Source: Streptomyces coryli (GTDB taxonomy: Bacteria > Actinomycetota > Actinomycetes > Streptomycetales > Streptomycetaceae). From it: 64,000 nt of DNA. The notes under the pieces are model-generated. The model was not told the DNA's origin, searched no databases, and was given only the letters and a program-made list of their open reading frames with translations. Positions 1 to 64,000 of the stretch are shown here, piece after piece. The stretch covers positions 1-64,000 of the forward strand of contig NZ_JAAKZV010000009.1 in assembly GCF_011044975.1 (NCBI RefSeq), given 5' to 3'. Within the stretch, counting starts at the first letter, position 1. Every line of letters begins with the position of its first letter. The position numbers and the translations under genes were made by a program.

Positions 1-318
1 GTCCCGCGGTGCCTCGCCGGCGAGGGCGGCGAGCGTGAGGCGGGGGCGGGACGCGGGGATGCGGAGTGGCGCGTGGCCGGAGAAGTAGGCCGCGAACGCC
101 TCGTCGTAGCGGTCCAGTTCGGCCCTGCTGCCGCACAGGGTCAGGCGGCCCGCCCAGTACACGTCCGCCCGGTGGCCCGCGTCCAGCGCCGCCGCGACCG
201 CCGCGAGGAACGCGAGCGTACGGTCCGAGCCCGCGCCGAAGCGGTGCGCGAAGCGGACGAGGACGGCGTCCGCGTCGCCGGCCGGGGCGGCAAGGCGCGC
301 CCCGCGCACGCCGGTCAC
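1..318 (-). CDS. VWA-domain CoxE-like protein (N-terminal part, truncated by window edge)
   Basis: The reading frame opens with GTG at 318, overlapping the stop of the MoxR-type ATPase gene (GTGA), and runs off the left edge after 106 codons. The visible protein contains the motif DAVLVRFAHRFGAGSDRT and later YDEAFAAYFSG, which resemble the N-terminal part of the actinobacterial CoxE/VWA proteins that accompany MoxR ATPases in CO-dehydrogenase clusters. The family is thought to work with the ATPase in maturing or inserting the molybdenum centre, and that role is inferred here from context. The metal-binding VWA core would lie outside the window, so it cannot be checked. Confidence 0.7.
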   Translation of the reverse strand, partial: MTGVRGARLAAPAGDADAVLVRFAHRFGAGSDRTLAFLAAVAAALDAGHRADVYWAGRLTLCGSRAELDRYDEAFAAYFSGHAPLRIPASRPRLTLAALAGEAPRD

Positions 319-1163
319 GCCCCCAACTCCTCGCGCAGCGCCGCCCGGGCGGGCTCCAGGTCCTCGTGGTACTTGACCACCGTCCCGAGCGTCGCCACCC
401 CCGAGTCAGTTTCGAGCGCCTCCGCGCCGAGCACCGCCAGCGCCTCCGCCCAGTCGATCGTCTCGGCCACCCCCGGCGGCTTGATCAGATCCGCCCCCCG
501 GATCCGCCGCACCGCCGCCGTCACCTGCCGCGCCAGCTGCTCCGATACGTCAGGGCGCCGACGCCGTACGATCGCCAGCTCGCGGGCGAAGTCCGGATGG
601 TCGAACCAGTGGTACAGGCACCGCCGCTTGAGCGCGTCGTGCACCTCCCGGGTCCGGTTGGAGGTCAGCACGACGGCCGGGGGAGCCACCGCCCGTACGG
701 TCCCGAGCTCCGGGATCGTGACCGTGTATTCGGAGAGCAGCTCCAGCAGGAACGCCTCGAACTCGTCGTCCGCCCGGTCGATTTCGTCGATCAGCAGCAC
801 CGCGGGGGAGGTGCGCAGCGCCCGCAGCAGCGGGCGGGTGACCAGGAAGCGCTCGTCGTAGAGGTCGGTGTCGTCGTGCCCGGCGCGCAGGTGCAGCAGC
901 TGGCGCGGGAAGTCCCAGTCGTACAGCGCCTGGGCGGCGTCGATGCCCTCGTAGCACTGCAGCCGGATCAGCGGCGCGTCGAGGGCCTCGGCCAGCGCGG
1001 TCGCGAGGGAGGTCTTGCCCGCGCCGGGCGCGCCCTCGCAGAAGATCGGCCGGTGCAGGGCGAGCGCGAGGTGGCAGGCCGTGGCCAGGCCGTCGTCGGC
1101 CAGATAGCCGGTGGCGGCGAGGCGGGCCCGCAGCTGCGCGGGCCCGCCCGTGGTGTCCGTCAT
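315..1163 (-). CDS. MoxR-family AAA+ ATPase (CoxD-like)
   Basis: A 282-residue AAA+ ATPase. The Walker A motif GAPGAGKTS lies near residue 45, Walker B LLIDEIDRAD near 125, and the sensor segment VVLTSNRTREVHDALKRR near 165. The length is typical of MoxR proteins, which act as chaperone-like ATPases with VWA partners. ATG at 1163 overlaps the coxM stop (ATGA), and the next gene overlaps this one by GTGA, so all cox genes are translationally coupled. In CO-dehydrogenase clusters CoxD helps build the Cu/Mo active site in form I enzymes; for form II clusters the maturation role is inference. Confidence 0.88.
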   Translation of the reverse strand: MTDTTGGPAQLRARLAATGYLADDGLATACHLALALHRPIFCEGAPGAGKTSLATALAEALDAPLIRLQCYEGIDAAQALYDWDFPRQLLHLRAGHDDTDLYDERFLVTRPLLRALRTSPAVLLIDEIDRADDEFEAFLLELLSEYTVTIPELGTVRAVAPPAVVLTSNRTREVHDALKRRCLYHWFDHPDFARELAIVRRRRPDVSEQLARQVTAAVRRIRGADLIKPPGVAETIDWAEALAVLGAEALETDSGVATLGTVVKYHEDLEPARAALREELGA

Positions 1164-2014
1164 GCTGTCCTTTCCGGTCCCGCCGCGGCCAGCACGGCGC
1201 GGCGGGTGAGCACCCTGGCCAGGTGCTCGCGGTATTCCGGCGTGGCGGAGGCGTCGGCCGACGGGCGGGTGCCTTCGGCCGCGTCCCGGGTCGCCTCCTC
1301 GACCGCGGGTCCGGTGGCGTCGGCACCCGCGAGCGCCTCCTCGGTGGCGCTCGCGCGCACCGGCGTGGGCGCCATGTTCGTCAGTCCGATACGGGCCTCC
1401 GCGATGCGGCCGTTGTCGCGCCGCACGGCGGCGGCCACGCCGACCACCGCCCAGGCCTGCGCCACCCGGTGGAACTTCTCGTAGTGATAGCCCCACCCGG
1501 TCAGCTTCGGCACCCGGATCTGGGTGAGCAGCTCATCCGGGGCCAGCGCCGACTGCAGGTAGTCGCGGAAGAACTCCGCCGCCCTGATGGTCCGTTCGGT
1601 GGTGACCAGCTCCGCGTCCAGGGCGAGCACCACCGCCGGCAGGTCCCCGGCCGGATCGGCGTGGGCCAGGGATCCGCCGAGGGTGCCGCGGTGCCGGACC
1701 GCCGGGTCGGCGACCGTCGCGGTGGCCGCGGCCAGCAGGCCCGCGTGCTCGCGGACCAGCGGGTCGCGCATGACGTCGTGGTGCGTGGTCATCGCGCCGA
1801 TGACGAGGCGGTCGCCGTCGTCCCGTACGCCGCGCAGCTCGTCGATCCGGCCGACGTCCACGACCAGGTCGGGGAAGGACAGCCGCATGCGCAGCATCGG
1901 CATCAGGGACTGGCCGCCAGCCAGCACCTTCGTCTCGTCGCCGCCCCGGGAGAGCAGCCGGACGGCCTCGCCGATGCTGTCCGGGCGGGCGTACTCGAAT
2001 GCCGCGGGGATCAT
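1160..2014 (-). CDS. coxM: FAD-binding medium subunit of CO-dehydrogenase-like enzyme (CoxM)
   Basis: This 284-residue subunit would carry FAD and pass electrons from the two [2Fe-2S] centres of CoxS to an acceptor. Family hallmarks are visible: MIPAAFEYARPDSIGEAVRLL at the N-terminus, the FAD pyrophosphate loop AGGQSLMPMLRMR (about residues 32-44), and the second flavin motif TLGGSLAHADPAGD (about 110-123). A CO_deh_flav_C domain fills the C-terminal part. The start overlaps the coxL stop by ATGA. The S-L-M gene order of this operon differs from the M-S-L order of form I CO dehydrogenases and agrees with form II. Confidence 0.92.
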   Translation of the reverse strand: MIPAAFEYARPDSIGEAVRLLSRGGDETKVLAGGQSLMPMLRMRLSFPDLVVDVGRIDELRGVRDDGDRLVIGAMTTHHDVMRDPLVREHAGLLAAATATVADPAVRHRGTLGGSLAHADPAGDLPAVVLALDAELVTTERTIRAAEFFRDYLQSALAPDELLTQIRVPKLTGWGYHYEKFHRVAQAWAVVGVAAAVRRDNGRIAEARIGLTNMAPTPVRASATEEALAGADATGPAVEEATRDAAEGTRPSADASATPEYREHLARVLTRRAVLAAAGPERTA

Positions 2015-4377
2015 CGGCTCGCCTCCTTGGCCTCCTGGATGGCCCGCCACACGCGCTCCGGCGTGCACGGCATCCTGATCTCCGTCACGCCGAGCGGACG
2101 CAGCGCGTCCACCACGGCGTTGACCACGGCCGGAGTCGACGCGATCGTCCCGGCCTCGCCGACGCCCTTCACCCCCATCGGGTTCGAGGTCGCCGGGGTC
2201 TCGGTCCTGTCGGTCACGAACTCCGGCAGGTCGGGGGCGCCCGGGACCAGGTAGTCGGCCAGGGTGCCCGAGGTCAGGTTGCCGTCCTCGTCGTAGACCG
2301 CCTCCTCGTACAGCGCCTGCGCGATGCCCTGGGCGAGGCCGCCGTGCACCTGGCCCTCGACGATGAGCGGGTTGACGACCTTGCCGATGTCGTCCACGCA
2401 CACGTACGAGCGGATCTTCACCGCGCCCGTCTCCGTGTCCACCTCGACCGCGCACAGATGGGTGCCGTGCGGGAACGAGAAGGTGTCCGGGTCGGTCACA
2501 TGCTCGGCCGACAGCGTCGGCTGCATGCCGTCGGGCAGGTGATGCGAGGTGAAGGCGGCGAACGCCACCTCCTGGATGGACTTCTGCGCCTCCGGCGAGC
2601 CCTGCACCGTGAAGGCGCCGTTGCTGAACTCCAGGTCGGCCTCGTTCGCCTCCATCAGATGCGCGGCCACCTGCCGCGCCTTGGCGACGACCTTCTGCGC
2701 GGCCTCGTACACGGCCGTCCCGCCGACCACCAGCGACCGCGAGCCGTACGTGTCCAGGCCGACCGGCGCCAGCTTCGTATCGCCGTGCAGCACTTCGACG
2801 TCCTCGAAGGGGATGCCGAGGACGTCCGCCGCGATCTGGCTCCAGGCGGTCGCGTGCCCCTGCCCGTGCGGACTGGTCCCGGTGATCACCTCGGCCTTGC
2901 CGGTCGGCAGCATCCGGATGCTCGCCGCCTCCCAGCCGCCGGCGCCGCTGCGCATGTCGCGCAGCCAGCGGCTCGGCGCGAGGCCGCACATCTCCGTATA
3001 CGTCGAGATGCCGATGCCGAGCCGGAAGATGTCGCCCTGCTCATTGCGCTTGGCGCGCTCGGCGACGAGCTCGTCGTAGCCGAAGAGGACCTGGGCGCGG
3101 TCGGTCGCGGCCTCGTAGTTGCCGCTGTCGTACGTCATGCCCGCGACCGTTGTGTACGGGAACTCCTCGTGCTTGATCCAGTTGTGGCGGCGCAACTCGA
3201 GCGGGTCCCGGCCGAGTTCGGCGGCCAGGTCGTCCATGATCCGCTCGATCGCGTACGTGGCCTCCGGGCGGCCCGCGCCGCGGTAGGCGTCGGTGGGTGT
3301 CTGCGTGGTGAAGACGCCCGTGCAGCGGAAGTCGTACGCGTCCATCTTGTAGATCGCCGGGAACATCGTGGCGCCCAGGATCGGGATCGACGGCGTCAGC
3401 AGCATCAGATACGCGCCCATGTCGGCCAGCAGGTCGGCCTTGAGGCCGAGCAGCGTGCCGTCGCGGGTGGCCGCGATCTCGATGTCCTGGATCTGGCCGC
3501 GCCCGTGGTGGGTGGCCAGGTTGCCCTCGGAGCGCGTCTCGGTCCACTTCACCGGGCGGCCGAGCCGCTTGGCGAGGATGAGCGCGAGCACCTCCTCGCC
3601 GTACACCTGCAGCTTGGAGCCGAAGCCGCCGCCGACGTCCGGGGCGATGACGCGCAGCTTGTGCTCGGGGATGCCGGTGGTCACGGCGAGCATGACGCGG
3701 AGGATGTGCGGGATCTGGGTGGCGGAGTACAGCGTGTACTCGCCGGCGGCGGCCACCGGCAGCACCACCACGGAGCGCGGTTCCATGGCGGAGGGGATGA
3801 GCCGCTGCTGGTGATAGCGGCGGTGCAGCACCACGTCGGCGCGGGCCTTCGCGGCTTCGTAGTCGCCGCAGGGCTGGTGGTAGCTGAAGCAGCGGTTGGT
3901 GTCCTTGTCGGCGTGCACGAGGGGGGAGTCGTCGGCGAGGGCGGCCTCGAGGTCGAGAACCGGGTCGAGCGGTGTGTAGTCGACCTCGATCGCCTCGAGG
4001 GCGTCCGCGGCCGCGTACGCGTCGCGGGCGACGACGACGGCGACCGGGTCGCCCGCGTAGCGGACCTCGTCCACGGCGACGGGCGGGTGGTCGGGCAGCA
4101 CGATGTCCTCGGTCACCGGCCAGGCGCAGGGCAGCGAGCCCTGCTCCGCGGCCAGGTCCGCACCGCTGAACGCGGCGATGACGCCGGGGCGTTCGCGGGC
4201 CGCGGCGACGTCCACGCGGTCGAGCCGGGCGTGCGCCATGGGGGAGCGGAGGATCGCGAGGTGGAGCAGCCCGGGGGCGGTGATGTTGTCGGTCCAGTTG
4301 GTCTGCCCGGTGATGAGCCGGGCGTCTTCCTTGCGGAGCCGGGCGCGGCCTATTTCGGGCTCTGAGGAGGTGGTCAT
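2011..4377 (-). CDS. coxL: Molybdenum-binding large subunit, form II CO-dehydrogenase-like (CoxL)
   Basis: A 788-residue catalytic subunit of the xanthine oxidase family (aldehyde oxidase/xanthine dehydrogenase a/b hammerhead domain, then molybdopterin-binding domains). The active-site loop reads AYRGAGR at residues 364-370. This is the form II signature; form I CO dehydrogenases carry AYxCSFR with the copper-ligating cysteine. The proton-abstracting glutamate lies in GVKGVGEAG (about residue 741), and the molybdopterin motif PDVGGGFGSK is at 247-255. Form II enzymes have been linked to CO oxidation but their true substrate is disputed, so a different aldehyde or heterocycle is possible. It overlaps coxS and coxM by 4 nt each. 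Confidence 0.93.
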   Translation of the reverse strand: MTTSSEPEIGRARLRKEDARLITGQTNWTDNITAPGLLHLAILRSPMAHARLDRVDVAAARERPGVIAAFSGADLAAEQGSLPCAWPVTEDIVLPDHPPVAVDEVRYAGDPVAVVVARDAYAAADALEAIEVDYTPLDPVLDLEAALADDSPLVHADKDTNRCFSYHQPCGDYEAAKARADVVLHRRYHQQRLIPSAMEPRSVVVLPVAAAGEYTLYSATQIPHILRVMLAVTTGIPEHKLRVIAPDVGGGFGSKLQVYGEEVLALILAKRLGRPVKWTETRSEGNLATHHGRGQIQDIEIAATRDGTLLGLKADLLADMGAYLMLLTPSIPILGATMFPAIYKMDAYDFRCTGVFTTQTPTDAYRGAGRPEATYAIERIMDDLAAELGRDPLELRRHNWIKHEEFPYTTVAGMTYDSGNYEAATDRAQVLFGYDELVAERAKRNEQGDIFRLGIGISTYTEMCGLAPSRWLRDMRSGAGGWEAASIRMLPTGKAEVITGTSPHGQGHATAWSQIAADVLGIPFEDVEVLHGDTKLAPVGLDTYGSRSLVVGGTAVYEAAQKVVAKARQVAAHLMEANEADLEFSNGAFTVQGSPEAQKSIQEVAFAAFTSHHLPDGMQPTLSAEHVTDPDTFSFPHGTHLCAVEVDTETGAVKIRSYVCVDDIGKVVNPLIVEGQVHGGLAQGIAQALYEEAVYDEDGNLTSGTLADYLVPGAPDLPEFVTDRTETPATSNPMGVKGVGEAGTIASTPAVVNAVVDALRPLGVTEIRMPCTPERVWRAIQEAKEASR

Positions 4378-4850
4378 GATGTCGCCTCCCGCTGCTCACC
4401 GGCGGCGGCGAGCACGGCCTTGACGATGTTCTGGTAGCCGGTGCAGCGGCAGAGGTTGCCCTCCAGGCCGTGGCGTACGTCCTCGGGGGTGGGGTGCGGA
4501 TTCTCCGCCAGCAGGTCGCGGGCGGCCATCAGCATGCCCGGGGTGCAGTAGCCGCACTGCAGGGCGTGCTGGTCGTGGAACGCCTTTTGCAGGGGGTGGA
4601 GTTCGCCGTTCTCCGCGAGCCCCTGAACGGTCGTCACCTCGCCGCCGTCGGCCTGCACGGCGAGTACGGAACAGCTCTTCACGGTGCTGCCGTCGAGATC
4701 GACGGTGCAGGCGCCGCAGTTGCCGGTGTCGCAGCCGACGGGGGTGCCGGTGCGGCCCAGATGGTCGCGCAGATAGTGGATGAGCAGGAGGCGCGGCTCT
4801 ACGTCGTCCTCGTAGCCGGTGCCGTCCACTTTCACCGAGATGCGGGTCAT
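4374..4850 (-). CDS. coxS: [2Fe-2S] small subunit of CO-dehydrogenase-like enzyme (CoxS)
   Basis: This 158-residue iron-sulfur subunit transfers electrons from the molybdenum site to FAD. Eight cluster cysteines are visible: C40, C45, C48 and C60 of the plant-ferredoxin-type N-terminal cluster ([12 protein letters not shown]), and C99, C102, C134 and C136 of the C-terminal cluster (QCGYCTPGM and LCRCTGYQ). ATG at 4850 is preceded by a strong AGGAGG Shine-Dalgarno, and longer upstream starts have no such site. It is the first gene of the five-gene minus-strand cox operon. Confidence 0.94.
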
Positions 4851-4902
4851 GTGCCCTCCTGTCGGACGGGCGGGATGTCCGTCATGCGATGTGATGGGTC
4901 GC

Positions 4903-4908
4903 ACAATA
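4903..4908 (-). promoter_or_regulatory. Candidate -10 element of the cox operon
   Basis: On the minus strand TATTGT fits the TANNNT pattern of a Streptomyces -10 box and lies 53 nt upstream of the coxS start. No good TTGACA-like -35 is seen at the right distance, so a housekeeping promoter is not well supported. The 95 bp gap to the CopD-like gene holds nothing else I recognise. Confidence 0.3.
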
Positions 4909-4945
4909 GGCCGCACTTCGTGAGGTGACGAGGCTCCGCGCGCTG

Positions 4946-5845
4946 TCAACCTTGGGGCGGAATCGGCAGGTCTGCGGTGATCAAGGGGATCGGGCCGGCG
5001 ATCAGGAACAGGGCGGCGCCGACCGCGAGTTGGGCGGCGAGGGTGCGGTGCAGGACCACCCGGTGGGCCGGTTTGGTTACGGACGGGGCCGCCGCCGTGT
5101 CGCGGGAGGCGCAGGCGCGGGCCAGGGCGTCGAGGGCCAGGAGGAGGGTGAGGGCGCCGATCTGGGCGAGGAGGAGCTGGCCGTAGCCCGTCGCGAGGAG
5201 AGTCGGGGCCTTGCCGATGGACTGCCAGGCCTCCATGTTCACCGTCGCCATCAGCAGGTGCAGGCAGACCACTCCCGCGGGGGCGAAGCGGCGGGCGGCG
5301 GTGAGGGCTTGGGCGGCGTCGCGTTCGGCGATGAGCATCGCCGCCAGCGCCACTGTGCCGCCGAGCCAGACCGCGGTCGCCGCGAGCTGGGCCGTCTCCG
5401 CGGCGGCGAGCGGCAGGATGAACGGGGCGCCGACCGGCAGTTCGCCGATGTACCAGATGCCGGCCGCGAGCACCGCCGTCGCCGCCGCGCCCGCGGTGGT
5501 GGCGATACGGCGGGCGAGCCGGGCGTCCGGGGCGGCCAGGGCGCGGCGGGCCAGCAGCCAGGCGGCGCCGAGGGCGAGGAGCAGGCCCGCGCGGGTCCGT
5601 ACGCCCGCGGGGGACAGCGGCCCCGGCAGCAGCAGAAGGACCAGGCCCGCGGCCCAGCCGGCGGCGAGTCCGGCGCCGAGCACCCGGCGCAGCGCCACGG
5701 CGGACGGGCCGTCGGGACGGCACACGCAGGCGCACACCGCGGCGCCGGTCACCACCACGAGTCCGGCCAGGGCGGTCCAGCGCAGCATCGCGTACACGGC
5801 CGTCACGCCGGGGGCGGCGGCCAGTAATCCGCTGATCTCGTGCAT
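4946..5845 (-). CDS. CopD-family copper-resistance membrane protein
   Basis: A 299-residue polytopic membrane protein with about eight hydrophobic segments. The core around residues 150-235 matches the CopD family pattern: AAVWLGGTVALAAM, RRFAPAGVVCLHLLMATVN and LLATGYGQLLLAQIGAL. CopD proteins are inner-membrane proteins associated with copper uptake or resistance. It has the same orientation as the cox operon but lies upstream, so it is probably a separate unit. ATG at 5845 opens just before the first membrane helix. The divergent membrane protein at 6018 may share its intergenic region. Confidence 0.75.
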   Translation of the reverse strand: MHEISGLLAAAPGVTAVYAMLRWTALAGLVVVTGAAVCACVCRPDGPSAVALRRVLGAGLAAGWAAGLVLLLLPGPLSPAGVRTRAGLLLALGAAWLLARRALAAPDARLARRIATTAGAAATAVLAAGIWYIGELPVGAPFILPLAAAETAQLAATAVWLGGTVALAAMLIAERDAAQALTAARRFAPAGVVCLHLLMATVNMEAWQSIGKAPTLLATGYGQLLLAQIGALTLLLALDALARACASRDTAAAPSVTKPAHRVVLHRTLAAQLAVGAALFLIAGPIPLITADLPIPPQG

Positions 5846-6017
5846 GCCCGCATCCGTGCCCGGGGGCGGCGCGGGCAGCCGGGGCGGTCCGTAAACCCAT
5901 CCGATGGTGTGGCGGCGGGCCCGTAGCGGACGGGTGTGCGAAGCATCCCTCGCCCGTCACCCGGGAAATCTTGCCCTGACCAGGGGGACGCCGGTCGGCT
6001 GGAAGGAGTACGGGCAC

Positions 6018-6620
6018 ATGGGTGGCGGAACGGACGCGCCGGCGGCGCCCCCGATGGTCGCGTTGATGGTGCAGCTGGCACTGCTCGGGGTCTTCTGGTG
6101 GGTGCTCGCGCTGCATCTGCTGCGGCTGCTCGCGGTGCCGCTGCTGAGCGACGCGCATCCGGTGGACGACGGGGCGCGGGCGGGGATGGCGGGCGCGCTG
6201 GTCTATCTGCTCTTCCCTGGGTCGCCCGCGACCGCGCACCGGCCGCTCGCGCTGGTCTTCGGCGCGGCGGCGGTGGCGCTCACGGTGTCGATGGCATTGC
6301 GCGCGCGGCGGCGCCGGGCGTTCCGGCCGCATGAGCTGCTGCTGCTCAGCGGCAACGCCGCGATGGCGCTGATGCTCGCCGGCGGGGCGACGCTGGGGCC
6401 GCCCGCCGCGCTGATCACGGCCGTGTGTCTGGGGGCGGCGAGCTGGCCGCTGGTGCGGCCCGTGCTGGAGGCGCCGGGGACGGGGCGGCACCGGCGCGGG
6501 GCGGCGCCGGAGGACGCCAGGCCCGAGCTGGTGAAGCGGCAGCGGCGGCTGCTGGTGACGGCGCCGCAGATCGGGTCGGTGGCGATGACGCTCGGGATGA
6601 CGTGGCTGCTGATCCAGTGA
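6018..6620 (+). CDS. DUF5134-like small polytopic membrane protein
   Basis: A 200-residue protein with five or six predicted membrane spans (for example residues 14-36, 52-68, 75-92, 108-140 and 180-200) separated by short arginine-rich loops. It resembles actinobacterial DUF5134 proteins in size and helix spacing, but the match is a judgement from pattern only. ATG at 6018 follows a clear GGAAGGAG ribosome-binding site with 7-9 nt spacing, which excludes the in-frame upstream start at 5904. It is divergent from the CopD-like gene, so a role linked to metal handling at the membrane is possible but unproven. Confidence 0.6.
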   Translation: MGGGTDAPAAPPMVALMVQLALLGVFWWVLALHLLRLLAVPLLSDAHPVDDGARAGMAGALVYLLFPGSPATAHRPLALVFGAAAVALTVSMALRARRRRAFRPHELLLLSGNAAMALMLAGGATLGPPAALITAVCLGAASWPLVRPVLEAPGTGRHRRGAAPEDARPELVKRQRRLLVTAPQIGSVAMTLGMTWLLIQ

Positions 6621-6698
6621 GCGGGCCCAGCGGCCCGGCGTGACCGCTTCGGCCCAGCAGAACCTGCGGTCCGCGGCGGCCGGGAGAAGAGTGGCCGC

Positions 6699-7892
6699 AT
6701 GGTGGAAATCCGGAGGGTCTTCCTCCTGCCTCTGATGCTCATGCTGCTCACCGCGCTGACCGGCCAGCAGGCGCTCGCCGCCAGCGCCCGGCCGCGGCCC
6801 GCCCCCGGCCCCCGCTTCAACCACCCCGGCGTCCTGGAGAGCCGTTCGCAGCTCGCCTTCACCCGCGCGCAGGTCGCGGCCGGGGCGGAGCCGTGGAAGT
6901 CGGCGTTCCAGGAGATGCGCGAGAGCCGCTACGGGTCCCTCACGTACAAGTCCCACCCGCGGGCGAACGTGCAGTGCCCCTTCGACGCCAAGCCGGGCCA
7001 CGGCTGCACCGAGGAGCGCGAGGACGCCATCGCCGCGTACACCCAGGCGCTGATGTGGAACGTCACCGGCGAGCGGAAGCACGCCGAGAAGGCGCTCAAG
7101 ATCATGGACGGCTGGTCGGGGAAGCTGAAGAAGCACACCGACGACAACGCCCCGCTGCAGACCGCCTGGTCCGGCGCGTCCTGGGCGAAGGCCGGCGAGC
7201 TGATGAAGCACACGTACGCCGACTGGCCGAAGCAGCGCCGCTTCGACCGGATGCTGCGCGAGGTCTATCTGCCGATGGTGCAGCGCAAGGCCCCGCAGAA
7301 CGGCAACTGGGACCTGGCCATGACCGACGCCGCCATCGGCATCGCGGTCTACCTCGACGACCGCAAGGCCTTCGACACCGCCATCGGCCGCTTCCGGGCG
7401 CGGGTGCCCGCGTACTTCTACCTGGCCTCGGACGGCAAGCAGCCGGTCGAGCCGCCGGACACCGGGGTGCACGGGCGGGCGCAGCTGGTGAACTTCTGGT
7501 TCAAGCAGCCGCGCTTCGTCAGCGGCCTCGGCCAGGAGACCTGCCGCAACTTCATGCACATCGGCTACGCCATCGCCGCCACCTCGCACATCGCCGAGAC
7601 CGCCTGGCACCAGGGCGTCGACCTCTACGGCGAGCAGCGCGACCGGCTGCGCGCGGCGATGGAGTTCCACTCCAAGTACCAGCTCGGTGCGAAGGCCCCG
7701 AAGTGGCTGTGCGGCGGCAAGGTCACCCGCAACATGGGCGACGACTCCGAGGTCGGCTACCACCACCTCGCCGACCGCCTCGGCCTCCCCATGCCCCAGA
7801 CGGCAAAGCTGATCGCACGCCAGCGCCCGGCCGGCTCCGACGACCTGTTCGTATCGTGGGAGACGCTGACGCACGCGGGCGCGGCGGTCTGA
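6699..7892 (+). CDS. Secreted alginate-lyase-family polysaccharide lyase
   Basis: A 397-residue exported protein with a Sec signal peptide at about residues 1-28 (hydrophobic core LLPLMLMLLTALTG, then ALAASA). The mature part has the alpha/alpha-barrel features of the alginate lyase family (PF05426, PL5-like): GNWDLAMTDA about residue 205, QLVNFWFKQPRF and the histidine-containing RNFMHIGYAIAATSHIAETAW about 285-305. Such enzymes cleave uronic-acid polymers by beta-elimination. The true substrate in a soil actinomycete may be another polyuronide or a cell-wall polymer. It stands alone between unrelated genes. Confidence 0.8.
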   Translation: MVEIRRVFLLPLMLMLLTALTGQQALAASARPRPAPGPRFNHPGVLESRSQLAFTRAQVAAGAEPWKSAFQEMRESRYGSLTYKSHPRANVQCPFDAKPGHGCTEEREDAIAAYTQALMWNVTGERKHAEKALKIMDGWSGKLKKHTDDNAPLQTAWSGASWAKAGELMKHTYADWPKQRRFDRMLREVYLPMVQRKAPQNGNWDLAMTDAAIGIAVYLDDRKAFDTAIGRFRARVPAYFYLASDGKQPVEPPDTGVHGRAQLVNFWFKQPRFVSGLGQETCRNFMHIGYAIAATSHIAETAWHQGVDLYGEQRDRLRAAMEFHSKYQLGAKAPKWLCGGKVTRNMGDDSEVGYHHLADRLGLPMPQTAKLIARQRPAGSDDLFVSWETLTHAGAAV

Positions 7893-7899
7893 TCCGGCG

Positions 7900-8814
7900 C
7901 TACTCCGCTTCCGAGTCCGCCGGGAGCGCATCCCGGAACGCCGTCCGCACCGACCGTGCCCAGAGCCGCTGCAGCGGCCAGGACACGGCGGTGAGGGCGG
8001 CGAAGAGCAGCACTCCGGCGCTGAAGCTCACCTGGAAGCGAAGGTCGAGGAAGCCGCCGAGCCAGCAGATGGCCAGCAGTTTCACGGCGCTGAGCGCGAG
8101 CCGGAGCGGCACATCGCGGCGGGCGGAGGCGAAGACGTACGGATAGTCCGGCAGGTGGTAGGCGCCGGCCAGTACGGCCAGGGTGACGGCTTGGCGCCAC
8201 CCTGGGCCGTTCGCCAGCTCGACGCCGGGCAGGCGGGCGGCGGCCGACGCGAGGATGGCGAGGACGGCCAGATAGCCGGCCAGCCGGTAGCGGGCGCCAC
8301 CCAGCAAGGTGCCCGGCTTCCGTCGTACGAGTTTGGGCGCCACCGTGAGCAAGGCCGTGACGCTGCATACGGCGTAGGCGAGGAGACCCGCCCACAGCCC
8401 CGACAGTTCGAAGGGGAGACCGGCGAGGCGGCACAGGCCCAGGACCGCGCAGAATGCCAGCGGGGAGTAGAGGAATGGGGCCACTGTGGGGAGGCAGCTG
8501 ATGCCGGGAGCTTCGCGATAGGCCGCCATCAACTCCTCACTGGTCTCCTGCTTGCTCTTCCCGCTGTTCGTGATGGCCTTCAGGTCCAACTCCTGACGCC
8601 ACCGCTCGCGCGCGGCCTCTTGCCTGCGCAGGTACCGCCTGAAGCACCAGCTGAGCGCCGTGGCCGCCGCTGACGTAGCCAGTGCCAATACGGCCGCCGC
8701 CAACATCTGCCGGCCCGGCGGACCGGTAAAGCCGAAGCCGCGTACGGTTTGCGCGGCGACCCACAGGCAGGCGCCCTGAAGTGCTGCCGAGCCCAGCCAA
8801 CTCAGTGCCCGCAC
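7900..8814 (-). CDS. Polytopic membrane protein, possible distant YidC/Oxa1-like protein
   Basis: A 304-residue membrane protein with about seven hydrophobic segments. I do not recognise it firmly. Two helices (about 5-25 and 37-58) are followed by a charged cytoplasmic stretch with the segment SKQETSEELMAAYREA and then a helix beginning CLPTVAPFLYSPLAF. That arrangement recalls the YidC/SpoIIIJ pattern in which a charged loop ending in a LYKE-like motif precedes a GCLPLL helix. GTG at 8814 lies 5 nt downstream of the response-regulator stop, so the protein is probably co-expressed with the two-component system and could be its target or client. Confidence 0.6.
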   Translation of the reverse strand: MRALSWLGSAALQGACLWVAAQTVRGFGFTGPPGRQMLAAAVLALATSAAATALSWCFRRYLRRQEAARERWRQELDLKAITNSGKSKQETSEELMAAYREAPGISCLPTVAPFLYSPLAFCAVLGLCRLAGLPFELSGLWAGLLAYAVCSVTALLTVAPKLVRRKPGTLLGGARYRLAGYLAVLAILASAAARLPGVELANGPGWRQAVTLAVLAGAYHLPDYPYVFASARRDVPLRLALSAVKLLAICWLGGFLDLRFQVSFSAGVLLFAALTAVSWPLQRLWARSVRTAFRDALPADSEAE

Positions 8815-8819
8815 GCCGA

Positions 8820-9470
8820 TCAGGCCCCGGGCAGCGTTCCGTAGCCCGCGTCGCGGGCCTTGATGATGGCGGCGGCCCGGTCCGGGACCTGGAGTTTGCC
8901 GAAGATGTTCGAGACGTGGTTGCGGACCGTTTTCAGCGACAGGACCAGTTCGTGGGCAATGGCTGCGTTGCCCTTGCCGCGGGCGATCAGGTCCAGGACC
9001 TCGCGCTCGCGGTCGGTGAGGGTGGGGAAGGCGGTCCGGGACGAGGCGCTGCCCTGGGCGAAGTGCTCGATGACCCGGCGTGCGACCGCCGGGCCGAAGA
9101 TGGCCTCGCCGGCGGCGATGGCGCGGATGGCCCGTAGCAGCTCCTCCTGGTCGGCGCCTTTGAGGAGATAGCCGCGGGCGCCCGCGCGCATCGCGGCGAA
9201 GACCGAGTCGTCGTCCTCGAACATGGTCAGGACGACGATGCCTAGGTCCGGGTCCGCGGCCAGCAGCCGGCGGGTCGCCTCGATGCCGTCGAGTTCCGGC
9301 ATCCGCAGGTCCATCACGACGACGTCGGGCCGCGCCTCGGTGGCCAGCGCGACGGCCGCGGTGCCGGTCTCGGCCTCCGCGACCACCTCCAGGTCGGGCG
9401 CGGCGGCGAGCATGAGCGCGAGGCCAGCCCGGTAGGCGGGGTGGTCGTCGGCGATCAGGATGCGGATCAT
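8820..9470 (-). CDS. NarL/FixJ-family response regulator
   Basis: A 216-residue two-domain regulator. The receiver domain (1-120) has acidic residues D8/D9, phospho-acceptor D54 in VVVMDLRMPELDG, and the conserved lysine in GYLLKGA. A LuxR-type helix-turn-helix fills about 150-210 (LTDREREVLDLIARGKGNAA, then LKTVRNHVSNIFGKL). ATG at 9470 overlaps the kinase stop by ATGA, so the two proteins are made together and form a cognate pair. Targets are not visible; autoregulation of the operon is likely by analogy. Confidence 0.95.
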   Translation of the reverse strand: MIRILIADDHPAYRAGLALMLAAAPDLEVVAEAETGTAAVALATEARPDVVVMDLRMPELDGIEATRRLLAADPDLGIVVLTMFEDDDSVFAAMRAGARGYLLKGADQEELLRAIRAIAAGEAIFGPAVARRVIEHFAQGSASSRTAFPTLTDREREVLDLIARGKGNAAIAHELVLSLKTVRNHVSNIFGKLQVPDRAAAIIKARDAGYGTLPGA

Positions 9471-11422
9471 GCGTCCCCCGTTGTTCGTACGGGCCGGGGC
9501 GCGGGCAGCGGCAGCACGGCGCGGACCAGCGTGCCGCCCTCCGGCCGGCGCGCGATGGTGCAGGAGCCGCTGAGTTCGGCGGCCCGCTCGCGCATCGACT
9601 CCCAGCCGACGCCGGGGCGGGTGCCGGCTGCTGCCGAGGCGCCGTTGTCCGCGATCCGGAGCTCCAACGCGCCGTCCACCGCGACCACCACCGTGCACCG
9701 GGAGGCGCCGGAGTGGCGGACCACATTCGTCAGCGCCTCCGCCGCGATGCGGTACGCGGCCACCTCCGCCGCGGCGGGCAGCGGCGGCTGCTGCTCCGGG
9801 CCTTCCACCGTGATCACCAGAGGGCCGGAAGCCAGCCGCGTGAGGCGCTGCGCCTGCTGCCGGATCGCCGCCACCAGGCCGACCTCGTCCAGCGCCGGCG
9901 GGCGCAGATCGTCCACCAGCCGGCGGATCTCGGCGATCGCCGCCCGGGTCTCGGTGCGCAACTCCCGCAGCAGCGCCCCCGCCTGAGCGCCCGTCGCGGT
10001 CGTTGCCACCGCGTCGAGCTTCAGCACGATCGCGGCGAGCGACGGGCCCAGGCCGTCGTGCAGATCGCGGCGCAGCCGGCGGCGCTCCTCCTCGCGGGCG
10101 GTGACCAGGCGGGCGCGGGAGCGCTGCAGGTCGAGGGTGAGGTGCACGGCATTGACCACGGCCGCCGCCTGCCGGGCCAGGTCGGCGAGCAGCCGCCGGT
10201 CCGCGGCCGTCAACTGCCGCCCGGGCGGCACCTCGACGGCGAGGTCGCCGAGCGGCTCGCCCTGATACGTCAGCGGGGCCCGTACCACCTCGCCGGTCAG
10301 CGGTGCCGCGGACGGCCCGGCGTCGCGCCGCAGCTCCACGGCCGCGCGCCGAACCCGCAGCGCCTCGGCCACCGTGCCGGTGACGGTGCCGAGCACCTCA
10401 GCGGGCGACAGCGAGCCCTCCAGCCGCTCCGCCAGCCGGCGCAGCGCCGCGAGCGGGTCGGCGCGGTCGCCGTAGACCCAGCGTTCGGCCCGCCGCCGCA
10501 CCGCGCTGTGCACCGGCTGGATCGCCGCCGCCACCACCCCGACCGCGATCAGCCCGGCCGCTCCCTCGCCGCCCAGCAGGCGGCCGAGGCCCTGTACGAC
10601 GCCCGCGTACACCGCCACCACCATCGCGGTGAGCGCGCCGTACGTCAGCGTGCGGCTCAGCACCAGCTCGATGTCGAACAGGCCGCGGCGCAGCACCGCC
10701 GCGCCGATGCCGAGCGGGATCACCGAGCCGGCGAGGGTGACGCCGGCGAAGGTGAGCGGTCCGGCCTCGCCGGTGAGCGCGTAATCCACCCAGCAGATCG
10801 CGATCCCGGCCGGAATGCCCAGCGCCGCCCATACGAACCAGAGCAGTTGCTCCCGCTCCGCGCCCTCGGCCCGCTTCAGCCGGGCGCGGGCGCACAGCAC
10901 CGCGCCGAACAGGCTCGCCGCGACGCCGGCGAGCGGCACGAAGACGGCGGGGGAGTCGGGGGAGACGGCCGCGATCGCCACCAGCAGCGGATAGCAGGCG
11001 AGGCAGACATAGACGAAGCGGCGCCAACGGGCGCTGAGGAAACGGCCGTCGGGGAAGAGATAGCCGATCAGCGCCGGGCACAGGTAGACGAACACCCAGG
11101 CACCCGAGGTGATCCGGTCCCAGTCCGCGCGGGCCGCGGGGGAGAGCGCCTCGGCATAGCCGTCGTAACCCAGGGCGACGGCGACCAGCAGGCCGTGCAC
11201 CAGCAGCAGCCAGCCGACCGCGTTGCGCGGCTGGCGGCGGACGATGAGCGCGCCGACGACGGACGCGGTGAGGGTCGCGCACAGCAGCAGCGCGAGGAAC
11301 AGCGCGGCGTGGTCGGTGTCGCTGCCGCGCAGATACAGATACGCCACCACGTCCACCGCCGCCACCAGCGCGACGATCGCGGGTGCGGCGATGCGGGCGG
11401 CGGCGGCCGGGGGCCGGTTCAT
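9467..11422 (-). CDS. NarL-type sensor histidine kinase with multi-span membrane sensor and GAF-like region
   Basis: A 651-residue kinase. The first 290 residues hold eight to nine membrane helices with only short loops, suggesting it senses a membrane-embedded or envelope signal. A GAF-like cytoplasmic region (about 310-430) follows. The HisKA_3 dimerisation box has phospho-acceptor H455 in RRDLHDGLGPSLAAI, and the HATPase_c domain shows AAEALTNVVRHSGAS and IADNG. ATG at 11422 was preferred over the much longer upstream frame because it directly precedes the first membrane helix. It is followed, overlapping, by its response regulator. Confidence 0.93.
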   Translation of the reverse strand: MNRPPAAAARIAAPAIVALVAAVDVVAYLYLRGSDTDHAALFLALLLCATLTASVVGALIVRRQPRNAVGWLLLVHGLLVAVALGYDGYAEALSPAARADWDRITSGAWVFVYLCPALIGYLFPDGRFLSARWRRFVYVCLACYPLLVAIAAVSPDSPAVFVPLAGVAASLFGAVLCARARLKRAEGAEREQLLWFVWAALGIPAGIAICWVDYALTGEAGPLTFAGVTLAGSVIPLGIGAAVLRRGLFDIELVLSRTLTYGALTAMVVAVYAGVVQGLGRLLGGEGAAGLIAVGVVAAAIQPVHSAVRRRAERWVYGDRADPLAALRRLAERLEGSLSPAEVLGTVTGTVAEALRVRRAAVELRRDAGPSAAPLTGEVVRAPLTYQGEPLGDLAVEVPPGRQLTAADRRLLADLARQAAAVVNAVHLTLDLQRSRARLVTAREEERRRLRRDLHDGLGPSLAAIVLKLDAVATTATGAQAGALLRELRTETRAAIAEIRRLVDDLRPPALDEVGLVAAIRQQAQRLTRLASGPLVITVEGPEQQPPLPAAAEVAAYRIAAEALTNVVRHSGASRCTVVVAVDGALELRIADNGASAAAGTRPGVGWESMRERAAELSGSCTIARRPEGGTLVRAVLPLPAPRPVRTTGDA

Positions 11423-11588
11423 GCCCGTCAGTGTGCGCGCGCCGGCGGGGCCGCGGTAGCCGCCCGGGACGACTTCCCCGACAGGTCGGGACCGCCGCCC
11501 GAGGCGCCCGGGAACGCGGGCGGCAAGAGTCCTTCCCGAGCCGCGGCCGACGAGGGCCCGCGGCGCCAGGAGGAGGGGACCCACCACG

Positions 11589-12251
11589 ATGCCGATCAGT
11601 CGATTCGAACGATTTCTTCCGCTTGCGGCGGTGCTCGCCGCCGTGTTCTTCGCCGCTCCCGAGATCCTGCTGAACGGGATGCCGGGCGTCACCGATGGGC
11701 CCGCGGACACCGCCCGTTGGCTCGAGGACCACGAGGCGCGCGCCTTCATCGCGGCCATCTGCTCCGGCTATCTGAGCGTGCTGGTGCTGTTCTTCACCAC
11801 GGGCCTGCGCCAGGCGCTGCGCTCGCGTGAGTCGGGCGAGTCCACGTACTCCTCGGCGGCCTTCGCCGGCGGGCTGCTGCTCTCGGTCTCCGCGGCGCTG
11901 ACCGCGCTGCTTGACATGAGCGCCGCGCAAGCCGCCGTGGACGGCCGCACGTCGGTGGTCGCGTCGATCGAGTACGTCAACGAGTTCAGCTGGATGCCGT
12001 GGGCCGCGGGCACCGCGGTGCTGTTCATCGCCACCGGCCTGGGCGGGCTGCGCACGGCGCTGCTGCCGCGCGGCCTCGCGATCGCGACCGTCGTCCTCGG
12101 CGTGCTCTGCCTGACAGGCCCGACCGGCATCGGCGTCTTCTACGTCACGCCGCTGTGGCTGATCGCCGTCGGTCTGCTGCTGCACCGGCGCCTCGTCCGC
12201 AACGGGCGTGCTCCTGACAGCTCTCATGCCGCCGATACGTCATTGGCATAG
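11589..12251 (+). CDS. Uncharacterised five-span membrane protein
   Basis: A 220-residue protein with about five to six membrane helices (for example residues 9-28, 53-77, 90-110, 134-155 and 160-185). Its first helix could be read as a signal anchor. I do not recognise a named family. The start at 11589 follows an AGGAGGGGA ribosome-binding site. It is transcribed divergently from the sensor kinase at 9467-11422 across 166 bp, so regulation by that two-component system is a reasonable guess but nothing more. Confidence 0.65.
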   Translation: MPISRFERFLPLAAVLAAVFFAAPEILLNGMPGVTDGPADTARWLEDHEARAFIAAICSGYLSVLVLFFTTGLRQALRSRESGESTYSSAAFAGGLLLSVSAALTALLDMSAAQAAVDGRTSVVASIEYVNEFSWMPWAAGTAVLFIATGLGGLRTALLPRGLAIATVVLGVLCLTGPTGIGVFYVTPLWLIAVGLLLHRRLVRNGRAPDSSHAADTSLA

Positions 12252-12295
12252 CCAGGAAACACTCCTGACGGAGGCTCAGCTCCGAACCGATCACG

Positions 12296-12328
12296 GCGAC
12301 CCCGACCCGCTCCCCGGGCCGGGGTCGC
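12296..12328 (+). terminator. Hairpin between membrane protein gene and amine oxidase gene
   Basis: Arms GCGACCCCG (12296-12304) and CGGGGTCGC (12320-12328) form a perfect 9 bp stem with a 15 nt loop. There is no T-tract, as is usual in Streptomyces. It may end transcription of the 11589-12251 gene or act in the leader of the amine oxidase gene, whose ribosome-binding site starts about 8 nt later. Confidence 0.4.
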
Positions 12329-12348
12329 TCCACGGCGAGGAGGAATGA

Positions 12349-13950
12349 ATGACCGCGGACGCATCCCGCCGCAGCTTCCTGACATCCGTCGGCGCCGCCG
12401 GTGGCGCCGGCCTGCTCTACTCCGCCATGGGCGCGCTCGGCCTGGCGCCCGTGCCCGACGCCCGCGCGGAGGCCTTCCGGCCGCCCCGGCGCAGCGACTT
12501 CACCCTTACGGGCCGGGCCGGCGGCCGCAGGGTCGTCATACTCGGCGCCGGCATGGCCGGGCTCGCCGCCGCGTACGAGCTGGGGAAAGCCGGCTACGAC
12601 TGCCGCATCCTGGAGGCGAAGGACCGCCCCGGCGGCCGCAACTGGACCGTGCGCAGCGGCACCACGCTCACCGACCTCGACGGCCGCACCCAGACCGCCC
12701 GCTTCAGCGACGGCCAGTACATGAACGCGGGCCCGGGACGGCTGCCGCAGTCCCACGTCACCCTCGAGTACTGCCGCGAACTCGGCGTCCCGCTCGAGGT
12801 CTTCACCAACACCAACGCGAACGCCTACATCCACCACGACGACGGCCCGCTGGGCGGCAAGCCGGTGCGCTGGCGCACGGCGAAGGCGGATGTCTACGGC
12901 TACGTCTCGGAGCTGCTCGCCAAGGCCACCGACCGCGGGGCGCTGGACAAGGAGCTCACGGCGGGCGACCGGGAGCGGCTGATCGAGTTCCTGCGGGACT
13001 TCGGCGACCTGAAGGGCAAGGCGGACGGATACGCCTATGCCGGCAGCGACCGCCGCGGCTACTCCGTGGAGCCCGGCGCGGGCGCCGAGGCGGGCACGGT
13101 GCTCGACGGCGTGCCCTCGCTGTCGGATGTCGTCGCGAGCGGGCTCGGACAGCACTTCTCCTTCGAGTTCGGCTACGACCAGGCCATGCTGATGTTCCAG
13201 CCGGTCGGCGGCATGGACGCGATACCCCGCGCGCTCGCGAAGGCGATCGGGCGCGAGCGCATCTCTTACGGAGCCCGGGTCACCGAGGTCACCGACCTGG
13301 CGGACGGCGCCGAGGTGGCGTACACGGACGCCGCCGGGCGCTCGCGGGTCGCGCGCGGCGACTTCGTGGTGGCCGCGCTGCCGCCGATGGTGCTGGCGCG
13401 GATCAAGCACAATCTCGGTGCGGACATCACCGCCGCCCTGAAGTACCCGGCCGCCGCACCGGTCGGCAAGATCGGCCTGGAGTACCGCAGCCGCTGGTGG
13501 GAGACCGACGAGCACATCTACGGCGGCATCACGCCGACGGACAACGACCTCGCCACCATCTGGTATCCGTCGTACGGGTATCACGGCCGCCGCGGCACCC
13601 TGATCGGCTACTACAACTTCGGCGCGGACGCGGTCTCGTACGGCAAACTGCCGCACCGCGAGCGCCTGGAGCGGGCGCTGCGCCGCGGCGAGCGGATCCA
13701 CGGCGCGAAGTACCGCGCCGAGCTGGCCGAATCCTTCAGCGTCGCCTGGCACCGCACGCCGCACATCGAGGGCGGCTGGGTCGGCTGGGAGTCGCAGACC
13801 GGGCCGGAGTACCGGCTGCTCAACCGGCCCGCCGGGCACGTCCACTTCGCCGGGGACTGGCTCAGCCATGTGATCGCCTGGCAGCACGGCGCGATCTGCT
13901 CGGCGCGGCAGGCGGTCACGGCGATCCACGAGCGGGCGCTGGCGGCCTGA
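12349..13950 (+). CDS. Tat-exported flavin-dependent amine oxidase
   Basis: A 533-residue FAD enzyme that would oxidise an amine to an aldehyde, ammonia and hydrogen peroxide outside the membrane. The N-terminus has a twin-arginine motif (SRRSFLTS) and hydrophobic region ending at about residue 42. The Rossmann dinucleotide motif VVILGAGMAGLAAAYELG is at about 63-80, followed by LEAKDRPGGRNW, the flavin monoamine oxidase signature. The C-terminal flavin motif HFAGDWLSHVIAWQHGAI is at about 502-519. The gene converges within 7 bp on the amidohydrolase and glutamine-synthetase-like pair, suggesting a shared amine-utilisation theme. The exact substrate (mono- or polyamine, or L-amino acid) cannot be told. 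Confidence 0.9.
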   Translation: MTADASRRSFLTSVGAAGGAGLLYSAMGALGLAPVPDARAEAFRPPRRSDFTLTGRAGGRRVVILGAGMAGLAAAYELGKAGYDCRILEAKDRPGGRNWTVRSGTTLTDLDGRTQTARFSDGQYMNAGPGRLPQSHVTLEYCRELGVPLEVFTNTNANAYIHHDDGPLGGKPVRWRTAKADVYGYVSELLAKATDRGALDKELTAGDRERLIEFLRDFGDLKGKADGYAYAGSDRRGYSVEPGAGAEAGTVLDGVPSLSDVVASGLGQHFSFEFGYDQAMLMFQPVGGMDAIPRALAKAIGRERISYGARVTEVTDLADGAEVAYTDAAGRSRVARGDFVVAALPPMVLARIKHNLGADITAALKYPAAAPVGKIGLEYRSRWWETDEHIYGGITPTDNDLATIWYPSYGYHGRRGTLIGYYNFGADAVSYGKLPHRERLERALRRGERIHGAKYRAELAESFSVAWHRTPHIEGGWVGWESQTGPEYRLLNRPAGHVHFAGDWLSHVIAWQHGAICSARQAVTAIHERALAA

Positions 13951-13957
13951 CGGCTGT

Positions 13958-15070
13958 TCAGCCCGGGAGGCCGTACACCCGGCGGGAGTTGCCCGCCGCG
14001 AGCAGCGCCGCCACCCGGTGGGCGTCGGGCGCGGACCAGGAGCCGTCGCCGGTCCAGCGGGTGAGCAGCCGGGTCAGGGCGGCGCGGAAGAGCTGGGCGC
14101 CGGCCACGTACAGCTCCGGGAGCGCGTACGCGTCGGTGGAGAAGAGCAGCTTGCCGAACGGGACCAGCTCCAGCACCTCCGCCAGCACCGCCTCGGCGCG
14201 GGCGCCGGTGTGCGAGAGGGCGAGGCCGACATCGGCGTGGACGTGCGGGAAGACGGCGGCGAGATAGGCGGCGTGGCGGTGGTACGGATAGCCGTGCAGC
14301 AGCACGATCGGGGCGCCCAGCGGGGCGGTGGCGCGCAGGAAGCCGGTGAGCAGCAGCGGGTCGGCGCGGTGCAGGGTCAGGTCCGTATCGCCGAAGCCGG
14401 TGTGCAGCTGGAGGGGGAGGCCGGTGCGGACCGCGGACCAGAGCAGATGGCGGATCAGCACTGGGTCCTCGAGGCGCCCGCCGCCCGCGTCGAGCCAGCG
14501 GGCGGCGGCGCGCTCGGCCTCCTCGCGGGCGGGTGGCGCCGGGTCGAAGTCCAGGCCGTGGCGGTAGGCGGCGATGGACTTGAAGCCGGCGGCGGTACGG
14601 GCCGCGTCCGGCACCGCCGCGTCCACGGCGTCGAGCAGATCGGCGCCGGAGGCGGCCCCGGCCGCCAGCCGCTCGGCGAGGGTCTCCAGGCGGACGATCT
14701 CGTGGGCGGTCGCCGTGCCCCCGGCGAGCGCCGCCAGCTCGGCGGGGGCCGTTTGGTCGCCGGGCAGGCCGGTGTCGACCACGTACGCCCCGATGCCGGC
14801 GCCCTGCAGCAGCCGGCGGGTGGCCTCGTCGGCGCCGAGCTCGCTGCGCCTTGCCAGATACACCTCGGGCGGGCAGTGCGGCTCCAGGTCCAGCAGCGGC
14901 GGGCACCAGCGGCGCACGGCGAAGCCGAGCTGGCTGTCGAAATAGCTGGTGCCGGGGGCGGCCGGGGCCTCCGACTCCGTCAAATAGCGCTCGAATGCGG
15001 CCGGTTCGGGGCCGGTGCGCAGCACGCCGTGGCAGTGGTGGTCCACCAGCGGGGGCAGCCGCAGGTCCAT
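13958..15070 (-). CDS. Amidohydrolase (FluG N-terminal-domain-like)
   Basis: A 370-residue TIM-barrel amidohydrolase. The metal-binding HxH is at residues 11-13 (VDHHCHG), a further region GLPLQLHTGFGDTD near 245, LLHGYPYHR near 282, and the terminal FSTDAYALPE near 325, which supplies the usual catalytic aspartate. Proteins of this type are fused to a glutamine-synthetase domain in the fungal protein FluG; here the partner is the separate gene only 2 nt upstream, so the two are surely co-translated. A likely role is hydrolysis of a gamma-glutamyl or related amide made or used by the neighbour, by inference only. Confidence 0.85.
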   Translation of the reverse strand: MDLRLPPLVDHHCHGVLRTGPEPAAFERYLTESEAPAAPGTSYFDSQLGFAVRRWCPPLLDLEPHCPPEVYLARRSELGADEATRRLLQGAGIGAYVVDTGLPGDQTAPAELAALAGGTATAHEIVRLETLAERLAAGAASGADLLDAVDAAVPDAARTAAGFKSIAAYRHGLDFDPAPPAREEAERAAARWLDAGGGRLEDPVLIRHLLWSAVRTGLPLQLHTGFGDTDLTLHRADPLLLTGFLRATAPLGAPIVLLHGYPYHRHAAYLAAVFPHVHADVGLALSHTGARAEAVLAEVLELVPFGKLLFSTDAYALPELYVAGAQLFRAALTRLLTRWTGDGSWSAPDAHRVAALLAAGNSRRVYGLPG

Positions 15071-15072
15071 GG

Positions 15073-16425
15073 TCAGTAACGCCCGCGGGTGGCGGCGGCG
15101 ATGGCGGCCGGCGTGGCGTCGGCGAAGAGGTCGTGCTCGGCTCTGCGCACCGCGGCGATCGACTCGAAGAGCGGGTCGCCGAGCGCCTTGCGCAGCACCT
15201 CTGAGCGCAGGAAGTGGTCCAGCGACTCGGGCAGCGTGGTGGGCAGCCGCGGCTGGACGTCCTCGTGCACCGGGTCGCCGGACACCGGGGGCGGGAGGGT
15301 GCGGCGCCGGGCCACGCCGTCGAGGCCCGCGGCGATCACCGCGCCGGTGAGCAGATACGGGTTGGCGGCCTGGTCGACGCACTTCACCTCGGCGTTCGCG
15401 GCCTCGGGGTCGTCCGGGGCGCCAGTGATGAAGCGGATCGCCGCCTCCCGGTTCTCCACGCCCCAGCACTGGTAGACGCCGGCCCAGTGCGACGGGGTGA
15501 GCCGCAGGTAGCTGGCGGGGGAGGGGGCGCCGATGGCGAGCAGCGCGGGCAGCTCGGCCAGCACCCCGGCGAGGAAGGCCTCGCTGACGCCGGTCATGCC
15601 CTGCGGGCCGTCGGCGCCGCGGCACAGATTGCGGCCGCCCTCCCACAGGCTCAGATGCAGATGCCCGCCATTGCCGACGCCGCCGGCCTCGACGGCCGGG
15701 CCGAACAGGGCGGCCAGGCCGTGCTGGGCGGAGACCGCGCGGATGGTGTGCCGCACCAGCACCGCCAGGTCGGCGGCGCCCACGGGGTCGGCGGGCGCGA
15801 CGGAGACCTCGAACTGGCCCGGCGCGTACTCCGGATGGATCTGCAGCACCTCGACGCCCTGGGCGTGCAGCGCGGCGAGGATGCCGTCGAGATACGCGGA
15901 GGCGTCGACCAGGCGGCCCATCCCGTAGGCGGGCGCGGAGGTCGGGTAGCTGAGCTCCTCGGTGCTCTCGGCCGCCCTGACCGCCACCCACTCGGTCTCG
16001 AAGCCCATCCGGAGCTCCAGCCCCTCGGCCGCGGCCTGCTCGGTCATACGGCGGGCGAACTGCCGCTGGCAGGCGGGGTGCGGCCGGCCCTGCTGGTCGT
16101 AACGGTCGGCCGGGGCCCAGGCCCAACCGGGCTGCGCGGCCAGGACGGTGAGCCGGTCGAGATCGGGGATCAGCCGCAGGTCGCCGTCCGGGCCGCCGAT
16201 ATACCGGCTGGTGGTGATCGAGTCGTCCACGGCGAAGACATCGAACACCGGCGACATCCCGAGCCCGCGCCGCGCGGCCTGCGCCAGCCGCCCGGTCGGC
16301 ACACCCTTCACCCGGGCGATGCCCGCATTGTCGACCCAGGTCACGGCCGTCCCGCGAACACCTTCAGCGGTGAGCCTGGCCGCCTCCTGCCGGGCCCGTA
16401 CCGCCGTCTGCTCGGTCAACGCCAT
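15073..16425 (-). CDS. Glutamine-synthetase-like gamma-glutamyl-amine ligase (GlnA3/GlnA4/FluG type)
   Basis: A 450-residue GS-fold enzyme. Catalytic features are present: metal glutamates in GFETEWVAV and HPEYAPGQFEVSVAP, histidine in GNGGHLHLSLW, and arginine in ENREAAIRF. The N-terminal beta-grasp is short. GS-like paralogs of this length in Streptomyces ligate glutamate to amines such as polyamines or ethanolamine rather than assimilating ammonium; the amidohydrolase and amine oxidase neighbours favour that. ATG at 16425 has a GGGGAG ribosome-binding site directly against the edge of a MITE-like insertion, which may have replaced its original promoter or separated it from the DNA ligase gene. 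Confidence 0.87.
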   Translation of the reverse strand: MALTEQTAVRARQEAARLTAEGVRGTAVTWVDNAGIARVKGVPTGRLAQAARRGLGMSPVFDVFAVDDSITTSRYIGGPDGDLRLIPDLDRLTVLAAQPGWAWAPADRYDQQGRPHPACQRQFARRMTEQAAAEGLELRMGFETEWVAVRAAESTEELSYPTSAPAYGMGRLVDASAYLDGILAALHAQGVEVLQIHPEYAPGQFEVSVAPADPVGAADLAVLVRHTIRAVSAQHGLAALFGPAVEAGGVGNGGHLHLSLWEGGRNLCRGADGPQGMTGVSEAFLAGVLAELPALLAIGAPSPASYLRLTPSHWAGVYQCWGVENREAAIRFITGAPDDPEAANAEVKCVDQAANPYLLTGAVIAAGLDGVARRRTLPPPVSGDPVHEDVQPRLPTTLPESLDHFLRSEVLRKALGDPLFESIAAVRRAEHDLFADATPAAIAAATRGRY

Positions 16426-16440
16426 GGTCGTCTCCCCTAG

Positions 16441-16651
16441 GACCTGTCTTTCGGATCTTGCCGGGTCCCGCGCCGCCCGGCACGCACCCTCGCCGCACGG
16501 CGCCCCCGGACCGGTGGCTCCGCCACAGGACCGGTGACACCGCACGCCGAGGCCACGCACCGAACGACGCTCCCATGCCACGAGCCAAACCGCACGCTCA
16601 CCCGTTCCTTGCACCACCCCGTGCTCGACGACAAGATCCGAAAGACAGGCC
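16441..16651. mobile_element. MITE-like element with 20 bp terminal inverted repeats and CTAG target duplication
   Basis: The left end GACCTGTCTTTCGGATCTTG (16441-16460) is matched at 19 of 20 positions by the reverse complement of the right end (16632-16651). CTAG flanks both sides (16437-16440 and 16652-16655), as expected for a four-base YTAR-type target duplication of IS5-like elements. No transposase fits in 211 bp, so this is a non-autonomous element or deletion remnant. The interior contains a short GTGGC/GCCAC hairpin and a repeated GGACCGGT but no convincing gene. The right CTAG contains the TAG stop of the DNA ligase gene. Confidence 0.82.
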
Positions 16652-18187
16652 CTAGGGCATCAGCGCCAGCACTGTCTCCACCGTGTCCGCCTCTTCGGCG
16701 GTCTTGTCCTCGCGATAGCGCACTACCCGGGCGAAGCGCAGTGTGACGCCTTCCGGATACCGGGGGGAGCGTTGCACACCGTCGAAGGCGATCTCCACCA
16801 CCAATTCGGGGCGGACCCGCACCACCCAGCCGTCGTCGCTCTCCTTGAGCTCCTGCAGCCGCTCGGTCTGCCAGGCGAGCATCTTGTCCGTGAGCCCCTT
16901 GAAGGTCTTGCCGAGCATCGCGAACGAGCCGTCCGCGCGCCGCGCGCCCAGGTGCAGATTCGAGAGCTTGCCGGTACGCCGCCCGTGCCCCCACTCGCAG
17001 CCGAGCACCACCAGGTCGAGGGTGTGCACCGGCTTGATCTTCACCCAGGCCGCGCCGCGGCGGCCCGCGCTGTACGCCGAGTCGAGGGCCTTGAGCACCA
17101 CGCCCTCATGCCCGCGGGCGAGCGTCGCCTCGGCGAACTCGCGCGCCGCCGCCCGCGCCTTGTCGTCCGCCGGGTCGGCCACCTCCACGCGGCGCACCCG
17201 GCGCGGCTCGGGCGTGATCCGGGCCAGCTCGGCATGCCGCTCGCGCACCGGGGCGTCGAGGAGGTCGCGGCCGTCGACGAAGAGCAGGTCGAAGAAGACC
17301 GGCGCCACGGCGAGGGTGGCCTGCGCGGCGGCCACGTCCACCCGCGAGCCGACGCGACTGGCGACCTCCTGGAAGGGCCTGGGGGTGCCGTCCTCGCCGA
17401 AGGCGATCACCTCGCCGTCGAGCACCGCCTGCCCGGCGGTCAGCTCGCGCGCCGCGGCCACTACCTCGGGCAGCCGGTCGGTGATCTCGTCGAGCGTACG
17501 GGTGTAAATGCCGACGTCGTCGCCGTCCTTGTGCACCTGCACCCGGATGCCGTCCAGCTTCTCCTCGACGGCGCACGGGCCGAGCTTGTCGACGGCCTCG
17601 TCGACGTCCTTGGCGGTCGTGGCGAGCATGGGCAGGATCGGCTTGCCCACGCCGAGCCGGAACTCGGCCAGCGCCTCGGGCCCGCGCGCGAGCACCTCCC
17701 GGGCGACGGTCCCGAGCGACCCGGCGAGCATCACGGCCCGCCGCACGTCGGCGGCCGCGGCCCCGGTCGCGGCGGCCAGCCCCTCGACGGCGAACGCGTC
17801 CAGCGCCCCCTGCCGCAGCTCCCCGCCGAGCAGCCGCAGCAAGAACTCCTGCTCCTCGGCGGTGGCCGCTCCCATCAGGTCCTGTACGAGCCGCTTCCGC
17901 TCGCCCTGCGCGCCCTTCCCGGCGACGGCGGCAATGCGATCGAAGGCCTCGTGCAGCCCGGTGACGGTCAGCGTGGGCGCGGCAGCCGGCGGCACCGGCT
18001 CCCGCAGCGCGGCCCACCCCACCCCGATCTTCCGCTGCGGCAACCGCCCCGCGAGATACATGACAACCAGCGGAGCCGTCCCCGGCTCGGTCTTCCGGAA
18101 CAGCTCCGCGAGCAGCGCGGTCTTCTCCGTACGCGACGAGGTCGCCGCGACGTCCCGCGAGGTCCTGGCCACGTCATCGAGCAACAT
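16652..18187 (-). CDS. ATP-dependent DNA ligase (LigB-like)
   Basis: A 511-residue ligase with the N-terminal DNA-binding domain (1-190), the adenylation domain with nucleotidyl lysine K210 in EEKLDGIRVQVH, motif DGEVIAF, motif FFDLLFVDG, motif HEGVVLKALDSAYSAGRRG and motif WVKIKP, then the OB-fold domain. Length and domain order match actinobacterial ATP-dependent ligases of the LigB kind, which act alongside the essential NAD-dependent LigA, probably in repair. ATG at 18187 gives the usual N-terminus. The stop codon TAG lies within the target duplication of the adjacent MITE, and excision would restore a spacing of 11 nt to the GS-like gene. Confidence 0.93.
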   Translation of the reverse strand: MLLDDVARTSRDVAATSSRTEKTALLAELFRKTEPGTAPLVVMYLAGRLPQRKIGVGWAALREPVPPAAAPTLTVTGLHEAFDRIAAVAGKGAQGERKRLVQDLMGAATAEEQEFLLRLLGGELRQGALDAFAVEGLAAATGAAAADVRRAVMLAGSLGTVAREVLARGPEALAEFRLGVGKPILPMLATTAKDVDEAVDKLGPCAVEEKLDGIRVQVHKDGDDVGIYTRTLDEITDRLPEVVAAARELTAGQAVLDGEVIAFGEDGTPRPFQEVASRVGSRVDVAAAQATLAVAPVFFDLLFVDGRDLLDAPVRERHAELARITPEPRRVRRVEVADPADDKARAAAREFAEATLARGHEGVVLKALDSAYSAGRRGAAWVKIKPVHTLDLVVLGCEWGHGRRTGKLSNLHLGARRADGSFAMLGKTFKGLTDKMLAWQTERLQELKESDDGWVVRVRPELVVEIAFDGVQRSPRYPEGVTLRFARVVRYREDKTAEEADTVETVLALMP

Positions 18188-18250
18188 GCGACCCATCCTC
18201 GCGGACCCCACCGACATTCGCACCGACTCGGCCACCTGGCCCATGACCAC

Positions 18251-18544
18251 ATGCAGCGATATCGAGCGACCTGCCTCTGCACCCAGCACCCCGGCCGCAT
18301 GCCCACCGGCGAGTCCCTCATCGACGGCTTCGCCATGGGCAAGTCCACGCAGTGGCGGAACCTGCTGGTCGTCGACGACCTGGCCAGCGTCCGCCCATGG
18401 AAGCCCCGCGGCGTCGAGATCCGCGGCGAGGCGGAGCTGCTCACCGGACCGCACACCCTGGGCCCGCACTTCAGCGAGGAGGTCATCCGGATCCGGCCCG
18501 AGTGGGTCTACTCGTGGCGGCTGGAGGAGAACGCGGACGGTTAG
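18251..18544 (+). pseudogene. Remnant of a PPOX-class F420-dependent oxidoreductase
   Basis: The 97-codon frame ends in a good match to the C-terminal half of PPOX/F420-dependent family proteins: IDGFAMGKSTQWRN, then LVVDDLASVRPWKPRGVEIR and EEVIRIRPEWVYSWRLEE. Between QWRN and LVVDD about ten residues expected in the family are missing, and the N-terminal part is scrambled: a trace of RLGHLA occurs near 18220 in frame with no start codon before it. The deletion and missing N-terminus make a functional enzyme unlikely. Its TAG stop appears to be reused as part of the -10 box of the next gene. Confidence 0.65.
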
Positions 18545-18547
18545 GGT
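18542..18547 (+). promoter_or_regulatory. Candidate -10 box for leaderless acetyltransferase gene
   Basis: TAGGGT fits TANNNT and ends 6 nt before the ATG at 18554, where no Shine-Dalgarno is present. This spacing is typical of leaderless transcripts in Streptomyces. The -10 overlaps the stop codon of the PPOX remnant. Confidence 0.45.
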
Positions 18548-18553
18548 CGCGAT

Positions 18554-19402
18554 ATGACGACGGAGCGGACCCCGCTGTTCTGCAGCCTGGAGCTCGGGGA
18601 GCGGATTGAGCGGGCTGCGGCGGAGCTTAATGCTGAGGGGAGTCGGGTGGCCGTGGAGCGGCTCGGGGGCGGGTTTGTGCTGCCGGTTGCCGGGGGTGTT
18701 GCCTGTTTTTCCGAGGCGGACTCGCCGCTCAACAAGGTCGCGGGGCTTGGCTTCGGGGGCGTGCCGAAGGATGACGAGCTCGATGAGGTCGAGCGGCGGC
18801 ATGCTGCCGTGGGGGCGCCGGTGCAGGTGGAGCTGGCGCATCTGGCGGATCCCGGGGTGGGTGAGCGGCTCACCGCCCGTGGCTATCGCCTGGTCGGGTT
18901 CGAGAATGTGCTGGGGCGGGCGCCGCACCCCGACGACGCGACCCGGCCGCCCGCCCCCGCCGGCATCGGCGTCCGGCACAGTGCCCCCGACGAGCTGCGG
19001 CCCTGGCTCGACGCCGTCGTCGGCGGCTTCGCGCAGCCGGACGCCCAAGGCGTCGCCTCGCACGAGGAGTTCCCGCGCGAGGTCCTGGAGCGGGCGGTAC
19101 GGGACATGACCGCCGCCGCCGCGATGCGCCGGTACGTAGCGACCGCCGGCGGTGAGATCGCCGGCGGCGCCAGCATGCGCACCGGAGCCGGCATCGCCCA
19201 GCTCACCGGCGCCGCCACCCTCCCCGCGTACCGCCGCCGCGGTGTGCAGAGCGCGCTGCTCGCCGCCCGCCTGGCAGACGCCGCCGCCGAGGGCTGCGAC
19301 CTCGGCGTCGTCACCACCCAGCCGGCGTCCAAGTCCCAGCAGAACGCCGAGCGCAGCGGCTTCACCTTCCTCTACACCCGGGCGGTGCTCGTCAAGGCGT
19401 AG
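18554..19402 (+). CDS. GNAT-family N-acetyltransferase
   Basis: A 282-residue protein with an N-terminal half of uncertain function and a C-terminal GNAT fold. The acetyl-CoA pyrophosphate loop is YRRRGVQSALLAARL at about residues 225-239, preceded by AQLTGAATLPA and followed by TTQPASKSQQNAERSGF, the usual GNAT C-terminal motif. The substrate cannot be told. The gene seems leaderless. Its 3 prime end overlaps the convergent DUF2165 gene by 11 bp. Confidence 0.88.
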   Translation: MTTERTPLFCSLELGERIERAAAELNAEGSRVAVERLGGGFVLPVAGGVACFSEADSPLNKVAGLGFGGVPKDDELDEVERRHAAVGAPVQVELAHLADPGVGERLTARGYRLVGFENVLGRAPHPDDATRPPAPAGIGVRHSAPDELRPWLDAVVGGFAQPDAQGVASHEEFPREVLERAVRDMTAAAAMRRYVATAGGEIAGGASMRTGAGIAQLTGAATLPAYRRRGVQSALLAARLADAAAEGCDLGVVTTQPASKSQQNAERSGFTFLYTRAVLVKA

Positions 19403-19928
19403 CCGACCGCCAGTGCCGTGATGGCAGGTGGATGAGCAGCAGGGTGACGCCGGCCAGCATGAAGTTGCGGCTCGCGGCCTCCAGGCCGTTCCACTTCTCG
19501 GACTGCCACATCGCGAACCACTCGCCGCCGATCGCGATGAAGCCGACCCCGAACAGCAGCATGAGCATCACCAGCCCCAGCGTCGCGGCCCGCCGCGCCC
19601 GCTCGTACACCCCGCGCCGCAGAGCGCCGATCCACCAGCCGGTCGCCGCGATGAGGACGATCGCGGTGAGCACCTCCCACACGATGATGCCGATGTAGGC
19701 GACGTTACGCACGGTGCGGGAGCCGATCGCCCGCCACATCAGGTCGTCGTCCTTGAACGTCGTATCCATCGCCAGCACGTGCTGCACGAACTGCTGGTTG
19801 GAGTCGAAATCCGTGATGTTCCCGAACGCGACCAGCGTGATGTACAGCGCCAGCGCCCCGGTGAGCGCGGCCGCGGCGGCGGGCAGGGTGCCAAGGCGCA
19901 GGATCCGGTCTACGAGGCCGTGTTGCAT
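19392..19928 (-). CDS. DUF2165 family membrane protein
   Basis: A 178-residue protein with four membrane helices (about 13-33, 72-95, 110-130 and 150-168). DUF2165 signatures are clear: FGNITDFDSNQQFVQHVLAM after helix 1 and GGEWFAMWQSEKWNG before helix 4. The function of the family is unknown. ATG at 19928 has a GGAG ribosome-binding site 9 nt upstream. The gene is convergent with, and overlaps, the acetyltransferase gene. Confidence 0.88.
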   Translation of the reverse strand: MQHGLVDRILRLGTLPAAAAALTGALALYITLVAFGNITDFDSNQQFVQHVLAMDTTFKDDDLMWRAIGSRTVRNVAYIGIIVWEVLTAIVLIAATGWWIGALRRGVYERARRAATLGLVMLMLLFGVGFIAIGGEWFAMWQSEKWNGLEAASRNFMLAGVTLLLIHLPSRHWRSATP

Positions 19929-20062
19929 GTCCAGGGAGCTCCATTCGAACCGCAAGTCTTGACAATTTCTTCGGGAGTTGACAGTAACAACACCAGCCAC
20001 ACAGGTGGCCGAACGAACCCTCACGCAAGGTCCGCAAGGCGTCACTGCCCGGGAGGCGTGTC

Positions 20063-21241
20063 ATGCGTAGGTTCGTGCGCACTGTGCTGGTGCTCGGTGC
20101 CATCGGGGGACTGCTGCTGTGGGGTCAGCCGGCGCACGCCGGGCAGCGGGCGGTCTCGATGACCATCGGCAGCACCCAGGCCGACATCGTCTTCAACGAC
20201 CCCGTCGCGCTCGGCGGCGCGGACCCCGCACAGATCGACCATCTGGTCGCACTCATCAATGGAGCGCCCGCGGACTCGACCATCCACATGGCGATCTCCA
20301 GCATCACCCTGGACGAGGTCTACAACGCCATCGCGGCCGCGGTGAGCCGCGGCGTCCGGGTCCAGGTCGTGCAGAACGGCCTGGGCCGCGACTACGAGGA
20401 CAGCACCCCGACCGACCTCGCCACCCTGCTCGGCGCCAACCACCGCTGGTGCGACCACGGGAGCAGCACCCTCGCCTACGGCGCGGGCTGCCTCTCGCGG
20501 AACAACACCGGCCTCATGCACGCGAAATACATCCTCTTCTCGCGGACCAAGGATTCCAGCGGAACGCCGCGCGACAACGTCGTCTGGTTCGGGACCCCGA
20601 ACATGACGAACTCCACCGGAAAGAACGAGTTCAACGACAGCTTCACCTTCTACGGCGACCGGACGCTGTACACCAATTTCTCCACCGAACTCTGGACTCC
20701 CATGTGGAACGAGAGGTCGTACAGCAACGACGACTTCTACGACGCCGCGACCCCGCGCGGCTACTTCGGCTCCAGCGCGTCGCACACCCAGGTATACGCC
20801 TCGCCGGAGCAGAACACCGATCTCGTGGTCAACCGGCTCAACTACATAACCGCCGACGACGAGTGCCGCATCCGCGTGATGGAAGCGGCCATCGCGGACA
20901 GCCGCCCCGCGGTGACCGACAAGATCGTGGCCTTGAAACGGGGCGGCTGCCGGGTCTGGGTCGGTACCGGGAGCATCCAGAGCGCGTCGCTGGCCAAGCT
21001 GAAGAACGCCGGGATACCCGTCCGCAAGGCGCCGGTCCACGACAAGACCATCATCGTGTACGCCAAATACGCGGGCTCCGCGGCGAATCGGACCCTGGTC
21101 TTCACCGGCTCCCACAACATCACGTATTCGGCGTTGCATTACAACGACGAGATTCTCGTGAAGGTCGAGGACAGCCAGCCGATGTACGACGCGTTCTACG
21201 ACCACTTCAATGACGCGTACAACACCGGCTCGCCGCTCTGA
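20063..21241 (+). CDS. Secreted phospholipase D-family protein
   Basis: A 392-residue exported protein with a Sec signal peptide (residues 1-26, ending AHAGQ). Two HxK-type PLD motifs are seen: GLMHAKYILFS followed by GTPNMTNSTGKNEFND (about 150-195), and VHDKTIIVY followed by GSHNITYSALHYNDE (about 330-370). This duplicated-HKD layout makes one active site and supports phosphodiesterase, nuclease or phospholipase activity outside the cell; the natural substrate is unknown. A GGGAGG ribosome-binding site precedes ATG at 20063. A TTGACA -35-like hexamer occurs twice upstream (19959 and 19978). Confidence 0.85.
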   Translation: MRRFVRTVLVLGAIGGLLLWGQPAHAGQRAVSMTIGSTQADIVFNDPVALGGADPAQIDHLVALINGAPADSTIHMAISSITLDEVYNAIAAAVSRGVRVQVVQNGLGRDYEDSTPTDLATLLGANHRWCDHGSSTLAYGAGCLSRNNTGLMHAKYILFSRTKDSSGTPRDNVVWFGTPNMTNSTGKNEFNDSFTFYGDRTLYTNFSTELWTPMWNERSYSNDDFYDAATPRGYFGSSASHTQVYASPEQNTDLVVNRLNYITADDECRIRVMEAAIADSRPAVTDKIVALKRGGCRVWVGTGSIQSASLAKLKNAGIPVRKAPVHDKTIIVYAKYAGSAANRTLVFTGSHNITYSALHYNDEILVKVEDSQPMYDAFYDHFNDAYNTGSPL

Positions 21242-21256
21242 CCCCGTAGCCGGCCG

Positions 21257-23737
21257 CTACGCGTACTCGACCTCCAGCCGCCGCGTCCCCGCCGGAGCCT
21301 GCACGTCATTGCCCGTCACCGGCAGCGGCCGTCCGTCCGCCCGCGCCGCGCGCACCTCGCCGAAGCGGCACGGGTACACGTACCGCACGTGCCGCGGCGC
21401 CGCCGTGACGTCGATCGTCACCTTCCGGGCGTCGGCGGCGTGCCGCAGCTCGTAGCCGAAGGGCGTGCCGAAGACGGTCGGCGCGGGGGAGACCGACACC
21501 GACTCGCCCTGCGGCACCCAGTGCGGGCGCACGCCCGGGGCCACGTACAGGTGCGGGTCCGCGTCCTCGTCGGCTTCGAAGAAGAGGGTGTCGCGGAGCA
21601 GCAGGATGTTCTCCGCCGCCGCCCAGCCGTGCGGCATGTCGCCCATGTACCAGGGGCGGGACGGGACTTCGCGGAAGTCCGAGGCGATCGGGTAGGCGTG
21701 CTGCTCGTTCCAGGCGCCGAGCGTCGCCTGCCAGCGGTCCGGCGCGCCGTCGGCGCGGCTGACCGTCGCGCTGCCCTCGGCCACGGTCCAGGCCAGCAGC
21801 CGGTCCGCCCGTTCCGTATCGCCGATCAGCAGTAGCGCGTGCGCCAACTGCTGCCCGAGATACGGCGCGTACGCGTTCCAGGCGGCGTTGTGGCGGAAGC
21901 CGCCGGTGACGAAGCGGGCCCAGATGGTGTCGAGGGTGTGGCGGAAGGCCGCGTCCAGGTCGTCGCCCAGCTTCGCGCCCATGTAGAGGCGGGTCGGGTG
22001 GAAGTACGCGAGGGCGCCGATCATCGTCGAGTCCAGCCGGCCGACGTCCGCCGGCCCGGTCGGGATGTATGTCTGCCACTCGCCGCGCCGCCGCTGCTCG
22101 CCCAGCACCCACCGGATCGACGCCGCCGTCGCCCGCTTCAGGTCGTCGAAGGCCGCCCACAGCTCCGCGGCGGCGCCACTCTCCCCGAGCCGCTCCGCCA
22201 GCCGCGCCGACTCGTACAGGCCGGCCAGCCCCCACAGGTCGTCCCAGTAGTGCGGCTTGTCGGCCTCGCCCAGGTGCTCGGCGCTCCAGCCGCTGTGCAG
22301 CAGGCCGAGCTCGTCGCGGTTGTCGCGCAGCCAGCGGGCGCCGTCGATGACGTACGGGGTGAACAGCCGCGCGCCGAAGGCGGCGGCCGGACCGCGCACC
22401 CGGTCGAAGCGGCCGATGGCCCACAGCGCCTCGCCGTTGCTGTCCCACTCGCGGTCGTTGCGCTCGTGGGAGCCGCCGTAGAAGCCGTACTCCGCGCACG
22501 GGCCGATCCGCCCGCGCCCGAGGTTGAAGGCGCCCGGGTGGTGCGTGCCCAGCTGCCGCTCGGCCAGGCCCGTGTCGCCGGCCAGCGCGCAGGCGGTGGC
22601 CTCCACCGAGGAGTCGCGGATCCAGAAGGAGTCGTAGACCGTCGGGCCCGGATGGATCTGCCCGTGGTCGGAGAGGATCAGCAGCTGGGCGCGGCTGGTC
22701 CGGAAGAGCTCCGGCAGGTGCGCCACCGGCGGCGGCAGCGTGAAGCGGGTGCCCTCGCCGCGCAGTTTGCCCTCCCAGAAGGCCCGGTTGGCGGCCTCCA
22801 GCTCATCGGCGGGCGTGCCGCGGAGCTCCGCCAGGTCGCCGCGGAAGTCGTCCACCGGCAGCCGCATGTCCAGCGTGAATTCCGGGCTCCGCCCGCCGAC
22901 CTTGTACGGCCACGCGAACACGGCCGTGCACAGCCCGGCCACCCGGTCCACCGCCTCCTCGGCGCCGCCGAGCTTGCCGCCGTTGGCCAGGTCGTGGAAG
23001 GGATTGCGGACCAGGTACGTCTCCGGGTCCATGCTGCCGTCCGGATTCCCGTACACCCCGGCGTAGGCGGGCGCGGTGTCGAAGCACGGGCCCATGCCCG
23101 TATTCGCCTCCACCCGCTGCTCCCCCGGCAGCCAGCGCAGGAAGATCAGCCGCCGGTCGGCGACCGTGTTCCCGGCCCGGTCGTGCCGCTGGAAGCCGCT
23201 CGGCCCCGCCGGCACCACCCCGGTGCACAGCCACCCCTCGTGCGCGCCGCCGTCGGCCGAGCGGACCGCGAGCCGGTCGAGCACCAGCGCCCGCTGCCGT
23301 GCGCCGACGGTGGTGCCGAGCGTGCGCCGTACTACCTCGACACCCGATGGCGAGCGATACGTGGTCACCACCACCGGCAGGTCGCCGTCCGCCAGCTCCT
23401 GCGTCACCTCGCCGCCCAGCTGCGGCAGCTGCAGCAGCCCGGCTCCCGGCTCGAAGAGGAAGTGCACCAGGGCGTACGTGTCGTAGACCGGCTCCACCTC
23501 GCCCGCCTGGCCGACGAGCACCTCCTGGCGGTGGTCCTTGACACCGGTCATGTGCCAGTAGCGGTACAGGGCGTTGGAGGCGAGCGCCGCCTCCTTGGAC
23601 TCGAAGAGCCCGCCGTCGAAGTCGTCGCTCCACCGCCGGAACGCCTGCTGCAGCCACCAGGGCACGGGATACGGATGCCGCCCCGCCCAGGTCCGCCACA
23701 TGACCTCGTAGAACATCCACTCATGGGTCTGCGCCAT
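21257..23737 (-). CDS. Cytoplasmic six-hairpin glycosidase-like protein
   Basis: An 826-residue protein with no signal peptide. An N-terminal beta-rich part (1-330) is followed by an (alpha/alpha)6-barrel-like region with TVYDSFWIRDSSVEATACAL, YFHPTRLYMGAKLG, GRWRH-like repeats and DMPHGWAAAENILLLRD, then a C-terminal beta-sandwich. This layout is that of GH15/GH94/GH95-type enzymes, but I cannot assign a family or substrate. ATG at 23737 was chosen because AGGAGGGGG lies 8 nt upstream; an in-frame start at 23764 lies before that site. It is divergent from the MFS transporter, which might export or import a related compound. Confidence 0.75.
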   Translation of the reverse strand: MAQTHEWMFYEVMWRTWAGRHPYPVPWWLQQAFRRWSDDFDGGLFESKEAALASNALYRYWHMTGVKDHRQEVLVGQAGEVEPVYDTYALVHFLFEPGAGLLQLPQLGGEVTQELADGDLPVVVTTYRSPSGVEVVRRTLGTTVGARQRALVLDRLAVRSADGGAHEGWLCTGVVPAGPSGFQRHDRAGNTVADRRLIFLRWLPGEQRVEANTGMGPCFDTAPAYAGVYGNPDGSMDPETYLVRNPFHDLANGGKLGGAEEAVDRVAGLCTAVFAWPYKVGGRSPEFTLDMRLPVDDFRGDLAELRGTPADELEAANRAFWEGKLRGEGTRFTLPPPVAHLPELFRTSRAQLLILSDHGQIHPGPTVYDSFWIRDSSVEATACALAGDTGLAERQLGTHHPGAFNLGRGRIGPCAEYGFYGGSHERNDREWDSNGEALWAIGRFDRVRGPAAAFGARLFTPYVIDGARWLRDNRDELGLLHSGWSAEHLGEADKPHYWDDLWGLAGLYESARLAERLGESGAAAELWAAFDDLKRATAASIRWVLGEQRRRGEWQTYIPTGPADVGRLDSTMIGALAYFHPTRLYMGAKLGDDLDAAFRHTLDTIWARFVTGGFRHNAAWNAYAPYLGQQLAHALLLIGDTERADRLLAWTVAEGSATVSRADGAPDRWQATLGAWNEQHAYPIASDFREVPSRPWYMGDMPHGWAAAENILLLRDTLFFEADEDADPHLYVAPGVRPHWVPQGESVSVSPAPTVFGTPFGYELRHAADARKVTIDVTAAPRHVRYVYPCRFGEVRAARADGRPLPVTGNDVQAPAGTRRLEVEYA

Positions 23738-23867
23738 CGCAGCCACCCCCTCCTGTGGGGGCACCGTAGAACCGGCGGAGTCGTCCGGGAATGGCCGTAA
23801 TCGGACGTCTTCGGGCGCCCGTTATTCGGTTGCCCGGACCAAGGGCCGCGGCGACACTGCGCTCATC

Positions 23868-25160
23868 ATGACAACTGCCCCCGGGGACTCACCCGTCACA
23901 CCGCCAGCGGGCCTGTGGTCCCGGAACTTCTCGCTCTTCTTCGCCGCCCGCGGCATCGCCCGGCTCGGCGACATGATGGCGCCGGTGGCGCTCGCCGCCG
24001 GGCTGGTGCTGAGCGGGTACGGGGCCGGGGCGGTGGGGGCCGTACTGGCCAGCATGACGGCGTGCTTCGCCGGGTTCGTGATCTTCGGCGGGGTGATCGC
24101 GGACCGGGTGAACAACCGGGTGCTGATGATCGGGGCGGACCTCGTCCGCGTCGTCGTGCAGATCGTCATGGCCGGGCTCTTCTACACGGACCACATCGTG
24201 GTCTGGCAGCTGTGCCTGCTGTCCGCCGTCAACGGCATCTGCGCCGCGCTCTTCCAGCCCGGCCTGCCCACCCTCATCCCGCGGATCGCCGCGGACGTGC
24301 ACGGCGCGAACGGGGCCATCCGCACCATCGAGTCCCTGACGACCATGGCGGGCCCCGCGGTGGCCGGTGCGCTGGTGGGGCTCACCGAGCCGGGCGGGGT
24401 CTTCGTCGCGTACGCCACCACCTACCTGGCGAGCGCCGTCTGCCTGGCGCTGCTGCGGCTGCCGGCGGCGGACGCGGGCGAGGCCGTGGCGGCGAAGGAG
24501 AGCTCCTTCCGGTCCGATCTGGTGCAGGGGTGGCAGGAATTCAGGTCCCGCACCTGGCTGTGGGGCGTCATCGTGATCTGGATGGTCCTCATGGTCGCGT
24601 CCTGGGGGCCGACGATGCCGCTGATCGCGACCGAGATGGTCTCCGATTACGGCGCCGGCGCGCTCGGGCTCGTCAACTCGGCCATGGGCGCCGGCATGGC
24701 GGCCGGTGCGCTCATAGCCATGCGGGTGCGGCCGGTGCGGCCGCTGCGGGCCGGGGGCGCCGCGCTGTTGCTGTACTGGCTGCAGCCGGCGTCGGTGGCG
24801 CTCGGGCTGCCGGTGCCGGCGATCGCCGCCGGGCTCGCGCTGACCGGCGCGGCCAACGCCTTCTGGGGCGTGATGTGGACGACCAGCATCCTGACCCAGG
24901 TGCCGGCCGACGTCCGCAGCCGGGTGCACGCCTACGACGTGGCGGGATCGGTGGCGATGGCACCCGTGGGCCAGGCCCTCGCCGGTCCCGCGGCGGGGCT
25001 CTTCGGGGCGCGCGCCGTGCTGGGGTTCAACGCGGTGGTGTCGGTGGGTGTGGCGATCGCGCTGCTGTCCGTACCGGCGATCCGCAACCTGCGCCGGGTG
25101 GACGGCACTCCGCCGGCGAAAAAGCCCGCCCGGATCTTCGCGCGCGGCCTGCGGCGGTAG
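23868..25160 (+). CDS. MFS transporter
   Basis: A 430-residue protein with about eleven to twelve membrane helices in two halves. The MFS motif A-like loop GGVIADRVNNRVLMIGADLVR follows helix 2 and the segment resembles the drug-efflux and enterobactin-exporter (EntS/MFS_3) group. A second central loop lies near residues 200-215. No substrate can be named. It faces the glycosidase-like gene across 130 bp and is followed 19 nt later by LtrA. Confidence 0.9.
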   Translation: MTTAPGDSPVTPPAGLWSRNFSLFFAARGIARLGDMMAPVALAAGLVLSGYGAGAVGAVLASMTACFAGFVIFGGVIADRVNNRVLMIGADLVRVVVQIVMAGLFYTDHIVVWQLCLLSAVNGICAALFQPGLPTLIPRIAADVHGANGAIRTIESLTTMAGPAVAGALVGLTEPGGVFVAYATTYLASAVCLALLRLPAADAGEAVAAKESSFRSDLVQGWQEFRSRTWLWGVIVIWMVLMVASWGPTMPLIATEMVSDYGAGALGLVNSAMGAGMAAGALIAMRVRPVRPLRAGGAALLLYWLQPASVALGLPVPAIAAGLALTGAANAFWGVMWTTSILTQVPADVRSRVHAYDVAGSVAMAPVGQALAGPAAGLFGARAVLGFNAVVSVGVAIALLSVPAIRNLRRVDGTPPAKKPARIFARGLRR

Positions 25161-25179
25161 TGTCCCTTATGGTGACTAT

Positions 25180-26415
25180 GTGTCAGATGTGCAGAACGAG
25201 AAGCAGGCGCAGCCAACCCTGACCGAGGAGCGCCACGCCTCGTGGCTGGAACTCTTCTTCGACCTGATCGTCGTCGCGGGTACGGCGCAGCTGGCGCACG
25301 TACTGCACGGCGAGCCGTCCCTGGCGGACTTCGGGCTGTTCACCGTCATGTACGTCGCGTTCTGGACCATCTGGATGTGCTTCACGGTCTACGGCAACGT
25401 CGCCGGCGACCGGGCGCGCACCTGGACCATGCTGATCGGCATGCTCGGCATGGCCGTCCTGGCCGCGTCCGTGGCGGGGGTGCACGAGGGTGAGCATCTG
25501 CAGGTGTTCGCTGTCACCTACGTGGTGCTGCGCACCGTCGCGAACCGGGCCTGGCGGGGCCGCCGCGAGGTGCTCATGGACTGGCCCGTCGCGCAGTTCA
25601 CCGCGGGCGTGACGCCCTGGATCGTCTCGATCTGGGTGGACGGGCAGGCGCGCTACTGGCTCTGGGCCGCGGGCCTGGCCATCGACCTGTGGGCCACGCT
25701 CAGCATGTCGGCCCGCAGATTCCAGGAGAACCTTGACGCCCGCCGCGACTTGGCGAAGCAGCGAGCCGGGCGGCGCTCCCGCCGGGATGACGGCCGATTC
25801 GACTTCCACGTCACCCATCTCGACCCGGCCCACCTGGGCGAGCGGCTCGGCCTGTTCACCATCATCGTGCTCGGCGAGAGCGTCGCCCAGCTCGTCGCCG
25901 TCGGCTCCGGCGCCGGCTGGGACCACACGCTGCGAGCGCTGGCGCTCGCCGGCTTCCTGCTGCTCGTATCCATCTGGCAGCTGTCGCTCGTGCACGGCTA
26001 CGGCGGCGTGCCGAACCTGCGCGAGGCTGCGGTCGAGCCGCGCCTGGTGCTGCTCCTGCACTGCGTCACCAACGGCGCGCTGACCGCCCTCGCCGCCGGC
26101 CTCGGCGCGTCGATGGAGCACCGGCACGGCGAGCTGCCGGACAACATCCGCTGGGTGCTCTCCGCGAGCTTCGCCACCTACGTCGTCATCGCCACCGTCG
26201 CGGCCATGGCATCGCGGCACCTGGCGGCGGCGCCCGTCCGCTGGGGCGGCCTCGTCGTCCACCTGCTGCCGCCGCTGGCGCTGGCCCTCGCGATCGGCTT
26301 CTTCGGCGCCGCGCTGCCCGTGGTCGCGGTGGCGTGGCTGCTGGTCGCGGCGGCGGTCTGGGGTCTGCTCGGGTACGTGGAGTGGCTGCGCCCGCGCGGC
26401 GCGCAGCCCGCGTGA
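25180..26415 (+). CDS. Low-temperature-requirement protein A (LtrA) family membrane protein
   Basis: A 411-residue protein with about eleven membrane helices. The family signature WLELFFDLIVVAGTAQLAH is at about residues 21-39, and HLGERLGLFTIIVLGESVAQ in the middle. LtrA was named from a Listeria cold-growth mutant; its biochemical role is unknown. The start is GTG at 25180 (alternative GTG at 25189), since ATG codons in the neighbourhood are out of frame. It may be co-transcribed with the MFS gene. Confidence 0.85.
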   Translation: MSDVQNEKQAQPTLTEERHASWLELFFDLIVVAGTAQLAHVLHGEPSLADFGLFTVMYVAFWTIWMCFTVYGNVAGDRARTWTMLIGMLGMAVLAASVAGVHEGEHLQVFAVTYVVLRTVANRAWRGRREVLMDWPVAQFTAGVTPWIVSIWVDGQARYWLWAAGLAIDLWATLSMSARRFQENLDARRDLAKQRAGRRSRRDDGRFDFHVTHLDPAHLGERLGLFTIIVLGESVAQLVAVGSGAGWDHTLRALALAGFLLLVSIWQLSLVHGYGGVPNLREAAVEPRLVLLLHCVTNGALTALAAGLGASMEHRHGELPDNIRWVLSASFATYVVIATVAAMASRHLAAAPVRWGGLVVHLLPPLALALAIGFFGAALPVVAVAWLLVAAAVWGLLGYVEWLRPRGAQPA

Positions 26416-26493
26416 GGGCCGTCCGTACCGCCTCGAGGGCCGGTCGGTCCCTGCTGCCGCTCCGTGGCCGCCTGTATTCATAGGGTAGGGAAC

Positions 26494-26503
26494 GTACGCG
26501 TAC
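26494..26503. promoter_or_regulatory. GTACGCGTAC palindrome in the adhE leader region
   Basis: A perfect 10 bp palindrome lies about 65 bp upstream of the predicted adhE promoter, inside a GGGA/TCCC-flanked stretch. It could be an activator or operator site, but no regulator can be named from the sequence. The rest of the 187 bp gap is described under the promoter and Rex-site entries. Confidence 0.3.
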
Positions 26504-26557
26504 CTCCCGATCCAAGGTCGAATGCACCCCAAGCCATGGATATGTCCGAATTGGTGA

Positions 26558-26585
26558 TACGCTGTGCTTGTGAAAGTTTTCACGA
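26558..26585 (+). promoter_or_regulatory. Rex-type redox operator overlapping the adhE promoter
   Basis: TTGTGAAAGTTTTCACGA (26568-26585) is an 18 bp palindrome with one arm mismatch. It matches the Streptomyces Rex operator TGTGAAC-N3-TTCACA at all but two defined positions. Rex binds such sites when NADH is low relative to NAD+ and lets go when NADH rises, as under oxygen limitation. A -10-like TACGCT sits just upstream (26558-26563), so the transcription start would fall within the operator, the usual place for repression. The operator ends 17 nt before the adhE GTG start at 26603. Confidence 0.8.
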
Positions 26586-26602
26586 GCTGTGGAGGTGGCT
26601 CA

Positions 26603-29188
26603 GTGGTCACGGAAGCGGAAACCCAGGTCGGCGCCCTCGTCGAGGCCGCCGGCAAAGCCCTGCGGGACTTCGACGCGCTCGGCCAGGCCGAGGTCGACCG
26701 GATAGTCGGTGCGGCCTCGCTCGCCGCCCTCAGCGCGCACGGCGAGCTCGCCGAGCTGGCCGTCGAGGAGACCGGCCGCGGCCTCTTCGAGGACAAGGCC
26801 GTCAAGAACCTCTTCGCCTGCGAGCACGTCTCCAACTCGCTCCGCGGCCTGAAGACCGTCGGCGTCATCGCCCGCGACGAGCTCAGCGGCATTACGGAGA
26901 TAGCCGAGCCGGTCGGCGTCGTCGCCGCCCTCACCCCGGTCACCAACCCCACCTCGACGACGGTCTTCAAGGCGCTCATCGCCCTCAAGACCCGCAACCC
27001 CATCGTCTTCGCCTTCCACCCCTCCGCCCAGCGCGCCAGCGCCGAGGCCGCCCGTATCGTCCGCGACGCCGCGATCGAGGCCGGCGCCCCCGCGCACTGC
27101 GTGCAGTGGATCGAGCACCCGTCGGTCGAGGCGACCGGCGCGCTGATGAACCACGACGGCGTCGCCGTCATCCTCGCCACCGGCGGCAACGCGATGGTCA
27201 AGGCCGCCTACTCCTGCGGCAAGCCCGCCCTGGGCGTCGGCGCGGGCAACGTCCCCGCGTACATCACCAAGACCGCCAAGCTGGGCCGCGCCATCCACGA
27301 CGTCGTGCTCTCCAAGGCCTTCGACAACGGCATGATCTGCGCCTCCGAGCAGGCGGTCATCCTCGACACCGAGGTCTACGACCGCGGCATCGTCGAGATG
27401 GGCCGGCTGCAGACGTACTTCGTGACGGTGGAGGAGAAGCAGCTGCTGGAGGAGTACGTCTTCCCCGGCGGCAAGCTCAACGCCGCCGTCGTCGGCAAGC
27501 CCGCCCCCTGGATCGCCGAGCAGGCCGGCTTCACCGTCCCCGGCGACACCCTCGTCCTCGCCGCCCAGGTCGACTCGGTCGGGCCGCAGGAGCCGCTGAC
27601 CCGCGAGAAGCTCTCGCCAGTGCTGGCCGTGCTGGAGGCTTCCGACACCGAGCACGGCATGAAGCTCGCCGAGCAGATGGTGGAGTTCGACGGCCTCGGC
27701 CACTCCGCCGCGATCCACACCGAGGACGAGGAGCTGGCCGAGGAGTTCGGCAAGCGGGTCAAGGCGATCCGGGTCATCGTCAACGCGCCGAGCACCTTCG
27801 GCGGCATCGGCGATGTCTACAACGCCTTCCTCCCGTCGCTGACGCTGGGCTGCGGCTCGTACGGGCGCAACTCCGTCTCCAACAACGTCTCCGCGGTGAA
27901 CCTGCTGAACATCAAGCGGGTCGGTCGCCGGAACACCAACATGCAGTGGTTCAAGGTCCCGCCGCGGATCTACTTCGAGCAGGGCTCGCTGCGCTACCTC
28001 GGCGAGATGGAGGGCCTGCGCAAGGTCACTGTCGTCACCGACCGGACGATGGGCGAGCTGGGCGTGCTCCGTAAGGTCACCGACATCCTCGGCAGCCGTG
28101 CCGAGGCCGTCAGCCTCCAGATCATCGACGACGTGGAGCCCAACCCCGAGCTCGCCACCGTCGAGGCCGGCGCCGCCCGGATGCGGGACTTCGGGCCGGA
28201 CACGATCATCGCGCTCGGCGGCGGGTCGCCGCTGGACGCGGCGAAGGTGATGTGGCTGCTGTACGAGCACCCGGAGGTGGCGTTCGCGGACACGAAGGAG
28301 AAGTTCTTCGACATCCGCAAGCGGACCTACACCTTCCCGAAGCTGGGGGAAAAGGCGAAGCTGGTCGCGATCCCGACGACTTCAGGGACCGGCTCGGAAG
28401 TCACGCCGTTCGCGGTGATCTCCGACCCGATAGCCGCCCAGAAGTATCCGCTCGCCGACTACGCCCTCACCCCGGACGTCGCGATCGTCGACCCGGTGCT
28501 GACCAAGACGCTGCCGCCGCACGTCACCGCCGACTCCGGCTTCGACGCGCTGACCCACGCCACCGAGGCGTATCTCTCGGTCTACGCCAGCGACTACACC
28601 GACGGGCTGTGCCTGCAGGCCATCAAGCTGATCTTCGGGAATCTGGAGCGGTGCGTTCGCGACGGGGCCAACGACCCCGAGGCGCGCGAGAAGATGCACA
28701 ACGCCTCGACCGTCGCGGGCATGGCCTTCGCCAACTCGTTCCTCGGCCTCGTCCACGCCATGGCGCACACCCTCGGCAACACCTTCAAGGTCGCCCACGG
28801 CCGCACGAACGCCCTCCTCCTCCCGCACGTGATCCGCCACAACGGCACCGTCACGGGCAAGGCCACCCCCTGGCCGAAGGCCGAGACCTACCAGGCCGCC
28901 GAGCGGCTGCAGCAGATCGCCCAGGCGCTGGGCCTGCCCGCCGCGACGCCCGAGGAGGGCGTGGAGTCCTACGCCCGCGCCGTCGAGGAGCTGCGCGCCA
29001 AGTGCGGCATCCCGGCCTCCTTCGCCGAAGCCGGCGTCGACGAGCAGGAGTTCCTCGCTGCCCTTCCGCAGCAGATCCGTAACGCCTACGCCGACCAGTG
29101 CGCACCCGCCAACCCGCGGATGCCGATGCTCGGCGACATCGAAGCCCTCATGAAGCAGTCCTACTACGGCACCGAGAAAGGTGAGTGA
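26603..29188 (+). CDS. adhE: Bifunctional acetaldehyde-CoA/alcohol dehydrogenase
   Basis: An 861-residue fusion. The N-terminal aldehyde dehydrogenase half (1-440) reduces acetyl-CoA to acetaldehyde, with catalytic C246 in [11 protein letters not shown], the same position as in E. coli AdhE. The C-terminal iron-dependent alcohol dehydrogenase half (about 450-861) reduces acetaldehyde to ethanol and has the metal-site segments [26 protein letters not shown] and [13 protein letters not shown]. Each turnover to ethanol reoxidises two NADH. GTG at 26603 is set by GGAGG with 7 nt spacing; the in-frame GTG at 26564 would translate through the Rex operator. It overlaps or abuts pflB. Confidence 0.95.
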
Positions 29189-29195
29189 CCGAGAA

Positions 29196-31454
29196 ATGAC
29201 CGCCACCCCCGCAGAGAAGACGGCGACGCCGAATGCCTGGGACGGCTTCAAGGGCGGCCTGTGGCGCGACGCCGTGGACGTCCGCGACTTCATCCAGCAG
29301 AACTACACCCCGTACGAGGGCGACGCCGCCTTCCTCGCCGGGCCGACCATCCGCACCCAGGCGGTGTGGCAGCGGCTGATGGCGATGTTCCCGGTGGAGA
29401 ACGAGCGCGGCATCCACGACGTGGACGTGCACACCCCGTCCCGTATCGACGCCTTCGGCCCCGGCTACATCGACCCGGATCTCGACCTGATCGTCGGCCT
29501 GCAGACCGACGCCCCGCTGAAGCGCGCCATCATGCCCAACGGCGGCTGGCGGATGGTGGAGTCCTCGCTGCGCGACTACGGCTACGAGCCGGACCCGCAG
29601 GTCAAGGAGATCTACACCAAGCTCCGCAAGACCCACAACGACGGCACCTTCGACGCCTACACCCCCGAGATCCGCGCCTGCCGCAGCTCCGGCGTCATCA
29701 CCGGGCTGCCCGACGCGTACGGCCGCGGCCGCATCATCGGCGACTACCGCCGCGTCGCGCTCTACGGCGTGGACCGGCTGATCGAGGCCAAGGAGGCCGA
29801 GCGGGCCGCCGTCGGCGCGGAATGGCCCAGCGACGCCAACATCCGCGACCGCGAGGAGCTGGCGGAGCAGGTCAAGGCGCTCCGCGAGCTCAAGACCATG
29901 GCGGCTTCGTACGGCTACGACATCTCCGGGCCCGCCACCACCGGCCACGCGGCGATCCAGTGGACGTACTTCGCCTACCTGGCTGCGGTGAAGGAGCAGA
30001 ACGGCGCCGCGATGTCGCTGGGCCGCACCTCCACCTTCCTCGACATCTACCTGCAGCGGGACATCGAGCGCGGCGTGCTCACCGAGGAGCAGGCGCAGGA
30101 GCTGATCGACGACTTCGTGATCAAGCTGCGCATCGTCCGCTTCCTGCGCACCCACGACTTCAACCAGGGCTTCTCCGGCGACCCGACCTGGGTGACCGAG
30201 TCCATCGGCGGCGTCGGCGAGGACGGCCGCCCGCTGGTGACCCGCTCGTCCTTCCGCTTCCTGCAGACCCTGTACAACCTCGGCCCGGCGCCGGAGCCGA
30301 ACCTGACGGTCTTCTGGTCCGACCGACTGCCGCAGGGTTTCAAGGACTTCGCCTCCAAGGTCGCGATCGACACCTCGGCGATCCAGTTCGAGTCGGACGA
30401 ACTGATGCGGCCCAAGTACGGCGACGACACGGCCATCGCGTGCTGCGTCTCCCCGTCGGCGACCGGCAAGCAGATGCAGTTCTTCGGCGCCCGCGTCAAC
30501 GTCGCCAAGGCGCTGCTGTACGCGATCAACGGCGGCCGGGACGAGAAGACCGGCGAGCTCGTCGCCGAGGGCTTCGAGCCGATCACCGACGAGGTGCTCG
30601 ACTACGAGACCGTGGCCGCGCGCTACGACCAGCTGCTGGACTGGCTGGCCAAGACGTACGTGCACTCGATGAACGTCATCCACTACATGCACGACAAGTA
30701 CGCCTACGAGCGCATCGAGATGGCGCTGCACGACTACGCGCCCATGCGCACCATGGCCTTCGGCGCGGCAGGCCTGTCCGTCGCCGCCGACTCCCTCGCG
30801 GCGATCAAGTACGCCAAGGTGCGGCCGGTCCGCGACGAGTCCGGGCTCGCCGTCGACTTCGAGATCGAGGGCGACTACCCGGCGTACGGCAACAACGACG
30901 ACCGCGCCGACGAGCTGGCCGTGCGGATCGTGCACGACTTCATGGAGAAGCTGCGCAAGTACCCGACGTACCGCGACGCGGTGCACACGCAGTCGATCCT
31001 GACCATCACCTCGAACGTCGTCTACGGCAAGAAGACCGGCAACACCCCGGACGGCCGCCGCGCCGGCGAGCCGTTCGCGCCCGGCGCCAACCCGATGAAC
31101 GGCCGCGACGAGCACGGCTATATCGCCTCGGCCCTGTCGGTGGCCAAGCTGCCGTACGACGACGCCGAGGACGGCATCTCGCTGACGAACACGGTGACGC
31201 CCGACGCGCTGGGCCGCACGGAGGACGAGCGGATCCGCAACCTCTCCGGCGTGCTGGACGGCTACATGGCCAGCGGCGGCTTCCACATGAACGTCAACGT
31301 CCTCAACAAGGCGACCCTCGAGGACGCCATGGAGCACCCGGAGAACTATCCGCAGCTCACCATCCGGGTCTCCGGCTACGCGGTGAACTTCGTCCGGCTG
31401 ACGCGCGAGCAGCAGCTGGACGTGATCAACCGGACGTTCCACGGGGCGCTCTGA
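29196..31454 (+). CDS. pflB: Pyruvate formate-lyase (formate C-acetyltransferase)
   Basis: A 752-residue glycyl-radical enzyme that converts pyruvate and CoA to acetyl-CoA and formate. The catalytic cysteine pair is in [11 protein letters not shown] (C416-C417), and the radical-bearing glycine in [12 protein letters not shown] (G727). Both match E. coli PflB, and the length is almost equal. ATG at 29196 is used here; GTG at 29181 overlapping the adhE stop is an alternative that adds five residues. The radical form is destroyed by oxygen, so the enzyme can work only in anoxic cells. It is followed by its own activase in an overlapping frame. Confidence 0.95.
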
Positions 31455-32245
31455 TGGCCTTCGCCGCCGGCGCCGTCACCCCGGCCGGTGCGGCTCTCTA
31501 CCCGGAGAGCCGCCCGGTCACCGGGACCGTGCACTCCTGGGACCTGTCCACCGGCGTGGACGGGCCCGGCAGCCGGTTCGTGACGTTCCTGTCCGGCTGC
31601 CCGCTGCAGTGCCTGTACTGCCAGAACCCGGACACGATGCGGATGCGCAACGGCCGCCGGGTCACCGTGGACGAGGTCGTCGCCGAGGCCGCCAAGTACC
31701 GGCGGTTCATCCAGGCCGCGGGCGGCGGCGCCACCATCAGCGGCGGCGAGCCGCTGCTGCAGCCGGTCTTCGCCGGGGAGCTGTTCCACCGCTTCAAGCA
31801 CGAGCTCGGCTATCACACGGCGCTGGACACCTCCGGCTACCTCGGCGACCGCGCCACGGACGCCCTGCTGCGGGACGTGGACCTGGTGCTGCTCGACATC
31901 AAGTCGTGGGACCGGGCGACGTACCGGAAGGTCACCGGCCGGGAGCTGGAGCCGACGCTCGACTTCGCCCGCCGGCTGGCGGAATTGGAGAAGGAGGTGT
32001 GGGTGCGCTTCGTGCTCGTGCCGGGCCTCACCGACGACCCGGCGAACATCGAGCGCGTCGCCGCCTTCGCCGGCTCCCTCGGCAATGTCTCGCGGGTCGA
32101 CGTGCTGCCCTTCCACAAGCTCGGCGAGGCGAAGTGGGAGGCGTTGGGCAAGCCCTTCGCGCTGCACGACACCCCGGCGCCGACGCCGGAGCAGGTCGCG
32201 GAGGCAAAGGCGCTGTTCGCGGCGGAGGGCCTGACCGCCGTGTGA
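31454..32245 (+). CDS. pflA: Pyruvate formate-lyase-activating enzyme (radical SAM)
   Basis: A 263-residue radical SAM protein. The cluster motif CPLQCLYC gives C49, C53 and C56 (CxxxCxxC), followed by the GGE motif ISGGEPLLQP near residue 97. It abstracts a hydrogen from the glycine of PflB using S-adenosylmethionine. ATG at 31454 overlaps the pflB stop (TGATG), so the two are translationally coupled. An N-terminal extension of about 20 residues before the core is longer than in E. coli PflA. Confidence 0.95.
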   Translation: MAFAAGAVTPAGAALYPESRPVTGTVHSWDLSTGVDGPGSRFVTFLSGCPLQCLYCQNPDTMRMRNGRRVTVDEVVAEAAKYRRFIQAAGGGATISGGEPLLQPVFAGELFHRFKHELGYHTALDTSGYLGDRATDALLRDVDLVLLDIKSWDRATYRKVTGRELEPTLDFARRLAELEKEVWVRFVLVPGLTDDPANIERVAAFAGSLGNVSRVDVLPFHKLGEAKWEALGKPFALHDTPAPTPEQVAEAKALFAAEGLTAV

Positions 32246-32260
32246 GGTACAACGGGGGGC

Positions 32261-36923
<4,663 letters not shown>

Positions 36924-36940
36924 GACCGCACGTAAGAAGT

Positions 36941-36973
36941 CACCGCCCCGGCCGCAGCGCGGCCGGGGCGGTG
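36941..36973. terminator. Bidirectional hairpin terminator
   Basis: CACCGCCCCGGCCGC and its perfect reverse complement make a 15 bp stem with a 3 nt AGC loop. It lies between the convergent icd and streptogrisin-like genes, 17 nt after the former and 11 nt after the latter, so it can end both transcripts. Confidence 0.88.
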
Positions 36974-36983
36974 GTGTGTGCGG

Positions 36984-38309
36984 TCAGACCCGCTGCCAGA
37001 GTGCCGGGGTGTTCGGCGGCTCCCAGCCGGGCTGCGCCTGGTGGCCCTGCAGGCAGCGGTACGAGGCGCCGCCGTGGGTAACCGTGTCGCCGACCTTGTA
37101 GACCGTGCCCGCGGACCAGGTGCCGGGCTCGCCGGGACCCGGGTCGCCGGGGCCCGAGCCGCTGGTGGTCAGCGTCAGCCCGTACGCGGAAAGGATCGGG
37201 TTGATCGGCTGGTAGAAGGTGGTGCCCCCGGAGGAGCAGTTGCCGGAGCCGCCGGACGTGACGCCCTGCGCCTGGCTGCCCGAGATGTACGAGCCGCCGG
37301 AGTCGCCCGGCTCGGCGCAGACGGTGGTCCGGGTGACGCCGTTGATGGTGCCCTCCGGGTAGGTCACCGACGTGTTGTGCTGCTGGATGGTGCCGCAGTG
37401 CCAGCCGGTGGTCGATCCTGAACGGCAGACCGAGGAGCCGACCGGCGCCTGGGTGGAGCCGGCCACCTGCTGGGCGGAGCCGTTCACCGTCGGCGTGGAG
37501 CGCCAGTTGGTGTTGGTGGCCACCCAGGCCATGTCCTGGCCGGGGAAGACGGAGGCCTGGAAGCTGCCCTGGGCGACCCGGTTGTAGCCGGTGGTCGTGG
37601 TGCCGGGCCGGCCGCAATGCCCGGCGGTGGCGAAGCCGTTGGTGGTGCCGCGGGTGATCGCGAAGCCGACCGAGCAGCGGCCGGTGTTGTTCATGTAGTA
37701 CGCGTCGCCGCCGCGGATGTCGTACAGCGCGCGCGGACGCTGCTCGGTGCGGACGACGCGGATCGCGGCGGGGTCGGCGCCCGCCGCCCGTATGAACTCC
37801 TGTGCCGCGGAGGCGCGCAGGGCCCGCACGGTGACGGCGTTGGCGCGGGTGTCGACGTACCAGACGGGGGAGTCGGCCGTACGGGCCCTGGCGGCGGCCC
37901 GGTTCAGCTTCGTCTGGGTGGCCTCCAGGGCGCGCAGGCTGTGGTCCACGACCTGCGCGTGGGCGCCGCGCGCCTCGATGGCCGCGACGTCTGCGCGGTC
38001 GGTGGTGGCGACGGTGAGGCGGGCGTCGGTGCCGCTCACCCAGGCGCCGGCGAAGTCCTTGCCGAGGGCGAGTTGGAGGCGTCCGGCGGTGGCGCCGGCG
38101 CGGGCCTCGTTGGCCAGGCGGTCCTCGGCCTGGTCCGCGCTGAGGTTCAGGTCGCGCTGCATGGCGCGGAGGACTTCGGGTGAAGTGGTGCTCACGGCGG
38201 CGGTGTCGGGGGCGGCGGAGGCCGATTGCGGCAGTCCGGCCAGGGTGAGAGCGGCCGCGGCTGCCAAGGTGGCGGTCAGCGTTCTGCGGCGTCGGAGGAG
38301 TCGGAGCAT
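36984..38309 (-). CDS. Streptogrisin C-like S1 serine protease with C-terminal chitin-binding domain
   Basis: A 441-residue secreted protease. A Sec signal peptide (about 1-32, ending SASA), an alpha-lytic-protease prodomain (about 35-190) and a chymotrypsin-fold domain (about 195-385) are in order. The triad is visible as histidine in TAGHCG, aspartate in GQDMAWV and serine in EPGDSGGSY. A Gly/Pro-rich linker (GPGDPGPGEPG) leads to a CBM5/12-type domain with WSAGTVYKVGDTVTHGG and CLQGHQAQPGWEPP. This architecture equals SGPC of S. griseus. ATG at 38309 with a GGGAGA site is preferred to the in-frame start at 38348. Confidence 0.93.
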   Translation of the reverse strand: MLRLLRRRRTLTATLAAAAALTLAGLPQSASAAPDTAAVSTTSPEVLRAMQRDLNLSADQAEDRLANEARAGATAGRLQLALGKDFAGAWVSGTDARLTVATTDRADVAAIEARGAHAQVVDHSLRALEATQTKLNRAAARARTADSPVWYVDTRANAVTVRALRASAAQEFIRAAGADPAAIRVVRTEQRPRALYDIRGGDAYYMNNTGRCSVGFAITRGTTNGFATAGHCGRPGTTTTGYNRVAQGSFQASVFPGQDMAWVATNTNWRSTPTVNGSAQQVAGSTQAPVGSSVCRSGSTTGWHCGTIQQHNTSVTYPEGTINGVTRTTVCAEPGDSGGSYISGSQAQGVTSGGSGNCSSGGTTFYQPINPILSAYGLTLTTSGSGPGDPGPGEPGTWSAGTVYKVGDTVTHGGASYRCLQGHQAQPGWEPPNTPALWQRV

Positions 38310-38408
38310 CAGGGGGTCTCCCGGGTCTCGTTCCGGTGGGTGGAGCACCGGAACCGTAGGCTCCGAACCTCGGCCGCAGGGAGATGTCAGCTTTCCCTCT
38401 GCACGGCG

Positions 38409-39344
38409 TTATGACAGCGCCGGCGTCCCTGGACGGACCGCGTCGAGCGCCTCCGTGTACGCCGCCCGCGCCTGCTCCAGCACTACGGGCGCGATGCCCG
38501 CCGTCGCGCCGGCCGGCCGGTGGCCGAGCAGGTGCCGCCAGGTCAGCGGGGTGCCGGCCAGGTCCCGTACGGCGACTCCCGCCGCGCCGGGGAAGGTGGC
38601 CCGGCACAGCGCCACCGCCCGGCCCACCCGGGCCAGGTGCACACACGACGCGGCGTCCGTCTCGTAAAGCGGCCCGGATACGCACCCGGCGCGGGCGCAG
38701 GCGGCGGCGAAGCAGTCCGCCAGGCAGCCGTCGCCGGGCACCGCGGTCCATGCCCAGCCGTCCAGCTCCGCCAGGCCGACCGGTCCCGGCCGGTCCAGCG
38801 GGCCGCCGGCCGCCACCAGCAGCCGCACCGGATCCGCCGCCACCGGCTGCCAGTTCAGCCGGTCCGCGGCCGGTGGCGTCGCGGAGCCGCAGGTGCCGAT
38901 CAGCGCGAAGTCCAGCCGGCCCTCGGCGACCGAGGCGGCGAGCTCCTCCTCCGACCAGGAGGTGTGCGTGCTGATACGGGCGCCGGGGTGCAGCGCCGCG
39001 AGCCGGTCGACCAGGCCGCCGAGCGGCTCGCCGTAGCCGCCGCCGATCCGCAGTGCGCTCCAGCCGTCGCCCGCGCACCGGGCGAACTGCGCGGCCTCCT
39101 GCTGCAGTCCGTGCACCGCGGGCAGCACGACCCGGGCCCGCTGCAGCACCAGCTCGCCGAGCGCGGTGGCCCGTACGCCCTGCCGGCCGCGCTCGAAGAG
39201 CGGTCCGCCCAGGGTGCGTTCGATGCGCTTGAGCTGGGCGCTGAGCGCGGGCTGGGCCAGGCCGAGCGCGGTGGCCGCCTTGGTGAGGCTGCCCGCCTCG
39301 TGGATCGCCCGGATCGCCTTGAGATGCCGCAACTCCAGGTCCAT
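38409..39344 (-). CDS. LysR-family transcriptional regulator
   Basis: A 311-residue regulator. The winged helix is at 1-60 (LRHLKAIRAIHEAGSLTKAA, then QPALSAQLKRIERTLGGPLF), followed by a substrate-binding domain with GYGEPLGGLVDRLAA and HTSWSEEEL. ATG at 39344 directly precedes the family N-terminus. It is transcribed away from the amidase gene at 39521, the usual LysR-target geometry, so the amidase or the protease at 36984 may be its target. Confidence 0.9.
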   Translation of the reverse strand: MDLELRHLKAIRAIHEAGSLTKAATALGLAQPALSAQLKRIERTLGGPLFERGRQGVRATALGELVLQRARVVLPAVHGLQQEAAQFARCAGDGWSALRIGGGYGEPLGGLVDRLAALHPGARISTHTSWSEEELAASVAEGRLDFALIGTCGSATPPAADRLNWQPVAADPVRLLVAAGGPLDRPGPVGLAELDGWAWTAVPGDGCLADCFAAACARAGCVSGPLYETDAASCVHLARVGRAVALCRATFPGAAGVAVRDLAGTPLTWRHLLGHRPAGATAGIAPVVLEQARAAYTEALDAVRPGTPALS

Positions 39345-39520
39345 ACCAATGAGCTTGCGGGCGGCGGTGTTCAGCGGCAAGTCAACTGCCGTCTTTGGTA
39401 CGCCCATTGGCATGTTCCGATCCCTCTTGGCAGGGATTGCACCGGCGCTCATCATGGACTCGCACCACGGATCTGTCATGTACGCGCAAGCGCCCCACCG
39501 CCTGCAACGGGAGCCCCCAC

Positions 39521-40111
39521 ATGGACCTCGCGAGACCGACCCGCCGCCGCCTGCTCCAGGGCGCCGCGGTCACGGCCGCCGCGGCCGCCCTCGGCCCGCT
39601 GACCGCCCGGAGCGCACACGCCGCGGAGTATCCCCCCACGCACTGGATACCGGCCGCCCCCGAGAACTTCCGGGTCGCGGACCGGCCCAACGACTACCCG
39701 ATCGACAAGATCGTCATCCACGTCACCCAGGAGTACTTCCAGGACGCCGTCGACATCTTCCAGGACCCGGCCAGGCAGGTCTCGACCCACTATCTGATCG
39801 CCTCGGCGGACGGCTACATCGCGAAGATGCTCGAGGAGAAGGACGTCGGCTGGCACGCCGGCAACCGGGACTACAACAACACCAGCATCGGCATCGAGCA
39901 CGAGGGCTGGGTCGACGACCCGGCCTGGTTCACGGACGTGATGTACCGGCAGTCCGCCCTGCTCACCGCCGCGATCTGCACCAAGTACAGCATCCCGAGG
40001 GACCGCGACCACATCATCGGGCATGTGGAAGTGCCCGGCTCCGACCACACCGACCCGGGTCCCAACTGGGACTGGGGGACATACATGAAGTACGTCCAGG
40101 AAGCCGGCTGA
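39521..40111 (+). CDS. Tat-exported N-acetylmuramoyl-L-alanine amidase (Amidase_2)
   Basis: A 196-residue peptidoglycan amidase. The N-terminus has a twin-arginine signal (PTRRRLLQGAAV) with cleavage near residue 34 (SAHAAE). The zinc-binding Amidase_2 fold shows H at IVIHVTQEY, VSTHYLI, VGWHAGNRDYNNTSIGIEHEG and the terminal HVEVPGSDHTDPGPNWDW, all typical of this family. It would cut the lactyl-L-alanine bond in the cell wall. ATG at 39521 has a GGGAG site. The 176 bp upstream shared with the LysR gene holds the promoters of both; I cannot place boxes with confidence. Confidence 0.92.
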   Translation: MDLARPTRRRLLQGAAVTAAAAALGPLTARSAHAAEYPPTHWIPAAPENFRVADRPNDYPIDKIVIHVTQEYFQDAVDIFQDPARQVSTHYLIASADGYIAKMLEEKDVGWHAGNRDYNNTSIGIEHEGWVDDPAWFTDVMYRQSALLTAAICTKYSIPRDRDHIIGHVEVPGSDHTDPGPNWDWGTYMKYVQEAG

Positions 40112-40121
40112 TCGAGCCGCA

Positions 40122-40154
40122 GGGCGCGGCCGGTGGACCCCACCGGCCGCGCCC
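40122..40154 (+). terminator. Strong hairpin between amidase and phosphodiester glycosidase genes
   Basis: GGGCGCGGCCGGTGG (40122-40136) pairs perfectly with its reverse complement (40140-40154) around a 3 nt ACC loop. It starts 10 nt after the amidase stop and ends 23 nt before the TTG start of the next gene, so it is either a terminator or an intercistronic attenuator. Confidence 0.85.
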
Positions 40155-40177
40155 GCTCAACAACTCCCGGGGGGACC

Positions 40178-41413
40178 TTGAGAAAGCGCACCGCGCTCAA
40201 CTCCGTTGCGGCGTTCGCCGCCGCACTCGCGCTCGCCGGCACCGCCGCGCCCGCGCACGGCGCCGACCGCGACGTACGGCTGTCGGCAGCAGCGCCGGTC
40301 GCACCCGGCGTCGACTACCGCTCCTTCACCTTCCCCGCCTCGCACGGCAGCGTCACCGGCCACCTGGTCACGGTCGACCTCGCCGATTCCCATGTCCGTA
40401 CGGACCTCCTCTACCCAGGCGCGGTCGGCGCCCGCTCCCCGGTCTCCGGCATGGCGAACGCCCGCGGCGCGGTGGCGGCGGTCAACGGCGACTTCTTCAA
40501 CATCGACGAGTCCCAGCACCCCGGCGTCGAGGCCACCGGCGCCCCGGTGGGCCCGGCGATCGCGGCCGCCCGGCACCTGAAGGCGGCCGTCCCCAACTCC
40601 CAGCGCTTCGGCCCCGCCCTGCCGCCCGGCGACACCACCGAGGACGTGATCGGCGTCGGCGTGGACCGCACGGCCCGGCTCGACCGGCTGAAGCTCCGCG
40701 GCGCCGCGCTCACCCCCGACGGCACGCTGCCGCTGGCAGGGCTGAACCAGTACGCCCTCGCCGAGGGCGGCATCGGCGCCTTCACCGCGAAGTGGGGAAG
40801 CACCTCGCGGGTACGGGCCACCTGCGGCAGCGACGCCCGGCGCGGCGACCCGTGCAGCACGGACACCCACGAGGTCACGGTCCGCCGCGGCCGGGTGGTG
40901 GCGACGGCGGACACTCCCGGTCGCGGTCCCATAGCCGCGGACACCACCGTGCTGGTCGGCCGCGAGGCGGGCGCGCAGCAGCTGCGCAAGCTGAGCCTCG
41001 GCGAGCCGGTGGCCGTCTCGCACCACCTGGAGGCGGTCAGCCGGGTCCCGTACGCCTTCGCCGTCGGCGGCTATCCGATCCGCCGCGGCGGCGCGCCGCT
41101 ACCGGGGCTGGACACGGTGGCCGCGGCCGCCCGCACCTCGGCGGGCATCGGCGACTCCGGCCACCGGCTGTATCTCCTCGCCCTGGACGGCAACGCGGAG
41201 ACCAGCGCCGGCCTGACCATCGCCGAACTGGCCGACCTGATGGGCGAGTTGGGCGCGACCGACGCGGTGAATCTGGACGGCGGCGGTTCGTCGACCCTGG
41301 CGGTACGGGACCCGGGCGCCGCGTCGGTCACGGTGAAGAACCGGCCGCCGGGGTCCTTCGAGCGGCCGGTGCCGAACGGGATCGGGGTGTTCAGTTCCGG
41401 TCAGGCCGGTTAG
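40178..41413 (+). CDS. Secreted phosphodiester glycosidase family protein (NAGPA/DUF2233-like)
   Basis: A 411-residue exported protein. The TTG start at 40178 is set by CGGGGGGA 3-9 nt upstream and by a normal Sec signal peptide (LRKRTALNSVAAFAAALALA, cleavage near AHGAD). The catalytic domain has GAVAAVNGDFFNID at about residues 100-113 and the hallmark AVNLDGGGSSTLAV near 370. The family includes the human uncovering enzyme NAGPA, which removes GlcNAc from phosphodiester-linked sugars. In bacteria, wall teichoic or other phosphodiester-linked glycans are possible substrates, by inference, and the adjacent amidase suggests a cell-wall role. Confidence 0.85.
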   Translation: MRKRTALNSVAAFAAALALAGTAAPAHGADRDVRLSAAAPVAPGVDYRSFTFPASHGSVTGHLVTVDLADSHVRTDLLYPGAVGARSPVSGMANARGAVAAVNGDFFNIDESQHPGVEATGAPVGPAIAAARHLKAAVPNSQRFGPALPPGDTTEDVIGVGVDRTARLDRLKLRGAALTPDGTLPLAGLNQYALAEGGIGAFTAKWGSTSRVRATCGSDARRGDPCSTDTHEVTVRRGRVVATADTPGRGPIAADTTVLVGREAGAQQLRKLSLGEPVAVSHHLEAVSRVPYAFAVGGYPIRRGGAPLPGLDTVAAAARTSAGIGDSGHRLYLLALDGNAETSAGLTIAELADLMGELGATDAVNLDGGGSSTLAVRDPGAASVTVKNRPPGSFERPVPNGIGVFSSGQAG

Positions 41414-41451
41414 GTTCCTTACCTCTGCGTAAACGCGCTACCGGGGGAACC

Positions 41452-42336
41452 GTGGAAATACGTGAGCTGGAGATCTTCCTGACCCTGGCCGAAGAGCTGC
41501 ACTTCGGCCGCACCGCACAGCGGCTCCACGTGACCGCCGCCCGCGTCAGCCAGGCGATCAAGAAGCAGGAGCGCCGCATCGGCGCCGCGCTCTTCGACCG
41601 CAGCAGCCACCACGTCGCCCTCACCCCGATCGGCAAGCAGCTCTACGACGACCTCCGCCCCGTCCACCGCGGCCTGCTCGAGGGCCTGGAGCGGGCGCGG
41701 CGGTCGGCCGCCGAGGAAACGGAGGTGCTGCGGCTGGGGATGATCTCCACCAACGGCGAGGACCTGCGCCCCTTCCGCGACGCCTTCGCCGAGCGGCGGC
41801 CGGGCTGCCGGCTGCAGATCCGCAATGTCGGCTACGGCAACCCCTTCGACAAGCTGCGGGACGGCACCATCGACGTGCTGCTCGCCTGGCTCCCGGTCCA
41901 GGAACCCGACCTCACCGTCGGCCCGCTCGTCTACACGGAGCCGATCATGCTGATCGTCTCCGTCGGCCACCGGCTGGCCGCCCGCGCATCCGTCTCCTAC
42001 GAGGACTGGGCCGACGAGGTCGTCCTGAGCGGCGTCACGCCCGACTACTGGCGCCACTCCCTCATCCCGACCCATACGCCCAGCGGCCGGCCCATCGCCA
42101 AGGGGCCCGAGGTCACCAACAGCACGGAGCTGCTCACCTACGTGAACAGCGGCGAAGTCGTGTCCGCCGGCCATGCGCACGGGGTGCGCTATTACGCCCG
42201 GCCCGACGTCGTCTTCCTCCCCGTCCACGACGCCCCGCCCGCCCGCTGGGCCCTGGTGTGGCGCACGAACGGCGTGATCGACCCCATCCGGGACCTCGCC
42301 AGGACCGTATCGGAGCTGGGTCCGCTCGAGCTGTGA
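41452..42336 (+). CDS. LysR-family regulator of the enolase-aldolase-SDR operon
   Basis: A 294-residue LysR protein with the helix-turn-helix at 1-60 (LEIFLTLAEELHFGRTAQRL, then VSQAIKKQERRIGAALF) and a short substrate-binding domain. GTG at 41452 is used, preceded by CGGGGGAA. It reads in the same direction as the catabolic operon starting 89 bp downstream, and an ATGCA-N5-TGCAT operator-like site lies just after its stop codon. It probably controls that operon in response to the substrate or an intermediate. Confidence 0.9.
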   Translation: MEIRELEIFLTLAEELHFGRTAQRLHVTAARVSQAIKKQERRIGAALFDRSSHHVALTPIGKQLYDDLRPVHRGLLEGLERARRSAAEETEVLRLGMISTNGEDLRPFRDAFAERRPGCRLQIRNVGYGNPFDKLRDGTIDVLLAWLPVQEPDLTVGPLVYTEPIMLIVSVGHRLAARASVSYEDWADEVVLSGVTPDYWRHSLIPTHTPSGRPIAKGPEVTNSTELLTYVNSGEVVSAGHAHGVRYYARPDVVFLPVHDAPPARWALVWRTNGVIDPIRDLARTVSELGPLEL

Positions 42337-42342
42337 AGTCGG

Positions 42343-42357
42343 ATGCACTTCTTGCAT
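42343..42357. promoter_or_regulatory. LysR-type operator candidate upstream of the enolase-superfamily gene
   Basis: ATGCACTTCTTGCAT has perfect 5 bp arms (ATGCA/TGCAT) around a 5 nt spacer and fits the T-N11-A form of LysR sites. It lies 69-83 bp before the ATG at 42426, the position expected for an activator site. A further TTGCACC follows six bases later and may be a second half-site or a -35 element. Confidence 0.55.
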
Positions 42358-42425
42358 GACACTTGCACCATGTGGGAATCTGCCGTCAGATAGGCACAGT
42401 TGATCGCTGATCCCAGGATGGTGCG

Positions 42426-43607
42426 ATGCCCCGTATCACTGATGTCCGGGTTTATGCCCTGAAGTTGCCGCACGAGGAGACCTACCTCGGGCGGCTCGAC
42501 GACGGGAGCGAACTCACCGACGACCGCGGATACGTGGTGCGCGAGCCCTGGCGCAGCCTGTACTCGGCCCGCTACGAGACGCTGCTGGTCCGCCTGACCG
42601 CCGACGACGGCACCGTGGGGTGGGGCGAGGCGCTCGCACCCGTCGGCCCCGAGGTGCCGGGGCACGCCGTCGCGGCGCTGCTGAAGCCCGTACTGCTCGG
42701 GATACCGACCGGCGCCGTGCGCCCGGCCTGGCACCGGCTCCGCGACCTGATGCGCGAGCGCGGGCACCTCACCGGGCACCAGGCGGACGCCCTCGCCGCC
42801 GTCGACATCGCGCTGTGGGACCTCGCCGGACGGCAGGCCGGGCTGCCGGTCGCCGAGCTGCTCGGCGGCGCCTTCCGCACCACGCTCCCGGCATACGTCT
42901 CCGGGCTGCCCCGCGACACCGACGCCGAACGCGCCGAACTCGCCCGCGGGTGGGCGGAGCAGGGCGCGTACCGCATCAAGCTGCACCTCGGCCGCGGCGT
43001 CGACGCCGACCTGGCCACCGTCGACGCCGTGCTCGGCGCCGACCCGCGGCTGCGCGTCGCCGTCGACGCGCACTGGGCGTACGGGCTGCCCGACGCCGCC
43101 CGCCTCGGCCGCGAACTGCAGCGGCGCGGGCGGGTGCTCTTCCTGGAGGCGCCCCTCGTCCCCGAGGACATCGAGGGCCACCGCGAGCTGCAGCGCCGCC
43201 TGGACCTGCCGGTCGCGGTGGGCGAGGCGCTGCGCAACCGCTACGAGTTCGCGGGCTGGATCGGCCGCCGCGCCCTCTCCCTCGCCCAGCCCGACGTCGG
43301 CCGTACGGGCATCACCGAGGCCCTCGCCATCGCCGAACTGGCCGCCGTCCACCACCTGCCCGTCGCCCCGCACCACTCCGTCGGCCTCGGCATCGTCACC
43401 GCCGCCGGGCTGCATCTGGCGGCGGCGGTGGCCGACATGCCGTACTTCGAATACCAGCCCACCACCTGGAACGTGGCGAGCCGCATCCTGCGCACGCCGC
43501 TCGCGGGCGGCCCCGGGGACGGCATCCCGCTGCCCGCGGGGCCGGGGCTCGGCATCGACGTCGACACCGAATTCATCGCCAAGCACGCAGAGGAGATCGC
43601 CGCATGA
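42426..43607 (+). CDS. Enolase-superfamily sugar-acid dehydratase (mandelate racemase group)
   Basis: A 393-residue protein with the N-terminal capping domain (1-130) and a TIM-barrel domain. Metal ligands are D214 (VAVDAHW), E241 (LFLEAPL) and E267 (AVGEALR), and the general base pair is D290 with H316/H317 (APHHSVGLG). The second-strand base motif is K185-L-H187, so the usual second lysine of KxK is a histidine. Members of this group dehydrate sugar acids such as galactonate or rhamnonate to 2-keto-3-deoxy acids; the substrate is not resolved. It overlaps the next gene by ATGA. Confidence 0.9.
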   Translation: MPRITDVRVYALKLPHEETYLGRLDDGSELTDDRGYVVREPWRSLYSARYETLLVRLTADDGTVGWGEALAPVGPEVPGHAVAALLKPVLLGIPTGAVRPAWHRLRDLMRERGHLTGHQADALAAVDIALWDLAGRQAGLPVAELLGGAFRTTLPAYVSGLPRDTDAERAELARGWAEQGAYRIKLHLGRGVDADLATVDAVLGADPRLRVAVDAHWAYGLPDAARLGRELQRRGRVLFLEAPLVPEDIEGHRELQRRLDLPVAVGEALRNRYEFAGWIGRRALSLAQPDVGRTGITEALAIAELAAVHHLPVAPHHSVGLGIVTAAGLHLAAAVADMPYFEYQPTTWNVASRILRTPLAGGPGDGIPLPAGPGLGIDVDTEFIAKHAEEIAA

Positions 43608-44542
43608 GCCGGCCCGTACGCGGACTCGTCCCGGTCCTAGCCACCCCCTTCGCCGCGGACGGAAGTCTGGACCGCGGCTCGCTGCGCCGGCTCACCGAGT
43701 GGCAGCTCGGCGCCGGGGCCGACGGGGTCGCGGTGTTCGGGATGGCGAGTGAGGGGTTCGCGCTGACGGCGGCGGACCGGGCGGCGGTGCTCGCGGACGT
43801 CACGGCCGTGACGGCCGGTGCGGTCCCGGTCGTCGCCGGGGTGAGCCCGACCAGCCTCGCCACCGCGCTGGAGCAGACCGAACAGGCGGTCGCGGGCGGC
43901 GCGGACGCGCTCATGGTGCTGCCCCCGTATCTCGCCAAGCCGAACGCCCAGCAGCTCGTCGACTTCTACGGCGCGATCGGGGAGCGGGCGGGTGTCCACG
44001 TCATGGTGCAGGACGCCGCGGGCGTCACCGGCGTGCCCATGCCCGTATCGCTGATCACCGAATTCGGGAAGCTGGCCGGGGTGGACTCGGTGAAGGTGGA
44101 GGCCGCTCCCACCGCCCCGAAGATCGACGCGGTCGTGGCCGCCGCGCCGGAGGGCTTCGAGGTACTGGGCGGCCAGAACGCCTTCTTCCTGCTGGAGGAG
44201 CTGGCGGCGGGGGCGGTGGGCACGATGCCGGCCTGCGAGTTCACGGACGTCCTGCGGGGCGTGCTCGACGACTGGACGGCGGGCCGGACGGCGGCGGCAC
44301 ACGCGACGTACGAGCGGCTGCTGCCGCTGATCCGCTTCGGCATGCAGCCCGGGCTGGCGTGGGCCGTGCACAAGGAGGTGCTGGTCCGGCGCGGCATCAT
44401 CGAGGATGCGGCGGTACGGATGCCGGCGCGGGAGCTGCCGGAGGCGGTGCGCGGGCAATTGGACGGGGTCCTGGAGCGGTTGGCGCTGCCGGCGGCCGGC
44501 CTGAGCGTGCCGTCGGCACGGGCGGAGGGGGAGCCGCGGTGA
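43604..44542 (+). CDS. DHDPS/NAL-family aldolase-like protein
   Basis: A 312-residue TIM-barrel protein of the dihydrodipicolinate synthase superfamily. The Schiff-base lysine is K164 in GVDSVKVEAAP, and the carboxylate-binding motif is GMASEG (46-51). The tyrosine normally found in the YNxP segment is replaced: the segment reads VHVMVQDAAG, with glutamine at that place. This argues against true DapA and for a 2-keto-3-deoxy-sugar-acid aldolase or dehydratase acting after the enolase-type dehydratase. Overlaps of 4 nt on both sides show tight coupling. Confidence 0.88.
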   Translation: MSRPVRGLVPVLATPFAADGSLDRGSLRRLTEWQLGAGADGVAVFGMASEGFALTAADRAAVLADVTAVTAGAVPVVAGVSPTSLATALEQTEQAVAGGADALMVLPPYLAKPNAQQLVDFYGAIGERAGVHVMVQDAAGVTGVPMPVSLITEFGKLAGVDSVKVEAAPTAPKIDAVVAAAPEGFEVLGGQNAFFLLEELAAGAVGTMPACEFTDVLRGVLDDWTAGRTAAAHATYERLLPLIRFGMQPGLAWAVHKEVLVRRGIIEDAAVRMPARELPEAVRGQLDGVLERLALPAAGLSVPSARAEGEPR

Positions 44543-45297
44543 GCGGGCCGGTCGGTGGCGGAGGAGTGAGTCCCCAGGCCCGTGGGGTCCTCGTCGTCGG
44601 CGGTGAGTCGGCTGTCGGCGAGGCGATCGCCGCGGCCTTCGCCGGGGACGGCGAGCGGGTGGCCGGGTGCGGGCTCGGGGGGAGCGACCATTCGGCGTAT
44701 GCGGGGTACTTCAAGGCGGACGTGAGCGACCCTGAAGCGGCCCGCCAGTGCGTCGACGACGCGGTGGGCGCGCTCGGCCGGCTGGACGTGCTCGTGCTGG
44801 CCGCCGCCGCGATGCCCGTCGCACGGGCTGAGGAGACCACGGACGAGCAGTGGCGGCTGGCGCAGTCGGCCACTCTCGACACGGCCTTTTACGTCACCCG
44901 CGCTGCCCTCCCGCATCTCGGCGAGGGCAGCGCCATCGTCGCCGTCTCCTCGGTCAACGCCTTCCTCGCCGCCCCCGGCCTGCCCGGCTACGCCGCCGCG
45001 AAGGCCGGCGTCGAGGGCCTGATCCGCCAACTCGCCCTCGACTACGGCCCGCGCGGCATCCGCGCCAACGCCGTGGCGCCCGGCATGATCGGGGCCCCGG
45101 CGCTGGAGAACATCGCCGAGGGCTACCCGCTGCGCCGCACCGGCACCCCCGAAGAGGTAGCCGCCGCCGTCCACTTCCTCGCCTCACCGGCGGCGTCCTT
45201 CATCACCGGCGCGGTACTCCCCGTGGACGGCGGCCTGAGCATCTCCTCACCGGCCGCATGGCTGCGCCCGGATCTGCGGGAGCGGTTTCTGGGGTAG
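44539..45297 (+). CDS. Short-chain dehydrogenase/reductase
   Basis: A 252-residue classical SDR. The NAD(P)-binding loop is the slightly deviant VVGGESAVGEAIAAAF, the catalytic serine lies in VAVSSVNAF, and the catalytic pair in GYAAAKAG (YxxxK). The C-terminal GAVLPVDGGLS is typical. GTG at 44539 overlaps the previous stop codon (GTGA). In the operon it probably oxidises a sugar or sugar acid before dehydration, or handles the aldolase product. It converges on the beta-propeller gene with 5 bp between stops. Confidence 0.92.
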   Translation: MSGPVGGGGVSPQARGVLVVGGESAVGEAIAAAFAGDGERVAGCGLGGSDHSAYAGYFKADVSDPEAARQCVDDAVGALGRLDVLVLAAAAMPVARAEETTDEQWRLAQSATLDTAFYVTRAALPHLGEGSAIVAVSSVNAFLAAPGLPGYAAAKAGVEGLIRQLALDYGPRGIRANAVAPGMIGAPALENIAEGYPLRRTGTPEEVAAAVHFLASPAASFITGAVLPVDGGLSISSPAAWLRPDLRERFLG

Positions 45298-45302
45298 CGC
45301 GT

Positions 45303-46232
45303 TCAGTCGTCCAGGTCGATCAGGGTGATCAGGTCCTCGCCCGCCGGGCCCGCGCCGGACTTGTCGACCACGTAGGCCGTGCCGTCGGCGATCTCGACGT
45401 GGTTGGGGAGTGCGCCGGTGGGCACCGTCCGCACGACGGTGCCCTCGTGCGGGTCCACTGCGGTCACTGTGCCCGCGAGCCGGTTGACGACCAGGACCTG
45501 GCCCGTACGCCGGTCCACGGCCGCGGACTTGGCGCCCTCGCCGGTGGGTACGGACTTCGTGATCTCGCCCGTGCGCAGGTCGACGACCGTGAGGGTGCCG
45601 CCGGTCTGGTCGGCGGTGAAGGCGGTGTGGCCGTCCGCGGAGACGGCGACGGAGAGCGGGCCGTCGCCGGCGGGGAGCAACCGGGCGGTGGCTGAGCCCG
45701 GGGTGACCTCGATGATGCGGCTGCCCTTGAAGTCGGCGGCGTAGAGCTTGCCGGTCCGCTCATTCACATCCAGGCCCGTGGGCCCCGCGCCCTCGACCGT
45801 GACCCGCTGCTTCTCCTCGAAGGTCCGGGCGTCGAAGGCCACCAGCGTGCCGCTGCCGAACGCGCTCGCCCAGGCCGTGCCGCGCTCCGCGTCGACCACG
45901 ATCTCCCGGGAGTGCTCCACTCCCGGGAGCGTGGCCAGGTGCTCGCCCGTCTGCTGGCGGTACACGGAGACCGAATCGTCCAGGGTGTTCGTGGTCCAGA
46001 CCGTGTCCTGCTCGTCGTCCACCGCGACGCCGAACACGGCCCGTACCGCCCCGGTGGCCGTGTCGGTGACCGGCAGCGGGTACGCCGCCTCGATCAGCAG
46101 CGTCTTCGGGTCGACGCGCAGCAGCCGGGAGTCGGTGATGACCGGGGGGCGGCCGGCGGACGCGGTGACCCACAGGGCGTGGTTCCGCGCCGAGTACGCG
46201 GACTGGAAGAGGCCCGGTGCGAGCGGGGGCAT
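45303..46232 (-). CDS. YncE-like seven-bladed beta-propeller protein
   Basis: A 309-residue protein made of repeated blades of about 42 residues, each with a V-D-x-x-T/R-G or equivalent turn (for example YRQQTGEHLATLPGVEHS, VNERTGKLYAADFKGSRIIEV and VDLRTGEITKSVPTGEGAKS). It matches the YncE/40-residue YVTN repeat family. No signal peptide is evident, unlike E. coli YncE. ATG at 46232 is preferred, with GATGGGA upstream; TTG at 46253 is the other option but lies only 4 nt from the iron box. The iron box suggests derepression under iron starvation. Confidence 0.82.
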   Translation of the reverse strand: MPPLAPGLFQSAYSARNHALWVTASAGRPPVITDSRLLRVDPKTLLIEAAYPLPVTDTATGAVRAVFGVAVDDEQDTVWTTNTLDDSVSVYRQQTGEHLATLPGVEHSREIVVDAERGTAWASAFGSGTLVAFDARTFEEKQRVTVEGAGPTGLDVNERTGKLYAADFKGSRIIEVTPGSATARLLPAGDGPLSVAVSADGHTAFTADQTGGTLTVVDLRTGEITKSVPTGEGAKSAAVDRRTGQVLVVNRLAGTVTAVDPHEGTVVRTVPTGALPNHVEIADGTAYVVDKSGAGPAGEDLITLIDLDD

Positions 46233-46256
46233 GGGAGTCCCATCACTTGGCAAAGG

Positions 46257-46275
46257 TTAGGTAAGGCTCGCCTAA
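46257..46275 (-). promoter_or_regulatory. DmdR1/DtxR-type iron box
   Basis: TTAGGTAAGGCTCGCCTAA is a 19 bp interrupted palindrome nearly equal to the Streptomyces iron box TTAGGTTAGGCTCACCTAA (two differences). DmdR1 with ferrous iron binds such sites and represses transcription. It lies 25 bp before the ATG of the YncE-like gene on the minus strand and after the GH16 stop, so the YncE-like gene is the only plausible target. Confidence 0.88.
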
Positions 46276-46301
46276 TGTATGCCATGCCCCCGCGGAGCGG
46301 G

Positions 46302-47477
46302 TCAGCGCCGTACGAACTTGATCGCGTCCGCGTGCGCGCAGCCCGTACCGGACGCGGTCAGGGACACCGAGGAGCCGGTGCCCGCCGCGTACGTCTGGGT
46401 GCCGAGGGAGACCCAGCCGCTGCTGCCGGAGCGCTCGTCGAGGGTGCGGGTGGTGACGCTGCCGCCGTTGTCGAGGGTCACCTTGGCGGCCGGGTCGCCG
46501 CCGGTCGATGAGGCGGTCTTCCGGATGTACGCCTCGTAGCTGCCCGCGGCGCGCAGGTTCGGCTTCCAGGTGGCCTTGGCGCCGGCCGCGCAGGCGTAGT
46601 CCACCGGGGAGTCCTTGGTCCATCCGGTCAGCGAACTGCGCTGCCACGTACCGGAGGTGGCGTAGCCGTAGGCGCCGGGCCCGTCGTTGTCGACGTAGTA
46701 GTCGCGCTGCCAGTAGCGGACGTAGTCGAACTGCGCCGCCGAGGGGAGCTTGCTCGCGTCGGGCACGGTGCCGTAGGCGATGCTGGTCAGCCAGACGCTG
46801 GTGAAGTCGTGCATGCCCTTGTCCGGGGTGTACGGGGCCGTGTACTTCAGCGCGCCGTCGATGTAGAACTTCACGCTCGTCTCGGACCAGTCGAAGCCGT
46901 ACGTGTGCCAGTCGCGCAGGTCCAGGCCGGTGTCGTAGTGGCCGGAGCCGTAGTGCACCGCGCCGTCGGTGGTAGGGCCGCGCCAGCCATGCACATTGTG
47001 GGAAGTCTTGGTCGGGTTGATGGAGTCCGTCTCGAAGCCGTCCACCTCGGTGCGGCGGTCCGCCGGGTAGGTGGTGCTGCCGTCGCCCGCCATCAGCCAG
47101 AACGAGGTGTGCCAGCCCGCCCCGTCGTTGATCTTGGCGCGGGTCTCGTAATAGCCGTACCGGAGCTTCTTCTTGGAGATGACGCCGCCGCCCGTGAAGT
47201 CCTTGCCCCCGTAGGCCTCCTTCTTCAGATTGAGGCTGAGCGCGCCGCCGGATTCGGTGACGTTCTGGGCGCGCTGGGCGCTGTAGGCCTTCACGTCGGT
47301 GCGGAAGTTCCACTTCGCGGTGTCGACCGTCGTGTCGTTGAACTCGTCGTTGAACGCGAGCGTCCAGCCGGTGCCGGGCGGGGCGGTAGCCGCCGCGCCG
47401 GCGGTGGTGGCCGGGGCGAGGGCGAGCAGGCCGGCCGCGGCCGCGGCGGCGAGGGTCAGGCGGGTGGCTCGGGGCAT
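46302..47477 (-). CDS. Secreted GH16 glycoside hydrolase with C-terminal golvesin-like domain
   Basis: A 391-residue exported protein. A Sec signal peptide (1-29, ending TAGAAA) is followed by a GH16 beta-jelly-roll catalytic domain: WTLAFNDEFNDTTVDTAKWN at the start and the active-site ExDxxE motif in RRTEVDGFETDS at about residues 142-153. GH16 enzymes cut beta-1,3 or beta-1,4 glucans or galactans. A C-terminal beta-sandwich (about 285-391) with WTKDSPVDYACAAG and DAIKFVRR resembles golvesin-type carbohydrate-binding domains. It is minus-strand, 28 bp downstream of the large Tat-exported enzyme gene. Confidence 0.9.
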   Translation of the reverse strand: MPRATRLTLAAAAAAGLLALAPATTAGAAATAPPGTGWTLAFNDEFNDTTVDTAKWNFRTDVKAYSAQRAQNVTESGGALSLNLKKEAYGGKDFTGGGVISKKKLRYGYYETRAKINDGAGWHTSFWLMAGDGSTTYPADRRTEVDGFETDSINPTKTSHNVHGWRGPTTDGAVHYGSGHYDTGLDLRDWHTYGFDWSETSVKFYIDGALKYTAPYTPDKGMHDFTSVWLTSIAYGTVPDASKLPSAAQFDYVRYWQRDYYVDNDGPGAYGYATSGTWQRSSLTGWTKDSPVDYACAAGAKATWKPNLRAAGSYEAYIRKTASSTGGDPAAKVTLDNGGSVTTRTLDERSGSSGWVSLGTQTYAAGTGSSVSLTASGTGCAHADAIKFVRR

Positions 47478-47505
47478 AGGAGGTCCTCCTGGTCGGGTGC
47501 GCGGG

Positions 47506-50055
47506 TCAGCTCTGCAGGTCCAGCCGGACGACCGCCATGCCGTACGGCGGCAGTGCGACGGTGAAGCGCGGCGCGTCGGCGCCGGTGAGGCGGCCGGAGA
47601 CCGCGTGGATGCCGGTGATCTGCCGCGGGCCTTCCGGGTGCAGCTTCGCCGGATCCGCGGTGACGGTCGCGGTCAGCGGCTCGCCCGCGCTGTTGAGGAC
47701 GAGCGCGAACAGCCGCTCCCCGTCCACGGCGAGCGCGCCCAGCACTTCGGCCTGCGGGGTGTCGGCCGTCAGCATCCGCGGCGGGATGCGCAGCGTCGCC
47801 TTCGTGCCGTGGACGGTGCCGGGCGCGAAGCCGTAGGTCTGCTGGCCGCCGACCTTGGGCGTGAAGTAGCCGCGGGGGAAGGTGACCCGGCCGCCGCTGC
47901 GGGTGCGCGCCTCCTCCAGGAGGTAGTCGAGGATCCAGCCGATCTGCCACCAGGAGTGGTGCGGGAAGGCGCCGATGCCCTTGTCGAAGGTCTGCCAGTA
48001 GTAGGAGTGCACGCCCGGCGCCTCGGCCGTGAACGCGTCCCGGCCGAGCGCCGCCGCCCGGGCCATGTCCCGGTAGAGCGGCTCGCCGGTGAGGCGGAAG
48101 ACGCGCAGGTAGGTGCCGGCGAAGCTGGACAGCAGGATGGGGCCGTTGGCCGGGGCGCTGTCGTTCTGCTCCTTCTGCAGGCCGAGTTGGGTCAGCTGCC
48201 AGGCCTGGTACGTCTCGCCGTCCCGGGTGCGCGGCTCCGCCGACGGCCGGGGGTGGGTGTAGACCCAGGTGGTGTGGATGCGGGCGACCTCCAGGGCCGC
48301 CTTGCGGTAGCGGCGCTCGCCGGTCGCCTCGGCCAGGTCGAGCAGGCCCTGGATGCCCTGCGAGAGGGAGAGGTCCATGCGGAAGCCGGAGTCACCGGTC
48401 GAGCCGAGGTAGCGGGCGCGCTGGACGGCGTGCTTCACGTACCAGTCGGCGCCGCGCCGCGCGGCCGTGAGGTAGCGCTCGTCGCCGAGGACCCGGTGGG
48501 CGACGAAGAGGCCGTACCAGGTGGGCCGCAGATCCTCGGTCAGATGCGGGTACGTGACCGCGTACGGCGGCTCCTTGTTGGTCGCCACCTCCCACGAGCC
48601 GTCGCGCTTCTGGACGCTGGCCAGCTTGTCGGCGGCGAGCCGGATGCGGCCCTCGATCTCGGCGTCGCCGGGCTCGAAGAGCAGGATGTGGGCGAGGTCG
48701 GTGATGACGTAGTACGTGGTGGCGAGGGGCTCGACGTAGTCGGGGATGTCCGCGTCCGGATTGCCCTCCTCCACGAAGCGGTTGCTCTTGTAGAGGTAGT
48801 ACTGGCCCTTGAGGTCGCCCTGGTAGTGGCCGGTGGCGGTCTGCTGCTGGGCGAGCTTGAAGGCGCGGACGTACGGCAGCCGGTCGCGCTCCAGCAGTGG
48901 GTCGCCGGTGGCGGCGGCCAGGCCCCACATGGCTCCGATGTCGGAGTTCTTCATCGCGTCCTTGTCGGCGCCCTGGACGAAGCCGTTGTACTTCTGGGCG
49001 CCGATCTCGGTGCCCTCGTAGTCGTCGGTGAGCCACTGGGAGAGCGCCGGGTCGGCGATGTAGGTGCCCTGGATGCGGGCCAGGCGGTCGGTCAGCGCGT
49101 GCTCGTTGCGGGCGAGGTCCAGATAGCGGGAGAAGCCGTAGACGTCCTCGATGGCGTGCCGGTAGACGTCGAACCAGTCGGCGGCGGCGAGCGAGAAGCG
49201 GAAATCCAGCACCCGCTCCTCTCCGGCCTTCGTCCAGGACCCGGCGCCGCCGAGCACCGGCCGGGCGAGGTGCGGGGCCAGGTGTCCGGCGCGGTCGCGG
49301 GTGGACAGGGCGAGGCGGTTCTCGCGGTGGGTGATGGCGTCCTTCGCGTACGGGTCGCGGCCCATGCCCGGCTCGGCGATGGCGGCGAGGGTGAGGCCGT
49401 CGTCGGTGCTGATGAGCGGGGCGAGGGTGGTCGCCAGATGGTCGTAGCCGAGCTGCGGGACGGCGGGGAGGCCGTGGCCGTATTCGGCGGCCATGCGCAG
49501 GTCGGCGTTGGACTCGTGCCCGTACCAGAGGCCGGGGACCGTGCCCCAGGCGAGCCGGGATTCGGGGATTGCGCACAGCGTCGGGGTGCGCAGCGACACC
49601 CAGCCGTCCTGGGCGGCGGTCCAGGTGAGGGTGACGCGGATGTCGGTGGGGTGGTCGGGGTCGGGGCGCCAGTGGGCGGACAGGCTGCCGCAGGGGAGGG
49701 TGTGCCGGAAGGTGAGGCCGTCGCCGTCGGATGTGACGTCCTCTGGCCAGAAGTCGTAGTGGGTGCCGGCCTGGTCGGCCTGGACCTGCTTCGGGTCGGG
49801 CTTGGCCGGGTCGGGGGCGTGGGTGATGCCGTAGGAGCCGCGCGGGCCCGGGAGTTCGCGCCAGTCGCGGCCGTCGCGGGCGGCGGCCCGGGACGCCTGC
49901 CAGCCGTCCGGGGTGTGGCGCCAGTCGATGCGGACGCGCTCGCCCGCGAGCCGGACGGGGCCGGCCGGCGCCGCCTGTGCCGTTCCGGTCCGGTCCGCGG
50001 ATGCGGCGAGGGCGGTGGCGGCTGACGCCTTGACGAAGGTCCGGCGCGTGGGCAT
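47506..50055 (-). CDS. Tat-exported large six-hairpin glycosidase-like enzyme
   Basis: An 849-residue protein with a twin-arginine-type leader (PTRRTFVKASAATALAA). Residues about 40-330 look like a beta-sandwich domain; residues about 380-720 form an alpha/alpha-barrel-like series of helices with AMWGLAAATGDPLL, TTYYVITDLAHILLF, PTWYGLFVAHRVLGD and SLSQGIQGLLDLAEATG; the end is again beta-rich. The layout is that of enzymes acting on polysaccharides, but no family can be fixed. ATG at 50055 lies 7 nt after AGAGGAG, while the ATG at 50061 is too close to it. It is divergent from IclR and the sugar ABC importer, forming one carbohydrate-use locus with GH16. Confidence 0.75.
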   Translation of the reverse strand: MPTRRTFVKASAATALAASADRTGTAQAAPAGPVRLAGERVRIDWRHTPDGWQASRAAARDGRDWRELPGPRGSYGITHAPDPAKPDPKQVQADQAGTHYDFWPEDVTSDGDGLTFRHTLPCGSLSAHWRPDPDHPTDIRVTLTWTAAQDGWVSLRTPTLCAIPESRLAWGTVPGLWYGHESNADLRMAAEYGHGLPAVPQLGYDHLATTLAPLISTDDGLTLAAIAEPGMGRDPYAKDAITHRENRLALSTRDRAGHLAPHLARPVLGGAGSWTKAGEERVLDFRFSLAAADWFDVYRHAIEDVYGFSRYLDLARNEHALTDRLARIQGTYIADPALSQWLTDDYEGTEIGAQKYNGFVQGADKDAMKNSDIGAMWGLAAATGDPLLERDRLPYVRAFKLAQQQTATGHYQGDLKGQYYLYKSNRFVEEGNPDADIPDYVEPLATTYYVITDLAHILLFEPGDAEIEGRIRLAADKLASVQKRDGSWEVATNKEPPYAVTYPHLTEDLRPTWYGLFVAHRVLGDERYLTAARRGADWYVKHAVQRARYLGSTGDSGFRMDLSLSQGIQGLLDLAEATGERRYRKAALEVARIHTTWVYTHPRPSAEPRTRDGETYQAWQLTQLGLQKEQNDSAPANGPILLSSFAGTYLRVFRLTGEPLYRDMARAAALGRDAFTAEAPGVHSYYWQTFDKGIGAFPHHSWWQIGWILDYLLEEARTRSGGRVTFPRGYFTPKVGGQQTYGFAPGTVHGTKATLRIPPRMLTADTPQAEVLGALAVDGERLFALVLNSAGEPLTATVTADPAKLHPEGPRQITGIHAVSGRLTGADAPRFTVALPPYGMAVVRLDLQS

Positions 50056-50123
50056 CGACATGCTCCTCTGCGGGTTGCAACTCCCATGCGTAATGCAGGA
50101 AGCGTGTCCACACTCTGCACAGG

Positions 50124-50237
50124 CGTCAACCCCTGGTGCGCCAGAAACCCCTGCGCCATGGAAGGTTGCGATCCGGCACCTTCCTGAACTGCGCCAGTCA
50201 CAAGGGGTTGACGGCCGCGCAATATGTGGGCAACGAT
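50124..50237. promoter_or_regulatory. Divergent promoters with mirrored GGGGTTGACG and a central inverted repeat
   Basis: Both strands carry GGGGTTGACG: plus-strand TTGACG at 50208-50213 with AACGAT 18 nt downstream, and minus-strand TTGACG at 50124-50129 with ACGCTT 18 nt downstream. Between them GGAAGGT (50160-50166) and ACCTTCC (50178-50184) form a perfect 7 bp inverted repeat with 11 nt spacer, and TGCGCCA occurs three times. The 219 bp gap thus looks like a shared control region for the exported enzyme and the IclR-ABC operon, with the repeat as a likely IclR operator. Confidence 0.55.
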
Positions 50238-50274
50238 CCCGCATGTTGCAAGTCGGATTCACTGGAGTTGGTCG

Positions 50275-51093
50275 ATGGCATCGGATCAGGGCAACAACCA
50301 GAGTGTGGAACGGGCGATGGCCGTCCTCGGCGTCTTCCTCAACGGGCACCCCGAGCTCCGGGTCTCCGACGTCGTACGGATCACCGGGCTCGGCACGTCC
50401 ACCACCTCGCGGTTGCTCGCCACCCTCGAGTCGCTGGATTTCGTCGAACGCGACGGCATCAGCGGCCTGTACCGCCTCGGCACCGCGCCGATCACCCTCG
50501 GCGGCGTCGCCGTGAACAACCACCCCGTACACCGCGAGGCCCGCCAGCTCGCCCAGGAGCTCGCCGCCCGCCTCGAGCTGGGCGCCAATGTCGCGATCCG
50601 GCACGGCGCCGCGCTGTTCTACCTGCTCAACTTCGAGGGCCGGCAGGCCCCCCGCTCCACCGTCCTGACCGGCCAGCGCAAGCCGCTGCACGCCACCGGC
50701 CTCGGCAAGTGCCTGCTCCTCGGCCTCGCCCCCGAGCAGCGCCGCGAACTGCTGCCGGAGGCAGAGCTGCACGGTTTCACGCACGCGACCATCACCAGCC
50801 ACCGGGCGCTCGACGCGGAGCTCGACAAGGCGGCCCGGCACGGCTACGCCACCGAGGTCGAGGAGCTCGCCCACGGCCGCAGCTGCGTCGCCGCCCCCAT
50901 CCGCGACCGCACCGGCTCCATCACCGCCGCGATCTCCATCTCCGGGCCGCTGTCCACCGTCGCCCTCGACCGGCGCGAGACGGAGCTGGCCCGGGCGGCG
51001 ATCGAGGCGGCCGACTCGATCAGCGTCGGCCTCGGCTACGTAGGACCGCGCGGCGCACCGGCCGCCGCCGTACCGGAGAGGAGCCGGGCGTGA
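50275..51093 (+). CDS. IclR-family transcriptional regulator
   Basis: A 272-residue regulator. The winged helix (about 8-70) includes QSVERAMAVLGVFL and TSTTSRLLATLESLDFVER, and the C-terminal effector domain (80-255) has PLHATGLGKCLL and the signature CVAAPIRDRTGSITAAISISGP. ATG at 50275 is preceded by TGGAG. It overlaps the first permease gene by 4 nt and so is expressed with the importer, most likely as a local repressor that responds to the imported sugar. Confidence 0.93.
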   Translation: MASDQGNNQSVERAMAVLGVFLNGHPELRVSDVVRITGLGTSTTSRLLATLESLDFVERDGISGLYRLGTAPITLGGVAVNNHPVHREARQLAQELAARLELGANVAIRHGAALFYLLNFEGRQAPRSTVLTGQRKPLHATGLGKCLLLGLAPEQRRELLPEAELHGFTHATITSHRALDAELDKAARHGYATEVEELAHGRSCVAAPIRDRTGSITAAISISGPLSTVALDRRETELARAAIEAADSISVGLGYVGPRGAPAAAVPERSRA

Positions 51094-52010
51094 CCACCAC
51101 CGGCATAGCGCCGCCCGCCAAGGCCCGCGAACGCCACGGGCAGAAGCTCTCCAACGGCGCCTTCGCGCTGCTGCTGACGCTGCCCGGCATGGCGCTCTTC
51201 GCGGCGATCGTGCTCTACCCGCTGATCGCCTCGATCACCACCGGCTTCTTCAAGCAGGACCTGCGCTTCCCCGGCCGCACCTGGGCGGGCCTGCAGAACT
51301 ACGCGGACGTCCTGAACCGGGACTTCTGGCCGGTGCTGCAGAACACCCTGGTCTTCACCGTCGGCGCCACCGCCATCCCGTTCGTGATCGGCTTCGCGCT
51401 CGCGCTGGCCCTGAACAGCGGGCTGAAGGGCAGCGGCTTCCTGCGCGGGCTCTTCCTCTTCCCCTGGGTGATCCCGGGCGTCGTGGTCTCGTTCCTCTGG
51501 ATGTGGATCTTCAACGCCAACTACGGGGTGCTCAACGGGGCCTTGATGAAGATCGGGATCATCGAGGAGTCCGTCAGCTGGCTGGGGGAGCCGACCACCG
51601 CCATGCTCGCGGTGATCATCACCAAGACCTGGGCCAGCTTCCCCTGGATGATGGTGATGCTGCTGGCCGGCCTGCAGACCGTGCCGCGCGAGCTGCACGA
51701 GGCCGCCGCCGTCGACGGCGCCGGCGCCGTGCGCCGCTTCTTCGCCGTCACCTGGCCGGGCGTACGGGCCGTCGCCGCGATCACGATCCTGCTGGAGTTC
51801 ATCTGGAACTTCCAGCACTTCGACACCATCTACGTGCTCACCGGCGGCGGCCCCGCCGGCGCCACGGAGACCTTCGCCGTCGCCGTCTACCAGGACGCCT
51901 TCAAGGGCTACGACCTCGGGCACGCGACCGCGCTCGGCGGGCTGTGGATGCTGCTGCTCCTGGTGCTCGTCGGGGTGTACCTGAAGACCTCGGAGCGGGA
52001 GCCGAAATGA
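51090..52010 (+). CDS. Sugar ABC transporter permease (MalF-type)
   Basis: A 306-residue permease with six membrane helices. The EAA loop that contacts the ATPase reads ELHEAAAVDGAGAVRRFFAVTWP at about residues 205-227. The N-terminal segment LPGMALFAAIVLYPLIASI is typical of CUT1 sugar permeases. GTG at 51090 overlaps the IclR stop (GTGA). No ATPase gene is nearby, so it probably uses a shared MsiK-type ATPase, as CUT1 importers in Streptomyces commonly do. Confidence 0.94.
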   Translation: MTTTGIAPPAKARERHGQKLSNGAFALLLTLPGMALFAAIVLYPLIASITTGFFKQDLRFPGRTWAGLQNYADVLNRDFWPVLQNTLVFTVGATAIPFVIGFALALALNSGLKGSGFLRGLFLFPWVIPGVVVSFLWMWIFNANYGVLNGALMKIGIIEESVSWLGEPTTAMLAVIITKTWASFPWMMVMLLAGLQTVPRELHEAAAVDGAGAVRRFFAVTWPGVRAVAAITILLEFIWNFQHFDTIYVLTGGGPAGATETFAVAVYQDAFKGYDLGHATALGGLWMLLLLVLVGVYLKTSEREPK

Positions 52011-52918
52011 CTACGTTGCTGGCCCAAGAGGCCCCCGCGCCGGCCGCTCGGCGCGCTCACCCGGCGGGCACCCGCCGCCCGCGCCGCCGCCCCGACCAGA
52101 TCCGCTCGTCGGTCGCGGCCTGGATCGCCGTCGCCGTCATCGGACTGTTCGCGCTGCTGCCGCTGTACTGGCTGCTGGTCACCGCCGTCAGCCCGAAGGA
52201 CCAGGCGTTCCAGTTCCCGCCGAAGTTCATCCCGACCGACTTCACCCTCGAGAACTTCCGCGCCTTCGCCGAGAACGAGGCGCTCTTCGACTACATGGTC
52301 AACAGCGTCATCGTCGCCGTCCTCACCTCGCTGCTGAGCGTGGTGGTGGCGACGTACATGGGCTACTCGTTCTCGAAGTTCCGCTACCGCGGCCGCAAGT
52401 CGCTGATGAACTTCGTGCTCGCCTCGCAGATGTTCCCGCAGGCGCTGCTGCTGATCACGCTGTACGCGGTCTTCCGGCAGTTCGGACTCCTGGGCAGCTA
52501 TACGGCGCTGATCCTGTCCTTCGCGACCTTCACCATGCCGCTGTGCGTGTGGATGCTGAAGGGGATCTTCGACACCGTGCCCGACGCGCTGCTGGAGGCC
52601 GCCGCCATCGACGGCGCCTCGCGCTGGCGGACCCTGCACACCATCGTCGCGCCGCTGGCCGCGCCCGGCATGATCGCCGCCGGTCTGTTCGCCTTCGTCC
52701 GCGGCTGGAACGACTTCATCTTCGCGCTCACCCTCGCCGACAAGGACACCATGACGCTCCCGCCGGGGCTGGTGAACACGTATATCGGCGAGTTCCAGAC
52801 GGCCTGGCCCGCGCTGATGGCGGCCTCCCTCGTCGTCTCGCTGCCCGTCGTCATCGCCTTCATGTTCCTGCAGCGCTACCTCGTCGGCGGGCTCACCGCC
52901 GGTGCGGTGAAGAGCTGA
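52007..52918 (+). CDS. Sugar ABC transporter permease (MalG-type)
   Basis: A 303-residue permease with six membrane helices and the EAA loop LLEAAAIDGASRWRTLHTIVAP at about residues 196-217. It has an Arg/Pro-rich cytoplasmic N-terminus of about 35 residues. ATG at 52007 overlaps the upstream permease stop. The end RYLVGGLTAGAVK is the normal CUT1 MalG terminus. It pairs with the preceding permease as a heterodimer. Confidence 0.94.
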   Translation: MTTLLAQEAPAPAARRAHPAGTRRPRRRPDQIRSSVAAWIAVAVIGLFALLPLYWLLVTAVSPKDQAFQFPPKFIPTDFTLENFRAFAENEALFDYMVNSVIVAVLTSLLSVVVATYMGYSFSKFRYRGRKSLMNFVLASQMFPQALLLITLYAVFRQFGLLGSYTALILSFATFTMPLCVWMLKGIFDTVPDALLEAAAIDGASRWRTLHTIVAPLAAPGMIAAGLFAFVRGWNDFIFALTLADKDTMTLPPGLVNTYIGEFQTAWPALMAASLVVSLPVVIAFMFLQRYLVGGLTAGAVKS

Positions 52919-52937
52919 CCGCCTCAAGGAGACCAGC

Positions 52938-54233
52938 ATGCGTACATCCGGAATCGACCGCCGCACCACCCTCAGACTCTTCGGCGCCGCGACGGCCGGC
53001 ATAGCCGGCGCGGGCGCGCTCGGCGCCTGCGCCCCCTCCGGCGGCAGCACCGACAGCGGCGGCGACGCCAAGGCCAAGAACTTCGGCTTCACCTCCTGGT
53101 CGCTCAACGAGGAGGCCACCAAGGCCGAGGTCAACAAGATCGTCAAGGGCTGGGAGTCCGGCCACAAGGCGAAGATCAAGACCACCGCGTACCCGTACAA
53201 CGAATATCTGCAGCAGCTCACCCTCAAGCTCAACGGCGGCGAGATCAGCGGCGCCGTGCACCTCGACATCGCCTGGCTCGCCGCCATCGCGCAGATGGGC
53301 AAGCTCGTCGACCTGGGCGACGTGGCCGGCGAGGGCGGCTATACGGACGTGGCGCTGACGAGCGGCCAGTACGAGAAGAAGCAGTACGGGCTGCCGTGGA
53401 CCACCGGCTCCATCGGCGTGATCGGCAACCAGAAGCTGCTCGACGAGGCGGGGATCAAGAAACACCCCGTGACGATCGCGGAGTTCGAGGACGCGCTGCG
53501 CGCCCTGAAGGAGCTCAAGGGCGTCACCCCGTACGCCGCCGCCACCAAGGTCGCGCAGCTCAAGGACATCTTCCCCTGGATGCAGACCTTCGGCTGCACG
53601 ATCCTCGACGGCGACAAGGTGACGATCGGCGACGACGCTTCCATCGACGCCGTCGAGTGGTACAAGAAGCTGCACGACGCCAAGCTCATCGCCAAGGACG
53701 TCGACCGCTTCGACGCCCGCGCGCTCTTCGGCCAGGGCACGGTCGGCTTCTACGACGACGCGGTCATCGGCAAGGGCGCGACCCTGGCCACCGCCAAGGA
53801 CAAGAACCTGGCGGACGCGATGGTGCCGGTGCCCCGGCCCGTACTGAAGAAGGGCGACGACCCGCAGGCCCTGCTGTGGGGCGGCGTGCTCGCGGTGGTC
53901 AAGGGCGAAGGCTCCGACTCGGCCGCGGACTTCGCGCTGCACGCCACCTCGGACGTGCCGACCGCGGTCAGCTACTTCGGCAAGACGGCGATGCCGCCCA
54001 CGACGGCGAAGGGCCTGGCCGACCCCAAGGTGGCCGCGGACACCTTCACTTCGGACTGGACCAAGAAGATCACCAAGACGGCGACGCCCGGCCCGTTCTG
54101 GGCGTACGCGAAGAACGCCCAGATCGAGGAGGCCGTCGCCAAGCAGGTCCAGGCGGTCCTGGTCGGCCAGTCGTCGGCGAGGGACGCGATGAAGCGGGCA
54201 CGGGACGAGGTGACGACGCTCATCAAGGAGTGA
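52938..54233 (+). CDS. Sugar ABC transporter substrate-binding lipoprotein
   Basis: A 431-residue extracellular binding protein. The N-terminus carries a twin-arginine-like motif (DRRTTLRLFG) and a lipobox GALGAC with lipidated C31. The two-lobed SBP_bac_1 fold follows, including QQLTLKLNGGEISGAVHLDI and LPWTTGSIGVIGNQKLLDEA. A ribosome-binding site AAGGAG precedes the ATG. The gene lies last in the IclR-permease-permease-SBP operon, which is unusual since the binding protein often comes first. A 17 bp tandem repeat spans its stop codon. Confidence 0.93.
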   Translation: MRTSGIDRRTTLRLFGAATAGIAGAGALGACAPSGGSTDSGGDAKAKNFGFTSWSLNEEATKAEVNKIVKGWESGHKAKIKTTAYPYNEYLQQLTLKLNGGEISGAVHLDIAWLAAIAQMGKLVDLGDVAGEGGYTDVALTSGQYEKKQYGLPWTTGSIGVIGNQKLLDEAGIKKHPVTIAEFEDALRALKELKGVTPYAAATKVAQLKDIFPWMQTFGCTILDGDKVTIGDDASIDAVEWYKKLHDAKLIAKDVDRFDARALFGQGTVGFYDDAVIGKGATLATAKDKNLADAMVPVPRPVLKKGDDPQALLWGGVLAVVKGEGSDSAADFALHATSDVPTAVSYFGKTAMPPTTAKGLADPKVAADTFTSDWTKKITKTATPGPFWAYAKNAQIEEAVAKQVQAVLVGQSSARDAMKRARDEVTTLIKE

Positions 54234-54248
54234 CGCTCATCAAGGAGT
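54215..54248. repeat. 17 bp tandem direct repeat at the convergent gene junction
   Basis: GACGCTCATCAAGGAGT occurs twice in direct succession (54215-54231 and 54232-54248). It spans the stop codon of the SBP gene and the stop codon of the AraC gene. It looks like a recent small duplication that changed the C-terminal codons of one of the two proteins. Confidence 0.9.
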
Positions 54249-55019
54249 TGGGCCGTTGCCGCCGGGGGCGGTCGGACGGAAGTACGCGCCGGGCGTGGTG
54301 CCGGTCTCGCGCCGGAACGCCGCGACGAACGCGCTCGTCGTCTCGTAACCGACCGCCCGCGCCACCCGGTCGAGCGGCTCGCCCGCGGCCAGTGCGGGCA
54401 GCGCCGCCTGCAGGCGGACGAGGGTGCGCCAGCGGCCGAACGTCATCCCGGTGCCGGTCAGGAACAGCCGGGCCAGCGTGCGGCCGGAGGCGCCCACCCG
54501 GCGCCCCCAGGCGTCGACCGTCAGGCCGCTCGCGGGCTCGTCGAGGAGCGCCTGCGCGACCTCGCGGGCGCGCGGGTCGGCCGGCAGCGGGGCGTCGAGC
54601 GCGGTGACCGGCGCGGGGCGCAGCAGGTCCAGGAGCAGTGCCTCGCCGCGGGCCCGGTGCCCGGCGCCGAGGTCCGGGTCGTTGAGGTGGATGATCAGCT
54701 CCGCCAGCAGGCGGGAGACCTCGACCGCTTGAAGGCCACTCCACTTTTCCGGCGCCTCGCGCGGCACCGCGGGCAGGTAGAGCGACGTCATCGTGGTGTG
54801 CGCGGCCGCGACCACCTCGTGCGGCATTCCGGCCGGGATCCACAGCGCCCGGGTGGTCGGGAGCACCCACCGCCGCGCCTCCGCGTCGACGGTGAGGGTG
54901 CCGCTGGACGCCCAGGCCAGCTGGTGCACGGGGTGGGTGTGGCGGCTGAACCGGGTGCCGGCCGGCATCGGGAAGGTGCCGATGAGCACGAGGGCAACGC
55001 CGTGTCCGTTTCTCGACAT
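54240..55019 (-). CDS. AraC-family regulator with N-terminal cupin
   Basis: A 259-residue regulator. The N-terminal AraC-type cupin includes RFSRHTHPVHQLAWASSGTL and the C-terminal double helix-turn-helix has GRRVGASGRTLARLFLTGTG and RVARAVGYETTSAFVAAFRR with the classic GxxPGAYFR end. ATG at 55019 is divergent from the methyltransferase gene start at 55076, so this regulator probably controls it. The last residues fall in a 17 bp duplicated segment. Confidence 0.92.
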   Translation of the reverse strand: MSRNGHGVALVLIGTFPMPAGTRFSRHTHPVHQLAWASSGTLTVDAEARRWVLPTTRALWIPAGMPHEVVAAAHTTMTSLYLPAVPREAPEKWSGLQAVEVSRLLAELIIHLNDPDLGAGHRARGEALLLDLLRPAPVTALDAPLPADPRAREVAQALLDEPASGLTVDAWGRRVGASGRTLARLFLTGTGMTFGRWRTLVRLQAALPALAAGEPLDRVARAVGYETTSAFVAAFRRETGTTPGAYFRPTAPGGNGPTP

Positions 55020-55075
55020 TGACTGGAAGGTTACGTCCTTACGGACGCTGCCGCGCCGTCCCTAGCGTGGCCGCC

Positions 55076-55672
55076 ATGAACAAAGAACATGACGAGCTGT
55101 GCGCGAGCCCGGAGTGGGCCGCCCTGCTGCACGAGAATGTCCTGCCGCTCGCCGTCGACCGTGCCGATCTCGGGAAGGAGTTGCTCGAAGTCGGCCCGGG
55201 GCCGGGCGCGGCAACGGAGTGGCTGCGCACCCGGGTCGACCGCCTGGTGGCCGTCGAGATCGAGGCCGCGGCGGCTGAGCGGCTGGCGGCGCGGTTTGCC
55301 GGTACGAACGTGGAGGTGCGCCAAGGCAGCGGCAGCGCCCTGGAGTTCGCCGACGACTCCTTCGACTCGGCGGCGTCGTTCACGATGCTCCACCACGTGC
55401 CGACGGTGGCGCTGCAGAACCGGCTGCTGGCGGAGATCCTGCGGGTGCTGCGGCCCGGTGGCGTGCTGGTGGGCGCGGACAGCCTTCCGAGCAGCCCGCT
55501 GCACGAATTCCACGAGGGGGATGTCTACAACCCGGTGGAGCCGGCCGCCTTCCTCACCCGGCTGCAGACGCTGGGCTATGTCGACATCACGCTCGGCGTG
55601 ACCACCGGGCTGACCTTCTCGGCCCACAAGCCGCCCGAGCCCGAGCCGGAGCCCGAGCCCGCGGTCAGCTGA
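55076..55672 (+). CDS. Class I SAM-dependent methyltransferase
   Basis: A 198-residue Methyltransf_11-type protein. Motif I is LLEVGPGPGAATEWL (about 37-51), followed by an acidic end of strand 2 (VAVEIEA), FADDSFDSAASFTMLHHVP and VLRPGGVLVGAD. The C-terminus has a short PEPEPEPEP repeat. A TAGCGT -10-like box lies 7 nt before ATG, which suggests a leaderless transcript. It is divergent from the AraC regulator by 56 bp and overlaps the IclR gene by 8 bp at the 3 prime end. The substrate is unknown. Confidence 0.9.
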   Translation: MNKEHDELCASPEWAALLHENVLPLAVDRADLGKELLEVGPGPGAATEWLRTRVDRLVAVEIEAAAAERLAARFAGTNVEVRQGSGSALEFADDSFDSAASFTMLHHVPTVALQNRLLAEILRVLRPGGVLVGADSLPSSPLHEFHEGDVYNPVEPAAFLTRLQTLGYVDITLGVTTGLTFSAHKPPEPEPEPEPAVS

Positions 55673-56477
55673 GCGGCGTCGCGTGCGCCATGAAGCCGAG
55701 GCTGGTGGAGATCAGGTCGGCGGCCTCGATCACCTTCGCCGCCAATTCGTCCTGGCGTCCCGGCAGATCCATGGCCGACAGCGACCCTGATACGGACACC
55801 GCGGCGACGACCGCCCCCGACCGGTCCCGTACCGGCGCCGCCAGGCACGCGCGGCCGAAGGCGAGCTCCTCGACCTCGGTCGCGTAGCCGCGGGCGCGTA
55901 CCTCCTCGAGGGCCTTGAGCAGCCCGTCGAAGTCGGTGACGGTGTGCGGGGTGTAGGCGGGATACGCCGCGCCCATCACCTCGTGCACCTGCTCCTCGCC
56001 GAGGCCGGAGAGCAGCGCCTTCCCCATCGCCGTGGAGTGCAGCGGCGCGGACCGCCCGGTGAGGGTGAAGGCGCGCGGTGCCTGCGGCCCTTCGAAGTGG
56101 CAGAGGTAAAACATCGAATCCCCGTGCCGCTCCGCCACATTGGCCCCGAGCCCGAGCTCATGCGCCAGATTCTGCGCGACTTGCCGCGCCGCCCGGTGCA
56201 CCGGCGACTGATTCAGCGCGACCCCCGCCAGCTCCACCACCTTCGGCCCGATCCGGTGCAGCCCACTGCGCTCGTCCCGTACCAGATAACCCAGCGTTTC
56301 CAGCGCCGCCACCAGCCGCGACACGGTCGACTGCCCGAGCCCGGTCAGTTCGACCAGCTCCGCGATCCGCCGCTCCGGCTGCTCATCACTGAAATACGAC
56401 AACAACGAGAGCGCCCGCTCGACGCTCTGCGTGCCGGTGCCGGTACCCCCGGCCCCAGCGGACCCCGACCGCGCCAT
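55665..56477 (-). CDS. IclR-family transcriptional regulator
   Basis: A 270-residue IclR protein with the winged helix at about 15-80 (QSVERALSLLSYFS, QSTVSRLVAALETLGYLVRD) and an effector domain with PLHSTAMGKALL and CLAAPVRDRSGAVVAAVSVSG. ATG at 56477 has a GAGGG site. No obvious target operon sits beside it: upstream lies only a GntR-type remnant, so its original partner genes may have been lost. An inverted repeat CATCCA-N5-TGGATG upstream may be its operator. Confidence 0.92.
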   Translation of the reverse strand: MARSGSAGAGGTGTGTQSVERALSLLSYFSDEQPERRIAELVELTGLGQSTVSRLVAALETLGYLVRDERSGLHRIGPKVVELAGVALNQSPVHRAARQVAQNLAHELGLGANVAERHGDSMFYLCHFEGPQAPRAFTLTGRSAPLHSTAMGKALLSGLGEEQVHEVMGAAYPAYTPHTVTDFDGLLKALEEVRARGYATEVEELAFGRACLAAPVRDRSGAVVAAVSVSGSLSAMDLPGRQDELAAKVIEAADLISTSLGFMAHATPLS

Positions 56478-56508
56478 CGAGCCCTCACCCCTCGTGTCGT
56501 CATGAAGT

Positions 56509-56525
56509 CATCCAGATGGTGGATG
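56509..56525. promoter_or_regulatory. CATCCA-N5-TGGATG inverted repeat upstream of IclR
   Basis: Perfect 6 bp arms around GATGG lie 32 bp upstream of the IclR start at 56477. It may be the autoregulatory operator of this IclR protein, or a relic of the GntR-type regulator whose remnant follows. Confidence 0.45.
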
Positions 56526-56563
56526 CTACATGGGACCCACGACTGCGAAGCCGTACGGGCTGA

Positions 56564-56698
56564 TGCGCGGCACCGACCGCCCCGCACCGCGACCCGGCGG
56601 TGATCCACCGCGTCCACGCGGACATCCTGGAGGCGGTGGAGAGCGGCGATCCGGATCACGCGCGCGAGGCGGTGCGGCAGCAGTGCGGGGGCAGCCGA
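56564..56698 (+). pseudogene. Remnant of a GntR/FadR-type regulator (FCD domain tail)
   Basis: The frame encodes PHRDPAVIHRVHADILEAVE and then SGDPDHAREAVRQQC, which fits the end of an FCD domain (H-x3-ILEAI-x2-GDPxxARxAM). A stop lies just before it at 56561-56563 and the DNA-binding part is absent, so it is a fragment. The rest of the 372 bp stretch 56478-56849 holds the CATCCA repeat and no other gene I can support. Confidence 0.55.
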
Positions 56699-56849
56699 CG
56701 ACCCCCCGCCCACCGTCGGCTGCCCGCGCCGATCCAGCCAAGTGACTGTGCCGTAGCAGGGGCGTTGGGGCAACCGAGATTCGCGGGACAGCTAAAGAGT
56801 GTGGTCAGGCGGCTGCCGTCGGTTACGAACGGTGGCGGGCTATGGCAGC

Positions 56850-57845
56850 ATGCGAGGCGTGTTGCGCATCCACTTCACGGGCGTGGATCTGGTGCGCACG
56901 CGGCTGGCCTCCGGGCTCGATCCGATGTGGGAGACGGTGCTGAGCCTGCAGATGCTGCGTGCCCGGTACGGCAGGGGTGCCTACGGGGACTGGCGGCGGC
57001 AGGCGCGGACCGCGGTGCGTGCGGCAGGGCACGGGCGGCTGCTGCGGGAGGTGCTCTTTCCGCTGACGCCGGATGCCACGTACTTTCCGGACTTTCTCAC
57101 TCCGCCCGAGGGGCTGCTGGGCCTGCGGGCCGGCATCGAGGCCATGCGCGCCACCCCGCGGCGCCGGCTGCGCGCCGAAGTGGCGCGGGTCGAGCTGCCG
57201 GAGCGGCTCATGCCGTGGGCGCGGCGGCTGGCCGACGCCGATCGCGAGGTGCTCGCGGACCTCGGGGCGGGCATCGCGGCGTACCACCGGGTGGTGCTGG
57301 CGGCCGACCGGGAGCGGATGGCCGGGTACGCGGAGGCCGACCTGGCGCGACGGGCCCGGCTGCTGCGGACCGCGGGGACCGAGGGGCTGCTGGCCGGGTT
57401 CATGCCCATGATGCGGTGGCGGCCGCCCGTACTGGAGATTCCCAAGCCGATGGACCGGGACCTGTATCTGGGCGGGCGCGGTCTTGTGCTGGTCCCGTCG
57501 TGTTTCTGCTGGCTGAACCCCATCCCGCTCGCCGACCCCACGCTGCCGCCCACGCTCATATACCCGCTGCGTCCGGTCCCGGCGGAGGGCGCCGCCGCCG
57601 AGCCCGCGGCCGCGCTGCGGCGGCTGATCGGCGGCACCCGGGCGCGCGTCCTCGAGGCGGCGGCCGACGGCGCGACCACCACGGAACTCGCCCGCCGCCT
57701 CGGCCTGTCCGCGGCCGGCGTCAGCGCCCACACCCGGGTGCTGCGCGAGGCCGGTCTCATCGTCAGCGTCCGCGACGCGAACGCCGTGATCCACACCCGC
57801 ACCCCGCTGGGCGACGCGCTGCTCACCGGCGTCGAGGGCGACTGA
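56850..57845 (+). CDS. ArsR-like winged-helix regulator with large N-terminal domain
   Basis: A 331-residue protein found commonly in Streptomyces. The first 240 residues are an uncharacterised domain beginning RIHFTGVDLVRTRLASGLDP. The C-terminal 80 residues form a winged helix with RVLEAAADGATTTELARRLG and SAAGVSAHTRVLREAGLIVS. ATG at 56850 is used; GTG at 56859 is equally possible, as relatives start close to LRIHF. No Shine-Dalgarno is seen, suggesting a leaderless mRNA. It probably acts as a repressor. Its end abuts a cupin remnant read from the other strand. Confidence 0.82.
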   Translation: MRGVLRIHFTGVDLVRTRLASGLDPMWETVLSLQMLRARYGRGAYGDWRRQARTAVRAAGHGRLLREVLFPLTPDATYFPDFLTPPEGLLGLRAGIEAMRATPRRRLRAEVARVELPERLMPWARRLADADREVLADLGAGIAAYHRVVLAADRERMAGYAEADLARRARLLRTAGTEGLLAGFMPMMRWRPPVLEIPKPMDRDLYLGGRGLVLVPSCFCWLNPIPLADPTLPPTLIYPLRPVPAEGAAAEPAAALRRLIGGTRARVLEAAADGATTTELARRLGLSAAGVSAHTRVLREAGLIVSVRDANAVIHTRTPLGDALLTGVEGD

Positions 57846-58197
57846 GCCGCCGGTTCGGTGCCGTCGTTGCGCCAGGCGTGGATGACGCCGTTGAGGATCA
57901 GCCAGTCGCCGGGGGTCAGGCGGATCTCGGTGTCCTCCAGGACGCAGACGGATTCGCCGGAGAGCTGCATCATGCAGTCGACGGAGGCGGTGGCGTGGAA
58001 GCCGGTGAAGCCCGGGGGTGAGCCGTAGATGTGGAAGCCGCCCGGCTGCGGGATCAGCGGGCCGGTGAAGGCGGGCCGGGTCCCGTCGTCGGGCAGCGTT
58101 CCGACGGCGTCGGCCGCCCAGATCGAGTCCGGGCCCTGTGCGGCCGGGGCGAGGACCTCGTCGCTGACGACGACCGCCTTGCCCGCCTTGTCGTGGC
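57846..58197 (-). pseudogene. Cupin-domain gene remnant lacking start and natural end
   Basis: On the minus strand the frame from about 58197 to 57846 encodes a cupin of about 115 residues: KAGKAVVVSDEVLAP, QPGGFHIYGSPPGFTGFHAT, VDCMMQLSGESVCVLEDTEI and LTPGDWLILNGVIHAWRNDG. That is nearly the whole family domain, but no ATG, GTG or TTG occurs in a suitable place and the frame does not stop after the cupin; it runs on into antisense of the ArsR-like gene. The last eight or so residues expected in the family are missing. It begins directly after the LysR stop. Confidence 0.6.
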
Positions 58198-59112
58198 TCA
58201 GGCGCCGCGGCCGCCGAAGTACACCCGCGCCGCCGCCTCCCGGGCCGCCTGCACGAAGGCGTCGACCGCGGGGCCGCTGCTCGAGGCGAGCCAGGTGGGC
58301 ACCCACTCCAGCGGTCCGGCGTCGGTGAGCGGCAGGTACGTGACGTCCGGGCGGCTGTAGAAGCGGGTCAGCTGGGCGCCGACGGTGAGGGCGCCCGCGC
58401 CGGAGCCGATCACCGCCAGGGCCTCCATCATGGTCTCCAGCTTCGGCCCGATCTCGATGGGTTTGCCCTGAGGCGTCCGGTCGGGCGTACGGTCCGCGTG
58501 CCAGGCCGGCGGGACGCCGTCGGGGAGGCGCAGCGTCGGGATGGTGGCGAGGTCCTCCATGGAGGCGGTCTCCTGCTCGGCCAGCGGATGGTTCGCGGGC
58601 ACCGCGAGCATCCGGGCCTCGGAGAACAGCACAGGCCCGGTGACCATGTCCGGCTCGTCGTGCGGCAGCGGCAGGAAGAGCACGTCGACGTCCTGCTGCC
58701 GGACGCGCTCCAGACAGCCCGCCACCTGCACCTCGCGCAGCTGCACCTCGTGATCCGGATGCCGCCGCCGCAGCAGGTCCGCGGCCTGCGCCGCCAGCTG
58801 CCCGGCGGCGGCGCCGAGGAAGCCCGCGCGGAGCGTGCCGGTGAGGCCGCGGCCGGCCGTCACCGCCTGTTTCCAGACAGTCGCCAGCTGGGCGTACACG
58901 GGGCGCAGGTCGTCGTAGAGGCGCCGGCCGTGGTCGGTCAGCTCCACCTTGCGGCTGGTGCGCAGGAACAGCGGTGCGCCGGTCTGCCGCTCCAGCTTCT
59001 TGATGGTCTGGCTGATCCGGCCGGTGGTGACGTGGAGCCGCTCGGCGGTGCGGCCGAAGTGCAGTTCCTCCGCGAGCGTGAGAAACGCCTCCAGCTCGTG
59101 CCTCTCGAGCAT
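58198..59112 (-). CDS. LysR-family transcriptional regulator
   Basis: A 304-residue regulator with winged helix 1-62 (HELEAFLTLAEELHFGRTAE, then RISQTIKKLERQTGAPLF) and a substrate-binding domain. Its N-terminal 60 residues are very like those of the LysR protein at 41452-42336 (shared LAEELHFGRTA and RLHVT), so they belong to one subfamily. ATG at 59112 has GGAGGGG upstream. Its likely former target is the cupin gene, now a remnant, located immediately downstream. Confidence 0.92.
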   Translation of the reverse strand: MLERHELEAFLTLAEELHFGRTAERLHVTTGRISQTIKKLERQTGAPLFLRTSRKVELTDHGRRLYDDLRPVYAQLATVWKQAVTAGRGLTGTLRAGFLGAAAGQLAAQAADLLRRRHPDHEVQLREVQVAGCLERVRQQDVDVLFLPLPHDEPDMVTGPVLFSEARMLAVPANHPLAEQETASMEDLATIPTLRLPDGVPPAWHADRTPDRTPQGKPIEIGPKLETMMEALAVIGSGAGALTVGAQLTRFYSRPDVTYLPLTDAGPLEWVPTWLASSSGPAVDAFVQAAREAAARVYFGGRGA

Positions 59113-59164
59113 CGCCCCTCCGTCGTCGTTGAGCCCGGCTAAATGACCGTTCCACTATGCAGCC

Positions 59165-59830
59165 TTGTTGCAGCTGTTGTCTCATTCCAATCTTGACTGG
59201 TCAACGGCGTGCGGGTCGAGGGAGGGGGTACTGCTGAACGCGGACGACGGCACGGGGAAGATCGTTCTGCTGACGTACCTCTCGCTTGACGGGGTCATGG
59301 AGACACCGTCCTGGGTCGGGCGCTACTTCGACGCCGAGCACGCGGCGTACGCGCATCAGCAGCTGCTCGCCAGCGAGGCGCTGCTGCTGGGGCGGACGAC
59401 GTACGAGATCTTCGCGTCCTCCTGGCCGGGGCTCGAGGACACGGAAGGCGACTTCGCGGTCCGGATGAACGCCATGCCGAAATACGTGGTCTCCGCGACG
59501 CTCAGCAGCGCCGAGTGGAAGAACACCACCGTCCTCGGCGGCGGCGATCCGGCCGCGGCGGTGGCGGAGGTCAGGCGCCGGCATGCCGGAGACGTCCTGG
59601 TGTACGGCAGCGGCCGGCTGGCGGACGCGCTCCTCGGGGCGGGTCTCGTCGACGAGCTGAAGCTGTGGGTGCACCCGGTCGTCGTCGGCGCGGGCCGGCG
59701 GCTCTTCCGCGACGGCGGTACGCCATCACAGTGGCGGCTGGAGGAGGCCGTCCCGTTCGGCTCGGGCGGGGTCGTCCTCGACTACCGCCCGCAGACACCC
59801 GGCACCCGGGGTGGAGGGGACCCCGGGTGA
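59165..59830 (+). CDS. DHFR/RibD-C-like family protein
   Basis: The frame encodes a complete RibD C-terminal/dihydrofolate-reductase-like domain of about 185 residues: KIVLLTYLSLDGVME at the start, ALLLGRTTYEIFASSWPG, GDVLVYGSGRLADALLGAGL and DELKLWVHPVVVGAGRRLF. Family members are NADPH-dependent reductases or antibiotic-related DHFR paralogs of unknown role. The start is unclear. TTG at 59165 opens the frame, but the only strong Shine-Dalgarno (GGAGGGGG, 59221-59228) precedes CTG codons at 59231 and 59234, so a CTG start giving about 200 residues is possible. Confidence 0.82.
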   Translation: MLQLLSHSNLDWSTACGSREGVLLNADDGTGKIVLLTYLSLDGVMETPSWVGRYFDAEHAAYAHQQLLASEALLLGRTTYEIFASSWPGLEDTEGDFAVRMNAMPKYVVSATLSSAEWKNTTVLGGGDPAAAVAEVRRRHAGDVLVYGSGRLADALLGAGLVDELKLWVHPVVVGAGRRLFRDGGTPSQWRLEEAVPFGSGGVVLDYRPQTPGTRGGGDPG

Positions 59831-59841
59831 CGGGAGCGACG

Positions 59842-59902
59842 GGCGCTGAGCGGCACGGGGGACCGCTCAGCGCCACGGGGGATCGCCGGGCGCTACGGCG
59901 AT
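59842..59902 (+). terminator. Tandem hairpin terminator
   Basis: GGCGCTGAGCGG (59842-59853) pairs perfectly with CCGCTCAGCGCC (59863-59874), a 12 bp stem with 9 nt loop. A second hairpin follows: ATCGCCG (59882-59888) with CGGCGAT (59896-59902). They lie 11 nt after the RibD-like stop and before the DUF899 gene. Confidence 0.8.
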
Positions 59903-59966
59903 GAGTTTCCGGTCCGGCCGGGGTCTACCCAGGTGAACCATTCGCCGGGCACCTACGGAGGACTCC

Positions 59967-60653
59967 ATGACTGACAAGGCACTGCCACCCGTCGTCGACC
60001 CCAAGACCTGGCAGCGCGAGCTGGACGAGCTGCGGGTGCGGGAGAAGGCCGCGACGCGGGAGCTCGACGCGATCGCCGCGCAGCGGCGGCGGCTGCCGAT
60101 GGTCGAGATGCCGGACTATGTGCTCGAGGGCGAGGAAGGGCCGGTCCGGCTGGCCGAGGTCTTCGGCGGCAGGTCGCAGCTGATCGTGTACAACCACATG
60201 TGGTTCCCGGACAAGGAATGGCAGTGCGGCGGCTGCACGAGCCTCACCGCGCAGTACACCCGGCTGGGCTTTCTGGAGCCGTACGACGCCAGGTTCGTCA
60301 TCGTCACCCAGGGGCCGATCGACGAGGCCCTCGCGTACAAACGGCGGGTCGGCAACAAGATGGACTGGTACTCCACCGCGAACAGCCCGTTCGGCGCCGA
60401 CGTGGGCGCGCCGCCGGGCGCCGGCTTCGCGGTGAACGTCTTCCTCCGCGACGGCGACACCGTCTACCGCACCTGGCACACGGGCGGCCGCGGCACCGAG
60501 CAGCTCAGCCACACCTTCCCGCTGATCGACCTGCTCCCGTACGGCCGCCAGGAGGAGTGGCAGGACTCGCCGGAGGGCTGGCCGCAGTCGCCCGCCTACA
60601 GCAAGTGGCTCGACTCCCCGGACATCGCCCGGCTCTACGGCGAGGACGCCTGA
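59967..60653 (+). CDS. DUF899 thioredoxin-like family protein
   Basis: A 228-residue protein of the DUF899 family, predicted to have a thioredoxin-like fold. Features are an N-terminal charged helix (WQRELDELRVREKAATREL), then RRRLPMVEMPDYVLEG, the segment NHMWFPDKEWQCGGCTSL with CGGC in place of the thioredoxin CxxC, and HTGGRGTEQLSHTFPLIDLL near the end. The function is unknown; redox or peroxidase-like activity is a guess from the fold. A GGAGG site precedes ATG at 59967. Confidence 0.88.
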   Translation: MTDKALPPVVDPKTWQRELDELRVREKAATRELDAIAAQRRRLPMVEMPDYVLEGEEGPVRLAEVFGGRSQLIVYNHMWFPDKEWQCGGCTSLTAQYTRLGFLEPYDARFVIVTQGPIDEALAYKRRVGNKMDWYSTANSPFGADVGAPPGAGFAVNVFLRDGDTVYRTWHTGGRGTEQLSHTFPLIDLLPYGRQEEWQDSPEGWPQSPAYSKWLDSPDIARLYGEDA

Positions 60654-60673
60654 CACCCGGCGGGACGGAGGTA

Positions 60674-60705
60674 CCGGTGCGCGGCGGATGCGGACCGCGC
60701 ACCGG
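60674..60705. terminator. Hairpin terminator between convergent genes
   Basis: CCGGTGCGCGG (60674-60684) and CCGCGCACCGG (60695-60705) form a perfect 11 bp stem with 10 nt loop. It lies between the DUF899 stop and the GH25 stop and can serve both strands. Confidence 0.82.
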
Positions 60706-60716
60706 CGTCTCAGCCG

Positions 60717-61604
60717 CTACGGCGTGTTGTTGGCCAGAGCCAGCAGCCGGTCGCGCGAGCCGTTGAACTTATTGCGGTCCACGTTCCCGGACACGCCGCT
60801 CACCGATCCTGAGCTGGTGTACTGCCAGACCGTCCAGGCCCCGAAGCCGCCGGGCAGGGACGGGCTGTGGTTCGCGGTCCAGTGCGCGACCCACAGCGGG
60901 CTGCGCGTGGCCATCCCGTTCCAGCCGCCGGTGCAGCTGTTCCACCAGCTGGGGCTTGTGTAGATGACGACGTCGCGGGTCGTGCGTGCCTTGTACGTGT
61001 TGTAGAAGTCCAGGATCCAGTTGCGCATCGCGGTCTGGGACAGGCCGTAGCACGCCGCGCCGGACGGGTTGTTCTCGATGTCGAGGACGCCCGGCAGCGT
61101 CAGGTTGTCCCGGGACCAGGCGCCGCCGTTGGAGGCGAAGAAGTTCGCCTGCGTGGCGCCGCTGGAGGAATTGGGGCGGGCGAAGTGGTACGCGCCGCGG
61201 ATGACGCCGGCCGCGTGTGCCGCCGGGTAGTTGGTGTTGAAGCGGGGGTCCTTGTACGTCGTGCCCTCGGTGGCCTTCATCCAGGCGAACTGGATGCCGG
61301 CGCCGCGCACCGCGCCCCAGTTGATCGCTCCTTGCCAGTGCGAGACGTCGATGCCCTGGACGCCGTCGCCGTGCCCTGCGATGCCGATGCCGGAGGGCGG
61401 GTTCTGGTCCTTGTCGACGCCCATGCCCATGTAGGCGTGGCCGAGCGGGACCGGGTCGTCCTGGGGCGCGGCGGCGGCGCCGGGGCTGAGCCCGATGAGC
61501 ATGCCGAACGCGGCGGCCAGGGCGCCGGTGGCCGCGAGCGCGCGGCGGCGGCCCAGTCTTCGGCGGGGAGCGAGGGGAGTGCGGGGGGTACGGAATAGCG
61601 GCAT
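60717..61604 (-). CDS. Secreted GH25 lysozyme (cellosyl/lysozyme M1 type)
   Basis: A 295-residue exported muramidase. An Arg-rich n-region and hydrophobic stretch (LGRRRALAATGALAAAFGM) with cleavage near AAAAPQ give a signal peptide. The GH25 barrel contains GIDVSHWQGAINWGAV, TEGTTYKDPRF, IRGAYHFARP, VLDIENNPSG with the catalytic acid pair, and VWQYTSSGSV. It cleaves the beta-1,4 bond between MurNAc and GlcNAc. ATG at 61604 follows CAGGAGGTAGCT; the in-frame GTG at 61622 precedes that site and is not used. Confidence 0.93.
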   Translation of the reverse strand: MPLFRTPRTPLAPRRRLGRRRALAATGALAAAFGMLIGLSPGAAAAPQDDPVPLGHAYMGMGVDKDQNPPSGIGIAGHGDGVQGIDVSHWQGAINWGAVRGAGIQFAWMKATEGTTYKDPRFNTNYPAAHAAGVIRGAYHFARPNSSSGATQANFFASNGGAWSRDNLTLPGVLDIENNPSGAACYGLSQTAMRNWILDFYNTYKARTTRDVVIYTSPSWWNSCTGGWNGMATRSPLWVAHWTANHSPSLPGGFGAWTVWQYTSSGSVSGVSGNVDRNKFNGSRDRLLALANNTP

Positions 61605-61742
61605 AGCTACCTCCTGTGTCACGTGCGATGGCGTGGCGCGATACGAGCGAGGTGCTGTCGTTCCGTACTTGAGTGACGCACGTGAACGCGTGCGCGTAAA
61701 GGGGTTGTACGAGCCGCCAGTGGACTGCTCCTGTGGCGGTGG

Positions 61743-62294
61743 TCAGCGGGTTTTGAGCTCCATGACGAGGGCGTCGAGACGGCCGGCCAGCTCGTTCATC
61801 CACTCCAGGTCCGCGGCGAGGTGGTGGAGCGCGTAGTCGGCGGACAGGACGGTGGCGCGGGTCGCGCCGGGCGCGCTCCTGGCGGCCTCGAGGTGCTCGA
61901 TGCGGGTGACGTGGGCGGTGTGCTGGGCGTCCAGGTAGGCGGCGGCAGCGTCCGCGGAGCCGGCCAGGACCGCCACCACGGCCTTGGTCAGTATCTGGTC
62001 GGCGACGAACGGCGCGGGGCGGACGATCTCGTGCAGCCACGCCTGGAGCTGCGCCCTGCCGCGCGGGGTGATGCGGTAGCCGGCGCGCTCCGGACCGCCG
62101 CCCGCCGCCGCGTCCTGCGCGGCCAGGCCGTCCCGGACGAGGTCCTGCAGTGTCGCGTGCACCTGTGCGTACGCCGGGGGGCGGGTCTCGGGGAAGTGGG
62201 TGTCGTAGCGCTGCTTCAGGGCGTGGCCGTGGCTCGGTCCGGCGGCGAGCAGGCCCAGCAGCACTTTCGCCGGGCTCGCTTGGGACGTGGGCAT
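61743..62294 (-). CDS. PadR-family transcriptional regulator
   Basis: A 183-residue regulator. The winged helix (about 8-90) has VLLGLLAAGPSHGHALKQRY, YAQVHATLQDLVRDGLAAQ and GYRITPRGRAQLQAWL. The C-terminal half is a long helical dimerisation region (Vir_act_alpha_C type). ATG at 62294 has GGGGAG 9 nt upstream; ATG at 62315 precedes that site. PadR proteins usually repress a neighbouring transporter or efflux gene; the divergent gene here is a YihY membrane protein. Confidence 0.88.
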   Translation of the reverse strand: MPTSQASPAKVLLGLLAAGPSHGHALKQRYDTHFPETRPPAYAQVHATLQDLVRDGLAAQDAAAGGGPERAGYRITPRGRAQLQAWLHEIVRPAPFVADQILTKAVVAVLAGSADAAAAYLDAQHTAHVTRIEHLEAARSAPGATRATVLSADYALHHLAADLEWMNELAGRLDALVMELKTR

Positions 62295-62423
62295 GTGCAA
62301 TTGCTCCCCGTGCATGGTGCGGTGCCCGAGCGGGTCGGCGCGGGCATGCGGACGCGCCTGGTCAGGGCACGGCCGGTGGTGACTCCCCCTCAGCGCGCGG
62401 TGGTCAGTCCGCGCGGCGCGGTT

Positions 62424-62438
62424 GTTCCCGAAGGGAAC
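62424..62438. promoter_or_regulatory. GTTCCC-GAA-GGGAAC inverted repeat between PadR and YihY genes
   Basis: Perfect 6 bp arms with 3 nt spacer lie in the 190 bp divergent region, 46 bp before the YihY start and 129 bp from the PadR start. Its place and symmetry fit an operator, perhaps for PadR. No other structure stands out in this gap. Confidence 0.45.
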
Positions 62439-62484
62439 CTACCTCCGGGGCCGTTGAATCGCCAGGTCGGGGTACCCGCAGGGT

Positions 62485-63438
62485 ATGGACATCGGCCCGC
62501 GGAAGCGGTCTTGGTGGGCGGTGCTGCGGCGGACCGGGAAGGAGTTCCTGGACGACGACCTTCCCGATCGCGCCGCCACGCTCACGTACTACGGAGTGCT
62601 CTCGCTCTTCCCCGCGCTGCTGGTCATGGTCTCGATGCTCGGTGTGATCGGCGAGTCGGCCACCCGCGAGGTGCTGGACAACCTGCGCCACCTGGCGCCC
62701 GGCGCCGTCCGCGACCTGCTCACCGACGCCGTGCGGGAGCTGGACGACCGCGGCGGCACCAGCGGCGTCGTCGCGATCGTCGGTCTCGTCGTCGCGATCT
62801 GGTCGGCGTCCGCGTACGTCGGGGCGTTCATCCGCACCGCCAACGCGGTCTTCGACCTGCCCGAGGGGCGTCCGGTGTGGAAGCTGACGCCGCTGCGGCT
62901 CGGGCTGACCGTCGCGCTCATGGTGCTGATGGGGCTGAGCGCCCTGATCGTGGTCTTCACCGGGCCGCTGGCGCGGCGTGCCGGGGATGCCCTGGGCATC
63001 GGCGATCAGGCGGTGGCCGCCTGGGACCTGGTGAAGTGGCCGGTGCTGCTCCTGCTGGTGATCCTGATGATCGGCCTGCTGTTCTGGCGCGCGCCCAACG
63101 TGCGCGGCCGGGGCTTCCACTGGCTCAGCCCGGGCAGCGTCCTCGCGGTGCTGCTGTGGCTGCTCGCCTCCGGCGGGTTCGCGCTGTACGTCGCGGGATT
63201 CGGCTCGTACAACAAGACCTACGGCACCCTGGCCGGCGTCATCATCTTCCTGACCTGGCTGTGGCTGTCGAACCTGGCGATCCTGCTCGGCCTGGAGCTC
63301 GACGCGGAGCTGGCGCGCCAGCACGCCATCCAGGAGGGCCTGCCGGAGGAGACGGAGCCGTACGTGGAGCCGCGGGACACGCGGAAGTGGCCGCACCCGG
63401 AGGCGGCCGAGGCGAAGCGCGAGGGCGGGGCCACCTGA
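62485..63438 (+). CDS. YihY/virulence factor BrkB family membrane protein
   Basis: A 317-residue protein with six membrane helices. The family signature DRAATLTYYGVLSLFPALLV is at about residues 27-46, and GFHWLSPGSVLAVLLWLLAS, YNKTYGTLAGVIIFLTWLWL and ILLGLELDAELARQ follow. The function of the family is unsettled (once mis-assigned as RNase BN). The charged C-terminal tail is rich in Glu and Lys. No Shine-Dalgarno is obvious. Confidence 0.92.
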   Translation: MDIGPRKRSWWAVLRRTGKEFLDDDLPDRAATLTYYGVLSLFPALLVMVSMLGVIGESATREVLDNLRHLAPGAVRDLLTDAVRELDDRGGTSGVVAIVGLVVAIWSASAYVGAFIRTANAVFDLPEGRPVWKLTPLRLGLTVALMVLMGLSALIVVFTGPLARRAGDALGIGDQAVAAWDLVKWPVLLLLVILMIGLLFWRAPNVRGRGFHWLSPGSVLAVLLWLLASGGFALYVAGFGSYNKTYGTLAGVIIFLTWLWLSNLAILLGLELDAELARQHAIQEGLPEETEPYVEPRDTRKWPHPEAAEAKREGGAT

Positions 63439-63508
63439 CAGGACTGCGCCGGGGACGATCTGGGGAAGATCGCAGCGCGGTGCTCACATCGGTGGCGAGG
63501 AGATGCAG

Positions 63509-64000
63509 ATGGCGCGTGTCGACACAGCGGCGGTGCGATTGCGCAGGTTGCGGGAAGGCGGCTGCACACCGGCGCAGGCCTGGGAGCTGTTCGACAGCCT
63601 GCCCGCGGTCCGCGTGGACGCGATCACGACCGGCCGCTGGCACGGTGACGAGCTGGACACGGGGCACCCGTGGGGCGGTCTGCTGGGCGAATCGGGGTGG
63701 CGGGGAAAGCAGTTCGACGATCCCGAGACCGTGCAGCCGCTGCTGTTCTCGGGCCCGGACCGCGTCGTGTTCCCGGTCGATCCCCGCCGGGTGCCGCTGG
63801 CACTGGCCGGCCGGGTCCCGGCGCGGAGCCTGCGGCTGGCCCGCCGCATGCTGCCGGTCCTCCGTCCGTTCTTGCGCGCGCGGACGCCGGGGGCCCGGCT
63901 GCGCGATCTGGAGTACCGCGGCAGCGTCAGTGCCGCAATGATCTATGACCACCTGCCGATCATCGATGTCTTCCGCGCGGTGGACGACGACACGCTGCTG
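63509..64000 (+). CDS. GXWXG/DUF4334 domain protein (N-terminal part, truncated by window edge)
   Basis: The frame is open for 164 codons to the right edge. It encodes ITTGRWHGDELDTGHPW (the GXWXG motif) at about residues 40-56 and AAMIYDHLPIIDVFRAVDDD near the edge, which begins the DUF4334 domain. The two domains occur together in a family of unknown function. ATG at 63509 lies 7 nt after GAGGAG; the ATG at 63503 is too close to that site. Most of the DUF4334 domain lies beyond the window. Confidence 0.8.
   Translation, partial: MARVDTAAVRLRRLREGGCTPAQAWELFDSLPAVRVDAITTGRWHGDELDTGHPWGGLLGESGWRGKQFDDPETVQPLLFSGPDRVVFPVDPRRVPLALAGRVPARSLRLARRMLPVLRPFLRARTPGARLRDLEYRGSVSAAMIYDHLPIIDVFRAVDDDTLL

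Follow-up and report, generated by a model that had tools for sequence, protein, structure and literature searches.

A predicted Rex-repressed adhE-pflB-pflA fermentation operon in Streptomyces

Introduction

What would a complete set of fermentation genes do in Streptomyces, and which signal would open it? S. coelicolor reportedly survives anoxia, and Rex was first described in Streptomyces. Members of the genus are described as obligate aerobes (PMC5355995). Here we consider a 64 kb stretch of Streptomyces DNA (the window, that is, the whole stretch analysed), in which an initial annotation had noted a complete and intact adhE-pflB-pflA operon with an 18 bp palindrome matching the Rex operator over its promoter, and had taken this to be an oddity in the genus that would imply an anoxic survival metabolism, perhaps in mycelial pellets or spores. 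For the question of how Streptomyces rebalance NADH under anoxia, a Rex-controlled fermentation branch would provide an answer that can be tested in many species.

Results

The operon and its products

The three reading frames of the operon (Table 1) are all intact, and each product scores above the curated cut-off of its family model. AdhE reaches 1333 bits against NCBIfam NF010378 (cut-off 951), with both domains in one chain; PflB reaches 1154.7 bits against TIGR01255 (cut-off 994.2) in a whole-length match, and PflA 292.9 bits against TIGR02493 (cut-off 231.75). At the structural level, residues 7-858 of AdhE align with 6ahc, residues 9-749 of PflB with E. coli PFL (1h16), in which the key residues correspond, and residues 22-255 of PflA with 3c8f. 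The residues that we take to be catalytic are present in all three proteins: Cys246 within MICASEQ and the iron-ADH histidine motifs in AdhE, the adjacent Cys416-Cys417 and Gly727 within RVSGYA in PflB, and the CxxxCxxC cluster motif (C49-x3-C53-x2-C56) in PflA. The genes are tightly coupled, with a gap of 7 nt between the adhE stop and the pflB ATG, and the pflB TGA overlapping the pflA ATG. The annotation of a complete, intact and coupled set is thereby borne out, and the set is functional-looking as judged from its sequence.

The probable adhE start is the GTG at 26603, behind GGAGG, in place of the GTG at 26564 given by the mechanical list of open reading frames. The GC content is 69.4% in the operon and 72.2% in the whole window. 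Recoding of adhE by in-frame stops was considered and rejected: of 14 flagged genes that were checked, ten contain no such stop, and the stops in the other four, at query residue 857-858 of 861, are the normal gene end.

Table 1 Predicted features of the operon and its upstream region (window coordinates)
Feature	Position	Strand	Basis
Weaker OsdR/DevR-like box, AGGGCCGTCCGTACCG	26415..26430	+	PWM score 11.6, third best in the window; suggestive
OsdR/DevR-like box, AGGGCCGGTCGGTCCC	26436..26451	+	Matrix score 14.8, highest in the 64 kb window; suggestive
-10-like hexamer TACGCT just 5' of the operator (inferred)	26558..26563	+	Position match in three related promoters
Predicted Rex operator (ROP), TTGTGAAAGTTTTCACGA	26568..26585	+	One mismatch to TTGTGAANNNNTTCACAA; conserved in relatives
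Predicted adhE, bifunctional acetaldehyde-CoA/alcohol dehydrogenase, 861 aa	26603..29188	+	NF010378, Pfam, structure alignment, key residues
Predicted pflB, formate C-acetyltransferase (pyruvate formate-lyase), 752 aa, glycyl radical enzyme	29196..31454	+	TIGR01255, Pfam, structure alignment, key residues
Predicted pflA, PFL-activating radical SAM enzyme, 263 aa	31454..32245	+	TIGR02493, Pfam, structure alignment, key residues

A single Rex-type site in the window

The palindrome proposed as a Rex operator was confirmed as the sole site in the 64 kb window with at most three mismatches to the Rex consensus. In 40 first-order Markov sequences the background was 0.125 matches per 64 kb at exactly three mismatches and 0 at fewer. 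The consensus, TTGTGAANNNNTTCACAA, is that of S. avermitilis Rex, which bound probes with 1-2 mismatches better than 3-mismatch probes (PMC5355995).

The operator ends 17 nt ahead of the adhE GTG, and at the position equivalent to that of the -10-like hexamer, three related promoters have TACAGT, TACGCT and TATCGT. An alignment reveals that promoter core and operator are conserved between the window and these three promoters. The operator would overlie the presumed transcription start, which is itself a prediction. This location is unusually close to the gene: the operator starts at -35 to -37 from the start codon in the window and at the adhE genes of two related genomes (G010 and G029), and 119-252 nt upstream of the gene start at 48 individually listed perfect sites (25 at adhE, 23 at pflB).

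Distribution, lineages and neighbourhoods

Of 392 Streptomyces genomes, 138 contain PflB and 97 contain AdhE (E <= 1e-100, some matches being fragments), and comparison of the two lists by eye gave 95 genomes with both. Because the genes are widespread in Streptomyces, and because a putative PFL of S. lividans has been published (PMC6302529), their presence is less surprising than had been claimed. What does stand out is the arrangement: adhE lies directly 5' of pflB on one strand in only nine of the 392 genomes, as read by eye from gene positions (G010, G359, G394, G221, G333, G237, G103, G227 and G327), and the start-proximal operator is likewise less common.

In a tree of Streptomyces PflB (108 rows, quick LG+G4 search) the sequences form two separate groups, A, which contains the window, and B; the AdhE tree (44 rows) splits likewise. 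The nearest named relative among the best 80 matches listed is S. beijiangensis, whose PflB is 90% identical, and G010 has the same operon as the window (PflB 93%, AdhE 90%). Over 20 kb, adhE-pflB-pflA is common to G010 and the window in order and nothing else is, in a comparison of the right flank alone; the G010 contig begins 476 bp before adhE. A DcuS/DcuR-like pair and an isocitrate dehydrogenase gene, downstream in the window, were not counted as parts of the operon since they are not found beside it in G010. At the level searched, the LtrA-family and MFS genes upstream in the window are not beside adhE/pflB of G029 or pflB of S. beijiangensis. No close plasmid copy was found in PLSDB, where the nearest PflB is 72% identical and comes from Nonomuraea.

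In G029, a pflB gene of another sub-branch (L110) has a window-type promoter, with the operator 191 bp upstream, although on this contig it is separated by about 20 kb from the adhE of window type. This arrangement suggests promoter exchange or operon break-up.

As the distribution is patchy and the flanks differ between relatives, the operon may have been transferred recently, and its use would then be uncertain. Going further, it could have arrived by transfer and be silent or being lost in this strain. This would agree with its right flank, which shows no relation to the one found in the closest relative carrying this operon, and with patchy presence and fragmentary copies elsewhere (adhE in G174, pflB in G114). 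The three genes are nevertheless intact with their key residues, and their promoter core and operator have been kept in common with the three related promoters, so that we regard a silent module as very unlikely and retain a working, Rex-controlled operon as the preferred reading.

Conservation of the operator across Streptomyces

Operators were counted in the 300 bp upstream of distinct promoters at the loci in hand, which were grouped by how identical they are to the window; the adhE gene of L141, whose match begins late in the query, was excluded. In these related sequences, which are not independent samples, an operator with 0-1 mismatch is present in 26 of 32 group-A adhE promoters (22 perfect, window included) and in 20 of 31 A1 pflB promoters (18 perfect, the window counted as a miss). 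The six group-A adhE promoters without it are L082, L083, L135, L146, L147 and L148, and five of the 11 A1 pflB misses are the second gene of an adhE-pflB operon. In S. beijiangensis both the adhE (L082) and the pflB (L001) promoter are devoid of the operator. None of seven A2 pflB promoters has one; this miss is not general, as perfect sites stand at 11 pflB genes of 74-75% identity (G020, G062, G079, G082, G091, G180, G195, G216, G263, G283 and G324). No Rex operator was found in group-B promoters (adhE 0/7, pflB 0/15), nor, within three mismatches, in 149 control promoters.

Genome-wide, perfect operators number 76, spread over 58 of the 392 Streptomyces genomes, while the reversed pattern has no perfect match in the same set. 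Forty-nine of the 76 are upstream of adhE (26) or pflB (23); 75 sites were individually listed, and the remaining one, in G023, was fetched and stands at adhE. The other 27 comprise 14 at an LtrA-family gene, nine at cydA, three in a DoxX-like neighbourhood and one (L203) without an assigned target. Ten genomes chosen for their group-A genes contribute 17 perfect sites, all 17 among the 49. In the group-A carriers G082, G263 and G324 the third perfect site is the DoxX-type one.

At up to two mismatches, G010 and G029 contain ten sites each, the control giving one in each genome. These sites lie at rex, identified by its domain, at cydA, nuoA, wblE and ndh, named by eye from N-termini, and at adhE or pflB. 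The G010 list additionally has atpI, also named by eye from its N-terminus. A few sites are without an assigned target, among them two of the ten in G010 (C118 and C135). The window operator, with its one mismatch, is no better than the rex and cydA operators of G010. The Rex domain PF06971 is present in all seven relatives checked, from which a rex gene may be presumed in the window's own genome as well.

The operator includes TGTGAN6TCAC, which is a CRP-type core, and a regulator of the CRP/FNR family could in principle bind the palindrome in response to an input other than NADH. We therefore looked outside the core. In 45 group-A sites selected by TGTGAN6TCACR alone, related sequences rather than 45 independent cases, the outer T and the outer A are each kept in 45/45, the inner A in 44/45 and the inner T in 45/45, while the middle four bases vary. 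Because the Rex consensus is preserved at its flanking positions and the middle is varied, the operator is of Rex rather than CRP type. Genes known as Rex targets also have this pattern in the same genomes, as does cydA in others, which further argues against a CRP/FNR regulator, an explanation that we find most improbable. With the comparison across relatives, the Rex assignment is no longer just a motif match but a strong prediction, and Rex control of adhE-pflB-pflA is very likely.

OsdR/DevR-like boxes upstream of the operon

The DevR-like regulator of S. coelicolor, OsdR, has the consensus AGGGCCGATCGGCCCT (PMC5069765). The upstream box AGGGCCGGTCGGTCCC differs at one position from the listed S. 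coelicolor osdR box, and AGGGCCGTCCGTACCG sits 21 bp upstream of it. Scores were obtained with a matrix built here from 26 predicted sites, those of Table 1 of PMC5069765 only. The 49 other promoters scored in the window reach 7.8 or less, and in 149 control promoters the 90%, 95% and 99% quantiles are 6.7, 7.8 and 11.8, with a top score of 12.2. A first control set (251 promoters, 90% quantile 15.0) was dropped and replaced since it contained promoters near Osd-type loci.

Boxes above the control 95% line are found in 22/32 group-A adhE promoters (18 also with the Rex operator), 11/31 A1 pflB (8 also with the Rex operator), 2/7 A2 pflB, 15/15 group-B pflB and 6/7 group-B adhE promoters. Group B is a second Streptomyces lineage of pflB and adhE that has no Rex site and has OsdR-like boxes instead. 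The distance from a GGAC-type box to the operator is 93 bp in ten pflB promoters and 20 bp in eight adhE promoters.

It is possible, though on the whole rather unlikely, that sensing of O2 or NO by OsdKR (DevR/DosR-like) is the main switch, phosphorylated OsdR activating from the upstream boxes, and Rex a second gate. The window's best OsdR-type score, at 26436, the frequency of boxes in more distant relatives, and the membership of a putative PFL in the S. lividans OsdR regulon (PMC6302529) all fit such a scheme. However, no OsdR-like boxes were found at adhE of G010 and G029, where the Rex operator is kept, and the 16-mer is not enriched genome-wide, with 18 sites at up to one mismatch in six genomes compared with 26 for its reversed control; for these two reasons we treat the boxes as suggestive only. 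Moreover, the scoring matrix is our own and derives from a single table of predictions, and neither SCO0206 nor the word 'formate' occurs in the main text of PMC5069765. Rex remains our preferred main switch.

LtrA-family genes and other observations

In 14 Streptomyces genomes a perfect Rex operator lies in the promoter of an LtrA-family gene (L205, L206, L208, L209, L212, L218, L219, L221, L222, L223, L230, L233, L235 and L238), near the middle of each locus; PF06772 was tested for L205 and L222, and the others were assigned by similarity. At eight pflB loci (L003, L004, L006, L007, L068, L095, L106 and L109) an LtrA-family gene and pflB are divergent, the operator lying in the interval; L001 and L011 have the divergent pair without an operator. 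The LtrA-family membrane protein is predicted to be a new Rex target, and we name it as a candidate in redox physiology. The LtrA-family gene directly 5' of adhE in the window (25189-26415) is a distant paralogue, 25% identical to the Rex-linked type, and has no Rex operator nearby at up to three mismatches except the one of adhE downstream.

A perfect operator also precedes a gene for a small DoxX-like membrane protein in one conserved neighbourhood (L234, L236 and L237); the gene is whole in L234 and L236, and only pieces of it were found in L237. Elsewhere in the window, positions 1160-4850 (-) encode a three-subunit molybdenum hydroxylase cluster of the CO dehydrogenase/xanthine dehydrogenase type with an adjoining AAA ATPase, and 21257-23737 (-) a predicted protein of 826 aa that matches nothing in Pfam or NCBIfam at E <= 0.001. 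A tRNA-SeC called by ARAGORN at 53786-53879 (-), a possible hint of a selenocysteine formate dehydrogenase, was rejected as likely false because it overlaps a reading frame and no Rfam match reaches the gathering threshold in the window.

Discussion

In our reading, adhE-pflB-pflA is quite probably a fermentation operon that is complete in itself and repressed by Rex. As long as NADH is kept low by respiration, Rex would occupy 26568-26585, cover the presumed start and block the promoter. Once the electron acceptor is exhausted, NADH would rise, Rex would leave the operator, and adhE, pflB and pflA would be expressed together. PflA would then install the glycyl radical on PflB, PflB would convert pyruvate and CoA to formate and acetyl-CoA, and AdhE would use two NADH to reduce acetyl-CoA to ethanol, regenerating NAD+; as NADH falls, Rex would shut the operon again. 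The enzyme reactions and the NADH response are put forward by analogy with known families. We infer that the operon would be expressed at low oxygen and would serve maintenance or survival rather than growth.

The enzymes could also have another purpose, supplying formate for one-carbon units or acting in overflow under partial aeration, instead of anoxic survival. We consider this unlikely. It would suit a genus described as aerobic (PMC5355995); an NADH-responsive operator, for its part, suits electron disposal. Oxygen, moreover, destroys the PFL radical. Anoxic fermentation under Rex is accordingly the role that we favour.

More tentatively, and with less than even confidence, we suggest that a sizeable minority of Streptomyces can ferment facultatively, with NADH as the gate, and that operator strength orders the opening of their regulon. 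Respiratory genes, mostly with 1-2 mismatches, would open at a moderate rise of NADH, and adhE/pflB, which have most perfect Rex operators of the genus, only on failure of respiration; the LtrA-family membrane protein would take part in the same response, in some species through one operator common with pflB. That most perfect Rex operators of the genus stand at fermentation genes is the part likely to surprise the specialist. No paper on Rex control of Streptomyces adhE or pfl was found among the matches listed in the open-licence PMC literature.

Streptomyces PFL has already been connected with hypoxia: the putative PFL SLIV_36865 / SCO0206 belongs to the hypoxia-linked OsdR regulon of S. 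lividans, whose PflA is a putative pseudogene (PMC6302529). Like this regulon, the present operon places a Streptomyces PFL under an oxygen- or redox-linked regulator. Within the genus, group-B PflB forms a separate clade, with OsdR-like boxes and no Rex operator.

The Rex regulon of S. avermitilis has the operator consensus used here, with rex, cydA, nuoA, wblE, ndh and atpI as known targets, and adhE is mentioned once in the main text of that report, about S. aureus (PMC5355995). Relatives of the window similarly keep sites at rex, cydA, nuoA, wblE and ndh, and G010 at atpI. In contrast to S. avermitilis, whose genome has no perfect Rex motif according to the same source (PMC5355995), most perfect sites of the genus sample are on fermentation genes.

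A further close parallel is S. aureus, in which Rex represses adh1, adhE, ldh1 and pflBA, the same enzymes and regulator family as here (PMC5355995, PMC2883068), through the operator TTGTGAAW4TTCACAA (PMC5355995). What differs is the host, Streptomyces, the gathering of adhE, pflB and pflA in a single operon, and a predicted operator over the presumed start. The type of operon seen in the window is thus familiar, and it is the genus that is unexpected.
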